From the NCBI RefSeq assembly GCF_014851815.1, contig NZ_JACVAJ010000001.1, forward strand, positions 1,426,001 through 1,490,000: a stretch of 64,000 nucleotides of DNA, given 5' to 3'. Positions 1-64,000 of this stretch are shown one piece after another. The notes beneath the pieces were generated by a model. The model made no database searches. It was not told the DNA's origin and worked only from the letters and a program-made list of their open reading frames with translations. The DNA is from Pseudoxanthomonas sp. PXM01 (GTDB lineage Bacteria; Pseudomonadota; Gammaproteobacteria; Xanthomonadales; Xanthomonadaceae). Position 1 is the first letter of the stretch, and every line of letters starts with the position of its first letter. Both the position numbers and the translations under genes were made by a program.

Positions 1-2
1 GC

Positions 3-905
<903 letters not shown>

Positions 906-913
906 TCGCTTTT

Positions 914-1004
914 GTAGGATGGGTGGAGCCGAAGGCGATACCCATCATCAAGGTGTCTGCGATATGGCGATGATGGGTATCGCCTTCGGCTCCACCCATC
1001 CTAC
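914..1004. repeat. REP-like GTAG inverted repeat (36-bp perfect arms)
   Basis: Arms 914-949 and 969-1004 are exact reverse complements over 36 bp around a 19-nt loop, beginning with GTAGGATGGG. This matches the general form of the GTAG-headed REP elements known from Stenotrophomonas and relatives. It fills most of the gap between two convergent genes, where it could act as a two-way terminator or mRNA-stabilising hairpin. No long U-tract follows either arm. Confidence 0.85.
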
Positions 1005-1007
1005 GGT

Positions 1008-1538
1008 TTACACACGAGCGGCCACGGTCTCGCCCTGCTCATCATCGGGGGACGACATCATCGTCCGCAGCACCCGCACGGCGCGCGCCATGAACATGCC
1101 GCTGAAGAATCCGTACACGCCGCAGACCGCGGCCATGGCCGTGCCGGACTCCAGCACGGAGGGGACGATGGCGTGCACGACGGCTACCGCGTACTTCGCG
1201 AAGAAGATGCCCATCATCAGCGCCAGCGGCACCCAGCTGCCCGTTACCGTGAACCGCTTCGATACCGGCGAGTAGGACGCGCCGCGCGACGGTCCGCGAG
1301 CGAGACTGATGCCCACGACCGCCAGCCACGCGCCCGCCCACGCGACAAGTGCGATGGGGTGAGCCCCGAACGCCGACCAGACAGCGAACAGCGACCAGCC
1401 CGTCATCGCGACCGGCAGCACGATCAGCCGATGACGCGAGACGAGCCGTGTCCTGCTCTGCAGATAACCCAGATAGACCAGACCGAAGAACAGGCCGAAG
1501 ACCCAGAGGGGGGTGTGCGTGAGAATCTGCGTGATCAC
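1008..1538 (-). CDS. DUF6622-like integral membrane protein
   Basis: A 176-residue protein whose start (ITQILTHTPLWVFGLFFGL) matches the conserved opening of the DUF6622 membrane family, function unknown. I see four to five hydrophobic segments, near residues 8-28, 37-60, 62-80, 98-118 and 125-150, and a short polar C-terminus. The GTG at 1538 is preferred because AGGAA lies upstream and the family begins there; a GTG nine codons upstream (1565) is possible. The gene converges on the CoA-transferase gene across the REP hairpin. No catalytic motif is visible. Confidence 0.6.
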   Translation of the reverse strand: MITQILTHTPLWVFGLFFGLVYLGYLQSRTRLVSRHRLIVLPVAMTGWSLFAVWSAFGAHPIALVAWAGAWLAVVGISLARGPSRGASYSPVSKRFTVTGSWVPLALMMGIFFAKYAVAVVHAIVPSVLESGTAMAAVCGVYGFFSGMFMARAVRVLRTMMSSPDDEQGETVAARV

Positions 1539-1673
1539 GGAGTGAGGTTCCTGGCTTCCCGGCACCGCGCCGGGTCAGGCACATCATCGGATCCGCACGC
1601 GGGCGAATGAGGTGCTGGAAGTCACTTGTTCCGGGTGCCGGAGGTCGTGCGGCCGCTGCCTGCGCGCTCCGCC

Positions 1674-2303
1674 TCACACGCCCATGTAACGGCCGGGGCG
1701 ATGGTTGAAGTACAGCACCAGGTTGAGCACCAGCGCACCCAGCGCCGACCACGCGACCTTCGACGGCTCCAGCACGCTCAGGGCGGCCAGCATGATGCAC
1801 GTATCGAACGCCATCTGGACCTTGCCCGCGCTCCATCCCCTGCGCTGTTGCAGGTAGACCGCCAGGATGCCCAGCCCGCCGAGGCTGGCGCGATGGCGGA
1901 TGAAGGACAGGATGCCCATGCCGACCAGCGCGCCACCGAACACGGCCGAATAGACCGGGGTAATGAAGGCGAACTCCGCCAGCCGCGGCAGCATGTCCGC
2001 GACGAAGCCGGTGATGCCGACGGCAATGAAGGTCTTGAGCGTGAACTCCCATCCCATCCTGCGCATCGACAGCAGGTAGAACGGCAGGTTGACCAGCACG
2101 AACAGCACACCGAACGGCCAGCCCGTGGCGTAGTGCAACAGCAACGACACGCCGGCCATGCCACCCAGCATCATCCCGCCCGCGGCGAAGATGCTCATGC
2201 CCAACGCACTGACCGCCGCCGCAATCGTCAGGCCCTGGATATCTTCGGCCAGGCTGTGGCGCGGACGCCGGATGACGGCACGGTCACCGTCGCGCGGCGA
2301 CAT
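1674..2303 (-). CDS. YitT family (DUF161-type) membrane protein
   Basis: A 209-residue, very hydrophobic protein. It has the YitT pattern of about five to six membrane segments with small-residue motifs (GGMMLGGMAGVSLLLHY, VFGGALVGMGILSFIRHRAS, GGLGILAVYLQ), the second resembling the glycine-rich loop typical of the family. YitT proteins are inner-membrane proteins of unsettled transport function. The frame stays open further upstream to 2426, but that extension is polar, proline-rich and unlike the family. The ATG at 2303 comes just before the conserved part, with GGAAG very close upstream. About 220 bp separate it from the next upstream gene, and I see nothing there. Confidence 0.7.
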   Translation of the reverse strand: MSPRDGDRAVIRRPRHSLAEDIQGLTIAAAVSALGMSIFAAGGMMLGGMAGVSLLLHYATGWPFGVLFVLVNLPFYLLSMRRMGWEFTLKTFIAVGITGFVADMLPRLAEFAFITPVYSAVFGGALVGMGILSFIRHRASLGGLGILAVYLQQRRGWSAGKVQMAFDTCIMLAALSVLEPSKVAWSALGALVLNLVLYFNHRPGRYMGV

Positions 2304-2522
2304 CACTTCCGGTTCGGAACGGGAGGGGCTTTGTGGGGGCACGGCAGAGTCCACACCCGGACAGGACCGGGGACGCCAGGATTTTCCCATGAAGGCCGCG
2401 CCAGCTGGCATGGACGAAGTGTCCATGCATTTAGCCCGGCGCCGGGGCTGCTACTCACCAGGCGGGCTGCGGCCGCAAAAACGCAGCGGTGCAAACAGAG
2501 AAAAGGACGCGGAGCGACCCGC

Positions 2523-2978
2523 TCAGGCGGCCGTCGCCGCGCTGTAGTGCGCCCATGCCGGACCGATCACGACGATCCACGTGACGACCAGCAGTGCGAG
2601 CGTCGTGATCAGCAGGACAAGTGCGAGTGCCCACTCCTTGCGGGAGGCGGGCGCCGGCGCATCCCCATGGCGGTTGGACGCGCGCGTGCCCGGCAGTACC
2701 AGCAGGACGAGGCTGACGAGCGGCAATCCAAGCAGCAGTGCGAACCAGCTCGACAGGCCCAGGTCGCGGACCCGGCGGACCGTCGCTACCGCATAGCACC
2801 CGAGCCCCCCCAGGAGGGAGGCTATCCACAGCGGCCACACGACGCTCATCACCTGGATGACCAGGTAGATGGCGCAGAGCCAGATCAGGTAACGCAGCCG
2901 TCCGATCCTTCCATACGACGGACGGGTGGCCGTCGCGTCATGGCGCGTTGGCGCCGCCTCCTCGGAAATCCGTGTCAT
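2523..2978 (-). CDS. DUF805 family inner-membrane protein
   Basis: A 151-residue membrane protein with DUF805 signatures: YGRIGRLRYL at the N-terminal side, RRVRDLGLSSW after the second helix, and PGTRASNRHG at the cytoplasmic turn. Four hydrophobic helices are apparent; the last, after a KEW linker, ends in an alanine-rich tail. The family is widespread and its function unknown. The ATG at 2978 follows a good GGGGAG ribosome site; the frame extends ten codons further without one. Confidence 0.75.
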   Translation of the reverse strand: MTRISEEAAPTRHDATATRPSYGRIGRLRYLIWLCAIYLVIQVMSVVWPLWIASLLGGLGCYAVATVRRVRDLGLSSWFALLLGLPLVSLVLLVLPGTRASNRHGDAPAPASRKEWALALVLLITTLALLVVTWIVVIGPAWAHYSAATAA

Positions 2979-3092
2979 GGCTCCCCATCCGGCTCTACCG
3001 GCGTCCACGCCGCTGGCAAGGATGGTAGCGCAGCCCCGGCCGGTTCCGTGCTGGATCAGGCCTCCGGAGCGACTTGTGCGCCGGTTGCCGGA

Positions 3093-3479
3093 TCAATCCC
3101 GGGTCTGGAAGTGGTACGCCACGACATCGGGCGTCGGCCGCATGCTGACCTCCCCGTCCACTTCAACGACAGGCAGCGCATAGCCGCGAGGACCCGCCAG
3201 CCCCGTGCCGTCGAACCGCTCATGGAACGCGCTGCTTGCACGGGGAAGATCGAGATCGACGTAAGTGACCGGGATGTTGCGGCTCTGCAGGGAGGCGAGC
3301 ATCTGCCGGGTGTAGCCACAGCCGTCGCGACCGTAGACCAGGACCGAGTTGCGGGAGGATTCGACGATCGCGGCATCCATCATCGATGCCTCAAGGTGCG
3401 CCTTGATGCGCTTCCAGGCGTGATGCCCGGCACCCAGGGCCACCAGGATGGAAACCAGGATCAGGAAAGTACGCGACAT
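3093..3479 (-). CDS. Membrane-anchored glutaredoxin-like protein with monothiol CGYT motif
   Basis: A 128-residue protein with an N-terminal hydrophobic anchor or uncleaved signal (residues 3-18). A thioredoxin-fold domain follows: VLVYGRDGCGYTRQML holds the active-site motif as C-G-Y-T, with one cysteine, and LPVVEVDGE supplies the cis-proline. This resembles monothiol or CxxT glutaredoxins, but an export or anchor sequence is unusual for that family. It would sit at the membrane, probably facing the periplasm, where glutathione-linked chemistry is not standard. The role is open: disulfide or mixed-disulfide handling, or a non-catalytic thiol-fold protein. It is transcribed away from pilU and alone. 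Confidence 0.6.
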   Translation of the reverse strand: MSRTFLILVSILVALGAGHHAWKRIKAHLEASMMDAAIVESSRNSVLVYGRDGCGYTRQMLASLQSRNIPVTYVDLDLPRASSAFHERFDGTGLAGPRGYALPVVEVDGEVSMRPTPDVVAYHFQTRD

Positions 3480-3540
3480 GCTTCCTCCGTGAAGTGTTGC
3501 TGCATCCGGCCCACGCCTTGGGCACGCGGTTAACTACTTA

Positions 3541-3567
3541 AAGAAAAGGGGCGATCGCTCGCCCCTT
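3541..3567 (-). terminator. Intrinsic terminator of pilU
   Basis: Perfect 9-bp stem AAGGGGCGA/TCGCCCCTT with a TCGC loop. On the minus strand it is followed by TTTTCTT, about 25 bp after the pilU stop codon. A standard Rho-independent terminator for the pilT-pilU transcript. Confidence 0.85.
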
Positions 3568-3592
3568 CGAGTCTTCGAATCCCACGGCCGGA

Positions 3593-4723
3593 TCAGCGGA
3601 CTTCCGCGATCTCCACGCCGTCCAGACCCTGCGCCAGCGTGCGGGCGTCGCCGCCCTGGGCCAGTTTGATGCGCAGGCGCACTTCGTTCTGCGAGTCGGC
3701 GAAGCGCAGCGCGTCCTCGTAGCTGATCTCGCCGGCCTGATACAGCTCGAACAGAGCCTGGTCGAAGGTCTTCATGCCGAGGTTGGTCGACTCCTTCATG
3801 ATCTCCTTCAGCTTGTGCACCTCGCCATCGCGGATGTAGTCCTGCACCAGCGGCGTACCCAGCAGGATTTCCATCGCCACGCGGCGGCCCTTGCCGTCCG
3901 GCGTCGGGATCAGCTGTTGCGCGACGACGCCCTTGAGATTCAGCGACAGGTCCATCAGCAGCTGCTGGCGGCGGTCTTCCGGGAAGAAGTTGATGATGCG
4001 GTCCATCGCCTGGTTGGCGTTGTTGGCATGCAGCGTACACAGCACCAGGTGGCCGGTTTCGGCGAAGGCGATGGCGTGGTCCATGCCCTCGCGGGTACGC
4101 ACCTCGCCGATCATGATCACGTCCGGCGCCTGGCGCAGCGTGTTCTTCAGTGCGGCCTCCCAGCTGTCGGTGTCGATGCCGACCTCGCGCTGGGTGATGA
4201 TGCAGCCCTCGTGCTTGTGCACGAACTCGATCGGGTCCTCGATCGTGATGATGTGGCCGGTCGAATTCTGGTTGCGGTAACCGATCATCGCCGCCAGCGA
4301 AGTGGACTTGCCGGTGCCGGTCGCGCCGACGAACAGGATGATGCCGCGCTTGGTCATCGCCAGCGTCTTGATGACCGGCGGCAGATTCAGCTCTTCGATG
4401 GTCGGGATGCGCGTCTCGATGCGACGCAGCACCATGCCGACCTGGTTGCGCTGATAGAAGCAGCTGACGCGGAAGCGTCCCACGCCGGCCACGCCGATGG
4501 CGAAGTTGCACTCGTGGGTCTTCTCGAACTCCTCGCGCTGCGCCGGCGTCATCACGTTCAGCACCAGGTCGCGCGACTGCTGCGAGGTCAGCGGCGTCTG
4601 CGTGATCGGCGAGATCTTGCCGTGCACCTTGATGGACGGCGGCATGCCGGACGTGATGAACAGGTCCGACGCCTTCTGGTGCGCCATCAGCTTGAGGAAG
4701 GAGGTGAAGTCGATGGTGCTCAT
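3593..4723 (-). CDS. pilU: Type IV pilus retraction-associated ATPase PilU
   Basis: A 376-residue secretion ATPase of the PilT/PilU branch. The N-terminal PAS-like domain (about 1-110) begins with FTSFLKLMAHQKASDLFIT. The ATPase core has Walker A GATGTGKS (133-140), Asp box TIEDPIEFVH (160-169), Walker B DVIMIGEVR (201-209) and His box TLHAN (about 230). Wording such as CNFAIGVAGVGRFRVS and the long C-terminal tail mark it as PilU rather than PilT. It helps PilT depolymerise type IV pili for twitching motility and works at the inner-membrane face of the pilus machine. It lies 66 bp downstream of pilT on the same strand and ends in an intrinsic terminator. Confidence 0.95.
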   Translation of the reverse strand: MSTIDFTSFLKLMAHQKASDLFITSGMPPSIKVHGKISPITQTPLTSQQSRDLVLNVMTPAQREEFEKTHECNFAIGVAGVGRFRVSCFYQRNQVGMVLRRIETRIPTIEELNLPPVIKTLAMTKRGIILFVGATGTGKSTSLAAMIGYRNQNSTGHIITIEDPIEFVHKHEGCIITQREVGIDTDSWEAALKNTLRQAPDVIMIGEVRTREGMDHAIAFAETGHLVLCTLHANNANQAMDRIINFFPEDRRQQLLMDLSLNLKGVVAQQLIPTPDGKGRRVAMEILLGTPLVQDYIRDGEVHKLKEIMKESTNLGMKTFDQALFELYQAGEISYEDALRFADSQNEVRLRIKLAQGGDARTLAQGLDGVEIAEVR

Positions 4724-4789
4724 GGCGATGCTCCGTGAGACGGAAGAAGCCGCGGGACGGCGGCCGCCGGTGGCGGCGCCGCACGGCCG

Positions 4790-5827
4790 TTACTCGAACA
4801 GGCGCTTTTCTTTCGCGTATTCCTTGGCCTGCTGGCGCGTGATCAGGCTGCGCTTCACCAGGTCCTGCAGATGCTGGTCCAGCGTCATCATCCCGTAGTT
4901 CTGGCCGGTCTGGATGGCCGAGTACATCTGCGCCACCTTGTCCTCGCGGATCAGGTTGCGGATGGCCGGGGTGCCCACCATGATTTCCCAGGCCGCGGTA
5001 CGGCCGCCGCCGATCTTCTTCAGCAGCGCCTGCGAGATGACCGCGCGCAGGGACTCGGACAACATCGAACGCACCATCGGCTTCTCGCCGGCGGGGAACA
5101 CGTCGATGATGCGGTCGATGGTCTTGGCCGCCGAGCTGGTGTGCAGAGTGGCGAACACCAGGTGGCCGGTTTCCGCGGCGGTCAGCGCCAGGCGGATGGT
5201 TTCCAGGTCGCGCAACTCGCCGACCAGGATGTAGTCGGGATCCTCACGGAGCGCCGAACGCAGCGCTTCGTTGAAGCCGTGCGTGTCGCGGTGCACTTCG
5301 CGCTGGTTGATCAGGCACTTCTGCGAGGTGTGCACGAATTCGATCGGATCCTCGACGCTGAGGATGTGGCCGTACTCGTTCTTGTTGATGTGGTCGATCA
5401 TCGCCGCCAGCGTGGTCGACTTGCCCGAGCCGGTCGGACCGGTCACCAGGATCAGGCCCTGCGGCTGCTGGATCAGTTCGCGGAACAGCGGCGGGCAGCC
5501 GAGGTCTTCCAGCGTCAGCACTTCCGAGGGAATGGTACGGAACACCGCACCGGCGCCACGGTTCTGGTTGAACGCGTTAACGCGGAAGCGCGCCAGCGAG
5601 GGAATCTCGAACGAGAAGTCGACCTCGAGGAATTCTTCGAAGTCGCGGCGCTGCTTGTCCGACATGATGTCGTAGACCAGCGCGTGCACCTGCTTGTGGT
5701 CGAGCGCCGGGATATTGATGCGGCGTACGTCGCCATCCACGCGGATCATCGGCGGCAGGCCGGCCGAGAGGTGGAGGTCGGATGCTTTGTTCTTTACCGA
5801 AAACGCCAAGAGCTCGGCGATATCCAT
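4790..5827 (-). CDS. pilT: Type IV pilus twitching motility ATPase PilT
   Basis: 345 residues, the normal PilT length. It begins MDIAELLAFSVKNKASDLHL, the usual PilT N-terminus, so the ATG at 5827 is chosen although the frame stays open upstream to 6217 inside antisense yggS. Walker A GPTGSGKST, Asp box SVEDPIEFVH, Walker B DYILVGELRD and His box ATLHTSS are intact, as is the C-terminal AIRNLIRE motif needed for retraction. The protein is the main pilus retraction motor. It is divergent from yggS with about 90 bp between starts, a layout common in gammaproteobacteria. Confidence 0.96.
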   Translation of the reverse strand: MDIAELLAFSVKNKASDLHLSAGLPPMIRVDGDVRRINIPALDHKQVHALVYDIMSDKQRRDFEEFLEVDFSFEIPSLARFRVNAFNQNRGAGAVFRTIPSEVLTLEDLGCPPLFRELIQQPQGLILVTGPTGSGKSTTLAAMIDHINKNEYGHILSVEDPIEFVHTSQKCLINQREVHRDTHGFNEALRSALREDPDYILVGELRDLETIRLALTAAETGHLVFATLHTSSAAKTIDRIIDVFPAGEKPMVRSMLSESLRAVISQALLKKIGGGRTAAWEIMVGTPAIRNLIREDKVAQMYSAIQTGQNYGMMTLDQHLQDLVKRSLITRQQAKEYAKEKRLFE

Positions 5828-5920
5828 GACGCTGCTTCCCCAAGTTGCTGCGAACTGGAACCTTGATTCCCCGGAGGGCAGTATAGCGCCCTCGCCGTCC
5901 CCGCCAATGGTTGGACCAAC

Positions 5921-6598
5921 ATGCTCGCCGACACCCTCAGCGAGACCCTGCAACGTCTTGAAAACGTAGCCAAAGACGCGCATCGGCCACGGCCCGCGCT
6001 GCTGGCCGTGTCCAAGCTGAAACCGGCCTCCGCCGTCGCCGAACTGGCCCATGCCGGACAGCGTGCCTTCGGCGAGAACTACGTGCAGGAGGCGCAGGGC
6101 AAGATCGCCGAACTGGCGGACATGGACCTGGAATGGCACCTCATCGGCCATCTGCAGTCCAACAAGGCGGACGTTGCCGCGCGCGTGTTCGACTGGGTGC
6201 AAACGGTAGACCGTCACAAATTGATCGGCGCCCTGTCACGGAATCGCCCCACGGACCGGCCGCCACTGAACGTGCTGATCCAGGTGAACATCGACGACGA
6301 GGCCAGCAAGCATGGCTGTCGGCCGGACGAGATCGACGCGCTGGCCGACGCCATCGCCGCGGAGCCGGCGCTGCGCCTGCGCGGGCTGATGGCGATCCCC
6401 GCCCCGCATGCCGACCCCGCCCTGCGCGTGGCGGCGTTCGTCCGCATGCAGGCGCTCTACACCGCACTGGCCGCACGCCACACGGACGTGGATACCTTGT
6501 CGATGGGAATGAGCGACGACTTCGCCCAGGCCATCGCATATGGCGCCACGATGGTCCGCATCGGTACCGCGCTGTTCGGCGCGCGGCCGGCGAAGTAG
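5921..6598 (+). CDS. yggS: PLP homeostasis protein YggS (PipY/PROSC family)
   Basis: 225 residues forming a single alanine-racemase-like TIM barrel. Lys32 in LLAVSKLKP is the pyridoxal-phosphate Schiff-base lysine. RAFGENYVQEA, EWHLIGHLQSNK, LSMGMSDDF and RIGTALFGAR are all present. The family binds PLP without a known enzymatic reaction and buffers the PLP pool in the cytoplasm. It sits beside proC and opposite pilT/pilU, the conserved gammaproteobacterial neighbourhood. pdxH, which makes PLP, lies only 4 kb away on the other strand, but I see no operon link. Confidence 0.93.
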   Translation: MLADTLSETLQRLENVAKDAHRPRPALLAVSKLKPASAVAELAHAGQRAFGENYVQEAQGKIAELADMDLEWHLIGHLQSNKADVAARVFDWVQTVDRHKLIGALSRNRPTDRPPLNVLIQVNIDDEASKHGCRPDEIDALADAIAAEPALRLRGLMAIPAPHADPALRVAAFVRMQALYTALAARHTDVDTLSMGMSDDFAQAIAYGATMVRIGTALFGARPAK

Positions 6599-6601
6599 CG
6601 T

Positions 6602-7183
6602 ATGGACCCCGTCCTGGACCGCATCCATTTTTCCGGCAACCCGTGGCCCGAAGGCCACGCGGTGACGGAGTTCGCCTGGACGGTACGCGTGCTCGACAGC
6701 GTGGTGTGGTGCGACCTGCATCTTCGCAGCGCGGACTACTACGCCGAGCGCGACATCGAGGACGAAGAGGACGGCGAGACCATCGACGACGAGCGCACCG
6801 ACTGGGAATCCCCGATCGTCTGGGGCAACTACCATCGCTGCACGCTGTCGTCGACGTACTGGGACAACGACCGCGGCTTCCCCCTCTGCGCGACCGGCGA
6901 CTTCACCCCCGACTGGTTGGACGGCCGGACGTTCGAGGTCGATGCGATCGCCGGTGGCACGCTGGCCGGCGTCGAACTGGACGATCTCTCGTTCCATATC
7001 TACCTGCTCGGCCACGACAGCGTGGCCAATCACCGCATCGCCTTCCAGCGCGTCGGCGACAGCGACCGCTTCGACATCACCTGGACCGGCGACATCGCCC
7101 TGACCTATGCCGGCGACGACGACCTCGCCCACCGGTTCGAGGCACGCATCCACGCCGTGCCGCTCCCCCAGCTTTCAGCCTGA
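6602..7183 (+). CDS. Uncharacterised acidic cytoplasmic protein
   Basis: 193 residues, no signal peptide or membrane segment, strongly acidic, with a DIEDEEDGETIDDE stretch near residue 50. Tryptophan-rich beta-like patterns follow (ITWTGDIALTYAGDDD). I do not recognise a family. The start lies 3 bp after the yggS stop and the end 10 bp before proC, so it is probably co-transcribed between them. No catalytic pattern is visible. Conservation of this position in relatives would be the best clue to function. Confidence 0.7.
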   Translation: MDPVLDRIHFSGNPWPEGHAVTEFAWTVRVLDSVVWCDLHLRSADYYAERDIEDEEDGETIDDERTDWESPIVWGNYHRCTLSSTYWDNDRGFPLCATGDFTPDWLDGRTFEVDAIAGGTLAGVELDDLSFHIYLLGHDSVANHRIAFQRVGDSDRFDITWTGDIALTYAGDDDLAHRFEARIHAVPLPQLSA

Positions 7184-7193
7184 GCCTGACGCC

Positions 7194-8039
7194 ATGACCG
7201 CCTCGCATTCCTCGCTCCTGACGCACCCCTTGGCCTTCATCGGCGGCGGCAACATGGCGCGCAGCCTGATTGGTGGCCTGCTCAAGCGCGGCGCCGATCC
7301 TTCGCGCATCCGCGTGGCCGAGCCGGCGGAACCGCTGCGTGCCGCGCTGGCCGCGGATTTCGGCGTGCAGGTCTTCTCCGAGGCTGGTGAAGCGGTCTAC
7401 GGCGCTGACACCTGGCTGTTCGCGGTGAAGCCACAGGTGATGCGCACGGTGTGCGAAAGCCTCGCACCACGCGCACAGGCGCAGCGTCCGCTGACGGTGT
7501 CCATCGCCGCGGGCATCACCGGCGCGCAGATGCAGCGCTGGCTGGGCGGCGGCGTGCCGGTGGTGCGCAGCATGCCGAACACGCCGGCCATGCTGGGCGC
7601 CGGCGTCACTGGCCTGCACGCCAGCGACGAGGTCGACGACGCCGGCCGCCAGCGCGCGGAACTGCTGCTGTCGGCCGCAGGCCCGACGGTGTGGATCGAC
7701 AGCGAGGCGAAGATGGATGCCGTGACCGGCGTCTCCGGTAGCGGTCCCGCCTACGTGTTCCTGCTGGCCGAGGCGATGGAAGCGGCCGCCGTCTCGGAAG
7801 GCCTGTCCCCGGAAGCGTCGCGCACGCTGGTGTTGCAGACCGTACTCGGCGCCGCGCGCATGCTGACCGAGAGCGGCGAGACCCCAGCGGAACTGCGCCG
7901 CCGCGTCACCTCGCCGAACGGCACCACCCAGGCGGCCATCGAGACGTTCCAGAGGGGCGGCTTCGAAGCCCTGGTGGCGAAGGCCGTGCATGCGGCGACC
8001 GTGCGTGGCGCCGAGCTGTCGGCGGCGAACGACGGATAA
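7194..8039 (+). CDS. proC: Pyrroline-5-carboxylate reductase
   Basis: 281 residues. The N-terminal Rossmann motif is AFIGGGNMARSLIGGLL; next come VKPQVM, VVRSMPNTPAMLG and, in the C-terminal dimerisation domain, TGVSGSGPAYVFLLAEAM and RRRVTSPNGTT, all classic ProC motifs. It reduces 1-pyrroline-5-carboxylate to L-proline with NAD(P)H. The ATG at 7194 puts the Rossmann motif at the usual distance; the frame is open 29 codons further upstream, but that part overlaps the previous gene and is not ProC-like. Likely the last gene of the yggS run. Confidence 0.95.
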   Translation: MTASHSSLLTHPLAFIGGGNMARSLIGGLLKRGADPSRIRVAEPAEPLRAALAADFGVQVFSEAGEAVYGADTWLFAVKPQVMRTVCESLAPRAQAQRPLTVSIAAGITGAQMQRWLGGGVPVVRSMPNTPAMLGAGVTGLHASDEVDDAGRQRAELLLSAAGPTVWIDSEAKMDAVTGVSGSGPAYVFLLAEAMEAAAVSEGLSPEASRTLVLQTVLGAARMLTESGETPAELRRRVTSPNGTTQAAIETFQRGGFEALVAKAVHAATVRGAELSAANDG

Positions 8040-8044
8040 GCCGC

Positions 8045-8443
8045 GTGCACGGGCCTCCGCGAGCAACGCCCCTGATACTGGCTGGCCTCTTCGTACTGGC
8101 GATCTGTGCCTGCAAGCGCGAGCCCGAAGTGAAGGATCTTGCCGAATCGGGCTGGACGCTCGCCGTTGAAACGCCCCCGCCTGCGGCAGCGTCCCTGGAC
8201 AGACTGCCCGACCTCGCGGCGGCCGGCTGGACCATCACACCAAGCTCGTTGTCGGAAGCCGAGCAGGTTCTAGGGCCCGACGACCAGGAATGGATCCGGT
8301 TCAAGTCGACGTTCGAACAAGGCGATCGCGTGGTGAGACTGGTCGCACCCGGTCACCAGTGGGCCAACTCCGCCGGCTGGGACGGTTACGCTATTGTTCG
8401 CGACGACAAGGTGATCGCGGAGTTGGCCGTAGTGTTGAGCTAG
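8045..8443 (+). CDS. Putative lipoprotein, unknown function
   Basis: 132 residues from a GTG start 5 bp after proC. The N-terminus has a hydrophobic run (ILAGLFVLAICAC) followed by KRE, suggesting a signal-peptidase II site at Cys23 (or Cys21), so a lipoprotein is likely. The remainder is small and acidic, with a WDGYAIVRDDKVIAELAV end that looks like a beta strand pair. No family recognised. Followed after 71 bp by another lipoprotein gene in the same direction. Confidence 0.6.
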   Translation: MHGPPRATPLILAGLFVLAICACKREPEVKDLAESGWTLAVETPPPAAASLDRLPDLAAAGWTITPSSLSEAEQVLGPDDQEWIRFKSTFEQGDRVVRLVAPGHQWANSAGWDGYAIVRDDKVIAELAVVLS

Positions 8444-8514
8444 GCGTCGTTCGACGCCGTCCGAGATCCGACGACCACCGTGCGCGTCTCTCCTTCGCAA
8501 CTGGAGCTCCCGCC

Positions 8515-8976
8515 ATGCTTCGCTCGCGCCTGCTGATACTGCTCACTCTTCCGACCCTGCTGTCCGCCTGCTCCGGCGGCGAAGCGCCGCGCTCCGCGGA
8601 GTTCGTGCAGGCCGCACCGGCCGAAGCCGACTTCGGCGACCTGCGCGTGCGCTACAACGCCTTGCCCACCCTGTCGCTGAGTGAAGCGGTCGCCAAGCAG
8701 TACGGCGTTCCCCGCGACGCGGCGACCGCACTGGTGCTGGTCGCCCTGCGCAAGGTAGCCGGCGGCGAAGAGGTCGATGCAGACGGCGATGTCAGTGTCA
8801 TCGCACATGACCTGTCCGGCGCACGCCAAACCATCACGCTGCGCAAGGTGGATGCCGGGGGCTACCTGGACCACATCGGTACCGCGCGCATCTCACCACG
8901 CGATTCCTACCGCTTCGAAGTGGTGGTGACGTCGGGCGGACGCAGCGAGACGGTGAAGTTCCAACGGAACTTCTGA
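8515..8976 (+). CDS. DUF4426 domain lipoprotein
   Basis: 153 residues. Signal peptide with lipobox LLSAC (Cys19), then a domain matching DUF4426: FGDLRVRYNALPT, AVAKQYGV and the closing SYRFEVVVTSGGR...VKFQRNF pattern. DUF4426 proteins are periplasmic or lipid-anchored and of unknown function in gammaproteobacteria. The ATG at 8515 has GGAG eight bases upstream; the longer open frame from 8290 overlaps the previous gene and is rejected. Last gene before a REP-like hairpin. Confidence 0.8.
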   Translation: MLRSRLLILLTLPTLLSACSGGEAPRSAEFVQAAPAEADFGDLRVRYNALPTLSLSEAVAKQYGVPRDAATALVLVALRKVAGGEEVDADGDVSVIAHDLSGARQTITLRKVDAGGYLDHIGTARISPRDSYRFEVVVTSGGRSETVKFQRNF

Positions 8977-9026
8977 GGCGAAACAGGCACTGTCCGCGGG
9001 GATAACCCACCGGAGAGGTCCTTCCT

Positions 9027-9090
9027 GTGGGAGCGACGTAAGTCGCGATGAAGCACCGCGGTGGCTCATCGCGACTTACGTCGCTCCCAC
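9027..9090. repeat. REP-like inverted repeat (GTGGGAGCGACGTAAGTCGC family)
   Basis: 25-bp perfect arms (9027-9051 and 9066-9090). Two mismatched pairs further in, the palindrome CACCGCGGTG (9054-9063) continues the stem, so the whole 64 nt can fold into one hairpin. The arm is nearly the same as that of the element at 11837-11964. Lies between two convergent genes. Confidence 0.85.
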
Positions 9091-9126
9091 GCCCACCATC
9101 CCGTACCCTACAGAAGCGCCGCCGAT

Positions 9127-9927
9127 TCAGGCGTGCCGCTCCGACCACCGCCGGATGATCGCCGCGATCGCCTGCACCCCATCGGTCAGCGCAGCCGGGC
9201 CCGGTTGCAGGATCAGCGGCGACTTGATTTCGTGCAGCTCACCGTCACGCACTGCGGGGATGGCGTCCCAGCCCGGCCGCGCGGCGACGCGGTCGGGGCG
9301 GAATTTCTTGCCGCACCACGAACCCAGGATGATGTCCGGCGCGCGGCGCACGACCTCGCTGCCGTCAGCGAGAATGCGGTGCCTGGCCAGCGATTCCTTC
9401 GCCATCTCCGGAAAGACGTCGTCTCCTCCGGCGATGCCGATCAGTTCCGATACCCAGCGGATGCCGGTGATCTGCGGCTCGTCCCATTCCTCGAAGTAGA
9501 CCGTCGGCCGGCGCGGCAGGCGCGCCGCCTGCGTACGCACCTCGTCAATCCCGTGCTGTAGCGTATCGGCGTAGGCGTTGGCCCGTTCGGCCGCACCGAC
9601 CAGCGCGCCCAACCGCCGCACATAGTCGACGATGCCGTCCACGCTCCGATGGTTGCTGATCCACACTTCCACGCCCTGCCGGACCAGCTCCGCCGCGATG
9701 TCCGCCTGAATGTCGGAGAAGCCGATGGCCAGATCCGGCTTCAGCGCCAGGATCTCGCCGATCTTGGCACTGGTGAACGCGCTGACCTTCGGCTTCTCCT
9801 TGCGTGCCTGCGGCGGTCGCACGGTGAAGCCGCTGATGCCGACGATGCGGTCCTGTTCGCCGAGCGCGTACAGCGTCTCGGTCGGCTCCTCGGTCAGGCA
9901 GACGATGCGATGCGGGCCGATGCTCAT
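9127..9927 (-). CDS. Cobalamin/iron-type periplasmic-binding-fold protein (BtuF-like)
   Basis: 266 residues with the class III substrate-binding fold of BtuF/FhuD proteins: RIVCLTEEPTETLYALGEQD, VGISGFTVRPP, IGEILALKPDLAIGFSDIQ, then a helical linker and a C-terminal lobe. No signal peptide is visible: the chain begins [11 protein letters not shown], so it would be cytoplasmic unless the start is wrong. No transporter genes adjoin it. Its ATG overlaps the stop of the upstream acetyltransferase gene (ATGA), so it is the third gene of the pdxH operon. Ligand not determinable; cobalamin is the usual database guess. Confidence 0.75.
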   Translation of the reverse strand: MSIGPHRIVCLTEEPTETLYALGEQDRIVGISGFTVRPPQARKEKPKVSAFTSAKIGEILALKPDLAIGFSDIQADIAAELVRQGVEVWISNHRSVDGIVDYVRRLGALVGAAERANAYADTLQHGIDEVRTQAARLPRRPTVYFEEWDEPQITGIRWVSELIGIAGGDDVFPEMAKESLARHRILADGSEVVRRAPDIILGSWCGKKFRPDRVAARPGWDAIPAVRDGELHEIKSPLILQPGPAALTDGVQAIAAIIRRWSERHA

Positions 9928-10373
9928 GCGTCCAGCACCTTGCGGAAGTACACCACACGCTCGGTTTCCTCGAAGCCGCAGGCCGCATGCGCCGCATGAC
10001 TGGCCGTGTTGTCGAGCAGGGCGTCGGACGCCAGCTCGTTGCAACCTCGCGCGCGTGTCCACGCTTCCACCGCAGCGATCAGTGCGCGACCGACGCCACA
10101 CCCGCGATGGTCGGCATCGACGTACCAGGCCTCCAGGAAACCGACCGGCGAGTTGTCGGTGCCATTGACGTAATCGTGGCGCAGGCTGGCCTCCGCCATG
10201 CCGATGGCCTGGTGGTTGTCGTCGAAGGCGATGAGCGCGATGCCGTTGCCGCTGTCCCAGGCCAGCGCCTCGGTGCGGAGTTCACCGGGATCGGCATCGG
10301 GCCAGAGGGCTACGCGCATCGCGGCCCACGCATCGATGTCGGTCGCGGACGCAGCGCGCACACGAATGCTCAA
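9924..10373 (-). CDS. GNAT acetyltransferase resembling chromosomal aminoglycoside 6'-N-acetyltransferases
   Basis: 149 residues. The sequence has the layout of AAC(6') enzymes of Stenotrophomonas type: [11 protein letters not shown] near the start, [22 protein letters not shown] in the middle (acetyl-CoA and aminoglycoside-binding region), [16 protein letters not shown] as the pyrophosphate loop, and [17 protein letters not shown] at the end. The family transfers acetyl from acetyl-CoA to the 6'-amino group of aminoglycosides. The best start is TTG at 10373, whose last two bases belong to the pdxH stop (TTGA), giving translational coupling. An alternative GTG lies at 10361. Substrate is inferred only from similarity. 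Confidence 0.75.
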
Positions 10374-10972
10374 GGGAACAGCATCCGCTTGCTCCAGGCA
10401 CCCGCGGCATCGCGTTCGTAGCGCCAGCGCTCGTGCAGGCGGAACTGCGCGCCGTACCAGAACTCGATCGCCTCCGGTGCCACACGGTAACCGCTCCAGC
10501 CGTCCGGACGCGGCACGTCGGCGCCCGCGAAGCGTGCCTCGACCTCGTCCATGCGCGCATCGAACGCCTCGCGCGAATCCAGCGTCTCCGACTGGATCGA
10601 CGCCCAGGCACCGAGCTGGCTCTGGCGCGGACGCGAGGCGAAGTACGCATCGGCCTCGGCATCGTCGACCGGGCTCACCGCCCCTTCCACGCGCACCTGG
10701 ATGCCCGCATCGCGCAGGCTGCGCCACAGGAAGAGCAGCGCGGCATGCGGGTTGTCGTGCAGCTCGCGACCCTTCTGGCTGTGCGTATGCGTGTAGAAGA
10801 CGAAGCCGCGCGCATCGAAGGCCTTGAGCAGCACCGTGCGTGCGGACGGACGACCGTCCGGCGTGGCGGTGGCGACGGTCATCGCGTTCGGCTCTACTTC
10901 GGTGCCCGCGGCCTTCGCTTCGCCGAACAGCGTGGCGAACGTGGACAGGGCTTCGGCGTACAGATCGGTCAT
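10370..10972 (-). CDS. pdxH: Pyridoxamine 5'-phosphate oxidase
   Basis: 200 residues. Starts [16 protein letters not shown] as Xanthomonas PdxH does, so the ATG at 10972 is used although an in-frame ATG exists 11 codons upstream. FMN- and substrate-binding motifs are intact: [54 protein letters not shown] and the C-terminal [11 protein letters not shown] plus SKRMLFP. It oxidises pyridoxamine or pyridoxine phosphate to PLP with O2. First gene of a three-gene run with the AAC(6')-like and BtuF-like genes; divergent from the kinase gene, 49 bp apart. Confidence 0.95.
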
Positions 10973-11021
10973 GGCGTCGTCAGGCAGCGCCCGCGCATCG
11001 GGCATGCGCTATTGTCGCGCG

Positions 11022-11840
11022 ATGACGCAGGCAACGCATCCCGACGGTTTTCCCGATGCCCTCGTGGCCGAGGCATTCGCCTCTGCCCGCGGCCTGGCGC
11101 CACGCACACCGGTCTTCGCCATCAGCGGGCTGCAGGGAAGCGGCAAATCGACGCTGGCGGGGCAGATCGCCACGCGCGCCGAGGCCGACGGCCTGCGCGT
11201 GGCCGTCCTGTCGCTGGACGACCTGTACCTGACCCGCGACCAGCGCCGGCAGCTGGCCCACGATGTCCATCCGCTGCTGGCCACGCGCGGACCGCCCGGC
11301 ACGCACGATGTGGCCCTCGGCTGCCGCGTGCTGGACGCGCTGCGCGAAGGCGAGGACATCGCCCTGCCCCGCTTCGACAAGCTGGCCGACGATCGCGTGG
11401 CGGATGCTGCCTGGATACGCGTAGAGGGACGCGTCGATCTGGTCCTGTTCGAAGGCTGGTGCCTGGGCGCCGTCGCCGAGGATGAAGCGGCATTGGTCTC
11501 GCCCTGCAACGCATTGGAGCGCGACGAGGATGCCGACGGCCGCTGGCGACGCTATTGCAACGAGGCCCTGCGGCGCGACTATCCCGCGCTGTGGTCACGG
11601 ATCGATGCCCTGTGGTTCCTGCAACCGCCCAGCTTCGACATCGTGCGTACGTGGCGCTGGCAGCAGGAACAGGCGATGGTGGCGCGCGATCCCGCGCGCG
11701 GGGGGATGGACCGCGCACGGCTGGACCGTTTCATCCAGCACTACGAACGTACCAGCCGCCATCTGCTGACGACGCTGCCGGTCACGGCGGATCGGGTTGT
11801 CCGGCTGGATGAGGATCGCAGGCCTCTGCTTCCCTTGTAG
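11022..11840 (+). CDS. P-loop kinase related to D-glycerate 3-kinase / uridine kinase superfamily
   Basis: 272 residues. Walker A is FAISGLQGSGKSTL (about residues 29-38); SLDDLYLTRDQRRQL and LPRFDKLADDR follow the pattern of the plant-type glycerate kinase (GLYK/TDA10) family. DLVLFEGWCLG is the Walker-B-like strand and PSFDIVRTWRWQQE is also a family signature. Probably phosphorylates a small metabolite, with D-glycerate the leading candidate. The ATG at 11022 is right after the divergent pdxH promoter gap; the open frame extends upstream over pdxH but is not kinase-like. Ends just before a REP-like dyad. Confidence 0.75.
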   Translation: MTQATHPDGFPDALVAEAFASARGLAPRTPVFAISGLQGSGKSTLAGQIATRAEADGLRVAVLSLDDLYLTRDQRRQLAHDVHPLLATRGPPGTHDVALGCRVLDALREGEDIALPRFDKLADDRVADAAWIRVEGRVDLVLFEGWCLGAVAEDEAALVSPCNALERDEDADGRWRRYCNEALRRDYPALWSRIDALWFLQPPSFDIVRTWRWQQEQAMVARDPARGGMDRARLDRFIQHYERTSRHLLTTLPVTADRVVRLDEDRRPLLPL

Positions 11841-11964
11841 GAGCGACGTGAGTCGCGACCGCACGACACAACGGCCAATGAAACCCGATGGTGATCGGAT
11901 GCTTCGCCCGTCGCCGACCTTCCGGCCGCACAGGGTCAGCGGTCGCGACTCACGTCGCTCCTAC
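11837..11964. repeat. REP-like GTAG inverted repeat (26-bp perfect arms, 76-nt loop)
   Basis: Arms 11837-11862 and 11939-11964 are exact reverse complements beginning GTAGGAGCGACGTGAGTCGC; one arm overlaps the last codons and stop of the kinase gene. The arm belongs to the same family as the element at 9027. The element occupies nearly the whole gap between the convergent kinase and dodecin genes. Confidence 0.85.
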
Positions 11965-11983
11965 AGGGGAACACGTCCTCGCC

Positions 11984-12187
11984 TCACGTCACCACGAACG
12001 TGATGCGCAGGTTGACGCGCCACTCCTGCACGTTGCCGCCATCGTCGGTGACCACCTTGATCTCGTTGACCCAGGCGCCCTTGATGTTCTTTACCGTCTC
12101 GGAGGTCTTCTTCAGGCCGACCTTGACGGCATCTTCCATGCTGGTTTTCGACGAAGCGTTGACTTCGATGATCTTGGCGACGGACAT
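11984..12187 (-). CDS. Dodecin family flavin-binding protein
   Basis: 67 residues, the normal dodecin size. MSVAKIIEVNASSKTSMEDA, then GAWVNEIKVVTDDGGNVQEW; Trp39 corresponds to the flavin-stacking tryptophan and Gln54 to the conserved glutamine contacting the isoalloxazine. Dodecins form hollow dodecamers that store or quench flavins or CoA. The ATG at 12187 has a GGGAG site seven bases upstream. Transcribed alone, divergent from aroK. Confidence 0.92.
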   Translation of the reverse strand: MSVAKIIEVNASSKTSMEDAVKVGLKKTSETVKNIKGAWVNEIKVVTDDGGNVQEWRVNLRITFVVT

Positions 12188-12296
12188 GGCGCACTCCCGT
12201 TCGTTCACCCGGCACAGCGCCGGAGGGCCACCGTAGTCCCGCCGGTGTTAACGCCACGCCACGCGCGCGGGTGCGCGGTGCTAGCATCTGCCCATC

Positions 12297-12839
12297 ATGA
12301 ATCCGGCCCCCAACCTGATCCTGGTCGGCCCCACGGGGGCCGGCAAGACCTCCATCGGCAAGCGCGTGGCAGAGCGCTTCGGGCTGGTGTTCGTGGACGC
12401 GGACCAGGCCATCGTCGACCGCACTGGCGCCAGCATCGCCACGCTGTTCGAACACGTGGGCGAGGCCGGCTTCCGTGAGCGCGAGAAGGCCACCCTGCAG
12501 GAGCTGCTGGCCGGCCACGGCCAGCTCATCTCGACCGGCGGCGGTGCTGTGCTGGACGCCGACAATCGGATACAGATGAAACAACGCGGCTACGTGGTCT
12601 ACCTGCAAGTCAGTGTGGACGCCCAGCTGAAGCGCCTCGGCCGCTGCACCAACCGTCCGCTGCTGCAGCGACCGGACCGCGAACAGGTGCTGCATGACAT
12701 GGCGGTGGCGCGCGAGCCGCTCTACCGCGAGGTCGCCGACCTGACCCTGGATACCGACGGACTGACGCCCCCCGAGGCGACGGCCCGCCTGACCCAGTTG
12801 CTGGCGCACCGCTGGCAACCCATCGAAGAGAATGCATGA
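12297..12839 (+). CDS. aroK: Shikimate kinase
   Basis: 180 residues. Walker [10 protein letters not shown] (11-19), shikimate-binding [11 protein letters not shown] and STGGGAVL, the LID arginines in RPLLQRPDR, and [11 protein letters not shown] are all present. It phosphorylates shikimate at the 3-hydroxyl in the aromatic amino-acid pathway. The stop overlaps the aroB start (ATGA), the classical aroK-aroB operon. A TAGCAT -10-like hexamer (12282-12287) lies nine bases before the ATG, so the transcript leader is very short or absent. Confidence 0.96.
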
Positions 12840-13939
12840 ACCAGCTCCGCACCGTCGACGTCGGCGGCGAGATTCCCTACACCATCGCGATCGGCCCCGG
12901 CCTGCTGTCGGACGGCACCGCGCTGGCGCAGCACGTCCGCGGTCGCCACGTGCTGCTGGTCAGCGACTCCATCGTCGCGCCGCTGTATGCCGGCACCGTG
13001 CGCGAAGCGCTGCACGCCGCGCGACCGGATCTCGCCATCGGCACCTTCATCCTGCCGGCCGGTGAGGAATCGAAGACGCTGGCCCACTTCGGCCATGCCA
13101 TCGACGCGCTGGCGACGCTCGGTGCCACCCGCGATGCCTGCGTGGTCGCGCTGGGCGGCGGCGTGGTCGGCGACCTGGCCGGGTTCGCGGCGGCATGCTG
13201 GATGCGCGGCGTGGACTGCGTGCAGGTGCCCACGACACTGCTGTCGATGGTGGACTCGTCGGTCGGCGGCAAAACCGCGGTCGACATCCCGCAGGGCAAG
13301 AACCTGGTCGGCGCGTTCCATCCGCCGCGCGCGGTGTTCGCCGACACCTCGGTACTGGCGACGCTGCCGCCACGCGAACTGCGTGCGGGGCTGGCCGAGG
13401 TGATCAAGTACGGCGCCATCCGCGACGCCCGCTTCTTCCAGTGGCTGGAACAGGAACGCGAAGCACTGCTGGCGATGGATGGCGAGGCGCTGGCGCTGGC
13501 CATCGCCGCCAGTTGCGAGCACAAGGCCGAGATCGTCGCCCGCGATCCGCTGGAGAAGGGCGAACGCGCGCTGCTCAACCTGGGCCACACCTTCGGCCAT
13601 GCCATCGAGACCGAACAGGGTTACGGCGGCCTGGGCAACGACAACCTTAACCATGGCGAGGCCGTGGCGGTCGGCATGGTGCTGGCGGCACGCCTGTCCG
13701 CCGACCTGGGCATGGCTCCGGCCGGCGATGCCGACCGCCTGGAGACGCTGCTGACTGCGTACGGCCTGCCGACCCGTATTCCCGCAGGCCTGGCGCCCGA
13801 GGCCCTGCTGGCCCGCATGCGGCTGGACAAGAAGAACCTGGCCGGCCGCCTGCGCCTGGTGCTGTGGCGGGGGCTGGGACAGGCCGAGGTGGTGCCGGAC
13901 GTGGACGAGACCCGCGTACTGGCCGTGCTGTCCGCCTGA
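12836..13939 (+). CDS. aroB: 3-dehydroquinate synthase
   Basis: 367 residues. NAD-binding signature [42 protein letters not shown], the zinc-ligand glutamate in LAEVIKYG and the histidines in [12 protein letters not shown] and [10 protein letters not shown] are intact. It converts DAHP to 3-dehydroquinate, the second step of the shikimate pathway. Translationally coupled to aroK by a 4-bp overlap. Confidence 0.97.
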
Positions 13940-13964
13940 CAAGCCGTCCGGCTAAAATATCGCC

Positions 13965-14219
13965 ATGCGCGTCTTCCTCCAGCAGCGCCCCGACGCGGGC
14001 GAAGCCCCCCGCTACGTCCAGCTGACCCTGCAGCCCGACCTGTTCGGCGGCTGGGAGCTGCTGCGCGAAACCGGACAGATCGGCGGCCGCGCGTCGCTGA
14101 AGCGCGAGCAGTACCTGCTGCAGGACGAGGCCAACGCCGCCTTCGAGAAGGCTCGCGACAGCCACCTCAAGCGCGGCTTCCAACTGATGTTCGCCCGCGG
14201 CGCCGACGCGCCCAAGTAA
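13965..14219 (+). CDS. WGR domain-containing protein
   Basis: 84 residues making up a single WGR domain: MRVFLQQRP...[25 protein letters not shown], then [22 protein letters not shown] domains occur in PARPs and MolR-like proteins and are thought to bind nucleic acid; a stand-alone bacterial copy has no established role. A TAAAAT hexamer at 13953-13958 ends seven bases before the ATG and there is no ribosome site, so the mRNA may be leaderless. It lies between aroB and hemE. Confidence 0.85.
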
Positions 14220-14238
14220 CTTCCCCCCGGATCCCCCG

Positions 14239-15309
14239 ATGACCGATTTGAAGAACGACCGCTTCCTGCGCGCCCTGCGCCGCGAACCCGTGGACCGCAC
14301 GCCCGTGTGGCTGATGCGCCAGGCCGGCCGCTACCTGCCGGAGTACCGCGCCACGCGCAAGGAGGCCGGCAGCTTCCTCGGCATGGCCAAGAACCCGGAC
14401 GTGGCCTGCGAAGTGACCCTGCAGCCGCTGCGCCGTTTCGACCTGGACGCGGCGATCCTGTTCTCCGACATCCTGACCATTCCCGACGCGATGGGCCTGG
14501 GCCTGTACTTCGTCGAAGGCGAAGGCCCGAAGTTCGAACGCACCGTGCGCAGCGCCGCCGACGCGGCGAAGCTCGGCGTGCCGGACATGGAGACCGAACT
14601 GCGCTACGTGATGGACGCCGTGCGCGTGATCCGCCGCGAACTGGACGGCAAGGTGCCGCTGATCGGCTTCTCCGGCAGCCCGTGGACGTTGGCCTGCTAC
14701 ATGGTGGAAGGCGGTGGCAGCAAGGACTTCGCCCGCATCAAGGCAATGGCGCTGAACGAACCCGCCGCGCTGCACCAGCTACTGTCGGTCAACACCGACG
14801 CGGTGATCGCCTACCTTGCTGCGCAGCGCGCGGCTGGCGCGCAGGCATTGCAGGTGTTCGACACCTGGGGCGGCGTGCTGAGCCCGGCGATGTACCGCGA
14901 ATTCTCGCTACCGTACCTGCAGCGCATCGCGCAGGAACTCGACCGCGGCGAAGGCGCGGAGCGCGCCCCGCTGATCCTGTTCGGCAAGGGCACGGCCGCC
15001 TATCTGGAAGACCTGGCCGCGAGCGGCGCCGACGGCGTTGGCGTGGACTGGCTGGTCGAACTGGGCGAGGCCGCGCGCCGCACGCAGGGCAAGGTCGCGC
15101 TGCAGGGCAATCTGGATCCGGCCACGCTGTACGGCTCGCCCGACGCGATCCGCCGCGAGGTGCGCCGCGCACTGGACAGCTACCGCGACGGCAACGGTGG
15201 TTCGCGCGACGGCCACGTGTTCAACCTGGGCCACGGCATGTCGCCGGACATGAATCCCGACCACGTCGCCGTGCTGGTGGACGAAGTCCACGCCTACAGC
15301 GCACGCTGA
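14239..15309 (+). CDS. hemE: Uroporphyrinogen decarboxylase
   Basis: 356 residues. Family signatures are clear: [18 protein letters not shown] at the N-terminus (substrate-binding arginine), [60 protein letters not shown] and the final [17 protein letters not shown]. It converts uroporphyrinogen III to coproporphyrinogen III in haem synthesis. Same direction and 19 bp after the WGR gene; no terminator seen between. Confidence 0.97.
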
Positions 15310-15340
15310 CCCAGCCGTTCCCCGCCGCCGGAGTGACGCA

Positions 15341-15976
15341 ATGGAATGCCGCCACCTGCTTGCCCCCGCCGCTGCCGGCCTGTTGCTGGTGGCCGGCGCG
15401 CGCGTCCGTGCCGAGGAGGCCAGCCCCGCGCATGTCCTGCGGGTCGCCGGCGGCGATTTTCCCGCACTGGTGATGGTGGTGCCCGGCGAGCACGCCGCGC
15501 CCGGTCTGGATGCGACGCCCGGCTGCGACCGCATCCGTGCCCGCCGCCTGGACGAGCTGCCACCCGGGTGGCGCACGCGCGTGGCGCGCGTCGAACTGGA
15601 TTGCGAAGACACCCTGGCCGACGACGACCAGCGGACCCTGACCGCGGTGACCGCGCGCGCGGTGCTGCATCCCGATCGCGTCCAGCTCGCCGGCCAGCCG
15701 GTGACCGAGGTGCGACTGATGGATTCGCAGCGCTGGGGCGACCACCAGTACGTGCTGGCCGTACCGTTCGCTGCCGCGGGCCCGAAGGTCCGGGACTTCA
15801 TCGAAGACGCCTGCCTGGCACGGACGCTGGCGGAAGAATCTCCCGCTGCTGCCTGCCACATGCTGGCGACCGGCGACGGCTTCCACCTGCCGACCTCGGA
15901 AGCCGGCGGCATCTGGGTCCACCCCGATCCCGACGATGCCGCCCGCACGTTGTACGTCGAAGCCTGGGCGGACTGA
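15341..15976 (+). CDS. Secreted protein of unknown function
   Basis: 211 residues with a signal peptide (HLLAPAAAGLLLVAGARVRAEE). The mature part is acidic, with cysteines at several positions (GCDRIRA, DCEDTL, DACLART, AACHML) that could form two disulfides. I do not recognise a family. GGAG lies eight bases before the ATG at 15341. It is 31 bp after hemE and 4 bp before another secreted unknown, suggesting the two unknowns are co-expressed. Confidence 0.65.
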   Translation: MECRHLLAPAAAGLLLVAGARVRAEEASPAHVLRVAGGDFPALVMVVPGEHAAPGLDATPGCDRIRARRLDELPPGWRTRVARVELDCEDTLADDDQRTLTAVTARAVLHPDRVQLAGQPVTEVRLMDSQRWGDHQYVLAVPFAAAGPKVRDFIEDACLARTLAEESPAAACHMLATGDGFHLPTSEAGGIWVHPDPDDAARTLYVEAWAD

Positions 15977-15980
15977 GGCG

Positions 15981-16463
15981 ATGCGCCTGCTCTGTCTGAT
16001 AAGCCTGGTCGGTTTGTCCTCCAGCGCATTTGCCGGCGAACCGATGTCGTTCGCCGGCGAGTACGGCCACGGCGCGACCCATGACGCCGACGAGGTCGTA
16101 TGGCGCGTGCAGGACGTGGGCACGGAATGGCGCCTCACCTCGACCGGCGACGGCGAGGTCGTCGAGGCGCACCGGTTGGGCGAGCAGGGGCGGGCGGCGT
16201 TCTGGGACCGCATGGGCTGGCCCGACGACAGCAGCCGCGACGCCGACTGCCTGACCTGGGGCAGGAAGCCGGCGTCGCTGGACGACCTGTTCGCGGACGC
16301 ACCGCCTGCGCCTTCCCCGCCCGGTGACGACTACGGTGAAGGCGTGCTCTGCCACGTTCCAGCGACCGCGCGTGCGCGCATCGACTGGCTCGACGACAAC
16401 GGCAGCGACTGGTTCTACTACGACCCCATCGCGGGCGTGATGGAAGCGCGCCGGCTGCGCTGA
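15981..16463 (+). CDS. Secreted protein of unknown function, paired with the preceding gene
   Basis: 160 residues with a clear signal peptide (LLCLISLVGLSSSAFAGEP). The mature domain is acidic and Trp-rich (DEVVWRVQDVGTEWRL, WDRMGWPDD) with two cysteines, and ends IAGVMEARRLR. No family recognised. The ATG at 15981 is 4 bp after the previous stop. Its stop is only 5 bp from the stop of the convergent gene at 16469, leaving no room for a terminator. Confidence 0.65.
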   Translation: MRLLCLISLVGLSSSAFAGEPMSFAGEYGHGATHDADEVVWRVQDVGTEWRLTSTGDGEVVEAHRLGEQGRAAFWDRMGWPDDSSRDADCLTWGRKPASLDDLFADAPPAPSPPGDDYGEGVLCHVPATARARIDWLDDNGSDWFYYDPIAGVMEARRLR

Positions 16464-16468
16464 GCGCG

Positions 16469-17434
16469 TCAGCCCAGGCCCGAGCGCGGACTTCTCAGCC
16501 GCGGCACCGTACCGTCGCTGCCGCCTGCAGGCAGGCGATACTCGAACCGGATCTCGCGCATGCCATCGGGCACCAGGATCTCCATGGCTTCCGGCGATAC
16601 GCAACGCCCGCGCAGCGCGTTGCGGATGGACTGGGCCTCGGCCTTCAGCCTGTCGGCCGTGGTGGCGTTCCCGATGATGGCCGGGCGCAGGTAGACCGCG
16701 TCGTCGGCGATCCACATCTCGTCGCCCTGCCCTTCGTTGGTGCTGGCCAGCACCGTGTCGGGACGCGCGCTGCCGACGGGCATCGGCCGCACCTGCAGTT
16801 CCTGCCGGCAGCTGCCGGTATTGAGCACCCGGATGTCCGCCGCGAAACCGGCGAGGAAGGTTTCCGCCTGGCGCTGCACGTCTTCGTCGGACACGCTGCC
16901 GGCCTCCACGCTGTAGCGCACCTTGATGAAGTAGAGATCACGCACGGTCATCGCGAGCACGGACAAGTAGCGCTTGTCGCGCATCGGCACTTCCATCGCG
17001 AAGGAACGCGCCTTCACCGCCAGGTCGCCGAGCATGCCTTCGCCCGCGGCCGGCGCCGTGGCGAACGTGCGTGCGTGGGCCAGGCGGACATCGCCCGCGT
17101 TACGGTCGCGCGCGATCTGCACGATCTCGTCGATGCTGTACTGGAACACGCGTTCGAAGGCCGGGTCGAACATCACGCCGGCCGGATACAGGTACAGGTC
17201 CATCCAGCGGTCCGGCTTGCGCGTGTCCTGGTAGCGCACCGACACGCCCAGTTCCTGCCGCTCGTAACGCTTCTCGCCCATCGCTTCCCAGTCGCCCACG
17301 CGCAACGGATACAGCGCGCGCGAGTCGGTGATGTAGTCGCCCAGCAACGGCGGTTCCGGCGTCTCGGCCGACCCCTCTGCCGCCACCGGGCCGACCATCG
17401 CCAGTGCGGCCGCGCAGAGCCAACGGGCCATCAT
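16469..17434 (-). CDS. Secreted protein of unknown function co-transcribed with the hybrid sensor kinase
   Basis: 321 residues. Signal peptide MMARWLCAAALAMVGPVAAEG; the mature chain (about 300 residues) includes YLYPAGVMFDPAFERVFQYS and repeated beta-like segments, with one cysteine pair candidate (NTGSCRQEL and RGRCVSPE). Unrecognised family. It starts two bases after the stop of the kinase gene; GAGG overlaps the first ATG too closely, so the second ATG (17431) may be the true start. Its exclusive coupling to the sensor kinase suggests a periplasmic ligand-binding or output partner, but this is inference. Confidence 0.7.
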   Translation of the reverse strand: MMARWLCAAALAMVGPVAAEGSAETPEPPLLGDYITDSRALYPLRVGDWEAMGEKRYERQELGVSVRYQDTRKPDRWMDLYLYPAGVMFDPAFERVFQYSIDEIVQIARDRNAGDVRLAHARTFATAPAAGEGMLGDLAVKARSFAMEVPMRDKRYLSVLAMTVRDLYFIKVRYSVEAGSVSDEDVQRQAETFLAGFAADIRVLNTGSCRQELQVRPMPVGSARPDTVLASTNEGQGDEMWIADDAVYLRPAIIGNATTADRLKAEAQSIRNALRGRCVSPEAMEILVPDGMREIRFEYRLPAGGSDGTVPRLRSPRSGLG

Positions 17435-17436
17435 CC

Positions 17437-20400
17437 TCAAGGCGTGTCCTCCTGTGCCGGCGCTGCGCCCCGCTCGATCTGTGTCGCGATCACCGCCGCC
17501 AGCATGTCGCCGGTGACCGGCTTGCGGATGAAGTCGTCGAACCCCGCCTGCCGCGCCAGCGGCTCGGCTTCGGCGTCGGTGCGCGCGGTCAGGGCGATCA
17601 ACGGCGTGGTCACGCCATGCAAGCGCAACTGGCGCGCCAGCGCCATGCCGTCCAGGCCCGGAAGATCGAGATCGAGGAAAGCCATGTCGAACGCCGTCGT
17701 CACCACTTCGGTCAACGCCGCCAGTCCGTGAGGCGCGTGGGTCACGCGATGGCCGCGCGCGCGGAGCAGTCCGGCCACGACATCGGCGACCGTCGCATCG
17801 TCCTCGACCAGCAGGATGTGCAGCGGTCCGACAGGCGTCGCCTGCTCGGTGTCCGCCGCGGGCACCGGGTACTCGTCGCCTGCGGCCACGACCTGCAGGG
17901 ACGGCAGGTCGACGGAAAAACGCGTGCCCTTGCCCGGTGCGCTGTCGACGTCGATCCGCCCGCCCATCGCCACCGCCAGTTCCTGGCAGATCGCCAGGCC
18001 CAGGCCGCTGCCGCCGTAGCGCGCCGTCGTCTGCGCGCCTTCGGCCTGCTCGAAGCGGCGGAACAGCCGGGCCTGCTGCTCGGCATTGATGCCGGGGCCG
18101 GTGTCGCCGACCACCAGCCGCACGCCTTGCGGCGCCAGCGGCAGCGCATGCAGCGACACATGGCCGGACTCGGTGAACTTGATCGCATTGCCCAGCAGGT
18201 TGAGCAGGATCTGACGCAACCGCAGCGGATCGCCGCGCACCACGCGCGGCACACCGGCGGCGATGCCATCCTGGAACGCGAGGCCACGTTTGCCCGCGAC
18301 CGGTCCCATCAGCGCGACGACGTCCGAGACCAGCGCGTGCAGGTCGAACTCGACCTGCTGGAGTTCGAGCTTGCCCGCTTCGATCTTCGCCAGGTCCAGT
18401 GCATCGTTGACCAGCCTCAGCAGGTGCGTGCCGGCACGCTGGATGGCGTCGGTGTAGCCCGTCTGCCGCTCGTCCAACGTCGTGGCCTGCAGCAGTTCCG
18501 TCATGCCGAGCACGCCGGTCATCGGTGTGCGGATCTCGTGGCCGAGCGTGGCCAGGAAGCGGGTCTTCGCCAGCGATGCCTGTTCGGCCACTTCGCGCTT
18601 GTGTTCGGCCAGCTGCCACGCGCTCCTGCGGCGCACGCGCCGTCGGTACGCCGCGGCGGCGGCGAGCAGCAGCAGCACCCCCAGGACCGTGAACAGGGCC
18701 AGCCCCCATGCGCTCCGCCACCACGGCGGGAGCACGTGCACCGGCACCTGCAGTTCGCGCGAGGCATTGCCCGCAGCGTCGAAGGACTGCACCCGCAGCC
18801 GGTAACGGCCAGGGGTGAGCGCGGAGAACACACGCTCGCCGCTGGCGCCCTGGTCCACCCAACCGCTGTCGAACCCTTCCAGCAGCGAGCGGTAGCGATT
18901 GCCCAGCGGATTCTCGTAGCTCAGCAGGCGCGTGCCGACGAGCAGTTCGTGGTCCTCGGGCTGCAGGACGAGGGGCTGGTCGATCCGCAGCGCAAGCACG
19001 TCGTCGCCGCGGCTGACCTGGAGGCTGTCGAGCACCAGGTTCGGCGTCACCGGCCTGGGGTCCGGCAACTGCGTGTCCAGCAGCGCGACCGACCCGTCGG
19101 CAGCGGTCGACACCAGCAGGCCGTCCCGCGTCAGCAACAGCCCGCGATCGTTGAGCTCCTGGCTGAGCAGTCCCTCGCGCACGCCGAAGTTGCGCAGCAG
19201 GGCACGCGAGCCGTGCAGGTTGGGGTCGATGCGGAACAGGCCGCGGCGCGTGCCCAGCCAGACCCGTCGCTGCAGGTCGACCGTCAGGCCGGTCGACTCG
19301 ACGGCAGGCAGTCCTTCCGCCGCACCGATCCTGCGTTCGCGCACCCAGCGGGTGCCGTCGCGGCGCCAGGCCTCCACGCCCGACATGCGATGCAGCCAGA
19401 GGCGGTCGGCATGCTCGAAGGCGAACGCATACACGCGCTCGCCGCCCATCGCGCCCACCGCGACGAAGCGGCCCGCCGCCTCGTCCCACACCATCATGCC
19501 GGCAGCGCCACCCAGCCAGGCGCGTCCGTCGGGCGCGACCGCCAGGCCCTCGATGTCGGGCAGGCCGCTGCCGTCCTCCTGCTTGACGATGGTGCGCAAT
19601 ACGCGTCCATCGGTGATGTCGCGCTGCTGCACGCTGCCCATCTGCGTGACCAGCCACAGCGTGTCGTCCTTCGCTTCGACCAGCCAGTCGATCGACGTGC
19701 CGTCCGGCACCGCGTCCTGGCCTTGCTGCGACCATTGCCGTAGTGCACCGGTCCGCGGGTCGACGCGGATCAGCCCGTTGCGGTGGCCGATCCACAGGTT
19801 GCCATGGCGATCCTGCCGCAACGATGTCAGCCGCAGTTCTCCGAGCAGGGCAGCGTGCTGCGGCAAGGGCGTGACATGACCGCTGCGCGTATCCAGACGT
19901 TCCACCTTGCCGGTACTGCTGGCGATCCAGACACCGCCGTCACCGGCCTGCGACAGCCCGCGATAGAGTCCGCCGCCGAGCCCCTGCGCCGGCGAGAACG
20001 CGGCGATGCGCCGCCAGTCCGACCGCAGGTAAGCCAGGCCCCGTGTCGGCACCGGCACCCACAGGCCACCGTCCGGCAACACAAGCACGGTCTGCAGCAC
20101 GCGGCCGATGCCCACACTCTGCGCGTCGTAGTTCACTGGCGCCGGGGCGCGATCGCCCTCCGTGCGCCACAACCCGCCCTGGCTGGCCAGCCAGTACTCG
20201 CCCTCGCCATCGCTGGTCATCGCGATGAGTGCGTTGGGGCGCGCGAACATCGGCGACCACGGCGGCGACACCCATCCGCCCTCCTGCGACCAGCGATGCA
20301 CGCCGTCCGACGCACCCACCCAGATCGCCTCGTTGTCGGCGGTCACCGAGTAGACGATCTGACCGTCTCCCGCAGGCAGTGCGAGACGCTCGACCCGCGT

Positions 20401-21009
20401 GCCGTCGAATCGCGCCAGGCCACCCATGGTGCCGATCCACAGCGCACCCTTCGTATCGAAGGCCAGCGACAGTACGTTGTCCGACGGCAGGCCTTCGCCA
20501 CCGTCGGGTGACGCCGCGTAGCGGGTGATGCGGCCGTCCGCTGCCAGCTTGTGCAATCCGCCACCGAAGGTACCGAACCACACGTCGCCGCCACGGCTGG
20601 CGATGGCGAACACCTCGTCGCTGCCCATTTGCGGATGATCGGACTTGCGGTAGTGGCGGAAGCCGCGACGGTCCACGTCCATCACGCTGAGACCGCCGTT
20701 CTCGGTCGCTACCCACACGCGGTCCGCCGCATCGACGTGCAGCGCCTGCACGACGTTGCCGGGCAACGAGGCGGGATCGGCAGGATCGTGCCGCCAGACC
20801 TTGAAGCCGACGCCGTCGTAGCGGGCCAGGCCGTCCCAGGTCGCGATCCACAGGTGGCCGGCACGATCGCGCGCCAGCGCAGGAATCGTCGTGGAGGGCA
20901 GGCCGTCGCCGGCGCCCAGCAGGCGGAAGCGCGGAATCTCCGGCACCGTCGCGGGTGCAGGTGCGCACACCAGGCAGAACAGCAGCAACCACCACGCACG
21001 CATCACCAT
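17437..21009 (-). CDS. Hybrid two-component sensor histidine kinase with periplasmic beta-propeller sensor
   Basis: 1190 residues. Signal peptide (1-20); about 600 residues of two-component-regulator propeller repeats (GHLWIATWDGLARYDG, GALWIGTMGGLARFDG, GNLWIGHRNGLIRVDP); a Y_Y_Y domain ending near 750 (GRYRLRVQSFDAAGN); one membrane helix (about 768-788). Then come a HisKA domain with phospho-His824 in GHEIRTPMTG, a HATPase with LLNLLGNAIKFTESG, VGDTGPGI and YGGSGLGLAI, and a receiver with FLDLDLPGLDG (phospho-Asp1113) and the IRKP lysine. Senses a periplasmic signal and phosphorylates its own receiver; there is no DNA-binding domain, so a downstream partner is needed. Followed 2 bp later by a secreted unknown. 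Confidence 0.92.
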   Translation of the reverse strand: MVMRAWWLLLFCLVCAPAPATVPEIPRFRLLGAGDGLPSTTIPALARDRAGHLWIATWDGLARYDGVGFKVWRHDPADPASLPGNVVQALHVDAADRVWVATENGGLSVMDVDRRGFRHYRKSDHPQMGSDEVFAIASRGGDVWFGTFGGGLHKLAADGRITRYAASPDGGEGLPSDNVLSLAFDTKGALWIGTMGGLARFDGTRVERLALPAGDGQIVYSVTADNEAIWVGASDGVHRWSQEGGWVSPPWSPMFARPNALIAMTSDGEGEYWLASQGGLWRTEGDRAPAPVNYDAQSVGIGRVLQTVLVLPDGGLWVPVPTRGLAYLRSDWRRIAAFSPAQGLGGGLYRGLSQAGDGGVWIASSTGKVERLDTRSGHVTPLPQHAALLGELRLTSLRQDRHGNLWIGHRNGLIRVDPRTGALRQWSQQGQDAVPDGTSIDWLVEAKDDTLWLVTQMGSVQQRDITDGRVLRTIVKQEDGSGLPDIEGLAVAPDGRAWLGGAAGMMVWDEAAGRFVAVGAMGGERVYAFAFEHADRLWLHRMSGVEAWRRDGTRWVRERRIGAAEGLPAVESTGLTVDLQRRVWLGTRRGLFRIDPNLHGSRALLRNFGVREGLLSQELNDRGLLLTRDGLLVSTAADGSVALLDTQLPDPRPVTPNLVLDSLQVSRGDDVLALRIDQPLVLQPEDHELLVGTRLLSYENPLGNRYRSLLEGFDSGWVDQGASGERVFSALTPGRYRLRVQSFDAAGNASRELQVPVHVLPPWWRSAWGLALFTVLGVLLLLAAAAAYRRRVRRRSAWQLAEHKREVAEQASLAKTRFLATLGHEIRTPMTGVLGMTELLQATTLDERQTGYTDAIQRAGTHLLRLVNDALDLAKIEAGKLELQQVEFDLHALVSDVVALMGPVAGKRGLAFQDGIAAGVPRVVRGDPLRLRQILLNLLGNAIKFTESGHVSLHALPLAPQGVRLVVGDTGPGINAEQQARLFRRFEQAEGAQTTARYGGSGLGLAICQELAVAMGGRIDVDSAPGKGTRFSVDLPSLQVVAAGDEYPVPAADTEQATPVGPLHILLVEDDATVADVVAGLLRARGHRVTHAPHGLAALTEVVTTAFDMAFLDLDLPGLDGMALARQLRLHGVTTPLIALTARTDAEAEPLARQAGFDDFIRKPVTGDMLAAVIATQIERGAAPAQEDTP

Positions 21010-21117
21010 TCCTGACCGCCCCTCTTTCCCTGTCGTCCCCCGCCCGGCATCGTCGCAACGGACCGTTGCACGCGCAAGCGGGGTATCTTCATGGACCGGC
21101 CCCTAGAATCCGTCCCC

Positions 21118-21777
21118 ATGCCCGGATCGACCGCCCGCCGCCTGCTGATGCGCAGCCTCTGCCTGCTGGCGCTGGTGCCTGCCGCGTCGTTCGCGCGCGA
21201 CACGCTGGCGGGGTACACGTTGGACCCCGTACACACGCGCGTGATGTTCGCGATCTCGCATGCCGGTTTCTCCAACGCACTCGGCACCGTCTCGGGCAGC
21301 ACCGGCACGCTGGTGTTCGATCCGGACGACTGGACGCGCGCACGCGTCGACGTCCGCGTGCCGGTCGCACGCATCGACCTGGGCGATGGCGACTGGAACA
21401 AGGCCACCCTGGCGAAGTCGCTGCTCGACGCCGAAGGACATCCGGAAGCGCGCTTCGTGTCCACGCGGGTGGAACCGGTCGATGCCACGCATGCCCGCGT
21501 GGTCGGCGACCTCAGCCTGCGCGGGGTGACGCGCGAAGTCGTCCTCGACGTGACCCTCAACGCCATCAAACGCCATCCCATGCCGCCGTTCCGGCGCACG
21601 GTGGGCTTCTCCGCCACCACCCAGCTCAGCCGCGCCGATTTCGGCATCACTGCGTGGAAATCGGTGATCGGCGACGAAGTGGAACTTCGCATCGAAGCGG
21701 AAGCCACCTACGACGGCAAGGCCGACGACGACACGACCATCCCGCCTTCCCCTTCCACTCAGGAGCCGACGCCATGA
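21118..21777 (+). CDS. YceI family periplasmic lipid-binding-fold protein
   Basis: 219 residues. Hydrophobic signal (RSLCLLALVPAASFA), then the YceI lipocalin-like barrel: GYTLDPVHTRVMFAISHAGFS, PVARIDLGDGDWN, LSLRGVTREVVLDVTLN and SRADFGITAW. YceI proteins bind polyisoprenoid or quinone-like lipids. The ATG at 21118 is eight bases after a TAGAAT hexamer (21104-21109), so a leaderless start is possible; an ATG at 21148 would also leave a signal peptide. Operon of yceI, cytochrome b561 and a second yceI. Confidence 0.85.
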   Translation: MPGSTARRLLMRSLCLLALVPAASFARDTLAGYTLDPVHTRVMFAISHAGFSNALGTVSGSTGTLVFDPDDWTRARVDVRVPVARIDLGDGDWNKATLAKSLLDAEGHPEARFVSTRVEPVDATHARVVGDLSLRGVTREVVLDVTLNAIKRHPMPPFRRTVGFSATTQLSRADFGITAWKSVIGDEVELRIEAEATYDGKADDDTTIPPSPSTQEPTP

Positions 21778-22400
21778 CCCTGAAGAACACCGACGAGCGC
21801 TGGGGCGCCGTCAGCCAGCTGTTCCACTGGACCATCGTCGTGCTGATCCTGGTCATGGCCTACCTGGGCCTGACGATGGGCGACCTGCCCAACGGGCCGC
21901 GCAAGATCAACATCTACGCGCTGCACAAGTCGATCGGCCTGACCATCCTGGCGCTGGTCGTGCTGCGCGTGCTGTGGCGTGTCTATGCCGGGGCACCTGC
22001 ACCGGTCGCCGGCACGCCGACCTGGCAACAGCGCATCGCCTCGGTGACGCACTTCTTCCTGTATGCGCTGTTGTTCGCCATTCCGCTGTCGGGCTGGGTG
22101 CTGAACTCGTCCGCGGGCTATCCGCTGCAGTGGTTCAAGCTGTTCAACCTGCCCGCCATCACCGGACGCAGCGACAGCGTGCATGAAGCCGCAGAAGGCG
22201 CGCACGAGTTGCTGTTCTGGGTGCTGGTGGTACTGGTGATGGCGCATGCCGGCGCCGCGCTGTACCACCATCTGTTCCAGGGCGACGCCACGCTGCGCCG
22301 CATGCTGCCGGGCCGGCGCACCGCCGTCGCCGCGCCGGCCGCCGCTTCGCCCCTTCCCTCTTCCCCCACCCCGCAGGATTCCCCCGATGAAAATCCGTGA
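21774..22400 (+). CDS. Cytochrome b561 family membrane protein
   Basis: 208 residues. Four membrane helices with paired haem-ligand histidines: VSQLFHWTIVVLILVM, YALHKSIGLTILALVVLRVLW, IASVTHFFLYALLFAIPLSGW and MAHAGAALYHHLF. Prokaryotic cytochrome b561 passes electrons from the quinone pool to partners, often in superoxide or organic-radical handling. The start overlaps the upstream yceI stop (ATGA) and the end overlaps the next yceI by 14 bp. The C-terminal Pro/Ala/Ser tail (about 30 residues) is extra to the core fold. Confidence 0.9.
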   Translation: MTLKNTDERWGAVSQLFHWTIVVLILVMAYLGLTMGDLPNGPRKINIYALHKSIGLTILALVVLRVLWRVYAGAPAPVAGTPTWQQRIASVTHFFLYALLFAIPLSGWVLNSSAGYPLQWFKLFNLPAITGRSDSVHEAAEGAHELLFWVLVVLVMAHAGAALYHHLFQGDATLRRMLPGRRTAVAAPAAASPLPSSPTPQDSPDENP

Positions 22401-22947
22401 ATGCGCGCGCCTGGCGCTCGCCTCCCTGTTGCTGGCCGCCGTACCGGCCATGGCGGCCGACTACGTGCAGGCGCCCGGCTCCACGCTGGTGTTCGCCAGC
22501 AACTACCAGGGTGAAACCTTCACCGGCAAGTTCGGCGGCTTCGCCACCACGCTGAGCTTCGATCCGGCGCAGCTCGCGACCAGCAAGCTCGACGTCACCA
22601 TCCAGCTGGCGGGCACGCAGACCGGCAACGGCGACCGCGACGGCACGCTGACGTCCAGCGACTTCTTCAACGTCGCCAAGTTCGCGCAGGCCCGTTACAC
22701 CGCGACGAAGTTCCGTTCGCTGGGCGGCAACCAGTACGCGGCCGACGGCACGCTGTCGCTGCGCGGCGTCAGCAAGCCGGTCACGCTGACCTTCACCTGG
22801 ACCCCGGGCGCGCAGCCGGTGCTCGCCGGCAAGGCGACGGTGAAGCGCCTGGACTTCGGCGTCGGCGGCGGCGACTGGGCCGACACCTCGACGATTCCGA
22901 ATGACGTGGCGATCAGCACCAGGGTCTTGTTGAAGCCCGCCAAGTAA
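22387..22947 (+). CDS. YceI family periplasmic protein (second copy)
   Basis: 186 residues. Signal peptide LALASLLLAAVPAMAADY, then the YceI barrel: PGSTLVFASNYQGETFTGKFGGF, LTSSDFFNVAKFAQARYTA, LSLRGVSKPVTLTF and KRLDFGVGGGDWADTS. It differs from the first copy and is closer to the classical cytochrome-b561-linked type, in which the b561 and YceI are fused or adjacent. Overlaps the cytochrome gene by 14 bp, so translation is probably coupled. Confidence 0.88.
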   Translation: MKIRECARLALASLLLAAVPAMAADYVQAPGSTLVFASNYQGETFTGKFGGFATTLSFDPAQLATSKLDVTIQLAGTQTGNGDRDGTLTSSDFFNVAKFAQARYTATKFRSLGGNQYAADGTLSLRGVSKPVTLTFTWTPGAQPVLAGKATVKRLDFGVGGGDWADTSTIPNDVAISTRVLLKPAK

Positions 22948-22955
22948 AAAAACCG

Positions 22956-23930
22956 ATGCGCGGGCGACGCTTGCTGCTTCGTCTCGGCATCGCCACCGTG
23001 CTGCTGTGCGCGGCCGGTGCCGCCGGCCTGTGGTGGCTTGGCGGCACGCTCGTCGCACCGCGGCCCGCGGTGATCGGTCCGCCTCCCGCGGATCTCCACG
23101 CACGCGAGGTAGATATCGCCGTCCCGCAGGCGCCCCCTGTTGCGGGCTGGTGGATCGCCGGAGAACCAGGCCGTGCCAGCGTGCTGCTGTTGCATGGCAT
23201 CCGTTCGGACCGTCGCGCGATGCTGGGGCGCGCCCGGCTGTTGTCGCGACATGGATACGCGGTGTTGCTGATCGACCTTCCAGCGCATGGCGAAAGTCCG
23301 GGCGACGCGATCACGCTCGGCTGGCGTGAAGCCGCCGCCGTGACAGCGGCGCGCGACTGGATGCACGAACAACGTCCCGGCGAGAAGCGTGCCGTGATCG
23401 GCGTGTCGCTGGGCGGGGCATCGGTGGTGCTGGGGCCACAGCCCAGCGGCTTTGACGCGGTGGTGCTGGAAGCCGTGTATTCCGATGCGCGCCAGGCCAT
23501 CCGCAACCGCATCGCGATGCGGCTGGGCGACACCGCAGCCACGCTCTCGCCACTGCTGGCGATGCAGGCCGAGTGGCGGCTCGGCATTCCCGTTCGAGAA
23601 CTTTCCCCCATCGACCGCATCGCAAACCTCGGCGCACCGGTGCTGGTGGTCGCGGGCGGACAGGACCGGCATACGCTGCCGGCCGAGTCGCGTGCGATGT
23701 ACGGGCGCGCACGCGCGCCGAAATCATTCTGGTTGCTGCCCGACGCCGCCCACGTGGACTTCCTTGCGCACGATCCTGCCGGTTATACCGACCATGTGAT
23801 CGGCTTCCTGGATCGGCAGCTGGACGATCCTGCGCGCTGCCTCCGTCAGCGCGACGACGCGACGAGCGCGGGCTCGCAGGAACGCCGCTCCGCTGCCTGC
23901 GCGGATATCGAGAAGCGTCCCAGTCCGTAA
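22956..23930 (+). CDS. Membrane-anchored alpha/beta hydrolase
   Basis: 324 residues. N-terminal membrane anchor (about 10-30), oxyanion region VLLLHGIRSDRRAMLGRA, nucleophile elbow GVSLGGAS, acid-containing VLVVAGGQDRHTLP and catalytic His near HVDFLAHDP. The YAVLLIDLPAHGESPGD strand is typical of serine hydrolases of the BEM46/YtfP type. Substrate unknown. It begins 8 bp after yceI-2 and may share its transcript. Its last 85 bp overlap the end of the convergent heme-protein gene, and its final 30 residues are low-complexity and lie outside the hydrolase fold. Confidence 0.8.
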   Translation: MRGRRLLLRLGIATVLLCAAGAAGLWWLGGTLVAPRPAVIGPPPADLHAREVDIAVPQAPPVAGWWIAGEPGRASVLLLHGIRSDRRAMLGRARLLSRHGYAVLLIDLPAHGESPGDAITLGWREAAAVTAARDWMHEQRPGEKRAVIGVSLGGASVVLGPQPSGFDAVVLEAVYSDARQAIRNRIAMRLGDTAATLSPLLAMQAEWRLGIPVRELSPIDRIANLGAPVLVVAGGQDRHTLPAESRAMYGRARAPKSFWLLPDAAHVDFLAHDPAGYTDHVIGFLDRQLDDPARCLRQRDDATSAGSQERRSAACADIEKRPSP

Positions 23931-24454
23931 GCGAGGGCGCCCAGGACGTCGCCCTCGCGATGATCTTCGTGGCATGACAGACATGCCGGGCGCGCGCGGA
24001 TCGCACCCATCGCGCGTTCGCCCCGCGGCGTGTCCTGCACGACCAGCTCCCTGCCCGACGCCAGCGCGGCCAGCGCCTCGCGCTCCCACGCGTGCAGGCC
24101 GCGCGTGGAGGCCGGTGGCGCACGCAGGCCGGAATCGCCATCGGGGTGCTGGAACCCCATGAAACTCGCGGCATGGACCACCGGCGGGTCGTGCCGAGCG
24201 ACACCGACCAGTTCCACTTCGATCACGCAGCGCCCGTGCTCATCCACGGCCTCGAACCGGGCGTCGCGCATGCGCGCCATCATCGGCGTGACGCGCATCC
24301 TGCCGAAGCCCCGGCTATCCACGAAGGCATCGACGAACTCGCCGTGCATCCGGCGCAGTGCGGGATCGTCGTCGTGGACACCGCCGACGGTCGCGAGCGG
24401 CACGCAGGCACCTGCGACCACGAGCGTCAGCCACACTCCACGTATCGATGCCAT
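23846..24454 (-). CDS. Periplasmic monoheme protein with Tll0287-like (DUF3365) domain
   Basis: 202 residues. N-terminal signal (VWLTLVVAGACVPLATVGG), a sensor-like domain with PMMARMRDARFEAVDEHGR and PPVVHAASFMGFQHPDGDSGLRAPP, and a c-type haem site CLSCH at 158-162 followed by REGDVLGALAYGLGRFSI. This is the layout of the DUF3365/Tll0287-like heme proteins, which are periplasmic redox or sensing proteins. The start at 24454 is chosen because it places a signal sequence first; an upstream ATG at 24532 would not. The last 28 codons are antisense to the end of the hydrolase gene. Confidence 0.75.
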   Translation of the reverse strand: MASIRGVWLTLVVAGACVPLATVGGVHDDDPALRRMHGEFVDAFVDSRGFGRMRVTPMMARMRDARFEAVDEHGRCVIEVELVGVARHDPPVVHAASFMGFQHPDGDSGLRAPPASTRGLHAWEREALAALASGRELVVQDTPRGERAMGAIRARPACLSCHEDHREGDVLGALAYGLGRFSISAQAAERRSCEPALVASSR

Positions 24455-24541
24455 GGGTAACCCCGCCTGGAGGGACCCACCTAGCGCGGCCGTCCCGTGC
24501 ACTGGCGCACCGTCGTGCGTCCGTTCCGTCAACGGACAGCT

Positions 24542-24769
24542 TTACGGGTGCAGGAACGCCCCCACCGCACCGGCATCGAAGGGCCAGTCCAGTTCCGCAC
24601 CGGTATCGCTGCGATGCAGCACAGGGACGCGGATGCCGTAACGCGCTTCCAAAGCGTCGTCTTCATCGATGAAAACGCTTTCGAACTCGGGAATGCGTGC
24701 GTGCGCGAGTATGTCGAGCGCCAGGTCGCACAGGTGGCAATCGTCGCGCTGGTAGAGGATCAGGGGCAT
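24542..24769 (-). CDS. Glutaredoxin-family (DUF836-like) small thiol protein
   Basis: 75 residues. LILYQRDDCHLCDLALDIL carries a CxxC pair, and VPVLHRSDTGAELDWPFD holds the cis-proline and ends the short thioredoxin fold. Such proteins are cytoplasmic and of unknown client, possibly in disulfide or metal handling. Divergent from sdaA, 77 bp apart; same strand as the heme protein gene and 87 bp upstream of it. Confidence 0.85.
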   Translation of the reverse strand: MPLILYQRDDCHLCDLALDILAHARIPEFESVFIDEDDALEARYGIRVPVLHRSDTGAELDWPFDAGAVGAFLHP

Positions 24770-24846
24770 CGCGGCTGAGGAGTGAAGGGCATGTGGCGTC
24801 TACGTGCTTAGAATAGCGGCCTTTTTTCGACGGCGGTTTTTGCAGC

Positions 24847-26228
<1,382 letters not shown>

Positions 26229-26229
<1 letters not shown>

Positions 26230-26669
26230 TGGCCATGGAAGAGCTACTCATCGGCCATGCCTCTGGCGATGAGGCAGAGCTTGTGTGCGCACATCTGAGG
26301 GCATTCAACGATGCGGCCATCGGTGAGATCAAGTTCTTACCCATCCAGCTGGTCGTCAGAGATGGTGCCGGCGGCTTGATGGCCGGCGTGGTCGCGGAGG
26401 TCGCACTGGGATGGCTGGAGGTTCACGTCCTCTGGGTCGATGAGTACGCGCGCAACAAGGATCTCGGATCCAGGTTGCTCATTGCGTGCGAACAGCAGGC
26501 AACCTTGCTTGGCGCGCATTCGGCGCGCCTGGACACTTTCGATTGGCAGGCGCTGGATTTCTACTCAAGGCACGGCTACATCGTGTTCGGCGAGCTGCCA
26601 GACTATCCGCACGGAAGGAAGCGGTACTTCATGTCGAAGAGTCTCCCCTTGCCGCCGGGCGACCAGTGA
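26229..26669 (+). CDS. GNAT family N-acetyltransferase
   Basis: 146 residues. Acetyl-CoA-binding signature DEYARNKDLGSRLLIACEQQA and a typical closing LDFYSRHGYIVFGELPDYP. Substrate unknown. The ATG shares one base with the sdaA stop (TGATG). Codon use looks more relaxed and less GC-rich at third positions than in the neighbours, which could mean recent arrival. It ends before a hairpin-bearing convergent gap. Confidence 0.75.
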
Positions 26670-26720
26670 AAGGCAAATTCGTTTCGTGAGCAGGCTTGGT
26701 GCGGTGCGCGGCGACGGCAA

Positions 26721-26813
26721 GCGCATAGGTTGGGGTGAACGAAGTGAACCCCGACATCGGTATCCTCAAGCGTCAATGTGTTGGGGTTCGCAGGCTCATC
26801 CCAACCTATGCGC
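26721..26813. repeat. REP-like imperfect inverted repeat
   Basis: Outer arms GCGCATAGGTTGGG (26721-26734) and CCCAACCTATGCGC (26800-26813) pair perfectly over 14 bp. Inside them GTGAACCCC and GGGGTTCGC stretches continue an interrupted stem. Motif TAGGTTGGGGTGAACGAAG is of the REP-like kind seen in xanthomonads. It lies between convergent genes ending at 26669 and 26848. Confidence 0.75.
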
Positions 26814-26847
26814 TGTCGTCAGCGAACGCTGATGGCCTCTGGATCCG

Positions 26848-27237
26848 TCAGCGGCAGCCGACAGCATCCTGTTCGCATGCAGCTTCCGCACGGTTGTCGC
26901 GCAGGGCGGCGTCCTTGCCGACCGTGTAGCCGAACCAGACCACGAACAGCACCAACAGCAGCCCCATCATCAGCCACGACGGCAGTTTCGACGTTGCCCC
27001 AGCCGTCGCCGGCCCGCCGCCGACCCCATCCGGGGGCGCATCACCGGCCAGTTCCCCTATTGCCACCTCCAACGCCGCCGCCAGCGCGAGGCAGGTCTCC
27101 TTGGATGCTGCCGCCCCCGCTTCGATCCGCTGCAGCGTCCGCGTGCTCACCCCGGCGACCGTCGCCAAGTGTTCCTGCGACCAGGCCCGCTGTTCCCTCA
27201 GGGTCCGGATCCGTTCGGCGTTCAGTTTCATGTCCAT
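26848..27237 (-). CDS. XRE-type HTH regulator with C-terminal membrane anchor
   Basis: 129 residues. The N-terminal helix-turn-helix (KLNAERIRTLREQRAWSQEHLATVAGVSTRTLQRIE, about residues 3-40) is strong. A proline/glycine linker (about 75-95) leads to one hydrophobic segment WLMMGLLLVLFVVWFGY near the C-terminus, and the tail has two cysteines in the last ten residues. This is a single-pass membrane-tethered DNA-binding protein. Two possible ATGs lie six bases apart (27237 and 27231). It is divergent from the diguanylate cyclase gene, which could be a target. Confidence 0.8.
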   Translation of the reverse strand: MDMKLNAERIRTLREQRAWSQEHLATVAGVSTRTLQRIEAGAAASKETCLALAAALEVAIGELAGDAPPDGVGGGPATAGATSKLPSWLMMGLLLVLFVVWFGYTVGKDAALRDNRAEAACEQDAVGCR

Positions 27238-27421
27238 CGTTGTCGGTCTTGTCCCGGCCAGTGTACGTTCGGTCCCAGCCTCCCTCCGTACCGGCCGGAT
27301 CGCCACGACAGGGACGCGACAGCAGCACGACACCGGCTCCGGCGCCCTTTAGGCACGAGCACCTGCGCCGATACCGTACTTTGGTAAACCGACTTACCGG
27401 AGACGCGTCCTGTCCCAGTCC

Positions 27422-30400
27422 GTGGACAAGATCCGCCGCGGCCGGCCGTCCTGGCGGCGCCGACTGGCGACCTGGTGCCTGCCCCTGCTGGGCGGGATGG
27501 CGACGCTTTGCCCGACCGCGCACGCGCTGGATCCCTCCAAGTCGTTCCACCACTACGTGCGCAACCACTGGAGCCTGGAACAGGGCCTGCCCCAGCTGAG
27601 CGTGCTCGCCATCGCCCAGGACCGGCCCGGCTACCTCTGGTTCGGCACGCAGGCTGGCCTGAGCCGCTTCGACGGCGTGCGCTTCACCAACTTCGACCTC
27701 GACAACACCCCGGAACTGCCCAGCACCTGGATCCAGGCCCTGCACACCGATCGCGAAGGCCGACTGTGGATCGGCACCCCGCAGGGACTGGCCGTCCGTG
27801 ACGGCAACCGCATCAAGGCCATCCCGCTCGCCCCGGGCGAGGCCACCGGCGTCGTCGACGTGCGGGCGCTGACGCGCGACGTCCGCGGACGCCTGCTGGT
27901 GGCCACCCACCGCGGCGTCATGATGGTGGTGGCCGACCGCCTGCAGACGCTGCATCCGATCGACGACGGCGGCGCGCTGGCACTGCATGCCGACGACGAC
28001 GGCACGCTCTGGGCCGGTGGCCGCGGGCGCGTGCACGCCTTCGACGGCACGGGCGAACGCGTCCTGAAACTGCCCGCCGGTGCATCGCTGGCGACGGTCA
28101 CCTCGCTGGCGCGCCACGACGGCCGCCTCTGGGCCGGCTGCGATGCCGGCCTGTTCGTCCTCGACGGCCAGCATTGGCAGCGCGACCGCGACGTCGCCAC
28201 TGTCAGCGGCGGCGTGCAGGCGCTGCATGAGGACCGCGACGGCATCCTGTGGGCAAGCACCCGCGACACCCTCTACCGTCTGCAGAACGGCCGCCTGCTG
28301 GAACGGATCTCTGCGGACGGACCGCTCGCGGAGATCCGCGCGTTCTACGAAGACCGCGAGTCGAACCTGTGGCTAGGAAGCAACAACGAAGGTGCCAGCC
28401 GCGCCTGGAACGGCTGGACGCGGCGCTACAGCCGCGCCGAAGGTCTGCACCAGCCCTTGCTGTGGTCGATCGCGCAGGCGCCCGACGGCCGCATGTGGGT
28501 CGGCAGCGACGACGGCGTCAGCGTGCTGGACGGCGGCCGGTTCCGCACCCTGGTCGCGGGACGCGATCTGCCGCATCCCGCCGCGTACAGCCTGCTGCCC
28601 GAGAACGGGCAGACCTGGATCGGCACGCGCGACGGCGCCGCCCTGTACCGCGATGGCCGCGTGCAACGGCCGCGCATGCTGGCGGCGCTGGATGCCGCAC
28701 AGGTGAACGGCATCGTCCGCGATCGCCAGGGACGACTGTGGTTCGCCACCAGCAATGGCCTCTACCGTTGGCGGGAAGGCGACGCACACGCGCGCCACTA
28801 CGGCGAACGGGAGGGCCTGCGCGACATCCGCGTGCGCGTGCTGATGGAGACGCGCGACGGACGGATGCTGGTGGGCACGCAGAGCGGCCTTTACGAATTC
28901 GTCGATGAGCATCTGGTCGCGCTTCCCCTGACCGGAACGGGCCTGGATGCGCCGCACATCGTCTCCCTGCACGAGCTGGCCGGCGGCCAGTGGCTGGCCG
29001 GCGCGCTGTCCGAAGAACTGATGCTGCTGTTCGACGGCCATCGCTGGACGCGGCTGGACAAGTCGCGCGGCGTCCCGGCGAACGCGCCGTTCTTCTTCGC
29101 CGAGGACGCCAGCGGTTTCCTCTGGGCGGGTGGCCTGCGCGGGATCTACCGGGTACCGGTGGCCGACCTGCTCGACGCCGCCGACGATCCGTCCCTGCGC
29201 GTCAACGCGCGGACCCTGCTCAATGAGCGCGGCGATCGTCATGGCGGCCAGAAGGGCGACTGCTGCAACGGCGCCGGCAACAGCCGTGGCTTCCTGGCCG
29301 ACAACGCGCTGTGGCTGCCGACCCGCGATGGCGTCGTGGTCATGGCCACCGACCAGTCGCTGGCCAACGACTACCTGCCCGAATCGGTGGTCGAACGCGT
29401 CCAGGTGCAGGGCCAATGGCGGCCGGCCGAGCGCGCGACGGAATGGTCGCTGCCCAGCGCGGCGCGCGACCTGCGCTTCGAGTTCACCACGCTCAGCTTC
29501 CAGGCGTCCGACCATATCGACATCCGCTATCGCCTGCGCGGCTACGACGACGAGTGGAAACTGCTCGACGATCCCCATCAGCGCAGTGCCACGTACACCA
29601 ACCTGCCGGCCGGGCGCTACGTGTTCGAGGTGCTCGGCACCAACAACAGCGGCGTCTCCGGACGCGCCGCCGCCACCCAGGCATTCGCCATCGCGCCGTA
29701 CTTCTACGAGAGCCCGTGGTTCTACCTGCTGCTGGCGTTCGCGTTGGCGATCCTGGTGCTGCTGTCCAACCGGTGGGTGCTGCGCCGCCACCACAACCGT
29801 CGCGTCGCGCTGGAGCGGCTGGTGGAACAGCGCACGCGCGACCTGCAGCAGGCCAACCGGCAACTGGAGGCGATCAGCCTGACCGATCCGCTGACCGGCC
29901 TGCACAACCGCCGCTACCTGACCCGCCAGCTGCCCGCCGACATCGCCTACTACCAGCGCATGCCCGGCTTCGCCGCCGGCGTGGACGTGCTCGCATTCGC
30001 CCTGCTCGACATCGACCACTTCAAGTCGATCAACGACGGCCACGGGCACCAGGCGGGCGACCACGTGCTGCAGACCGTCGCGCATCGCCTGCGCACGCTG
30101 TCGCGCGACGGCGACTACGTGATCCGTTGGGGCGGCGAGGAATTCCTGATGGTGTTCCGGCCGATGCCGCGCCACGAGCTGCATGCGCTGGGACGCCGCA
30201 TCTGCACGGCGATCTCCACGGAACCGGTGGACGTGGCCGGCACACGCCTGCAGGTGACGGCATCGCTGGGACTGATCGGCTATCCGCCCTTCCCCGCCGC
30301 GCCCGACCTGCTCGGCTGGGAGCAGCTGGTCTCCCTGGCCGACCGCGCGCTCTACGAGGTGAAGGCGCATGGCCGCAACGGCTGGGCGCTCTACGAAGCC

Positions 30401-30550
30401 ACGCCGTTGCCGTTGCCCGCACTGGATGTGGACCATCTGCGACGCGATCCGGGTGAACTGGTCCGCAGCGGCCATCTGGTGTTGCGCGGGCCGCATCATC
30501 CGTCAGCCCCGACGCCCCCCTCCGCATCCGTGTCCGCACGCGCGGATTGA
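27422..30550 (+). CDS. Diguanylate cyclase with periplasmic two-component-regulator propeller
   Basis: 1042 residues from a GTG start. Signal region (about 12-36), then propeller repeats (PGYLWFGTQAGLSRFDGVRF, EGRLWIGTPQGLAV, DGRMWVGSDDGVSVL), a Cys-rich insert KGDCCNGAGNSRGF near 615, a Y_Y_Y domain to about 755 (GRYVFEVLGTNNSG), a membrane helix (about 767-787) and a short coiled coil (EQRTRDLQQANRQLEA). A complete GGDEF domain follows: DIDHFKSINDGHGHQAGDHVL, active-site GGEEF at 904-908, and product-inhibition site RDGD (895-898) five residues before it. It should make c-di-GMP and be feedback-inhibited. Confidence 0.93.
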   Translation: MDKIRRGRPSWRRRLATWCLPLLGGMATLCPTAHALDPSKSFHHYVRNHWSLEQGLPQLSVLAIAQDRPGYLWFGTQAGLSRFDGVRFTNFDLDNTPELPSTWIQALHTDREGRLWIGTPQGLAVRDGNRIKAIPLAPGEATGVVDVRALTRDVRGRLLVATHRGVMMVVADRLQTLHPIDDGGALALHADDDGTLWAGGRGRVHAFDGTGERVLKLPAGASLATVTSLARHDGRLWAGCDAGLFVLDGQHWQRDRDVATVSGGVQALHEDRDGILWASTRDTLYRLQNGRLLERISADGPLAEIRAFYEDRESNLWLGSNNEGASRAWNGWTRRYSRAEGLHQPLLWSIAQAPDGRMWVGSDDGVSVLDGGRFRTLVAGRDLPHPAAYSLLPENGQTWIGTRDGAALYRDGRVQRPRMLAALDAAQVNGIVRDRQGRLWFATSNGLYRWREGDAHARHYGEREGLRDIRVRVLMETRDGRMLVGTQSGLYEFVDEHLVALPLTGTGLDAPHIVSLHELAGGQWLAGALSEELMLLFDGHRWTRLDKSRGVPANAPFFFAEDASGFLWAGGLRGIYRVPVADLLDAADDPSLRVNARTLLNERGDRHGGQKGDCCNGAGNSRGFLADNALWLPTRDGVVVMATDQSLANDYLPESVVERVQVQGQWRPAERATEWSLPSAARDLRFEFTTLSFQASDHIDIRYRLRGYDDEWKLLDDPHQRSATYTNLPAGRYVFEVLGTNNSGVSGRAAATQAFAIAPYFYESPWFYLLLAFALAILVLLSNRWVLRRHHNRRVALERLVEQRTRDLQQANRQLEAISLTDPLTGLHNRRYLTRQLPADIAYYQRMPGFAAGVDVLAFALLDIDHFKSINDGHGHQAGDHVLQTVAHRLRTLSRDGDYVIRWGGEEFLMVFRPMPRHELHALGRRICTAISTEPVDVAGTRLQVTASLGLIGYPPFPAAPDLLGWEQLVSLADRALYEVKAHGRNGWALYEATPLPLPALDVDHLRRDPGELVRSGHLVLRGPHHPSAPTPPSASVSARAD

Positions 30551-30604
30551 CATCCCTGCAACGTGTCCGCGATACGCTCGCCTGCCACGTCGCCGAGATC
30601 CCCC

Positions 30605-31606
30605 ATGAAGATTCCCGCTTCCGCGCTGGTCGCCCTGCTCGCCGTCCATGCCGTTGCGCAGGCCGAGCCCATGCCCCGCTACGGGCCGCGCCTCGAAGGC
30701 TTCGAGTACCCGCGACCGGTACAGACCTTCGCCTTCGCGTCGCAGTCGCAGTCGCTGGAGATGGCATATCTCGACGTCGCACCCGAGCGACCGAACGGCC
30801 GCACCGCCGTGCTCCTGCACGGCAAGAACTTCTGCGCCGCGACCTGGGTATCCACGATCGATGCACTCACTGCCGCCGGCTTCCGCGTGATCGCGCCGGA
30901 CCAGGTCGGCTTCTGCAAATCGAGCAAGCCTTCCGGTTACCAGTATTCGTTCGGACAGTTGGCCGCCAACACGCATGCCCTGCTCGACACGCTGGGCATC
31001 GAGCGCGCGGTGATCGTCGGCCACTCCATGGGCGGCATGCTCGCCGCGCGCTATGCGCTGCAGTATCCGGAGGCGACCGAGCGGTTGGTACTGGTCAATC
31101 CGATCGGACTGGAGGACTGGAAGGCCGAGGGCGTGCCGTGGCGGAGCATCGATGCCTGGAACGAGCGCGAAATGAAGACCTCCTTCGACAGCATCCGCGA
31201 CTACCAGCGCACCGTGTACTACAGCGGCGACTGGAAGCCGGCGTACGAACCCTGGGTGCGGATGCTGGGCGGCATGTACGCTGGCGATGGACGCAAGGCC
31301 GTCGCCTGGAGCCAGGCGCTGACGTCGGACATGGTGTTCAACCAGCCCGTCGTGTACGAGTTCCCCCGCATCGCGGCGCCGACCACGCTGTTCGTCGGCC
31401 TGAAGGACCGCACGGCCATCGGCAAGGATCTGGCGCCGCCGGAGGTGGCGAAACGGCTCGGCGATTACCCGGCGCTGGGCAGGCGCGCGGCCGCCGCGAT
31501 TCCAGGCGCGACGCTCGTGGAGTTCGCCGAGTTGGGCCATTCGCCGCAGGTCGAGGACCCGGCGCGCTTCAACGCCGAACTGCTGAAGGCGGTCAGCGCG
31601 CCCTGA
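30605..31606 (+). CDS. Secreted alpha/beta hydrolase
   Basis: 333 residues. Signal peptide ALVALLAVHAVAQAEP, then an alpha/beta hydrolase fold: VLLHGKNFCAATWVSTIDAL (oxyanion region), VIAPDQVGFCKSSKP, nucleophile GHSMGGMLAARYALQYP, acid in LFVGLKDRTAIGKD and His in ELGHSPQVEDP. Secreted or periplasmic, substrate unknown. The ATG at 30605 gives a normal signal peptide; a start 14 codons upstream would not. It follows the diguanylate cyclase by 54 bp. Confidence 0.85.
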   Translation: MKIPASALVALLAVHAVAQAEPMPRYGPRLEGFEYPRPVQTFAFASQSQSLEMAYLDVAPERPNGRTAVLLHGKNFCAATWVSTIDALTAAGFRVIAPDQVGFCKSSKPSGYQYSFGQLAANTHALLDTLGIERAVIVGHSMGGMLAARYALQYPEATERLVLVNPIGLEDWKAEGVPWRSIDAWNEREMKTSFDSIRDYQRTVYYSGDWKPAYEPWVRMLGGMYAGDGRKAVAWSQALTSDMVFNQPVVYEFPRIAAPTTLFVGLKDRTAIGKDLAPPEVAKRLGDYPALGRRAAAAIPGATLVEFAELGHSPQVEDPARFNAELLKAVSAP

Positions 31607-31615
31607 CCGCCGGCG

Positions 31616-32953
31616 TCACGGGGCAGACGTGGTGGCGTCGAGGCGGGCCAGCACGACATCATCGACGTCTTCCGACACGACCGCATCCACCCTGCCGTCC
31701 GCACCACGGCGGAAGCGCAGCGGACCCAGGCCGCCCTCCATGGCGAACAGGGTGTCGTCCAGCGGGACGAGTTCGGCGGGCGGTTCGTCCGCCGACTCCG
31801 CGTGCAGGCGACCGTGCGCGAGCGTGATGCGCAGCGTCCAGTCGTAGCGTTCGACACGGTAGGTGCCGACATAGTCGCGCAGCGTCGCCTCCGGCACGGC
31901 GACGCCCTTCGGCTTCACCCGCTGGTTGATGTTGCCCAGGCCATGCGCCTGCCCGCAGACGGCACACATCGTCGGTGGTGCCAGGTTGCTGATGGCGTGC
32001 GCCACGGGATGCCGGGTCTGCAGGAACGCATGCAGTGCGTGGAGATCCTCGTCGGTCAGATGGCGGAAGGCGGCCCACGGCATCATCGGATGCGTCAGCC
32101 CTTGCTTGCCCGTGCGCATCAGCTGGACGAACGCGTCCGCGTCGTAGTCGATCCCGGTGGCATGCGGGGTGAGGTTGGTGCTGTAGATGTCCTTGCCATC
32201 GCGCGAGATGGCATTGCCCCCGGCGAACGCACCGGGCAGCCGCTTCGCTTCCCACAGCGTGTGGCACCCGCCGCAATCGCCGATCGCCGCCAGATAGCGC
32301 CCGCGCTCGAGCGGACTGTCGTCGGCGGGGCCGGACACCGGCGCGGTGATCGGCATGGGGCGACCGACGATGCGCTGCACCTGCTCCTCGGAGAGCTGCG
32401 TGCGTGGCAGCGGATTGCGGATGGCCGGCAGCGAACGCAGGTAGACGATGACCGAGGCGAGGTCTTCGTCCGACAGCTGCGAGAACGAGGGGTACCACAT
32501 CTGCGGATGCAGCGGCCGCCCGTCATGGCTGATGCCCTCGCGGATCGCACGCGCCAGCATGTCGTCGCTCCAGCCGCCGACGCCGGTTTCGATGTCGGAC
32601 GTCAGGTTCGGCGCGACCAGCCGTGTCGCGCCCTCGTCCTTCCACACATGGCCGGCCATCGTGCGGCTCTGCACCGGCGGCGCGCCCGGCTGTCCCCAGT
32701 CGCGGTCGGAATGGCACAGCGCGCACTGCAGGATGCCTTCAGCGAGATAGCGCCCGCGTTCGCGCCGCGCCTGGGTGCGCTCGAACGTGCGATCGGTCAG
32801 CGGACGGATACGCAGGCCGGGCAGCGGCGGTTGCTGGGCGATGGCCGTCAGCGCGGCCTTCGGGGGCACAGGCGCAGCACGCTCACCGCAAGCGGCGACC
32901 ACGACCACGCAAGCCGCCAGCAACGCGGTCCGTACACGAAGAGCAAAGCGCAT
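31616..32953 (-). CDS. Diheme cytochrome c lipoprotein with extra C-terminal domain
   Basis: 445 residues. Lipobox VVVAAC (Cys22). Two c-type haem sites, CALCH (77-81) and CGGCH (227-231), each followed by a likely methionine ligand region (MWYPSF near 152; MPWAAF near 291). A CxxC pair (CAVC, 330-333) is not a haem site because it is followed by Gly. From about 358 (LRDYVGTYRVERYDWTLRIT) there is a beta-rich domain like the one found C-terminal to some beta-lactamase-family proteins. Periplasmic electron transfer, partners unknown. Ends 9 bp from the hydrolase stop. Confidence 0.8.
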   Translation of the reverse strand: MRFALRVRTALLAACVVVVAACGERAAPVPPKAALTAIAQQPPLPGLRIRPLTDRTFERTQARRERGRYLAEGILQCALCHSDRDWGQPGAPPVQSRTMAGHVWKDEGATRLVAPNLTSDIETGVGGWSDDMLARAIREGISHDGRPLHPQMWYPSFSQLSDEDLASVIVYLRSLPAIRNPLPRTQLSEEQVQRIVGRPMPITAPVSGPADDSPLERGRYLAAIGDCGGCHTLWEAKRLPGAFAGGNAISRDGKDIYSTNLTPHATGIDYDADAFVQLMRTGKQGLTHPMMPWAAFRHLTDEDLHALHAFLQTRHPVAHAISNLAPPTMCAVCGQAHGLGNINQRVKPKGVAVPEATLRDYVGTYRVERYDWTLRITLAHGRLHAESADEPPAELVPLDDTLFAMEGGLGPLRFRRGADGRVDAVVSEDVDDVVLARLDATTSAP

Positions 32954-33029
32954 CGGACGGCTCCGTCGGTGGCGTGTCCGAACGAAGCCAACGCGGCGGG
33001 CGCCCAGACACGGACACCATCGGCGGACA

Positions 33030-34103
33030 TCAGGCGGCGGCGATGGCCAGCACGTCGTCCAGCAACGCGGCGGCGGTCACCTCGGCCCCCGCGCCCGGTC
33101 CCTGCACGACCAGCGGCTGTTCCGGATAGCGGTCGCTGTAGATCGCCACGCGGTTGTCGGTGCCGCCTCCACCGCACAGCGGATGGTCCAGCGGCAACGC
33201 CTGCAGGCCGACACTGGCCCGCTCGTGGTCGAAGCGGCCGAGGAAGCGCAGCCGCGCGCCGTTGCGGTAGGCCTCCTTGAAGCGGGCCGCAAGTAGCGCG
33301 TCCAGGTGCGGCAGCGCGGCGTCGAAGGCGGGCAACGACAGCGCCGCAAGGTCCGCCGGAACCAGCGAGTCGACGCGCACGTCTTCCGCCTGCAGCGGCA
33401 AGCCGGCGGCACGCGCGAGGATCAGCAGCTTGCGGCGCACGTCCTCGCCGGACAGGTCCAGGCGCGGATCCGGTTCGGTATAGCCGGCCTGGCGCGCCTG
33501 CCGCACGAAGCCCGAGAACGGGCGCATGCCGTCGTAGTGGTTGAACAGCCACGCCAGCGAGCCGGACAGCACGCCTTCGACGCGGTGGATGCGGTCGCCA
33601 CCGGCCACCAGCGCGCGCAGGCTGCGCAGCAGCGGCAGGCCTGCACCGACGGTGGCTGCATCGCCGTAGCGGGCGCCGGAATCCGCGCGTGCGCGGCCGA
33701 TCGCCTGCGCACGCGGCAATGCACCGCCGATGCCGAGCTTGTTCGCCGTCACCACGTGCACGCCGCGCGACAGCCATTCCGCATGCCAGTCGGCCACGCT
33801 GTCGCTCGCGGTCGCATCGACCACGATATCGCCAGCCCGCAGCGCCTCGCCTTCCGCCCAGGGCGGCAGGTCGCCGTCGCGCGGCGACGCCTGGTTGGCG
33901 TCGTCCAGCGCCTGCTGCGCGGCATTCCCGCAGGCGTGCAGCGCGCGCGAGTTCGCGAGCCAGGCGAGCGTGGGCACGGGCAGGTCGCGTTCCTGCAGGC
34001 GCTGGTAGCGCGCGACGAAGGCGCTGCCCACCACGCCGGTACCCAGCAGCGCCAGCTTCGGCGCGGTACGCGGCGTGGTCGCCAGGCGGACGACGGTGCT
34101 CAT
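33030..34103 (-). CDS. hom: Homoserine dehydrogenase
   Basis: 357 residues, monofunctional, without an aspartokinase domain. NAD(P)-binding LALLGTGVVGSAFVARY, VVTANKLGIGGALP, YGDAATVGAGLP, VLSGSLAWLFNHYD and DLSGEDVRRKLLILARAAG are family signatures. It reduces aspartate semialdehyde to homoserine, feeding both methionine and threonine. It begins within the metB stop (ATGA) and is the last gene of the riboswitch-led operon. Confidence 0.94.
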   Translation of the reverse strand: MSTVVRLATTPRTAPKLALLGTGVVGSAFVARYQRLQERDLPVPTLAWLANSRALHACGNAAQQALDDANQASPRDGDLPPWAEGEALRAGDIVVDATASDSVADWHAEWLSRGVHVVTANKLGIGGALPRAQAIGRARADSGARYGDAATVGAGLPLLRSLRALVAGGDRIHRVEGVLSGSLAWLFNHYDGMRPFSGFVRQARQAGYTEPDPRLDLSGEDVRRKLLILARAAGLPLQAEDVRVDSLVPADLAALSLPAFDAALPHLDALLAARFKEAYRNGARLRFLGRFDHERASVGLQALPLDHPLCGGGGTDNRVAIYSDRYPEQPLVVQGPGAGAEVTAAALLDDVLAIAAA

Positions 34104-35323
34104 GCGTCGGCGAGCTTGCGTTTGGATTCCGCGGCCACGGCCTCGGCGCGCGCCAGCGCGGCGGTGAGGTCGGCCAGCAGGTCGTCGGTGGCCTCGATGC
34201 CGACCGACAGGCGCAGCAGGCCGTCGGTGATGCCGGCCTTCGCACGCGCTTCCGGCGTCATCGCCGCATGCGTCATGGTGGCCGGATGCGCGACCAGGCT
34301 TTCCACGCCGCCCAGCGACTCGGCCAGGGTGAAGTAGCGCAGACCTTCGACGAAGGCGCGCACCGCTTCTTCACCACCGTCCAGCTCCACGCTCAGCATG
34401 GCGCCGAAACCCTTCTGCTGGCGCGCTGCCAGCGCGTGGCCCGGATGCGAGGCCAGGCCCGGGAAATAGACCTTCGACACCACCGGATGCGCATCCAGCA
34501 GTGCGGCGATGGCATTCGCGTTCTCCTGGTGCGCGCGCAGGCGCGCATCCAGCGTGCGCAGGCCGCGCAGGGTCAGGAAGCTGTCGAACGGCGAACCGGT
34601 CAGGCCCAGCGCGTTCGCCCACCACACCAGCTGCTGGTGGGTGTCGGCATCGCGCGCGATCACCGCACCACCGACCACGTCGCTGTGGCCGTTGATGTAC
34701 TTGGTGGTCGAATGCAGCACGATGTCGGCGCCGAACGCGATCGGCGTCTGCAGCGCCGGCGACAGGAAGGTGTTGTCCACCACGGTGCGTGCGCCAGCCT
34801 TGTGCGCCGCCTCGATGACGAAGCGCAGGTCGGTGATGCGCAGCAGCGGGTTGGACGGCGTTTCGATCAGCACCAGCTTCGGCGACTGCGCCAGCGCATC
34901 GGCCAGCGAGCGCGGATCGGTCAGGTCGGCCGTGATCAGTTCGAAGTGACCCTTCTTCGCCAGCGCGTTGAACAGGCGCCAGCTGCCACCGTACGCATCG
35001 TGCGGCACCACCAGGCGGTCGCCCGGCTCCAGCAGCGCGTTCAGCACCAGCGTTATCGCGCCCATGCCGGTGGCGGTGATGACGGCGCCGGCGCCGACTT
35101 CCAATTCGGCCAATGCTTCAGCCAGCAGGTCGCGCGTGGGATTGCCGCTGCGGGTGTAGTCATATTCGCGCTTCTGCGCGAACCCGGCGAAGCTGAAGTT
35201 CGACGACAGCACGATTGGCGGCGTCACCGCGCCGTAGGCGGTGTCGCGATCGATGCCGGCGCGCACGGCGGCGGTGGCGGGACGACAGGGCGCGTCGGCG
35301 TCGGTGGGGATATAGCTGCTCAT
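34100..35323 (-). CDS. metB: Cystathionine gamma-synthase / O-acyl-homoserine (thiol)-lyase
   Basis: 407 residues. Cys/Met PLP-enzyme signatures: NFSFAGFAQKREYDYTRSGNPT, GMGAITLVLNALL, PHDAYGGSWRLF, ETPSNPLLRI, VDNTFLSPALQTPIAFGAD and PLP-lysine HSTTKYINGHSDVVGG. It condenses the O-acyl-homoserine made by MetX with cysteine (or sulfide). Start at 35323 overlaps the metX stop; the frame stays open upstream but that part is antisense to metX. Whether it takes cysteine or sulfide cannot be read from sequence alone. Confidence 0.93.
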   Translation of the reverse strand: MSSYIPTDADAPCRPATAAVRAGIDRDTAYGAVTPPIVLSSNFSFAGFAQKREYDYTRSGNPTRDLLAEALAELEVGAGAVITATGMGAITLVLNALLEPGDRLVVPHDAYGGSWRLFNALAKKGHFELITADLTDPRSLADALAQSPKLVLIETPSNPLLRITDLRFVIEAAHKAGARTVVDNTFLSPALQTPIAFGADIVLHSTTKYINGHSDVVGGAVIARDADTHQQLVWWANALGLTGSPFDSFLTLRGLRTLDARLRAHQENANAIAALLDAHPVVSKVYFPGLASHPGHALAARQQKGFGAMLSVELDGGEEAVRAFVEGLRYFTLAESLGGVESLVAHPATMTHAAMTPEARAKAGITDGLLRLSVGIEATDDLLADLTAALARAEAVAAESKRKLADA

Positions 35324-36366
35324 GCGAGGTCTCCGGCGGCGCGCAGGGCCGAGGTGAGGATGGAATCGATGCGGTCGGTTTCTTTCAGGAAGGCGTCGTG
35401 GCCGTAGGGCGAGCGCAGCACGCGCAGCTGGCCCAGCGTGGCGAGGCCTTCGACCAGTGAGACGGAATCGGACAGCGGCACCAGGCGATCGCCTTCCACG
35501 GCGACCACCAGCGTGGGCACGCGGACATCGGCGGGATCGACACGGTGCAGGTCGATGGATTCGGACAGCCGCACGTAGGCGGTGACCGGCGTGCGCGCGA
35601 CGTACTGCGCACCGGCGGCGTCCAGGTAGTCCTCGGCAGCCACGCGCACGCGGCCGTTGACGATCTCCGGCGCGCTGTCGAAGCGCTCGCCGAACTCCTC
35701 CGGCGTACGGTAGCTGAGCATGGCGAACTGGCGGGCCAGCGACAGGCCCTGCGCATCGGCGCACTGCAGCTGGCCGAGCGTCACCGCACGGCGCTGCAGC
35801 GCGCGCCAGGCCGCGGCATAGGGATGCGCACGGTGGGCGCCACTGACCGCGACCAGCTTCTTCAGCCGCTCGGCATGGCGCACGGCGAACTGCAGGCCGA
35901 CCAGCGCGCCATACGAATAGCCGACGAAGGCCTCCAGCCGCGCGATGCCCAGCGCCGACAGCAGTTTGGCGATGGCATCGGCCTGGTCGGCGGTGTCGAT
36001 GGGGGCGTCGAGGCGGCCGTCGGCACCGACGAAGTCGAACGCAAGCAACTGGCGCTGCGCCGGGTCCAGTGCGCGACCGGCGCCGACCAGCTCGTTCAAC
36101 CAGCCGCTTTCGGGAAACACGTCGCTCGCGGTCAGGTGGCGATGCGCGGAGATACCGCCGGCGACGAACACCACCGGCGCACCCGCCGGTCCCTGCAGCT
36201 CATAGCGCAGCGTCACCGCACGGGTGCCGGCGTGGCGCATCGCCAGTTCCACCACCACCTCGCCGCGCAGCGCGCGCGGACCGTCGTCCTGCGTGGACGA
36301 CAACGGGAAACCCTCGGTCAACGACGGCTCGGGCAGGCGGTTCAGGGCGGGACTGGCGTAACTCAT
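35320..36366 (-). CDS. metX: Homoserine O-acyltransferase (MetX type)
   Basis: 348 residues. Alpha/beta-hydrolase-fold MetX: VVFVAGGISAHRHL in the oxyanion region, nucleophile in VGYSYGALVGLQFA, PTLVVAVEGDRLVPLSDS and RSPYGHDAFLKE carrying the catalytic Asp and His. The GYSYGA elbow and relatively short chain fit the xanthomonad branch, some members of which use succinyl-CoA rather than acetyl-CoA, so the acyl donor is left open. First gene of metX-metB-hom, behind a SAM-I riboswitch. Confidence 0.93.
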   Translation of the reverse strand: MSYASPALNRLPEPSLTEGFPLSSTQDDGPRALRGEVVVELAMRHAGTRAVTLRYELQGPAGAPVVFVAGGISAHRHLTASDVFPESGWLNELVGAGRALDPAQRQLLAFDFVGADGRLDAPIDTADQADAIAKLLSALGIARLEAFVGYSYGALVGLQFAVRHAERLKKLVAVSGAHRAHPYAAAWRALQRRAVTLGQLQCADAQGLSLARQFAMLSYRTPEEFGERFDSAPEIVNGRVRVAAEDYLDAAGAQYVARTPVTAYVRLSESIDLHRVDPADVRVPTLVVAVEGDRLVPLSDSVSLVEGLATLGQLRVLRSPYGHDAFLKETDRIDSILTSALRAAGDLA

Positions 36367-36375
36367 GGCGGCATC

Positions 36376-36415
36376 CGGTGGCGGTGTCCCTGACGGGACG
36401 GGGACTGCACCACCG
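36376..36415 (-). promoter_or_regulatory. Hairpin at the metX start, probable riboswitch expression platform
   Basis: CGGTGGTG, then GTCCC, a 10-nt loop, GGGAC and CGCCACCG fold into one interrupted stem on the minus strand. It ends right before GGATGCCGCC and the metX ATG. No U-run follows, so the switch more likely works on ribosome access (GGAT would be the ribosome site) than on termination. Confidence 0.5.
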
Positions 36416-36459
36416 AGCTTCGCGGAGCTCGCGTTCGCCGTGCCGAGGACACGGTACGA

Positions 36460-36572
36460 ACCATCTTCCGGCAGACGCTGAGGTCCCCGCAGGATTTGGC
36501 ACCACCACGGCGCTTGCGCGTCGCTGGCTGCCCCGGCTTCTTCGGGCCTGTCCCTCTGCCGGTCTCGATGGT
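36460..36572 (-). ncRNA. SAM-I (S-box) riboswitch controlling metX-metB-hom
   Basis: On the minus strand the 113-nt element shows the S-box landmarks in order: P1 5' strand ACCATC (36572-36567), CGAGA, GGCAGAGGGACAGGCCC, GAAGAAGCC, GGCAGCC, a variable P3 stem (CGCGCAAGCG), GGTGCCAAATCCTGC, then the closing P1 strand GATGGT (36465-36460). These match the known SAM-binding core including the kink-turn and pseudoknot sequences. High SAM should shut down the downstream homocysteine/methionine genes. It starts exactly where the predicted promoter would place +1. Confidence 0.95.
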
Positions 36573-36578
36573 GGACGT

Positions 36579-36607
36579 ACTTTGCCCACCCCGGGGAACG
36601 TTGTCAA
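36579..36607 (-). promoter_or_regulatory. Sigma-70 promoter of the riboswitch/metX operon
   Basis: Perfect -35 TTGACA (36607-36602), 17-bp spacer, weaker -10 CAAAGT (36584-36579). Transcription would begin near 36572, the first base of riboswitch P1. The 36367-36688 gap is thus accounted for by promoter, riboswitch, platform hairpin and the divergent start of the next gene. Confidence 0.7.
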
Positions 36608-36688
36608 TCGCTTTATTCGGATGAAGCGATGAAGTTTGACGCCGGTCGCCCTGCCGGCCAACCGGGTGGATGCCGCATAATTCATGAC

Positions 36689-37783
36689 ATGACCCGGAAT
36701 CTCCTCCTGGGTGGCCTGTGCGCAGCCTTGCTGGCCGCCTGTTCCACCGCCCCGCTGCATACCTCCACGCCTCCCGCCCCGCCGCCGAAGACCGCGGCCG
36801 ATGCCGTCATCGCCGAAACCTGGGTGTCCGCGCCGGTGGCAGGCGACGAACTGGACTCGCTGGTCGCCTGGCCGACCGAAGGTGGGCAGGTCTGGCTGAT
36901 CGCTACGGCCAAGGCCACCCATCACCTGGCCGTCTACGACGCCGACAGTGGCGAACGGCTCCGCACGGTCGGTACCCCCGGCAGCGCAGTGGGCCAGTTC
37001 AACCGTCCCAACGGCATCGCCGTGTTCGGCGACCTGCTGTTCGTGGCCGAGCGCGACAACCACCGCGTGCAGGCGTTCCGGCTGCCGGAATTCGCCCCGC
37101 TGGGCGCGTTCGGCGCCGACGTGCTGCGCTCGCCGTACGGCCTGTGGGCGCACGAGACCGCCCCGGGCGAAGTGGAGCTGTTCGTCACCGACAGCTTCAT
37201 GGCGGACTTCCGCACCATGACCTTGCCCCCGATGGCTGAACTGGATGGCCGCGTGAAGCGGTTCCAGGTGCGCGTCGAGGACGGCGGCAAGCTGGAGGCG
37301 AGGTTGCTGGGCCAGTTCGGCGACACCGGTGCCGCCGGCGCGCTGCGGATGGTCGAGTCCATCGCCGGCGATCCGGCACACGATCGCCTGCTGATCGCGG
37401 AGGAAGACCGTCGCGTGGGCTCCACGCTGCGCGATTACCGCCTGGCGACCGGCACCTACAACGGACACAGCCTGCCCACGTTCGACGCCGATGCCGAAGG
37501 CATCGCCCTGTGGTCGTGCAGCGCGGACAGCGGCTACTGGATCGCGGTGGACCAGCTGACACCGACCCGCTTCCGCCTGTTCGACCGCGCCACGCTGGCA
37601 CCGGCCGGCGTGTTCTCGGGCAAAGTGACCTCCAATACCGACGGCGAGACGGTCTACGCGATGCCGACCAAGCGCTTCCCTTCCGGCGCGCTGTTCGCGC
37701 TGCACAACGATGAATCGCTGGCGGCATTCGACCTGCGCGACATCGCCCGTGCGCTCGACCTGCAAGGCGATTGTCCGCGGTGA
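36689..37783 (+). CDS. Phytase-like beta-propeller lipoprotein
   Basis: 364 residues. Lipobox LLAAC (Cys18), then a six-bladed propeller-type chain: VYDADSGERLRTVGTPG and FNRPNGIAVFGDLLFVAERDNHRVQAF (NHL-like blade), and GYWIAVDQLTPTRFRLFDR ... TSNTDGETVYA, which resembles the closing blades of beta-propeller phytases. It may hydrolyse phytate or another phosphoester outside the inner membrane; key acidic calcium sites were not checked. CATAAT (36676-36681) ends seven bases before the ATG, suggesting a leaderless start. The GTG of the next gene overlaps its stop. Confidence 0.7.
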   Translation: MTRNLLLGGLCAALLAACSTAPLHTSTPPAPPPKTAADAVIAETWVSAPVAGDELDSLVAWPTEGGQVWLIATAKATHHLAVYDADSGERLRTVGTPGSAVGQFNRPNGIAVFGDLLFVAERDNHRVQAFRLPEFAPLGAFGADVLRSPYGLWAHETAPGEVELFVTDSFMADFRTMTLPPMAELDGRVKRFQVRVEDGGKLEARLLGQFGDTGAAGALRMVESIAGDPAHDRLLIAEEDRRVGSTLRDYRLATGTYNGHSLPTFDADAEGIALWSCSADSGYWIAVDQLTPTRFRLFDRATLAPAGVFSGKVTSNTDGETVYAMPTKRFPSGALFALHNDESLAAFDLRDIARALDLQGDCPR

Positions 37784-38706
37784 ACGCGCGCCTGCTGGCC
37801 CTGGCCTGCGGCGTCGCCGTGCTGGTCGGCAGCATCGGCGATGCGGGCGCGGCCCGCCTCTATCGCTGGAAGGACAAGCAGGGCTACACGCAGTACGGCG
37901 ACCAGCCGCCTCCGCCCGAGCAACTGGCCGGCAGCGGCGTGGACGTCATGCGCTTCCGCAATCCGCCCAGCGCGCTGGTGCGGCTGCGGCTGGAAAAACA
38001 GGGCCTGCGCTACCAGGCCTGGGCCGACAACCTGATGCATGGGCCGGTGGAGGTGCAGCTCGGCTTCCGCCGCCAGCGCGACGTCCGCAGTGCCCCCGCC
38101 CTGCCTGCCCGCGCCGTGGTCCCCGCGCGCAGCAGCGTGCTGGTCGCCGACATCAACGTGACCGACCCGTTGCGGGGAGGCGATTTCGAACTGACCCTGG
38201 ACGGCATGCCGGGCGATCCTGCCAGCCGGCCACAGGATTACGAGTACCGCCTGCCGTTCGACTACGGCCGCGTGCGCGTGGACCAGGGGCCAGGCGGGCG
38301 CTTCAGCCACAGTGATGCGCAGAACCTTCACGCCGTCGATTTCGCCGTCCCCGAAGGTACGCGGATCGTGGCGGCGCGCGAAGGCCTGGTGATGCAGGTC
38401 GAGTCGGACTTCGACAAGGCCGGGCTGAACCGCGAGAAGTACGGCGGCCGCGCCAACTTCATCCGCATCCTGCACAGCGACGGCACCATGGCCCTGTATG
38501 CGCACCTGAAGGCCGAGGGCGTGCAGGTGCGCGTCGGCCAGTACGTCAGCAAGGGCCAGTACATCGGCCTGTCGGGCAATACCGGCTTTTCGACCGCGCC
38601 GCACCTGCACTTCGTGGTGCAGGCCAATCGCGGCATGCGGCTGGAATCGGTGGCGTTCCGCATGTTCGGCCCGCTGGGCCAGCTGCAGTTCCCGTCGGGC
38701 CGCTGA
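37780..38706 (+). CDS. M23 family metallopeptidase with N-terminal DUF4124 domain
   Basis: 308 residues from GTG 37780, overlapping the previous stop (GTGA). Signal peptide (LLALACGVAVLVGSIGDAGA), a DUF4124 segment (ARLYRWKDKQGYTQYGDQPP), then an M23/LytM domain with HAVDFAVPEGTRIVAAREG, IRILHSDGTMALYAHLKAEG, GQYIGLSGNTGFSTAPHLHF. The zinc-binding HLH is intact. The first motif fits the subfamily with HAVDF wording, where the metal His lies a little upstream. Predicted periplasmic peptidoglycan endopeptidase; a TTG nine bases upstream is a possible alternative start. Confidence 0.87.
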   Translation: MNARLLALACGVAVLVGSIGDAGAARLYRWKDKQGYTQYGDQPPPPEQLAGSGVDVMRFRNPPSALVRLRLEKQGLRYQAWADNLMHGPVEVQLGFRRQRDVRSAPALPARAVVPARSSVLVADINVTDPLRGGDFELTLDGMPGDPASRPQDYEYRLPFDYGRVRVDQGPGGRFSHSDAQNLHAVDFAVPEGTRIVAAREGLVMQVESDFDKAGLNREKYGGRANFIRILHSDGTMALYAHLKAEGVQVRVGQYVSKGQYIGLSGNTGFSTAPHLHFVVQANRGMRLESVAFRMFGPLGQLQFPSGR

Positions 38707-38736
38707 GCCGGCGGGGCCCGGCCCCGTCGCGGCCGG

Positions 38737-38742
38737 TATAAT
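38737..38742 (+). promoter_or_regulatory. Candidate -10 box upstream of prfC
   Basis: A perfect TATAAT hexamer 44 bp before the prfC ATG, in GC-rich surroundings. No good -35 is visible at 16-18 bp spacing, so the call rests on the -10 alone. Confidence 0.5.
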
Positions 38743-38786
38743 CGCCGCCTTCCCGCTCCTTCAGCGCCCGCCCGGGCGCCCGCCCC

Positions 38787-40403
<1,617 letters not shown>

Positions 40404-40416
40404 ACGCGCGCGCGTC

Positions 40417-40446
40417 GGCCGACCATCGCCCCGTCGATGGTCGGCC
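40417..40446. repeat. 12-bp perfect inverted repeat between prfC and the next gene
   Basis: GGCCGACCATCG (40417-40428) and CGATGGTCGGCC (40435-40446) flank a 6-nt loop, 14 bp after the prfC stop. No U-run follows, so it is a non-canonical terminator or stability hairpin rather than a standard intrinsic terminator. Confidence 0.7.
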
Positions 40447-40482
40447 CATGCAAGCCGTGCTGCATTGCGGTAACGTGACGTC

Positions 40483-41175
40483 ATGAGCGAACCGACCTCC
40501 TTCCAGACCCTGCGCGCGCGCAAGCGGGCCGATCATCTGGTCGACCTGCGGGACGAGATCGCCAGCGCGCTGACGCACGGTCTGGGCGCCGTCCTCGCGC
40601 TGGCCGGCGGGGCGGTGCTGATCACCCTGGCCGCGGTCCACGGCGACGGCTGGCAACTCGGCGCGTCGATCGTGTTCGGCGTCACCCTGCTGCTGCTGTA
40701 CACAGCGTCCACGCTGTACCACGCCATCCAGCACCCTGTGGCCAAGGGCCGGTTGAAGGTCTTCGACCACTGCGCGATCTACCTGCTGATCGCCGGCACC
40801 TATACGCCGTTCACCCTGATCGGCCTGCGTGGGCCCTGGGGCTGGGGACTGTTCATCGCGATCTGGACGATCGCCATCGCCGGCGTGATCTTCAAACTGT
40901 TCTACACCGGGCGCTTCAAGCTGCTGTCGACGCTGATCTACATCGCGATGGGGTGGCTGGTGGTCGTGGCGATCAAGCCGCTGCTGACCTCGGTGGATCC
41001 GTGGACGCTGGGCTGGCTGCTGGCCGGCGGCCTGTTCTACACGCTGGGCACCTTCTTCTACCACCGCGAATCGATCCGCTATTCGCATGCGATCTGGCAC
41101 CTGTTCGTCATCGGCGGCAGCGTTTGTCATTTCGTCGCCGTCACCCAGCAGGTGTTGTTGCCCCGTCTGGCGTGA
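40483..41175 (+). CDS. Hemolysin III / TrhA family membrane protein
   Basis: 230 residues with seven membrane helices and the PAQR-type signature: EIASALTHGLGAVLAL, ASTLYHAIQHP, KVFDHCAIYLLIAGTYTPFTL, YTLGTFFYHRE and YSHAIWHLFVIGGSVCHF. The conserved His, Asp and Ser residues that mark the PAQR hydrolase-like metal site are present. Bacterial members affect membrane-fluidity homeostasis; the hemolysin name is historical. TAACGT (40471-40476) ends six bases before the ATG. Confidence 0.9.
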   Translation: MSEPTSFQTLRARKRADHLVDLRDEIASALTHGLGAVLALAGGAVLITLAAVHGDGWQLGASIVFGVTLLLLYTASTLYHAIQHPVAKGRLKVFDHCAIYLLIAGTYTPFTLIGLRGPWGWGLFIAIWTIAIAGVIFKLFYTGRFKLLSTLIYIAMGWLVVVAIKPLLTSVDPWTLGWLLAGGLFYTLGTFFYHRESIRYSHAIWHLFVIGGSVCHFVAVTQQVLLPRLA

Positions 41176-41261
41176 ACCACGCATCGACGTTCGTGTCCCG
41201 CACATGAACCAGCACGCCGCGTTTCGCGGTACGTGAACACGCGGTCCCCAACCATGGGGCC

Positions 41262-43211
41262 ATGAACGCTGCACGCTCCCCACGTCGTCGCTTCGCTCTG
41301 CGCCCGCTCTCGCGCACCGGTGCGATCGTCCTGGGCGTGCTGGCGGCGGTCATCGTGGTGGTGGCGATCCTGTTCGAATGGAACTGGTTGCGCCGGCCGA
41401 TCGAGTGGGTCGTAGAGCGGCAGACCGGGCGCAGCTTCCATATCGCGGGCGATCTGGACGTCGATCTCGGCCGCGTGACCACCGCGCGCGCGGATGCACT
41501 CACGTTCGGCAACGCCACGTGGTCCAAGGTGCCGACGATGGCCGCGGCCGACCGCGCCGAGCTCAGCGTGGAAGTGTTCCCGCTGGTCTTCAAGCGCGAG
41601 ACCCGTATCCCCCGCATCCATCTGACCAAGCCGCAACTGAGGTTGGAAACCGGACCCGACGGCACCGGCAACTGGGTGTTCGGCGATACCAGCGGCGAAA
41701 GCCGGACGACCTTCCGCGACCTGTGGATCGACGACGGCCGCCTGCTGTTCCTCGATCCGAAGACGAAGACCGATGTCGACATCGCGCTGGACAGCGTCAA
41801 GGCGTCCACACCGGACGAAGCATCGGCCGTCAACGTGGAGGGCAAGGGCCGCTGGGCCGGCAACCGCTTCACCCTGGCCGGCCAGGTCGCGTCGCCGCTC
41901 GCGTTGCGCGACACCGACAAGCCCTACCGCATCGATCTGCGCGCCACGGCTGGACCGACCCGTGCCCACGCACGCGGCACCCTGCTCGATCCGTTCCGCC
42001 TGCGCGACTTCGATCTGAAGCTGATGCTGGCCGGGCAGAACCTGGAAGACCTGTTCCCGCTGATCGGTGTCGCCACGCCGCCGACGCCGCCATACAAGCT
42101 CGATGGCCGCTTCACCCGCGATGGCAACACCTGGCACTACGACGACTTCGCCGGTGTGGTGGGCGACAGCGACCTCGGCGGATCGGCCGCGGTCACCGTC
42201 GGCCGCGAACGGCCGCTGCTGAAGGCGAACCTCGTCTCGAAGCGGCTCGACTTCGACGACCTCGCCGGCTTCGTCGGCGCTCCGCCACAAACGGGAGGCG
42301 ACGAGGCCAGCAATGCCGAGCAGCGCGCCGAGGCGGCGGCGTTGGCGGCGGACGCGCGCCTGCTGCCGGATACGCCCTACGACCTCACCAAGCTGCGCGC
42401 GATGGACGCGGACGTACGCTGGAAGGCGCACCGCATCAATGCGCCGAGTCTCCCGATCGACGACATGGATGCGCACCTGCTGCTGGATGCCGGCCTGTTG
42501 CGCCTGGAACCGCTGAACTTCGGCGTCGCGCAGGGCGACATCCGTTCGCAGATCCGCATGGACGCGCGCAGCGACACCATCCGCACGGACGCAAAGATCG
42601 CCATCCGCAGGCTGGACCTGGGCGAGTTGTTCCCGCAGGCCGAACTGACGAAGAGCGCGATCGGCCGCATCGGCGGCGACATGGCGATCGCTGGCACCGG
42701 CAATTCGATCGCCGGTATCCTGGGCACGGCGGACGGCGACATCGCCGTGGGCATGGGCCGTGGCCAGATCAGCAACCTGCTGATGGAGCTCGCGGGCCTG
42801 GATATCGCCGAAGCGCTGAAGTTCCTCATCACCAAGGACAAGACCGTGCCCGTACGCTGCGCGTTCGGCGACTTCGCGGTGAAGGACGGCGTGATGCAGA
42901 CGCGCACCCTCGCCTTCGACACAGCCGACACGATCATCGTCGGCAAGGGCCAGATCAGCCTGAAGGAGGAAACGCTGGACCTGGAGATGCGGCCGCGCCC
43001 GAAGGACCGCAGCATCCTGGCCTTGCGATCGCCGCTGGTGGTTGGCGGCACGTTCAAGGATCCCTCGTTCCGTCCCGACTTCAAACGGCTGGGTCTGCGT
43101 GGCGCGGTGGCCGTGGCGCTGGGCACCGTCACGCCGCCGGCCGCCCTGCTGGCCACGATCGAGGTCGGTCCCGGCGAGGACAGCGCCTGCGGCGGGCAGT
43201 ACGCGAAGTGA
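41262..43211 (+). CDS. AsmA family protein
   Basis: 649 residues. One N-terminal membrane helix (GAIVLGVLAAVIVVVAILFEW, about 20-40), then a long beta-rich region of AsmA type: RPIEWVVERQTGRSFHIAGDLDVDLG, RIPRIHLTKPQLRLE, and a C-terminal half with GRGQISNLLMELAGLDIAEAL and IDLKEE-like strands. AsmA-like proteins are long bridge proteins in the periplasm linked to phospholipid traffic and outer-membrane integrity. Short of full-length TamB-type bridges. Ends 3 bp from the convergent CBS gene. Confidence 0.87.
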   Translation: MNAARSPRRRFALRPLSRTGAIVLGVLAAVIVVVAILFEWNWLRRPIEWVVERQTGRSFHIAGDLDVDLGRVTTARADALTFGNATWSKVPTMAAADRAELSVEVFPLVFKRETRIPRIHLTKPQLRLETGPDGTGNWVFGDTSGESRTTFRDLWIDDGRLLFLDPKTKTDVDIALDSVKASTPDEASAVNVEGKGRWAGNRFTLAGQVASPLALRDTDKPYRIDLRATAGPTRAHARGTLLDPFRLRDFDLKLMLAGQNLEDLFPLIGVATPPTPPYKLDGRFTRDGNTWHYDDFAGVVGDSDLGGSAAVTVGRERPLLKANLVSKRLDFDDLAGFVGAPPQTGGDEASNAEQRAEAAALAADARLLPDTPYDLTKLRAMDADVRWKAHRINAPSLPIDDMDAHLLLDAGLLRLEPLNFGVAQGDIRSQIRMDARSDTIRTDAKIAIRRLDLGELFPQAELTKSAIGRIGGDMAIAGTGNSIAGILGTADGDIAVGMGRGQISNLLMELAGLDIAEALKFLITKDKTVPVRCAFGDFAVKDGVMQTRTLAFDTADTIIVGKGQISLKEETLDLEMRPRPKDRSILALRSPLVVGGTFKDPSFRPDFKRLGLRGAVAVALGTVTPPAALLATIEVGPGEDSACGGQYAK

Positions 43212-43214
43212 GGC

Positions 43215-43643
43215 TCAGCTGGCGATGTAGCGCTGCAGCTGGTCCAGTTCGACCTTCTGGTCCTCGATGACCGCCTTGACCAGATCGCCGATGGAAATGA
43301 CGCCGACGATGGCCTCGCCGTCGGCCACCGGCAGGTGACGGATGCGATGCTCGGTGACGACCTGCATGCAATGGTCGACGCTGTCGTCCGGGCGCACGGT
43401 CACCACCTTCGACGTCATGATGTCGCGCACCGGCGTGTTGGATGAAGAGCGGCCCTGCAACACGACCTTGCGTGCGTAATCGCGCTCGGACACGATGCCG
43501 CACAGTCGCGGCCCCTGCATCGCGAGCACCGCGCCGACGCCTTTCTCCGCCATCAGTCTGATGGCATCGAGCACCGAGGCATCGGGCGACACCGCGAAGA
43601 CTTCAGGGGTCTTGGCCCCCAGCAACTGACGAACCGTGCGCAT
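43215..43643 (-). CDS. Two-CBS-domain protein
   Basis: 142 residues making a CBS pair: VFAVSPDASVLDAIRLMAEKGVGAVLAM and VVTVRPDDSVDHCMQVVTEHRIRHLPVADGEAIVGVISIGDLV. Such free CBS pairs bind adenine nucleotides and sense energy or metabolite state; the partner is unknown. The start at 43643 has AGGAG seven bases upstream. Its first 41 bp overlap the end of the glycosyltransferase gene, an unusually long same-strand overlap. Confidence 0.9.
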   Translation of the reverse strand: MRTVRQLLGAKTPEVFAVSPDASVLDAIRLMAEKGVGAVLAMQGPRLCGIVSERDYARKVVLQGRSSSNTPVRDIMTSKVVTVRPDDSVDHCMQVVTEHRIRHLPVADGEAIVGVISIGDLVKAVIEDQKVELDQLQRYIAS

Positions 43644-44643
43644 GGCGATCTCCTGGGTGGGGAGCGGGTCGATCTGGTCCGGCCAAGGATACTCCTGCCG
43701 ACGCGGGTTGCCATGCGTCCACCAGGTAGAGCGGCCGCTGCTTGGATTCCTCGTACAGGCGCCCGAGGTATTCGCCGATCAGGCCCAATGCCACCAGTTG
43801 CACGCCGCCGAGGAACAGGATCACCGTCATCATCGTCGGCCAGCCCGCCACCGGATCGCCGAACAGCAGCGCCTTGCCGACGATGTAGATGGCGAACGAG
43901 AAGGCCAGCAACGCGGTCAACACCCCCAGATAGGTCGCCACACGCAAGGGCGCGGTGGTGAAGCTGGTGATGCCCTCGAGCGCGAAGTTCCAGAGTTTCC
44001 AGAACCCGAAACTGCTGCTGCCCGCCACCCGCGCTTCGCGGTGGTAAGGCACCGCCTTCTGGTTGAATCCCACCCAGCCGAACAGGCCCTTCATGAAACG
44101 GTGCCGCTCGCGCAACCCGCGCAACGCCGCCAGCGCGCGCGGCGACAGCAGGCGGAAGTCGCCGGTGTCGGCGGGGATCGGCGTCTTCGACAGGCGGCCG
44201 ATCACGCGGTAGAACGCGTGCGCCGTAGCGCGCTTCAGCCAGCCTTCGCCATCGCGTTCGACGCGCGTGCCGTGGACATTATCGTAGCCCGCCTGCCATT
44301 CGCGCACGAATGCACCGATCAGTTCCGGCGGATCCTGGCCGTCGGCATCCAGGATCAACGCCGCGCCGGTATCGACATGGTCCAGGCCTGCGGTCAGCGC
44401 CGCTTCCTTGCCGAAGTTGCGCGAGAGCCGCAGCACCGACACGCGCGGATCGTCCGCCGCCAGCGAGCGCATCACCGGCCACGTGGCATCGAGGCTGCCG
44501 TCGTCGACGTACAGCACGCGGCCGTGGACGCCTTCGAGCGCATCCAGCGCGGCCATGACGCGCGGATGCAGCAGCGGCAGCGCTTGCGCCTCGTTGTAGG
44601 CTGCCACCACGACGGTGACCTGCCAGATGCCTTGGTGGCTCAT
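43603..44643 (-). CDS. Family 2 glycosyltransferase with C-terminal membrane helices
   Basis: 346 residues, DPM1/GtrB-like. [61 protein letters not shown] and the [10 protein letters not shown] closing motif are classic; the DADGQDP triad binds the nucleotide sugar metal ion. Two helices (about 220-245 and 258-285) place it at the inner membrane. Likely forms an undecaprenyl- or dolichyl-phosphate-linked sugar. Its start overlaps the mtgA stop (ATGA). The C-terminal 45 residues are proline- and glycine-rich and run into the CBS start region. Confidence 0.85.
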
Positions 44644-45413
44644 TGCAGTGCCTCGAGATACGCGGTGCCGCCGATCTGCCGTACCTGCCGCTGGATGCCC
44701 GCGGCGCGGCGCTGCACGTAGGGTCCCGGGCGATGGGCGCTATAGCGGCGCGGCGACGGCAGCACCGCGGCCAGGCGTGCGCTCTCGTTCGCGGTCAGGC
44801 CGGACGCGTCCTTGCCCCAGTAGCGCCGCGCCGCCGCCTGCCCGCCGTACACGCCGTCACCGAATTCTGCGACGTTGGCGTAGACCTCCAGAATGCGCGT
44901 CTTCGGCCACAACGCCTCGATCAGCACGGTGTACCAGGCCTCCAGCCCCTTGCGCGCCCAGCGCGTGACGCGGTTGCTGCCCTGCCAGAGGAACAGGTTC
45001 TTCGCGACCTGCTGGCTGATGGTGCTGGCACCGCGAAGACGCGTCACCGGCCGGCCGCGCTTCTCGGCGCGCTCGACCATCTTGCGGTTGTGCACGCGCG
45101 CCTTCTCGATCGCGCCCAGGTCGAACCCATGATGGCTCGCGAAGTTCTGGTCCTCCGCGGCGACCATCGACAGCGGCAGGCTCGCCGCCATGCGGTCCAG
45201 GTCACGCCACTCATAAGCCACCCGGAAGCCGAACTCGCCCTTCCCCCACGCCTCGACCACGCGCGCCGCCATGAAGGCCGTAAACGGCGGATCCACGAAA
45301 CGCAGCACGACCACCTGCAAGACACTGGCCGCCGCGAACAGGAAAGGCAGTGCGAGCAACCAGCGGAACCAGCGGCGTCCCCGTGACGCCTTTGCGACCG
45401 GCACTGCGCTCAT
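44640..45413 (-). CDS. mtgA: Monofunctional peptidoglycan glycosyltransferase
   Basis: 257 residues. One N-terminal membrane helix ([20 protein letters not shown], about 15-38), then the GT51 core: [20 protein letters not shown] (catalytic Glu region), [20 protein letters not shown], and [20 protein letters not shown]. It polymerises lipid II into glycan strands. The ATG at 45413 gives a protein close to family length; the frame is open to 45491 but the extra part is polar. Coupled to the downstream glycosyltransferase and divergent from hslO. Confidence 0.95.
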
Positions 45414-45536
45414 CGGACCTGCCGGAGCTTGCGGATGGTATGGGTCGTCCCCATCGTGATGTTTCCCCCAGGACTGTCGGATCATCGGCATTATGCCGAG
45501 ACGTCAGCCCACCCCGCATTCCCTGCCCGGATTTCC

Positions 45537-46433
45537 ATGACTGCCGCCCCCACCATCGACGCCCTGACCCGCTTCCTGCTTCCCGCCGCCGGTGTCCGCG
45601 GCGTGGCCGTACGGCTGGAGGACGCGTGGCAGACAGTGGCGGGCCGCGCCGAGTATCCGCCGGCAGCACGCGAACTGCTGGGGGAAGCGAGCGTGGCAGC
45701 CGTGCTGTTCACCGGCCACACCAAGGTGGACGGCCGCCTGTCGATCCAGTTACGCAGCCAGGGAGGCCTGCGCAGCCTGTTCGCCGAGTGCACGGCGGCG
45801 GGCACCGTTCGCGGCATCGCGCAGGTAGCCCCGGACCAGGACGCGCCGCGCGACCTGCGCGACCTGGGCGACGGCGCCCTGCTGGCCATCACCATCGAGA
45901 ACCCGGGCCTGGACCCGCGCGAGCCGCAGCGGTACCAGAGCCTGGTCGGCCTGGAAGCCAGCCGCCTGGCGGAGGCGTTCGAGGACTACTTCCGCCAGTC
46001 CGAGCAACTACCTACTCGCCTGCTGCTGGCAGCGGACGGCGACCGGGCCTGCGGCCTGATGCTCCAGAAGCTCCCGGGGGACGAGGGCGATGACGACGGC
46101 TGGAACCGCGCCGGTGCACTGTTCGACACCCTGGGCGAAACGGAACTGCTGGCCACTGGCATCCTCGACCTCCTGCACCGCCTGTTCCACGAAGAGTCGC
46201 TGCAAATCCTGACCCAGCGCCCAGTTCGCTTCGGCTGCTCTTGTTCACGTGAGCGGGTCGAGAGCATGCTTCAGTCGCTGGGAGAGGAAGAGGCGACGGC
46301 CGCGCTGGCCGACGGGGTGGCTGAAGTCCGTTGCGAGTTCTGTGGGCAGGAGTACCGGTTCTCCCCCGTGCAGATCGCGGAACTTTTCAGCCAGCTCAGG
46401 GTCGAGGTAGACGCGCCCAGCCGCCTGCAGTGA
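45537..46433 (+). CDS. hslO: Redox-regulated chaperone Hsp33
   Basis: 298 residues. N-terminal core with GEASVAAVLFTGHTKVDGRLSIQL and NPGLDPREPQRYQSLVGLE, and the C-terminal zinc/redox switch: CSC (about 239-241) and CEFC (about 271-274), which together form the CxC-x27-32-CxxC zinc site that releases zinc and activates the chaperone under oxidative stress. The ATG at 45537 fits the family start; the frame opens 36 codons earlier without family features. Confidence 0.95.
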   Translation: MTAAPTIDALTRFLLPAAGVRGVAVRLEDAWQTVAGRAEYPPAARELLGEASVAAVLFTGHTKVDGRLSIQLRSQGGLRSLFAECTAAGTVRGIAQVAPDQDAPRDLRDLGDGALLAITIENPGLDPREPQRYQSLVGLEASRLAEAFEDYFRQSEQLPTRLLLAADGDRACGLMLQKLPGDEGDDDGWNRAGALFDTLGETELLATGILDLLHRLFHEESLQILTQRPVRFGCSCSRERVESMLQSLGEEEATAALADGVAEVRCEFCGQEYRFSPVQIAELFSQLRVEVDAPSRLQ

Positions 46434-46462
46434 TCCGGCGGTCGGTTGGCCGCCACGGGGAC

Positions 46463-46491
46463 TTGTTAAAGAAACATAAACGGCATAGCAT
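46463..46491 (+). promoter_or_regulatory. Sigma-70 promoter of the gene at 46546
   Basis: -35 TTGTTA (46463-46468), 17-bp spacer, -10 TAGCAT (46486-46491), in an AT-richer pocket. The transcript would begin near 46498 and carry a 5' hairpin GTTCCCC-TTCGGGA-GGGGAAC (46494-46514), followed by a GGGTAGACCC stem. Confidence 0.65.
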
Positions 46492-46545
46492 CGGTTCCCC
46501 TTCGGGAGGGGAACTCCGGGTAGACCCAGGAGTCTGAAGCGAGCC

Positions 46546-47415
46546 ATGAATCTGCGTAGCCTTTCACTGTCGCTTGCCCTGTTGCTCGCCTCCGGCGCGG
46601 CGATGGACGCGCATGCGCAGAAGGCCACACGCAAGCCTGCCTCGGACCCCCGTCCCACTGCCCTGCCGATATGGAACAACGACGGCAAGGTCGAGGCAGT
46701 ACTACTGCTCGAACCCACCGGCCAAGCTGAAGCCGGCGCCCGCTGGCGCCTGGGCCGCAACTCCCTCACCACCGCCTTCGGGCTTGAAAGCGGCGACGAA
46801 CTGGGCCTGGTCTGCAACCGCAAGGCCGGCGTGGTTGGCAACATAGGCAATCTGGCCAGCCACTGCATGCTCGCGACGCTCGGCGACGACGATGACGCTA
46901 CGACCAGTCAGCGTGTCAGCGCGTCTGCCGTCCTGAGCCGCCCGGGTGGCAAGCTCGGGCTCTCCGCCGGTACGGGCCGCGACACGCTGCCTGCTTGGCT
47001 GTCGTCCGGCCGTGGCACCGGTCGCGTTGAGCAGAACGACTTGACCGTGTTCGGCCAGAAGAACATCGGGCGCGAAGGTTTCGTATCGATCGGCGGCGCG
47101 GTGGCGAAGGCTACCTTGATACCCGCTTCGGACCTGCCCGCGCTCGCCGACCGCTGGAACAGCCGCAGTCTGTCCGTCGGTGGCGGCTACGGTCCTTTCA
47201 GCGCCAACATCATCGGACGCGTCATCGACGTACCCGGCCAGCCCGGCAAGTTCGAAGGCCTGGGCCTGGGTCTTACCTGGCGCACTCCGTGGAGCGGACA
47301 GCTCACCGTCGGCGCCGAGAACGTCATCACCCGTGGCAAGAACCCCTTCTCGTTGACCAACGAGAACGCCGACGAAGGCACCGTGCCTTACGTGCGGTAC
47401 GAGCAGGACCTCTAG
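46546..47415 (+). CDS. Secreted / outer-membrane-like protein of unknown function
   Basis: 289 residues. Signal peptide (SLSLALLLASGAAMDAHAQ). The mature chain alternates polar and apolar residues in short strands with aromatic ends, such as LSVGGGYGPFSANIIGRVID and SGQLTVGAENVI, and closes with a hydrophobic-polar strand VPYVRYEQDL. This looks like a small outer-membrane barrel or a porin-like beta protein. CNRKAG and SHCML give two cysteines. I do not recognise a family. It lies just upstream of the TonB-receptor block and has its own promoter and leader hairpin. Confidence 0.65.
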   Translation: MNLRSLSLSLALLLASGAAMDAHAQKATRKPASDPRPTALPIWNNDGKVEAVLLLEPTGQAEAGARWRLGRNSLTTAFGLESGDELGLVCNRKAGVVGNIGNLASHCMLATLGDDDDATTSQRVSASAVLSRPGGKLGLSAGTGRDTLPAWLSSGRGTGRVEQNDLTVFGQKNIGREGFVSIGGAVAKATLIPASDLPALADRWNSRSLSVGGGYGPFSANIIGRVIDVPGQPGKFEGLGLGLTWRTPWSGQLTVGAENVITRGKNPFSLTNENADEGTVPYVRYEQDL

Positions 47416-47601
47416 GTCTCCACTGCTCCCTGCTTGCAATACGCTCCCGCATTGCCGCGTCGCGACAATCGCGCAGCTTCGTCTCAGTCAAAAAACATCA
47501 TCGGCATCGCGCTTTCGAATGCGCGCGATCAGGCGTCGCGTGCGCAACATCACAATTACGTAACTCGACTTACATCCAGCTCCCTTCGGTCTTCACGCGG
47601 G

Positions 47602-47630
47602 TTTAATTCTTGTTAAAAGCCGACTAGTAT
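47602..47630 (+). promoter_or_regulatory. Promoter of the first TonB-dependent receptor
   Basis: -35 TTTAAT (47602-47607), 17-bp spacer starting TCTT and ending GCCGAC, -10 TAGTAT (47625-47630). The same architecture precedes the second receptor. The 47416-47714 gap is otherwise AT-richer sequence with nothing I can name; the leader holds a run of GAGA before the ATG that serves as ribosome site. Confidence 0.65.
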
Positions 47631-47714
47631 CCGGTCACCCCCTCGTTTCGTGGTCGCCCTTTTTGACCGCCTCGAGGGACACCTTGGTATACCCCCTTAC
47701 GGGAGAGAGAGAGA

Positions 47715-50669
47715 ATGAACTGCAAAACCACGAAGCTCCGTGACGCGATCTCGTTCGCGCTCGCGGTAGGCGCAGTGTCGGCGGTGGGCACCGGTACGGT
47801 GTTCGCGCAAGAGTCCGGCACGACTGAAACCACCACCTTGGACCGTATTGAAGTCACCGGCTCGCGCATCCGCCAGGTCGACGTCGAGAACGCCGCTCCC
47901 GTGCTGACCATCAGCCGCGCGGACATCGAAAAGCAGGGCTTCCAGTCGGTCGCCGACATCCTGCAGAACATCTCCGCCGTCGGTGCACCCGCCATCAGCC
48001 GCGCTCAGCCGCTGTCGGCCGGTGAGAACGTCGGTGGCCAGTTCATCAGCATGCGTAACCTGGGTGCCACCCGCACCCTGATCCTCGTCAACGGCAAGCG
48101 TCTGGGCATCAGCACCAGCGGCCTGCAGGACATCTCGCTGATCCCGACCGCCGCGGTCGAGCGCATCGAAGTACTGAAGGACGGCGCCTCGTCGATCTAC
48201 GGTTCCGACGCCATCGCCGGCGTGGTGAACATCATCACCCGCTCGAACTTCGAAGGCGCCACCGCTCAGACCTACTACGGTCAGTACAGCGAAGGTGACG
48301 GCGAAACCACCCGTGCCGACTTCGTCATGGGCTTCACCGGCGACCGCGGCTCGCTGACGGCTGCTGTCGAGTACCGCAAGGAAGAGGAAGTGATGTCCGC
48401 CGATCGCGAGTACTCCGCGTACCCGCACGGCCAGTGGCATCCGACCCGCAACTGGACCACGGTCAGCCAGTGGGGCGTGATCAATCTGCCGGCCGCCGCT
48501 GGCGGCAACCGCGTGCTGAACACCGGCGCCGACTGGCGCAACATCAACAACTTCCACGCGCTCAACACCAACACCGGCAGCACCGCCGCCGATCCGAACG
48601 GTTCGACGGTCGACAAGAGCAACACCAACCTGCAGACGCACCTGCGGACCCCGCTGGAGAGCCGTTCGCTGTTCGTCGACGGCATCTTCGACATCAACGA
48701 CTCGGTGCGCTTCCGCGGCAACATGATGTACAGCCAGCGCGATGCCGAGCGCCAGGTTGCCGGCTATCCGTTCCAGAGCGGCGCGTTCGCCGGCACCACC
48801 ATGGCGATCAACAGCTACTACAACCCGGTCGGCACGCACCACGGCTACGCCACGCCGCAGGCCGTCAACTACTGGCGTCGTACGTGGGAAATCCCGCGCG
48901 TCGATCGCCCGACCACGACCAACTGGCGTTTCTCGGGTGGTCTGGAAGGCAGCTTCGACGTCGGCGATCGCATCTTCGACTGGGATGTCGGCTACCTGTA
49001 CAACAACAACAAGGTCACCCAGGAGAACTACGGCAACCTGAACGTCGCACGCGTCGGTCAGGCCGTGGGTCCGTCCTTCCTCAACGCCCAGGGCGTCGTG
49101 CAGTGCGGTACCGCCGCTGCCCCGATCCCGCTGGCCAGCTGCGTGCCGTGGAATCCGTTCATCCCCTACGGTCGCGTGGGTGATGGCGGCCTGACCGGCA
49201 ACCAGGCACTGATCGACTTCCTGTTCCAGACGCTGAACTCCTCGGGTGAGACCGAGACCGAAGTCTTCACCGCCAACATCGCAGGCTCGCTGTTCGCCCT
49301 GCCGGGCGGCGACCTGGGCTTCGCGGTCGGCGTGGAAAGCCGCAAGGAATCGGGCGAGTTCATCCCCGACGCCATGGCGGTCACCGGCAACTCGACCACC
49401 CTGTCGGCCGGTCCGACGGACGGCAGCTACAAGGTCGATGAAATCTACGCCGAGTTGGCGATCCCGCTGCTGTCGGACCTCCCGGGCGCGCAGGAGCTGA
49501 GCTTCAATATCGCTACGCGTTACTCGGACTACGACACCTTCGGCGACACGCTGAACAGCAAGTTCGGTTTCAAGTGGAAGCCGATCGACTCGCTGCTGTT
49601 CCGCGGCACCTACGCCGAGGGCTTCCGCGCCCCGACGATCGCCGACCTGTACGGCGGTGGTTCGCAGACGTTCTCGTTCTTCACCGATCCCTGCGACACC
49701 AACTTCGGCAGCTCGCGGACCAACACGACCACGCGTGCGAACTGCGTGGCCGCGATGGGCGCCCTCGCCAACACGTACCGCCAGCTGGGCCAGGGCCTGA
49801 CGCCCGTGTCGTCGGGCAATGCGCAGACGCCGGTGGCGTTCTTCTCCGGCTCCAACGAGAACCTGATTCCGGAAACCTCGGAATCGAAGACCTTTGGCGT
49901 GGTGTGGAGCCCGGGCTTCGCAGAAGGCCTGAACATCAGCCTGGACTGGTGGAACATCCGCATCGACGACACGATCGTGGCCGACAGCCCCACCCAGATG
50001 CTCAACGACTGCTACATCCTGGGCGTGGCCGCGCGCTGCACGGACTTCACGCGTGACGCGACGCTGGGCTTCGTCAACAGCCTGACCTTCACCAGCATCA
50101 ACGCCGGTTTCCGCGAAACCGAAGGCTTCGATCTGGACCTGAGCTATCGTCTGGCGACGGAAGGTTTCGGTACCTTCAACCTGAACTGGCAGACCACCTA
50201 CACCAGCAAGGATGAAATCAAGACCGACACCAGCCCGACCACGCTGCCGCAGCAGCTGGTGGGTTACGCCACCTCGCCCGGCTTCACGGGCACGCACCGC
50301 ATCCGCTCCAACGCGAACGTGACCTGGAACATGGGCAGCTTCGGTGCCACCTGGGGTGCGCGTTACTACTCGTCGCAGAAGGAAAGCTGCCTCTCGGCCG
50401 CGTTGTTCCCGGACGAGTGCACGGATCCGACGTTCGTCGCCGCCAACCCGGCACAGACGCGTGCGATCAACGAGATGGGTTCGATCACGTTCAACGACCT
50501 GGAGCTCCGTTGGAGCGCCCCGTGGAATGCGACCATTGCGATCGGTGCGAACAACGTGTTCGACCGCCAAGGCCCGCAGTTCTACAGCCAGCCCAGCGCC
50601 AACGTGTCCTACCACGGTCAGTACGACATCGGCCGTTTCATGTACATGAAGTACCAGCAGAAGTTCTGA
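47715..50669 (+). CDS. TonB-dependent receptor (first of two)
   Basis: 984 residues. Signal peptide (AISFALAVGAVSAVGTGTVFA), TonB-box-like segment LDRIEVTGSRI, a plug domain (ISRADIEKQGFQSVADILQN, GGQFISMRNLGATRTLILVNG, VERIEVLKDGASSIYGSDA), and a barrel ending in F (YMKYQQKF). No CarboxypepD-like N-terminal extension. Plug and barrel wording is of the xanthomonad peptide/glycan-uptake type; the ligand cannot be deduced. Extracellular loops are Cys-containing in the second half (CVPWNPF, DPCDTNFG, DCYIL). Followed by a strong terminator, so transcribed alone. Confidence 0.93.
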   Translation: MNCKTTKLRDAISFALAVGAVSAVGTGTVFAQESGTTETTTLDRIEVTGSRIRQVDVENAAPVLTISRADIEKQGFQSVADILQNISAVGAPAISRAQPLSAGENVGGQFISMRNLGATRTLILVNGKRLGISTSGLQDISLIPTAAVERIEVLKDGASSIYGSDAIAGVVNIITRSNFEGATAQTYYGQYSEGDGETTRADFVMGFTGDRGSLTAAVEYRKEEEVMSADREYSAYPHGQWHPTRNWTTVSQWGVINLPAAAGGNRVLNTGADWRNINNFHALNTNTGSTAADPNGSTVDKSNTNLQTHLRTPLESRSLFVDGIFDINDSVRFRGNMMYSQRDAERQVAGYPFQSGAFAGTTMAINSYYNPVGTHHGYATPQAVNYWRRTWEIPRVDRPTTTNWRFSGGLEGSFDVGDRIFDWDVGYLYNNNKVTQENYGNLNVARVGQAVGPSFLNAQGVVQCGTAAAPIPLASCVPWNPFIPYGRVGDGGLTGNQALIDFLFQTLNSSGETETEVFTANIAGSLFALPGGDLGFAVGVESRKESGEFIPDAMAVTGNSTTLSAGPTDGSYKVDEIYAELAIPLLSDLPGAQELSFNIATRYSDYDTFGDTLNSKFGFKWKPIDSLLFRGTYAEGFRAPTIADLYGGGSQTFSFFTDPCDTNFGSSRTNTTTRANCVAAMGALANTYRQLGQGLTPVSSGNAQTPVAFFSGSNENLIPETSESKTFGVVWSPGFAEGLNISLDWWNIRIDDTIVADSPTQMLNDCYILGVAARCTDFTRDATLGFVNSLTFTSINAGFRETEGFDLDLSYRLATEGFGTFNLNWQTTYTSKDEIKTDTSPTTLPQQLVGYATSPGFTGTHRIRSNANVTWNMGSFGATWGARYYSSQKESCLSAALFPDECTDPTFVAANPAQTRAINEMGSITFNDLELRWSAPWNATIAIGANNVFDRQGPQFYSQPSANVSYHGQYDIGRFMYMKYQQKF

Positions 50670-50694
50670 TCGCGGTTGATGCGATGAAGTACAG

Positions 50695-50726
50695 ACACGG
50701 CCCCGAAAGGGGCCGTGTTTTTTTTT
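50695..50726 (+). terminator. Intrinsic terminator after the first TonB receptor
   Basis: Perfect 10-bp stem ACACGGCCCC/GGGGCCGTGT with a GAAA tetraloop, followed by eight T residues. A textbook Rho-independent terminator 26 bp after the stop. Confidence 0.95.
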
Positions 50727-50967
50727 AACGGTGACGATCTGCCGAACAGTCAGAGCGCATGCCACCGGGGCCTGTGGCTGTGAGAACGCCGATTACCGGA
50801 AGCAAGAGTCGTCCCTCATCACGACCGGGGCGGTGTTCCCTAGGCCACAGGATGGCCTCGCACCACATGAGGGCGCCCGCCTGTTCAGGTTGCTGCCCCT
50901 TGCACCTGAAGGGGACTTTGCCTGTCCGGGCCTTGGGTTTTGCCGCATTTTGGCCGCTTAACAACAC

Positions 50968-50996
50968 TTTAATTCTTCCCGGGGGCCGACTATGAT
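50968..50996 (+). promoter_or_regulatory. Promoter of the second TonB-dependent receptor
   Basis: -35 TTTAAT (50968-50973), 17-bp spacer beginning TCTT and ending GCCGAC, -10 TATGAT (50991-50996). Shares both hexamers and both spacer ends with the first receptor promoter, while the seven middle bases differ completely. Suggests a common regulator or recent copying of the promoter. Confidence 0.65.
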
Positions 50997-51081
50997 CGGG
51001 CCACCCTCGCTTTTTGGCCGCCGCTTCTTGCCCGGCCGGCGGGGCTTCCCTAGGGCTTAAACGACCTCACTCGGAGAGAGA

Positions 51082-53982
51082 ATGAACCACAAGACCACCA
51101 AGCTGCGCGAAGCCATCGGCTTTGCCCTGGCAGTGGGTGCGACCAGCGCCGCCGGCACCGGCTTCGCGTTCGCGCAGGAGTCCAACGAAGGCGCCAAGAC
51201 CCTGGATGCAATCCAGGTGACGGGCTCCCGCGTGGCCCGCGTCGAAACCGAAACGGCCAGTCCCGTCGTCGTGATCGATCGCGCCGCCATCGAACAGACC
51301 GGCAAGCTGACCCTGGGCGACCTGATCCAGGAAATGCCGGCCATGTCGGGCGCCCCCACCAATCCGCAGGTCAACAACGGCGGCGGTGACGGCTCCTCCA
51401 CCATCGACCTGCGCGGCCTGGGTTCGGCCCGCACCCTGCTGCTGGTCAACGGCCGCCGCGTCGTCAACAGCGACGTCAATTCCATCCCGGCCTCGGCCGT
51501 GGAGCGCATCGAAATCCTGACCAGCGGCGCTTCCGCCGTGTACGGTTCGGACGCCGTCGCCGGCGTGGTCAACTTCATCCTGCGCCGCGACTTCGACGGC
51601 ATGACCGCCTCGGTCGACTTCGGTATCACCCCGAGCCACCAGGACGGCCAGCGCAGCGGCGGTTCGCTCACGTTCGGCCAGGTGGGCGACAAGGGCAACA
51701 TCATCGCCGGACTGAACTACAACAAGTTCGAAGGCATCTCGTCCAACGACCGCGACTTCTCGAAGGACGCCACGTACCTGTACAGCGGCTACGTCACCGT
51801 CTTCGGTTCCAGCCGCAACCCGAATGGCCGCATCTACTTCGCTCCGGGCAGCCCGCTGCTGGCCCAGTACGGCTGTGCGTCCGACGCCACCGGCGTCACC
51901 CTGACGCCGGGTGCCAGCGGTGCCAACCTGACCGACTACCGTTGCTACAGCGGTGCACGCGACTCCTACAACTACCAGGCGACCAACCTGATCATGACGC
52001 CGCAGGAGCGCACCAACGCGTTCTTCCTGGCGAACTACCAGATCACGGACAACCTGAACGCCTTCGCCGAGGTCTACCACAACAAGACCTCGTCCAACTT
52101 CGCGATCGCGGCCCTGCCGTTCGACGCGATGAGCGATGGCGTGGTCATCTCGGCCGACAACTACTACAACCCCTTCGACCAGAACTTCGGTCCGGCGGCT
52201 GACGGCAGCGAGAACCAGTTCCTGACCCGCTGGACCTCGCTGGGCCAGCGTCGTTCCTACTACGACACCACCACCTCGCAGGTCGTCGCCGGCCTGGAAG
52301 GCTTCGTGGGCGAAAGCTGGAAGTGGGACGCCGCCTTCAACTACGGCCACTACTTCAGCGAGAACACCAGCTACGGCTACGTCGACTACGCCAGCCTGTC
52401 CGACGCGCTGGGACCGTCGTTCCTGGATGGCGATGGCGTGGTGAAGTGCGGTGCGCCGGGCGCCGTCATCGCCGGCTGTACGCCGCTGAACATCTTCAAC
52501 ATCTTCGACCCGACCTCGGTCGCCGTCATGCAGGCGGCTGAAGCGCGTCCGGTCTACTCGACCATGTACCAGACCCGCAGCTTCGAGGCCAATGCCTCGG
52601 GCGAACTGTTCAGCCTGCCGGCCGGTGCCGTGCAGCTGGCGTTCGGTGGCGCGTGGCGCGAGGAATACCAGCGCAGCGAAGTCGACTACATCGCCATCGC
52701 CGACGAGGCCGGCCGCTGCATGATCTCGCAGGAAGCCTGCTCCTCGGCGGTCAGCGGCAAGTACGACGTGACGGAAGTCTACGGCGAACTGTACGTGCCG
52801 ATCCTGTCCGACCTGCCCTTCGCGCACCTGCTGTCGCTGACGCTGGGTAGCCGCTACTCCGACTACAGCACGTTCGGCGATACCACCAACAGCAAGCTGC
52901 AGGTGGAATGGCGTCCGATCGAGAACCTGCTGTTCCGCGGCACGGTGGCGGAAGTCTTCCGTGCGCCGACCATCGGCAACCTGTACGACGGCCCGCAGGG
53001 CAATGCCCCGCAGCTGCAGGACAAGTGCGTGGGTTACGGTGCGACGGGCACGCCGCGCAACCACGAGAACGCGTGCGGCGCCGGTGCCGGTGCCACCAAC
53101 ATCCCGACCGGTGGTATCGCCGCGCCGCCGACCAGCCAGTCCAACGGCGTGTGGTCGGGTGCCGCCGCCGCGGGCTTCGACCTGCAGCCGGAATCGGGCA
53201 AGTCGTTCTCCTACGGCGTGGTCTACGACCCGCAGTGGGCGCCCGGCCTGTCGGTCAGCCTGGACTACTGGCGTCTGTACCTGGACGACACGATCACCCG
53301 CGCCGACGCGCAGATCGTGGTCGACACCTGCTACGCCGATGACAGCCACCCGTTCTGCGACTTCATCAACCGTCGCGCGAATGGCCAGGTGGACTTCATC
53401 CGCGAGCCGATCGTCAACCTGGGTCGCCTGGACACGAACGGCTGGGATCTGGCCGTGCGTTACCGCCTGCCCGACACCGCGTGGGGCAACTGGGTGTTCG
53501 GCCTGGATGCGACGTACATCGACCGTTACGACAACGACACCAACCCGCTCAGCGAAGAAGATGCCGTCAGGCACATCGCCGGCACGTACAACCCGTCGTA
53601 CGGCATGTACGCCCGTACCCGCGGCCGCCTGTTCGTCAACTGGAACAAGGGCGACCTGGGCCTGAGCTGGCGCGCGCGTTATGTCAGCGGCTTCGACATC
53701 GGCAGCAACGACCTGCGTCAGGGTACGAGCGCCGACGCCGGCTGCGTCTACGACGACCAGTACTGCTACTCGCGTCGCTTCGACGACTACCTGGTGCACA
53801 GCTTCAGCGCCGCGTACTCGCTGCCGTGGTTCAACTCGAAGATCGAGCTGGGCCTGGACAATGCGTTCGACAAGCAGCCGCAGACCCTGTTCCAGAACAA
53901 CGTGCTGAATGCCAACACCGACGTGCAGACCTTCGATACGGTCGGCCGTTACCTGTGGGCGCGCTACACGATGAACTTCTAA
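51082..53982 (+). CDS. TonB-dependent receptor (second of two)
   Basis: 966 residues. The first 30 residues (MNHKTTKLREAIGFALAVGA...FAFAQES) are close to those of the first receptor, showing common ancestry. TonB-box-like LDAIQVTGSRV, plug motifs IEQTGKLTLGDLIQEMP, STIDLRGLGSARTLLLVNG and GASAVYGSDAVAGVVNFIL, and a C-terminus YLWARYTMNF typical of outer-membrane barrels. Several loop cysteines (YGCASD, DYRCYS, KCGAPG) suggest extracellular disulfides. The ligand is unknown; the genes downstream encode a sulfotransferase and hydroxylases, raising the possibility of a modified peptide or polysaccharide ligand. Confidence 0.93.
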   Translation: MNHKTTKLREAIGFALAVGATSAAGTGFAFAQESNEGAKTLDAIQVTGSRVARVETETASPVVVIDRAAIEQTGKLTLGDLIQEMPAMSGAPTNPQVNNGGGDGSSTIDLRGLGSARTLLLVNGRRVVNSDVNSIPASAVERIEILTSGASAVYGSDAVAGVVNFILRRDFDGMTASVDFGITPSHQDGQRSGGSLTFGQVGDKGNIIAGLNYNKFEGISSNDRDFSKDATYLYSGYVTVFGSSRNPNGRIYFAPGSPLLAQYGCASDATGVTLTPGASGANLTDYRCYSGARDSYNYQATNLIMTPQERTNAFFLANYQITDNLNAFAEVYHNKTSSNFAIAALPFDAMSDGVVISADNYYNPFDQNFGPAADGSENQFLTRWTSLGQRRSYYDTTTSQVVAGLEGFVGESWKWDAAFNYGHYFSENTSYGYVDYASLSDALGPSFLDGDGVVKCGAPGAVIAGCTPLNIFNIFDPTSVAVMQAAEARPVYSTMYQTRSFEANASGELFSLPAGAVQLAFGGAWREEYQRSEVDYIAIADEAGRCMISQEACSSAVSGKYDVTEVYGELYVPILSDLPFAHLLSLTLGSRYSDYSTFGDTTNSKLQVEWRPIENLLFRGTVAEVFRAPTIGNLYDGPQGNAPQLQDKCVGYGATGTPRNHENACGAGAGATNIPTGGIAAPPTSQSNGVWSGAAAAGFDLQPESGKSFSYGVVYDPQWAPGLSVSLDYWRLYLDDTITRADAQIVVDTCYADDSHPFCDFINRRANGQVDFIREPIVNLGRLDTNGWDLAVRYRLPDTAWGNWVFGLDATYIDRYDNDTNPLSEEDAVRHIAGTYNPSYGMYARTRGRLFVNWNKGDLGLSWRARYVSGFDIGSNDLRQGTSADAGCVYDDQYCYSRRFDDYLVHSFSAAYSLPWFNSKIELGLDNAFDKQPQTLFQNNVLNANTDVQTFDTVGRYLWARYTMNF

Positions 53983-54010
53983 GCAGGATGCGGTAAACGC
54001 TGTACCCCCG

Positions 54011-54041
54011 GGCCGCGCGGCGAAAGCCGCGCGGCCTTTTT
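54011..54041 (+). terminator. Intrinsic terminator after the second TonB receptor
   Basis: Perfect 11-bp stem GGCCGCGCGGC/GCCGCGCGGCC with a GAAA tetraloop, followed by TTTTT, 28 bp after the stop. It separates the receptor from the sulfotransferase gene, whose own -10-like TAGAAT follows ten bases later. Confidence 0.92.
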
Positions 54042-54063
54042 GTTGCCACGCTAGAATCGAACG

Positions 54064-55893
54064 ATGAACCCACCCCTGATCCAGCAGGCGGTCATGCTGC
54101 TGCAATCCGGCCGCTTCGAAGATGCGGCCACCCTGTGCAGACAGGCGCTCGCGCGCTCGCCCGGCGACGAGAGTTTCGCCACGTTGCTGGCGATGAGCCT
54201 GCAGAACCTGGGGCGCGACCAGGAGGCGGTGCCGGTGTACCGGCAACTGGCGCTTGCGAATCCCGGCATCGCGAGCCATTGGGCCAACCTGGGCCAGGTC
54301 ACCCGTCGCCTGGGTGACTATGCAGAGTCGGAGCGGGCCTATCGCCACGCCTGGGAGCTGGAGCCGCAGAACACCGATTTCCTGATCGATTACGGCCTGT
54401 TGCTGATGGACATGGGCCGCATCGCCGATGCACGCCACCGCTTCCTCGATGCCGTCGAACTGAAGCCGGATATTGCCGAAGCGCGCATCTACGCCTCGCT
54501 GGCGTGCTTCGAATGTGGCGACGCGCAGCGCGCCGCGGCCCTCATCCCGGCAAGCGGCGCCTGGCCAGGCCTGCCGCCACACCTGCGGGAAGAGCTCGCC
54601 ACCAGCCTGATGCAGGTGGGCAGAACCGAGGAAGCCGAAGCGCTCCTGCTCGATCCCGCCATGCAGCAGTCGCCGTCCGGCATCATCCGCCTGGCCCAAC
54701 TCAACGAGCGCACCAACCGCATCCCGCAGGCCGAGTCATTGCTGGCGCGTGCACGCGCCGACCTGTCCCACGCGAACCGCCAGGAGCAGATCGACCTGCT
54801 GCATCTGGAATCCTCCCTGGCGATGCGCCGGAAGGACTACGACACCGCCCGCCAGGCGGCGTCGGACATCATCGCCCTGCAGCCCCATGTGCAGGCGGAG
54901 GCCAACGCGCACTTCACCCTTGCGGCCATCGCCGACAAGCGGAAGGATCCCGCGACCGCCATGGCGCACCTCGAGAAGGCGCATGCGATCCACTTCCGGC
55001 TCGCGGAAGACGTGGTGCCGGAAATCGCCCATTCCGACGCCGAACCGCTGAAGGTGGCCAGCAAGTGGCTCGCGGCGGACGAGTGCGGTTTCCGCCACGA
55101 CCCTGGTGCGCCCGAAGAAAAGGCATCACCGGTCTTCATCGTCGGTTTTCCCCGTTCCGGCACCACGATGCTGGAACAGATGCTGGACGCGCACCCCGGC
55201 TACGCTTCGATGGACGAGCGCGCCACGCTGCAGCGCTGCATCGAGCAGCTGGAGAAGCGCGGCTTCGAGTATCCGCGCGATCTGGACCGGTTGGATGCCG
55301 CGGGTGCGGACGACCTTCGCCAGGTCTACTGGGCCGAGGTCGCCAAGGTCATCAGCCTCGCACCCGGCCAGCAACTGGTCGACAAGAACCCGCTCAACAT
55401 GCTGCGACTGCCGATGATCGTGCGGCTGTTCCCCAACGCCAAGATCATCCTGGCGCTGCGCCATCCCTGCGACGTGCTGTTGAGCTGCTACATGCAGAAC
55501 TTCCGCTCGCCGGCCTTCATGGTGCTGTGCTCCAGCCTGGAGCGGCTGGCGAAGAGCTACGTCAATGCGATGCGCTTCTGGATCCACCACCAGGCGCTGC
55601 TGTCGCCCGACACGCTGGTCCTGCGCTACGAAGACACTGTCGGCGACTTCCCGGCGCAGGTCGACCGCATCGGCGCGTTTCTCGGCATCGAGGACCGCGA
55701 CTTCCTGGCGCAGTTCAGCCAGCATGCCGCGCGCAAGGGCTACATCAGCACGCCCAGCTACTCGCAGGTGGTGGAGCCGGTGAACACCCGCGCCGTCGGT
55801 CGCTGGCAACCGTATGCGCGCTGGCTGGCCCCCGCGCTGCCGATCCTGCAACCCGTGGCCGACCATTGGAACTACGACCTGACGGTACGATGA
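54064..55893 (+). CDS. TPR-repeat sulfotransferase
   Basis: 609 residues. The first ~330 are tetratricopeptide repeats (EDAATLCRQALARSPGDESF, AESERAYRHAWELEPQNTDF). The C-terminal sulfotransferase has the 5'-PAPS loop VFIVGFPRSGTTMLEQML (residues 361-368 are GFPRSGTT), the 3'-phosphate region FPNAKIILALRHPCDVLLS, and VLRYEDTVGDFPAQVDRI. It should transfer sulfate from PAPS to a hydroxyl, possibly on a protein, with the TPRs recognising the substrate. TAGAAT (54052-54057) ends six bases before the ATG and no ribosome site is seen, so the mRNA may be leaderless. Confidence 0.9.
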   Translation: MNPPLIQQAVMLLQSGRFEDAATLCRQALARSPGDESFATLLAMSLQNLGRDQEAVPVYRQLALANPGIASHWANLGQVTRRLGDYAESERAYRHAWELEPQNTDFLIDYGLLLMDMGRIADARHRFLDAVELKPDIAEARIYASLACFECGDAQRAAALIPASGAWPGLPPHLREELATSLMQVGRTEEAEALLLDPAMQQSPSGIIRLAQLNERTNRIPQAESLLARARADLSHANRQEQIDLLHLESSLAMRRKDYDTARQAASDIIALQPHVQAEANAHFTLAAIADKRKDPATAMAHLEKAHAIHFRLAEDVVPEIAHSDAEPLKVASKWLAADECGFRHDPGAPEEKASPVFIVGFPRSGTTMLEQMLDAHPGYASMDERATLQRCIEQLEKRGFEYPRDLDRLDAAGADDLRQVYWAEVAKVISLAPGQQLVDKNPLNMLRLPMIVRLFPNAKIILALRHPCDVLLSCYMQNFRSPAFMVLCSSLERLAKSYVNAMRFWIHHQALLSPDTLVLRYEDTVGDFPAQVDRIGAFLGIEDRDFLAQFSQHAARKGYISTPSYSQVVEPVNTRAVGRWQPYARWLAPALPILQPVADHWNYDLTVR

Positions 55894-55897
55894 TCCG

Positions 55898-56488
55898 ATG
55901 AACCTCGCCGACTGCATCCGCACTTACGACGACGCCTTGCCGCCTGCGTTCTGCCGGCAGCTGATCGACAACTTCGAGGCATCGACGCAGTTCCAGATGC
56001 CGAACGGACGCGGCTACCGGCCTGCGCTGGATGACAGCCGCTGGACGGAAATGAATCTCACCCGGCTCGCGGACCCGGCTTTCGTGGGCTTCTTCATGAC
56101 GCGCATCGAGGAGGCGCTGGCGCGTTACAACGCCGACCTGTCCCTCACGATCCCGGTGCCGCTGCGGCCACGCATCGACCGGCTGGTGATGAAGAAGTAC
56201 CGCGCCAACACCGGCGACACGTTCCAGCCGCACTTCGATTCGGTCGATGAGGTCGCCGGCCGCTACATGGTGTTCCTGTGGTACCTCAACGACGTGCAGG
56301 ACGGCGGTGCGACCCGCTTCACCGATCTCGATATCGCCGTGACGCCGCGCGCCGGCCGGCTGCTGATGTTCCCGCCCTACTGGATGTTCCAGCACGTGGG
56401 CGCGCCGCCGGTCTCCAACGACAAGTACATCCTGTCGACCTACCTGCTGTTCGACAAGCCGGGCGCGCCCGACCACACGCACGAGTAG
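55898..56488 (+). CDS. 2-oxoglutarate/Fe(II) dioxygenase (prolyl-4-hydroxylase-like)
   Basis: 196 residues forming one double-stranded beta-helix domain. The metal site is HFD (His112, Asp114) and distal His166 (FQHVG); Lys176 in SNDKYILS is placed to bind 2-oxoglutarate. MVFLWYLNDVQDGGATRFTDLD is the family signature strand. Likely hydroxylates a protein or peptide side chain. It starts 5 bp after the sulfotransferase stop, so the two form an operon; a hydroxyl it makes could be an acceptor for sulfate. Confidence 0.9.
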   Translation: MNLADCIRTYDDALPPAFCRQLIDNFEASTQFQMPNGRGYRPALDDSRWTEMNLTRLADPAFVGFFMTRIEEALARYNADLSLTIPVPLRPRIDRLVMKKYRANTGDTFQPHFDSVDEVAGRYMVFLWYLNDVQDGGATRFTDLDIAVTPRAGRLLMFPPYWMFQHVGAPPVSNDKYILSTYLLFDKPGAPDHTHE

Positions 56489-56494
56489 GCGCGG

Positions 56495-57793
56495 TCACGC
56501 CACCCCGGCGCGGGTGTTGAACGCGCCGATCGTCTCCACCAGCCGCGTCAGCGCCTGCACTTCCACCGCGCGCAGGCGCGGATGCCAGGTGTCGAGGATC
56601 ATCACCACGCGCAGGCGATCGCTGCGGTTCCAGGCGGCGTGCAGGAAGGAGTCGTCGAACGTCACGCAGCGGCCTTCTGTCCACGCATGCTCCACGCCGC
56701 CGACTTCAAGCGCGCAGTCCGGCGGCACGATCAGCGGCAGGTGTGTGACCACGCGGCTGTTGGTCACGCCGTGGTGCGGCTTGATCACCGTGCCGGGCGA
56801 CAGCAGCGAGAACAGCACTTCCGGTGCATGCCCGTCGATGCGCGTCAGCGGAACCTGCGCCAGCGCCGCCGACGTCGCAGGACACGCGGCCAGGTGCTCT
56901 GCATAGGCCTCGCCGTGCCGGTAGAAGAAGTAGCCGTCCCACGCGGCGGCATCCAGGTCGCGCGCGTTGTCCAGGAAATCGCTCTTGCGCGCGCCACCGC
57001 TGAAATCGAGGAACGGCTGCAATCCCTCCCGCGCTGCAAGCACCCGCCGCAGGTCGGCGCGGATCGCGTCGGCGGCCTGCTCGAGCGCGGCGTACCACGG
57101 AAACAGCGCGCGATCGAAGTACGGCTCGGGCTGCAGGTCCGGTACGTAGAAGAACGTCGGCTTCTGGCGGGGATCGGGACTGCCTGCAGGCCGCAGGCCC
57201 AGGTAACCTTCCAGGGCCTGCACGACACGCCGAAGGTCGTCGGTGCCATGCTGTTCGACCAGCGGCGCGATCGCAGTGAAGAACAGGGCATGCCGGCCGG
57301 CATCGATGATCGCCATCGCCTGTCGCACGCGGTCGCGCAGATCCGGGGCGGTGGTCCGGTCGTTGAGCCAGCGGCCCTTCGCCTGCGCCGTGGTGACGGC
57401 ACGGAAGAAATGGACCAGCGCCTCGTCGCTCCGTCCCAATACCTGCAGGCTTTCGGCGAGCTGCAGGCGGGCGATGAAGGAGTCCGGTGCGTGCTCGAGA
57501 CCGCGTTCGAGTGCGGCCGCCGCGCCCGCCGTATCACCCAGATGCAGGCGGCAGGCACCCAGTCGCATCCAGGCTTCCCCGATGCCCGGGGACGCGACGG
57601 TCAGCGCCTCCAGCCTCCCGGCGGCCTCTGCGAAGCGCTCGAGTGCCATCAATCCTTGCGATGCGACCAGCTGCAGGGCGTCGTCATGCGGATGCGCCGC
57701 CAGTCCCTGCTCGGCATCCGCGAGCGCCTGCGCCACGTTGCCGGTCTCCAGATGATGACGTGCCTGCTGGACGTGGAATGCGGCGCTGGTCAT
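56495..57793 (-). CDS. TPR-containing aspartyl/asparaginyl beta-hydroxylase
   Basis: 432 residues. An N-terminal TPR region (about 1-130: HLETGNVAQALADAEQGLAA, PGIGEAWMRLGACRLHLGD) leads to a 2OG dioxygenase of the aspartyl/asparaginyl hydroxylase family. Signatures: IKPHHGVTNSRVVTHLPLIVP with metal-binding His351, VEHAWTEGRCVTFDDSFLH with His385, and WHPRL. Only two His metal ligands are visible, as in this family, which lacks the usual Asp. Probably hydroxylates Asp/Asn or a related residue in a target protein. Converges with the dioxygenase gene, stops 6 bp apart. Confidence 0.9.
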   Translation of the reverse strand: MTSAAFHVQQARHHLETGNVAQALADAEQGLAAHPHDDALQLVASQGLMALERFAEAAGRLEALTVASPGIGEAWMRLGACRLHLGDTAGAAAALERGLEHAPDSFIARLQLAESLQVLGRSDEALVHFFRAVTTAQAKGRWLNDRTTAPDLRDRVRQAMAIIDAGRHALFFTAIAPLVEQHGTDDLRRVVQALEGYLGLRPAGSPDPRQKPTFFYVPDLQPEPYFDRALFPWYAALEQAADAIRADLRRVLAAREGLQPFLDFSGGARKSDFLDNARDLDAAAWDGYFFYRHGEAYAEHLAACPATSAALAQVPLTRIDGHAPEVLFSLLSPGTVIKPHHGVTNSRVVTHLPLIVPPDCALEVGGVEHAWTEGRCVTFDDSFLHAAWNRSDRLRVVMILDTWHPRLRAVEVQALTRLVETIGAFNTRAGVA

Positions 57794-57864
57794 ACGGCGG
57801 AGCCTCGGTCGGAATCATCGCTAACGCGTCGATGATACGGGACATCGCGGCGCGGCCGAGGCGC

Positions 57865-58761
57865 TTACTCCACCCGCACTTCCGCACTGCCCGAGAACGT
57901 CTCCAGGCTCACCCGGCCACTACCGCTGCCGTAGGTGGTGGAGAAGCTGGCACCGGGGCCGCGGCGCTTCTCGATGGTCACGCCGGTGGCCTTGAGACCG
58001 CCGCTGAAGCTTTCGCCGGTGACCTGCGCGGAGACATCCTTCGGCAAGCGCAGCAGCAGGCTGCCGCTGACGGATTCCATGCTGATCTCGCCGGCCGGCG
58101 CCAGCGCCGTGCTCACTTCGGCACGACCACTGACGGTGGTGGCGCTGAGGTCGCGGATGCGTTCGCCGTTGACGGTCACCTCGATGCGGCCGGAGACGGT
58201 TTCGGCATCGATGTCGCCATTCAGGCGACCACGCAGCACGATGGAACCGCTGACCGTGCTGACATCCACGTCCTCGCTGTTGAGCGTGAGCGTGGCGCTG
58301 CCGCTCACCGTCTCCACGTCAGCCTTGCGCGGCGCGGCCGCGGCGACGACGCTACCGCTGACGCTGCTGATCGACAGCTCGCTGGGCGCCACGCCGCTGA
58401 CATCCACGCTGGCGGCGACGGATTCGATATCCAGGTCCGCGCGCACCGGCACCATCACCACCAGGTGGGTGGGGCCGGCCTTGTTTCCGCCCCAGTTGCT
58501 CTTGGGATAGCGCACCTCGATGTTGAGCTGCTCGCGCGAGCCGTCGATATCCAGGCGCTCGACACCCTTGCCCAGCGTGCCGGTGATCTGTACTTCATTG
58601 CGCTCCCAGCCGCGCACCTCGATGCGACCACTGACGTTGCTGATGTCGACGCGGCCGCGCGCATCCAGCGGACGCGTCTCGTTGATCGCGGTCTGCGCCA
58701 GGACGGGCGGAGCCAGCAACGCGGCGGCCAGCAGCAGGGAGAAGGAATAGTAGGTACGCAT
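57865..58761 (-). CDS. DUF4097 family exported adhesin-like protein
   Basis: 298 residues. Signal peptide (SFSLLLAAALLAPPVLAQ), then a long run of DUF4097-type beta-helix turns, with repeated VSGRIEV, VSGSATL and VSGSIVL elements (SVSGSV, TVSGSA, TVSGRI). Such proteins form a right-handed beta solenoid; the role is unknown, with some linked to envelope stress. GAGGAG lies ahead of the ATG at 58761. Third gene of an ECF sigma operon, so it is likely an output gene of that sigma factor. Confidence 0.85.
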   Translation of the reverse strand: MRTYYSFSLLLAAALLAPPVLAQTAINETRPLDARGRVDISNVSGRIEVRGWERNEVQITGTLGKGVERLDIDGSREQLNIEVRYPKSNWGGNKAGPTHLVVMVPVRADLDIESVAASVDVSGVAPSELSISSVSGSVVAAAAPRKADVETVSGSATLTLNSEDVDVSTVSGSIVLRGRLNGDIDAETVSGRIEVTVNGERIRDLSATTVSGRAEVSTALAPAGEISMESVSGSLLLRLPKDVSAQVTGESFSGGLKATGVTIEKRRGPGASFSTTYGSGSGRVSLETFSGSAEVRVE

Positions 58762-58772
58762 GGGGATACTCC

Positions 58773-59258
58773 TCAGGTCATGACCGCGCGCTGGGTCAGA
58801 GCCAGGCGTCGGGCGTAGGTGCGGCGCAGCTGTTCCAGCAGGAAACGCGCCTGCGGATCGGTGGCGATGGCGTGGCGGATCTCTGCCGCGCTCTGGTCCA
58901 GCGCGTGCAGCGCCGGGGCGTAGTCGGGCGAGGCCTTGGCCTGCGTATCCATCTGCGCCAGGGCACCGGTGTAGTCGCGGGTCATCGCGGCAGCCTCGCG
59001 CTGGATCAGCGCATCGCCTTCGGGCGCACGCTGCAGCTGCCAGGTCACCGTGACCGCGAGCAGCACCGAGGCCGCCAGCGCGAACGGGGCCACGCGGCGG
59101 CGGCGTTGCTCCGTGGCCGCGACCGGCGCGGGCACTGCCGCCAGCTTCGCGGCGATGTCCGGCCACAGGTCACGCGAAAGCGGCACGTCCTGCTTCAGGG
59201 CACGCAGCTGCCAGCGCAGCGCGTCGTCGGACAACGGAGTGGGATCGTGGGGGGTCAT
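58773..59258 (-). CDS. Putative anti-sigma factor (single membrane span)
   Basis: 161 residues. N-terminal cytoplasmic part without cysteine pairs, so not a zinc-binding anti-sigma; one membrane helix (FALAASVLLAVTVTWQL, near 58-74); C-terminal periplasmic part rich in Ala and Gln. Position is the main evidence: it begins in an ATGA overlap with the ECF sigma gene and precedes the exported DUF4097 gene. Could release the sigma factor in response to an envelope signal. Confidence 0.7.
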   Translation of the reverse strand: MTPHDPTPLSDDALRWQLRALKQDVPLSRDLWPDIAAKLAAVPAPVAATEQRRRRVAPFALAASVLLAVTVTWQLQRAPEGDALIQREAAAMTRDYTGALAQMDTQAKASPDYAPALHALDQSAAEIRHAIATDPQARFLLEQLRRTYARRLALTQRAVMT

Positions 59259-59845
59259 GCGTGTGCTCCTAGACGCTCGCGCAGCAGGTGCCGCGCGCGG
59301 TGCAACTGGGCTTTCGAACTGCCGACCGCCATGCCCAGTTCGGCGGCGATCTCTTCATGCTTCCAGCCTTCGACGTCGTACAGCACCAGCACGGCGCGCG
59401 CACGCGGCGGCAGGGTGGCGACGGCGCGTTCCAGGTCCATCGACAGGGCCGTGCCCTGCCCCGCGCTGTCGGCCAGGCCCAGCCCGTCCAGCGCGTCCTC
59501 GTCGTCGTCGAGGCGCGGGCCAGTGCGACGGCTGCGCAGTTCCATCAGCGCGGTGTTCACCGCCAGCCGGTGCAGCCAGGTGCCGAAGGCGCTCTCGAAG
59601 CGGAACGCCGGCAACGCCTGCCAGGCCCGCACGAAGGCTTCCTGCGTCAGGTCCTCGGCCCGCACACCCTGCTGGCCGACCAGACGCTGGATGACGCCAT
59701 GGATGCGGCCGGCGTGGCGCCGGTACAACGCCTCGAAGGCCCGCATGTCCCCGGTGGCGGCCGTGCGCGCCAGGGCGGTGTCCTGGGCAGCGGCGTCCTC
59801 GGGCGAGAGGCTGTCGGCAAAAGGTTCGATCACGGCATTCAGCAT
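59255..59845 (-). CDS. ECF-type RNA polymerase sigma factor
   Basis: 196 residues. Sigma region 2 (AFEALYRRHAGRIHGVIQRL, DLTQEAFVRAWQAL) and region 4 (LPPRARAVLVLYDVEGWKHEEIAAELGMAVGSSKAQLHRAR) are complete and joined by the short linker typical of ECF sigmas. The N-terminal ~30 residues before region 2 are a little longer than usual. Directs transcription of a small regulon, presumably including its own operon. The downstream anti-sigma and DUF4097 genes follow in one transcript. Confidence 0.93.
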   Translation of the reverse strand: MLNAVIEPFADSLSPEDAAAQDTALARTAATGDMRAFEALYRRHAGRIHGVIQRLVGQQGVRAEDLTQEAFVRAWQALPAFRFESAFGTWLHRLAVNTALMELRSRRTGPRLDDDEDALDGLGLADSAGQGTALSMDLERAVATLPPRARAVLVLYDVEGWKHEEIAAELGMAVGSSKAQLHRARHLLRERLGAHA

Positions 59846-59928
59846 ACTGACTACGATGCGGCCGGGTGGGCAAAGGTTTAGAGCGTCGGCGGTGTTTTTT
59901 AAAGCGGGCGCCCTGATCGCGCACCGAC

Positions 59929-59959
59929 AAAGCCTCTCTCCCTGCGGGAGAGGGGCTTT
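59929..59959. repeat. Hairpin between the sigma operon and pckG
   Basis: 14-bp stem with one G-U pair, AAAGCCTCTCTCCC/GGGAGAGGGGCTTT, 3-nt loop. The core CTCTCCC-TGC-GGGAGAG is a motif often repeated in xanthomonad genomes. It lies just beyond the pckG terminator. Confidence 0.6.
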
Positions 59960-59980
59960 GAAGCGCTCGACGCCCCTCCA

Positions 59981-60023
59981 AAGAAAAAGCCCCGCGGCCT
60001 CCGGGGTGGAGGCGGCGGGGCTT
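59981..60023 (-). terminator. Intrinsic terminator of pckG
   Basis: 16-bp stem with a single mismatch (AAGCCCCGCGGCCTCC/GGAGGCGGCGGGGCTT). On the minus strand it is followed by TTTTTCTT (complement of 59981-59988), about 30 bp after the pckG stop. Confidence 0.9.
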
Positions 60024-60053
60024 GCGCAGGAAAGGGATGCGCGAGGCGGGGAA

Positions 60054-61844
<1,791 letters not shown>

Positions 61845-61871
61845 GCGCCACCCTCGAAAAGTGAGACCAAA

Positions 61872-61880
61872 ATGATACCA
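61872..61880 (-). promoter_or_regulatory. Extended -10 promoter of pckG
   Basis: On the minus strand TGGTATCAT matches the extended -10 form (TGnTATnAT). No good -35 is present, as is allowed for extended -10 promoters. +1 would fall near 61865, giving a ~20-nt leader before the ATG at 61844. The repeat array starts about 130 bp further upstream. Confidence 0.5.
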
Positions 61881-62009
61881 ATGTCTTGTCCTTCAGACGA
61901 GGAGAACGCGCACGGGGTCGGCTGGCGGTCAGCCGGAAGGCGACGGACGGCGGGCGGGCCTGTTGGCGCGCGATGAGAGGGGCGGCGTCTCAAGACTGGG
62001 AGAGAAAGG

Positions 62010-62432
62010 CCGGGAGATCGCGCCCGGAAGGCCATGGATGGGCCTCTGAGCGCCATCGATCGGGCTCCGAAGGCCATCCATGGGGCTCTGAGCTCCAGGG
62101 ATCGGGCCCGGAAAGCCATCGACGGGCCTTTGAGCGCCATGGCTAGGGCTCGGAGGGCCATCGATGGGGTCCAGAATGCCAACCGCCGGGGCTTTTCGTG
62201 CCATCGGTGGCTTTCCGGGCGCCATCGATCGAGCGCCGAGCCTCGTTGATCGGGCTTGGGAGGCCATCGATGGTGCTCGAAGGCCCATCAATGGGGCTCA
62301 AAGAGCCAGGAAGATGGGGCTCGGAGGGCGATCGATGGGGCCCGGAGCCCCATCGCTGGCATTCCCAGCGCCATCGATGGCATTACGGGCTCCGACGATG
62401 GCTTTCGGAGCGCCATCGTCGGCACTCCGGAC
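62010..62432. repeat. Tandem array of about twenty degenerate 21-bp units
   Basis: Reading from 62010, the sequence divides into successive 21-bp units with consensus GCCATCGATGGGGCTCCGAGC. Examples start at 62031, 62052, 62073, 62115, 62157, 62221, 62263, 62370 and 62412. Two units are one or two bases longer (62178-62199, 62305-62327), so the reading frame is broken. Many units contain ATCGAT or the 12-bp palindrome GCCATCGATGGC. A 21-bp period keeps frames open, so both strands show heptad-repeat pseudo-ORFs, none with a ribosome site. It accounts for most of the 61845-62451 gap between pckG and the regulator gene. Confidence 0.9.
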
Positions 62433-62451
62433 TCGATCTCCGCCGTGGCCG

Positions 62452-63195
62452 CTACACCTCGCGCGAGCGCCGGTACGGATTGAACAGCTGCAGCAGCCAC
62501 GGCTTCTGCGCCAGCACCAGGCTGACGCCCACGCGGTCTTCCGCCGGCAGTGTGGCGTCGCGGGCGAGCAGCGCGTCGAACTCGCGCGCGACTTCCTCCA
62601 GCCGCTGCCGCAGCTGCTTCACCCCGTCGATGCTCAGGCTGCCGCTGAGCAGCAGCAGCGCGTCCTGTTCGCCATCGAAGGGATCGGCGAAGTAGTCGGT
62701 CAGCAGGGTGTGGCGGAAATAGCGCTCCATCGGCCCGTCGGCGCGCCAGCGAAAATTGCGTGCTGTCAGCGCGCGGCCGCGGTTGCCCGGCATCAGCTCG
62801 ATGATGCCCAGCCGGTCCAGCTTCACCAGCAGCCCGGTCCACTGCGCCGGGGTGAAGCCGAAGTGGCCCAGCACATCGTCCTGCCGCCAGCGGTTGAGGG
62901 TGAGGAACAGCGCCAGCAGCAGCGTGGGCTCGTCGACCAGCGCCTGTTCCTGCGCCTCACTGAGCAGCGCCATCGCCTTGCGCCCGCGCGAGGCCTCTGC
63001 ACTGAGTTCGGCCAGGCCGACGTCGAGCACGTCGCAGATCTGTTCCAGCCGCTGCAGGCTCATGGCCCGGCGGGAGAACATGCGCTTCACCGCCGCCTCG
63101 CTCATGCGGATGCGCGCGGCGAGCTCACGGTAGGTCAGGTTCTGCGCGCGCAGGCAGCGCTTCAGGGCATCGACCAGGTCGACCGAGACGGCCAT
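62452..63195 (-). CDS. XRE-type HTH transcriptional regulator with C-terminal ligand domain
   Basis: 247 residues. HTH near residues 8-50 (RELAARIRMSEAAVKRMFSRR), then a domain of about 180 residues with ALLLALFLTLNRWRQDD and FGFTPAQWTGLLVKLDRLG, resembling a helical effector domain. The family is common in Xanthomonadaceae; a recognised ligand is lacking. Start at 63195 (MAVSVDLVDALKRC) preferred over the open frame to 63300, because it follows AGGAA and the HTH sits near the N-terminus. Divergent from the secreted unknown and DUF2145 genes, which are probable targets. Its 3' end abuts the 21-bp array. Confidence 0.8.
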   Translation of the reverse strand: MAVSVDLVDALKRCLRAQNLTYRELAARIRMSEAAVKRMFSRRAMSLQRLEQICDVLDVGLAELSAEASRGRKAMALLSEAQEQALVDEPTLLLALFLTLNRWRQDDVLGHFGFTPAQWTGLLVKLDRLGIIELMPGNRGRALTARNFRWRADGPMERYFRHTLLTDYFADPFDGEQDALLLLSGSLSIDGVKQLRQRLEEVAREFDALLARDATLPAEDRVGVSLVLAQKPWLLQLFNPYRRSREV

Positions 63196-63305
63196 CGGTA
63201 GCGGATTCCTATACCGGTTGTTGCGCCGGAGCTTACCTCGTCGATGCGGGTTGAACACCGGTCGCCGCCGCGCCCATGGTCCGGCCCATGCCGGAGACAC
63301 CTGCC

Positions 63306-63752
63306 ATGACCCGCCTGATCGCCCGCTCGCTGACGCTTGCCCTGACCACCGCGCTGTCCGGCGGCCTCACCCTGCCCGCCCAGGCCGCACCGCAATCCGA
63401 TGGCGCCAGCCGGATGTCGCAGGCCAGCCTGGAAGCCTCCATCGAGGTACCCGTCGCGGTAATCCACGCGCTGGGCCACGGCGCCTCGGCGGTGGTGACC
63501 GGCGTGGCGGTCGTCGCCGGCAGCGTGGCAGTGACGGTATCCGTCGCGGCGGCGGGCGTGGTGGCGGGTGCGTCGTTCGTGGTCTACCTGAGTGCGGAAG
63601 CGATCAAGCGCCTCGGCATCGCGGTGGGCACGGCGATCAGCGTGGCCGCGGTGTCGACGGGCTGGATCCTCAGCGCGGCCGGCGAGGCGCTGTGCTTCAT
63701 CGCCAACGATGCCGCGCGCCCACACATCCACAGCCATCGCTACGGCGGGTGA
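63306..63752 (+). CDS. Exported glycine/alanine/valine-rich small protein
   Basis: 148 residues. Signal peptide (SLTLALTTALSGGLTLPAQA). The mature part contains a low-complexity hydrophobic stretch (about 55-100: AVVTGVAVVAGSVAVTVSVAAAGVVAGASFVVYL) that could be a second membrane segment or an amyloid-like strand region. A single cysteine near the end. No family recognised. The ATG at 63306 has GGAG nine bases upstream. Overlaps the following DUF2145 gene's GTG option by a base, so the pair is an operon. Confidence 0.65.
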   Translation: MTRLIARSLTLALTTALSGGLTLPAQAAPQSDGASRMSQASLEASIEVPVAVIHALGHGASAVVTGVAVVAGSVAVTVSVAAAGVVAGASFVVYLSAEAIKRLGIAVGTAISVAAVSTGWILSAAGEALCFIANDAARPHIHSHRYGG

Positions 63753-63757
63753 GCGCG

Positions 63758-64000
63758 ATGCGTACGCTCGCGGCGCTGTGTCTCGTCTTCGCCCTCGCGC
63801 TGCCAGGGACGGCACGCGGGGGCGATGCCTGCCGGCAGATGGAGATGCCGCCGTACAAGGTCGCCGAGGCCGCGCGCACCGCCCTGCTCGCCGCGCAGCA
63901 GCTCGACGAAGTGGATGCACCGGTCGCGCTGCTCGCCCGCGTCGGCACCGACCTGTCGAAGCAGGGACTGGTCTACAGCCACGCCGGCTTCGCGGTGCGC
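63758..64000 (+). CDS. DUF2145 domain protein, 3' truncated by window edge
   Basis: Only the first 81 codons are inside the window. Signal peptide (LAALCLVFALALPGTARGG), then ACRQMEMPPYKVAEAARTALLAAQQLDEVDAPVALLARVGTDLSKQGLVYSHAGFAVR, which matches the opening of DUF2145 proteins: exported, function unknown, with NlpC-like character. ATG at 63758; an in-frame GTG at 63749 overlaps the previous stop. Follows the secreted hydrophobic protein in one transcript. Confidence 0.75.
   Translation, partial: MRTLAALCLVFALALPGTARGGDACRQMEMPPYKVAEAARTALLAAQQLDEVDAPVALLARVGTDLSKQGLVYSHAGFAVR

Follow-up and report, generated by a model that had tools for sequence, protein, structure and literature searches.

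The 64,000-nucleotide stretch of Pseudoxanthomonas sp. PXM01 DNA analyzed here (the window) carries, between pckG and the gene of an XRE-type regulator, a tandem array of imperfect palindromes, which raises the question of whether this array serves the genes beside it, belongs to a wider system, or is a repeat with no function. The original prediction placed it at 62010..62432 and offered three explanations: a multi-site operator, a nucleoid-protein array or a selfish minisatellite. A circular 21-state model recovers an array of about 20 imperfect 21-bp palindromic units (20.1), the bounds being about 6 bp further to the right, at 62016-62438. The score is 315 bits, against at most 8.1 bits in 60 shuffles, and the same score and bounds are obtained with a model lacking the units of this genome, trained on 158 units of other genomes (at most 9.6 bits in 60 dinucleotide-preserving shuffles). 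Moreover, TRF reports periods of 21, 42, and 84 bp at 62016-62169 and of 21 bp at 62264-62359, and GCCATCGATGG at ≤1 mismatch is matched 18 times in the window, 15 of them within the array (expected 2.9, shuffle maximum 9). Two short window segments (≥30 bp), 3381-3424 and 45106-45147, are also weakly scored by the unit model.

In the unit consensus, a 12-bp dyad core, SCCATCGATGGS, precedes a 9-bp linker, NYTCSGARN. Because the linker is itself a second dyad, dyad centers recur every 10.5 bp. The two length changes that had been noticed in the array are confirmed, being +1 at 62184 and +2 at 62309-62310. Also, its exclusion as a CRISPR holds, given a degenerate core and a short patterned linker in place of a constant repeat with unique spacers. 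The features of the locus are collected in Table 1.

Table 1. Coordinates of the window array cores and of the neighboring features (positions in the window).
Feature	Position	Strand	Remarks
pckG, downstream gene	60054..61844	-	name from the original prediction
pckG promoter-proximal block	61845..61905	-	with AGACCAAAATGATACCAATGTC on the + strand
Example near-consensus core, GCCATGGATGGG	62031..62042	.	core spacings 21, 42, 43, 44
Other core starts of the window array	62052, 62073, 62115, 62136, 62157, 62200, 62221, 62263
Other core starts, continued	62284, 62328, 62349, 62370, 62391, 62412
Sole exact 12-bp core of the window array, GCCATCGATGGC	62370..62381	.
Gap from array to XRE stop codon	62439..62451	.	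13 bp
XRE-type HTH regulator gene	62452..63195	-	Pfam HTH_26/HTH_3

The window array is one of a family. Three more arrays are present in the same genome, at C4:79319, C4:756022, and C6:313676, and among 61 genomes (its own, 36 of the same genus and 24 of the same order) arrays are matched in 13, all belonging to the same genus. This gives 44 loci, four from the window genome and 40 from the 12 others, one of them (in G020) being a remnant of 1.7 units. According to BLASTN of the 2.5-kb flanks, the 44 loci fall into seven places, with 12 loci at site A (that of the window array), 10 at B (including the remnant), 6 at C, 5 at D, 5 at E, 4 at F, and 2 at G. Five further loci occupy the same places, namely full arrays at A and B in G291, a remnant at G in G022 and remnants at D and G in G020; these small remnants are intergenic (L184 at C1:2179776 of G022, site G; L185 and L186 on C15 of G020, sites D and G). 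All 12 genomes with full arrays from the 61-genome search have one at site A, as does G291, whereas an array confined to one strain, with no conserved position, would have spoken against the original prediction. As detected in the same search, bearers hold two to six of the seven sites. Among the 43 full arrays, the called segments measure about 250-424 bp, varying in length mostly by steps of 21 bp, and orthologous arrays align unit by unit (fraction in register 0.83-1.00, 144 pairs). This agrees with the earlier view of an old array, conserved in position and not freshly expanded. Between sites, z-scores for collinearity were high even in the wrong orientation, as the unit-permutation null itself broke register. 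In G015, the one complete genome mapped, arrays lie at 197, 899, 1955, 2477, and 3574 kb, with dnaA at 0.3 kb and a dif-like site at 2097 kb (three mismatches to the pattern used); a symmetry of the array loci about ori and ter was sought in this genome, and no pattern emerged.

The places have a common position relative to genes. The array starts 17-23 bp from the last aligned codon of the XRE gene in 12 of 12 arrays at site A, and the corresponding distances are 4-57 bp at B (seven of nine arrays, the other two being without a detected neighbor), 18-61 bp at D (5/5), 24-45 bp at E (5/5), 45-66 bp at F (4/4), and 137-138 bp at G (2/2); at site C only a 5' neighbor was tested. Measured 5' gene ends are at least 84 bp from the arrays. 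Moreover, two convergent genes flank site E with their 3' ends in five of five cases, and site D is also located between convergent genes, with 149-638 bp to the second one and possibly a small extra gene in between. Pfam names six of ten neighbors (XRE HTH, NamZ, DUF2894, gp19-like, glyoxalase-family, and NorB), and others are putatively pckG, ligA, an M16 peptidase and, at site D, a nuclease; no common pathway is apparent among them. Upstream of the ligA start (L130, L131), the array-less G012 and G036 carry another tandem array, of ~15-bp units GATAAGAACACGCCG.

The arrays are also marked by the hexamer TGTGAG. With 60-bp margins included, 20.1 kb of array sequence contain 80 copies, against 19 in 329.5 kb of flanks, a density about 69 times lower. 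At sites C-G, 21 of 22 arrays have it, the copies mostly sharing one orientation within an array and often lying 21n+1 bp from each other. At site B it occurs in seven of nine arrays, mostly just beyond one end, but it is missing from all 12 arrays of site A, the window array included. In the arrays of sites C-G a directional motif, (C/T)TCAATGTGAGA(CA)GAT, recurs as well (L066, L073, L078, L085, L077, and L095).

Regarding the internal geometry, cores matching at least 8 of 10 bases were collected from the 44 loci, giving 315 spacings of up to 70 bp. In 311 of them the spacing is 21n to 21n+3 bp (183 at 21 bp, 18 at 22, 47 at 42, 33 at 43, 6 at 44, 15 at 63, 6 at 64, 2 at 65, and 1 at 66), the remainder being three at 17 bp and one at 40 bp, and none falls at 20, 41, or 62 bp; within the genus, spacing changes are of +1 to +3 per repeat and never of -1. 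The arrays are therefore helically phased, with dyads spaced by whole helical turns, and the anticipated two-fold site every two turns is found throughout the family, beside unrelated genes too. For A/T content, a local optimum lies at a period of 10.52 bp (power at 10.5 bp of 0.89, versus 0.24 when shuffled), although the strongest period tested is 5.3 bp (4.0 versus 0.19). Within the units, mirror positions reveal no compensatory change, there being no positive covariation above z 1.6 for core or linker pairs. Core 3/10 pairs are rarer than independence predicts (0.54 versus 0.63, z -3.3), and pair 12/1 across the linker deviates likewise (z -3.5). Thus, half-sites vary independently or oppositely, as those of a dimer would and unlike stems, which speaks against hairpins. 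A restricted alphabet of the triplet beside the core was considered and discarded, with 26 triplets seen and no closed set. Isolated cores outside arrays show no excess in the window genome (5 in G000) over array-less genomes (8 in G012, 10 in G035, and 7 in G025), the counts in G020 and G014 being 9 and 2. Stop-free frames of 212 codons or more enclose 17 of the 18 such cores retrieved from G000, G015, and G022, including all five from G000.

A comparison of 20 disjoint ortholog pairs indicates that, within the arrays, the core bases are more constrained than the variable positions. Differences are seen at 405 of 2928 sites for core positions 2-11 and at 736 of 3262 for the remaining phases (Fisher 5.8e-19). 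These figures, like the others of this paragraph, are somewhat biased to conservation since pairs were picked greedily by similarity and phases are model-derived. The divergence is lower in the core in 17 of the 20 pairs and not lower in three. At 0.226, the non-core phases are near the fourfold-site rate of neighboring genes (0.12-0.30), which the core exceeded in 3 of the 10 pairs where both were available. Because the organism is GC-rich, divergence was also stratified by base, being 0.128 in the core versus 0.219 in variable phases for G/C (Fisher 6e-10) and 0.154 versus 0.401 for A/T (Fisher 8e-24), both over the 20 disjoint pairs; fourfold sites of pckG and the XRE gene, in six site A pairs, diverge by 0.165 (GC) and 0.693 (AT). 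In most site A pairs, the array has diverged further than its flanks. Changes polarized in 18 pairs comprise 210 losses at 1809 consensus sites and 30 gains at 237 others in the core, and 144 losses at 1376 and 18 gains at 140 in the conserved linker positions. As losses outnumber gains 210 to 30, the arrays decay on balance. The gain rate is nonetheless about three times the neutral expectation, taken as one third of the loss rate, an excess that is not special to the core because the linker has a similar pattern of gains and losses.

On a tree of pckG and XRE codons (21 genomes), the 12 full-array bearers form part of one subclade, within which G014 (sister of G001) and G020 (sister of G022) are nested. 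At site A, G014 is without an array and G020 has one unit-like remnant; at site B, G020 retains 36 bp, and G014 is also without the upstream gene. In total, the arrays of four sites (A, B, D, and G) have collapsed in G020, and no array is seen in G014. In the pckG-XRE intergenic region of G014 (L103), an inverted repeat of GCGGGCCATGCCCGC type takes the place of the array. Also, the site A arrays of G001 and G030 are unusually alike (divergence 0.09) for species that are not sisters on this tree, which suggests recombination at the locus. In wider samples, 11 of 297 genomes of the family were matched, eight of this genus (including G291, newly found, and G020, with remnants) and three from two other genera, whereas among 398 genomes of the phylum the only match is the window's own genome; weak arrays may be missed in both samples, as two candidates per genome were scored. 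One of the three from other genera, a weak match in G098, was rejected on inspection, being no array and apparently coding sequence.

Outside the genus, the same core builds arrays, at 20-22-bp spacing and with other linkers, in two genera of the family, g58 (G133; 11 units, linker TGCGCGAGG) and g45 (G245), both with flanks unlike those of the seven sites, and in Luteimonas mephitis, at a locus cut by its end. Beyond the family, a Thermoanaerobaculia MAG (G341), whose phylum we take to be Acidobacteriota, gives 23 matches on 14 contigs. The ten distinct arrays inspected (L187-L196 among the loci) are built of ACCRTCGATGGN units with a mostly TCAAAACGA linker, and many are intergenic. The TCAAAACGA linker is directional. 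Spacings are mostly 21 bp, with 20, 22, and multiples, and 41 also present, and no mirror covariation is detected (pooled counts are for 12 loci, two of which repeat others and are counted twice). This recurrence of the core carries no chance estimate, since the search used this very core. Among viral contigs, three records have one two-site pair each (two of identical sequence), around which no longer array is seen, and neither the plasmid collection PLSDB, with the window array as query, nor a phage collection, with the L011 array, gave a match. In the openly licensed PMC literature, no description of such arrays was found in the titles and abstract openings of the matches listed.

Compared with known systems, the arrays are closest in setting to REP/BIME elements, palindromes tagged by GTAG/CGTC and associated with RAYT transposases, which are likewise intergenic, clustered, and often near gene ends (PMC3733652). 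However, GTAG is scarcer in the arrays than in the flanks (0.91 versus 4.15 per kb), as is CGTC, the arrays show no covariation of stems, and they are strictly 21-bp phased and restricted to few fixed loci. At the genome level, Y1_Tnp (RAYT) is present in all 21 genomes compared, of which 12 have full arrays and nine do not. Plasmid replication iterons and parS clusters have helically phased sites at 20-22-bp spacing, for which cooperative binding is expected. The arrays share this spacing and phase; however, their loci are scattered over both chromosome arms (in G015, the one complete genome), the window array is on a 1.98-Mb contig with no counterpart in PLSDB, and no replication initiator is among the six Pfam-named of the ten flank proteins. 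Bacterial minisatellites or VNTRs consist of tandem units with local duplications, and the arrays resemble them in their variable copy number, but differ in that degenerate units stay in register between species and in the position-specific constraint of the core.

Of the three explanations offered at the outset, the nucleoid-protein array fits best, and freely mobile selfish DNA is disfavored by the restriction of 44 loci to seven places. The window array belongs to a multi-locus family of helically phased dyad arrays, and the reading we prefer, although with slightly less than even confidence, is that these would act as a landing platform for a putative dimeric DNA-binding protein. Such a protein would recognize CCATCGATGG and bind one face of the helix every two turns, so that a row of ~12-20 dimers may assemble, perhaps cooperatively, over 250-424 bp. 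This row could form a local nucleoprotein platform behind a stop codon, for chromosome organization, silencing or sequestration, and not the operator of any single gene. If each site is weak and redundant, the degeneracy would be accounted for, as would a constraint that is modest and losses that occurred independently. A binding protein did not emerge from the analysis, nor did a gene co-occurring with the arrays among those checked, the XRE gene and Y1_Tnp included. Further points against the platform are the net decay, with a linker pattern like that of the core, the incomplete occupation of the seven sites, the pairs in which the core is not the slower part, the greater divergence of array than flanks at site A, the 5.3-bp period, the 20- and 41-bp spacings in the MAG, the better folding of natural units, and the TGTGAG motif, which the window array lacks. 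A broader version, which we consider rather unlikely, would extend the system to two phyla, with a putative protein family assembling on phased arrays of CCRTCGATGG that serve as fixed anchor points between genes, and possibly directional subunits marked by TCAATGTGAGA; in layout it is reminiscent of laboratory lacO arrays or of a multi-site centromere.

Readings closer to the genes at hand fare worse than the platform. A multi-site operator for pckG or for the XRE gene would account for the full occupation of site A and for arrays lying 142-185 bp from pckG, but it is very improbable, because arrays lie behind stop codons and two of the seven sites are between convergent genes, with equivalent arrays beside ligA, namZ, norB, and others. 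Moreover, a search of 25 genomes for pckG (no match in 12), with its upstream region read in 13 array-less relatives, shows that the neighborhood is partly kept where there is no array: the promoter-proximal block is retained in 7 of 13 (G014, G020, G012, G013, G035, G036, and G005) and the XRE gene adjoins pckG in 9 of 13, the other four having pckG without a detected adjoining XRE gene. Among those that keep the pair are seven relatives outside the subclade (G012, G013, G025, G026, G033, G035, and G036). The XRE gene is thus not array-specific, its protein was ruled out as the array partner, and the special link to either gene, originally considered, is not sustained. That the repeat encodes a heptad protein, 21 bp being seven codons and long open reading frames crossing the array, is hardly conceivable: spacings of 22, 43, and 44 bp shift the frame, the arrays lack a 3-bp period (power 0.15, versus 13.69 in flanks), and the window array has one to three stops in each of the six frames, none being stop-free throughout, in line with the initial judgment that it is not coding. 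An RNA or cruciform hairpin element of REP/BIME type, acting behind stop codons in termination or mRNA stability, agrees with the placement, arrays being within 66 bp of the neighbor's last codon at sites A, B, D, E, and F where a neighbor was found, although 137-138 bp away at G. The RNA fold computed for the window array's minus strand reaches -240 kcal/mol (z -8.9), and strong folding would be expected of any palindromic array. Column shuffling of the units weakens the folding (natural units, mean z -1.76, SE 0.29), an effect that duplicated units could bring about, structure being the alternative, whereas unit order is irrelevant (mean z -0.33, SE 0.22; 26 of 43 full arrays in both tests). 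With the mirror positions free of compensatory change and no Rfam family at gathering score over the arrays at eight loci, we consider the hairpin improbable. The Rfam matches obtained in the window region are three, all far below gathering, including a sub-threshold microRNA overlapping the array (E 0.07), and the seven other loci gave one, sRNA-Xcc1, ~1.8 kb from the array in L066.

The strongest rival to the platform is a satellite, amplified at several loci in the ancestor of the clade and slowly decaying since, with no present function, the phase-specific rates being residual or mutational; we give it an appreciable chance, though a minority one. The net loss of consensus bases, alike in the linkers, agrees with it, as do non-core phases evolving near the fourfold rate, repeated independent losses such as the collapse at four sites in G020, and the 42- and 84-bp higher-order repeats of the window array. 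However, the core constraint holds inside base classes, gains are about threefold above the neutral expectation, and the one-sided spacing changes are difficult to reconcile with plain decay. The same core in other genera and in the MAG of another group also stands against it, though with no estimate of chance.

Finally, laboratory constructs use phased arrays of like sites to bring proteins to a locus. If functional, about seven natural arrays kept at the same places across species, with a core common to a distant group, would provide a new handle on chromosome organization or silencing, and the two nested species without full arrays offer a ready comparison for finding the partner protein. 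If functionless, the arrays would represent a traceable case of a bacterial satellite that arose at several loci and then decayed.
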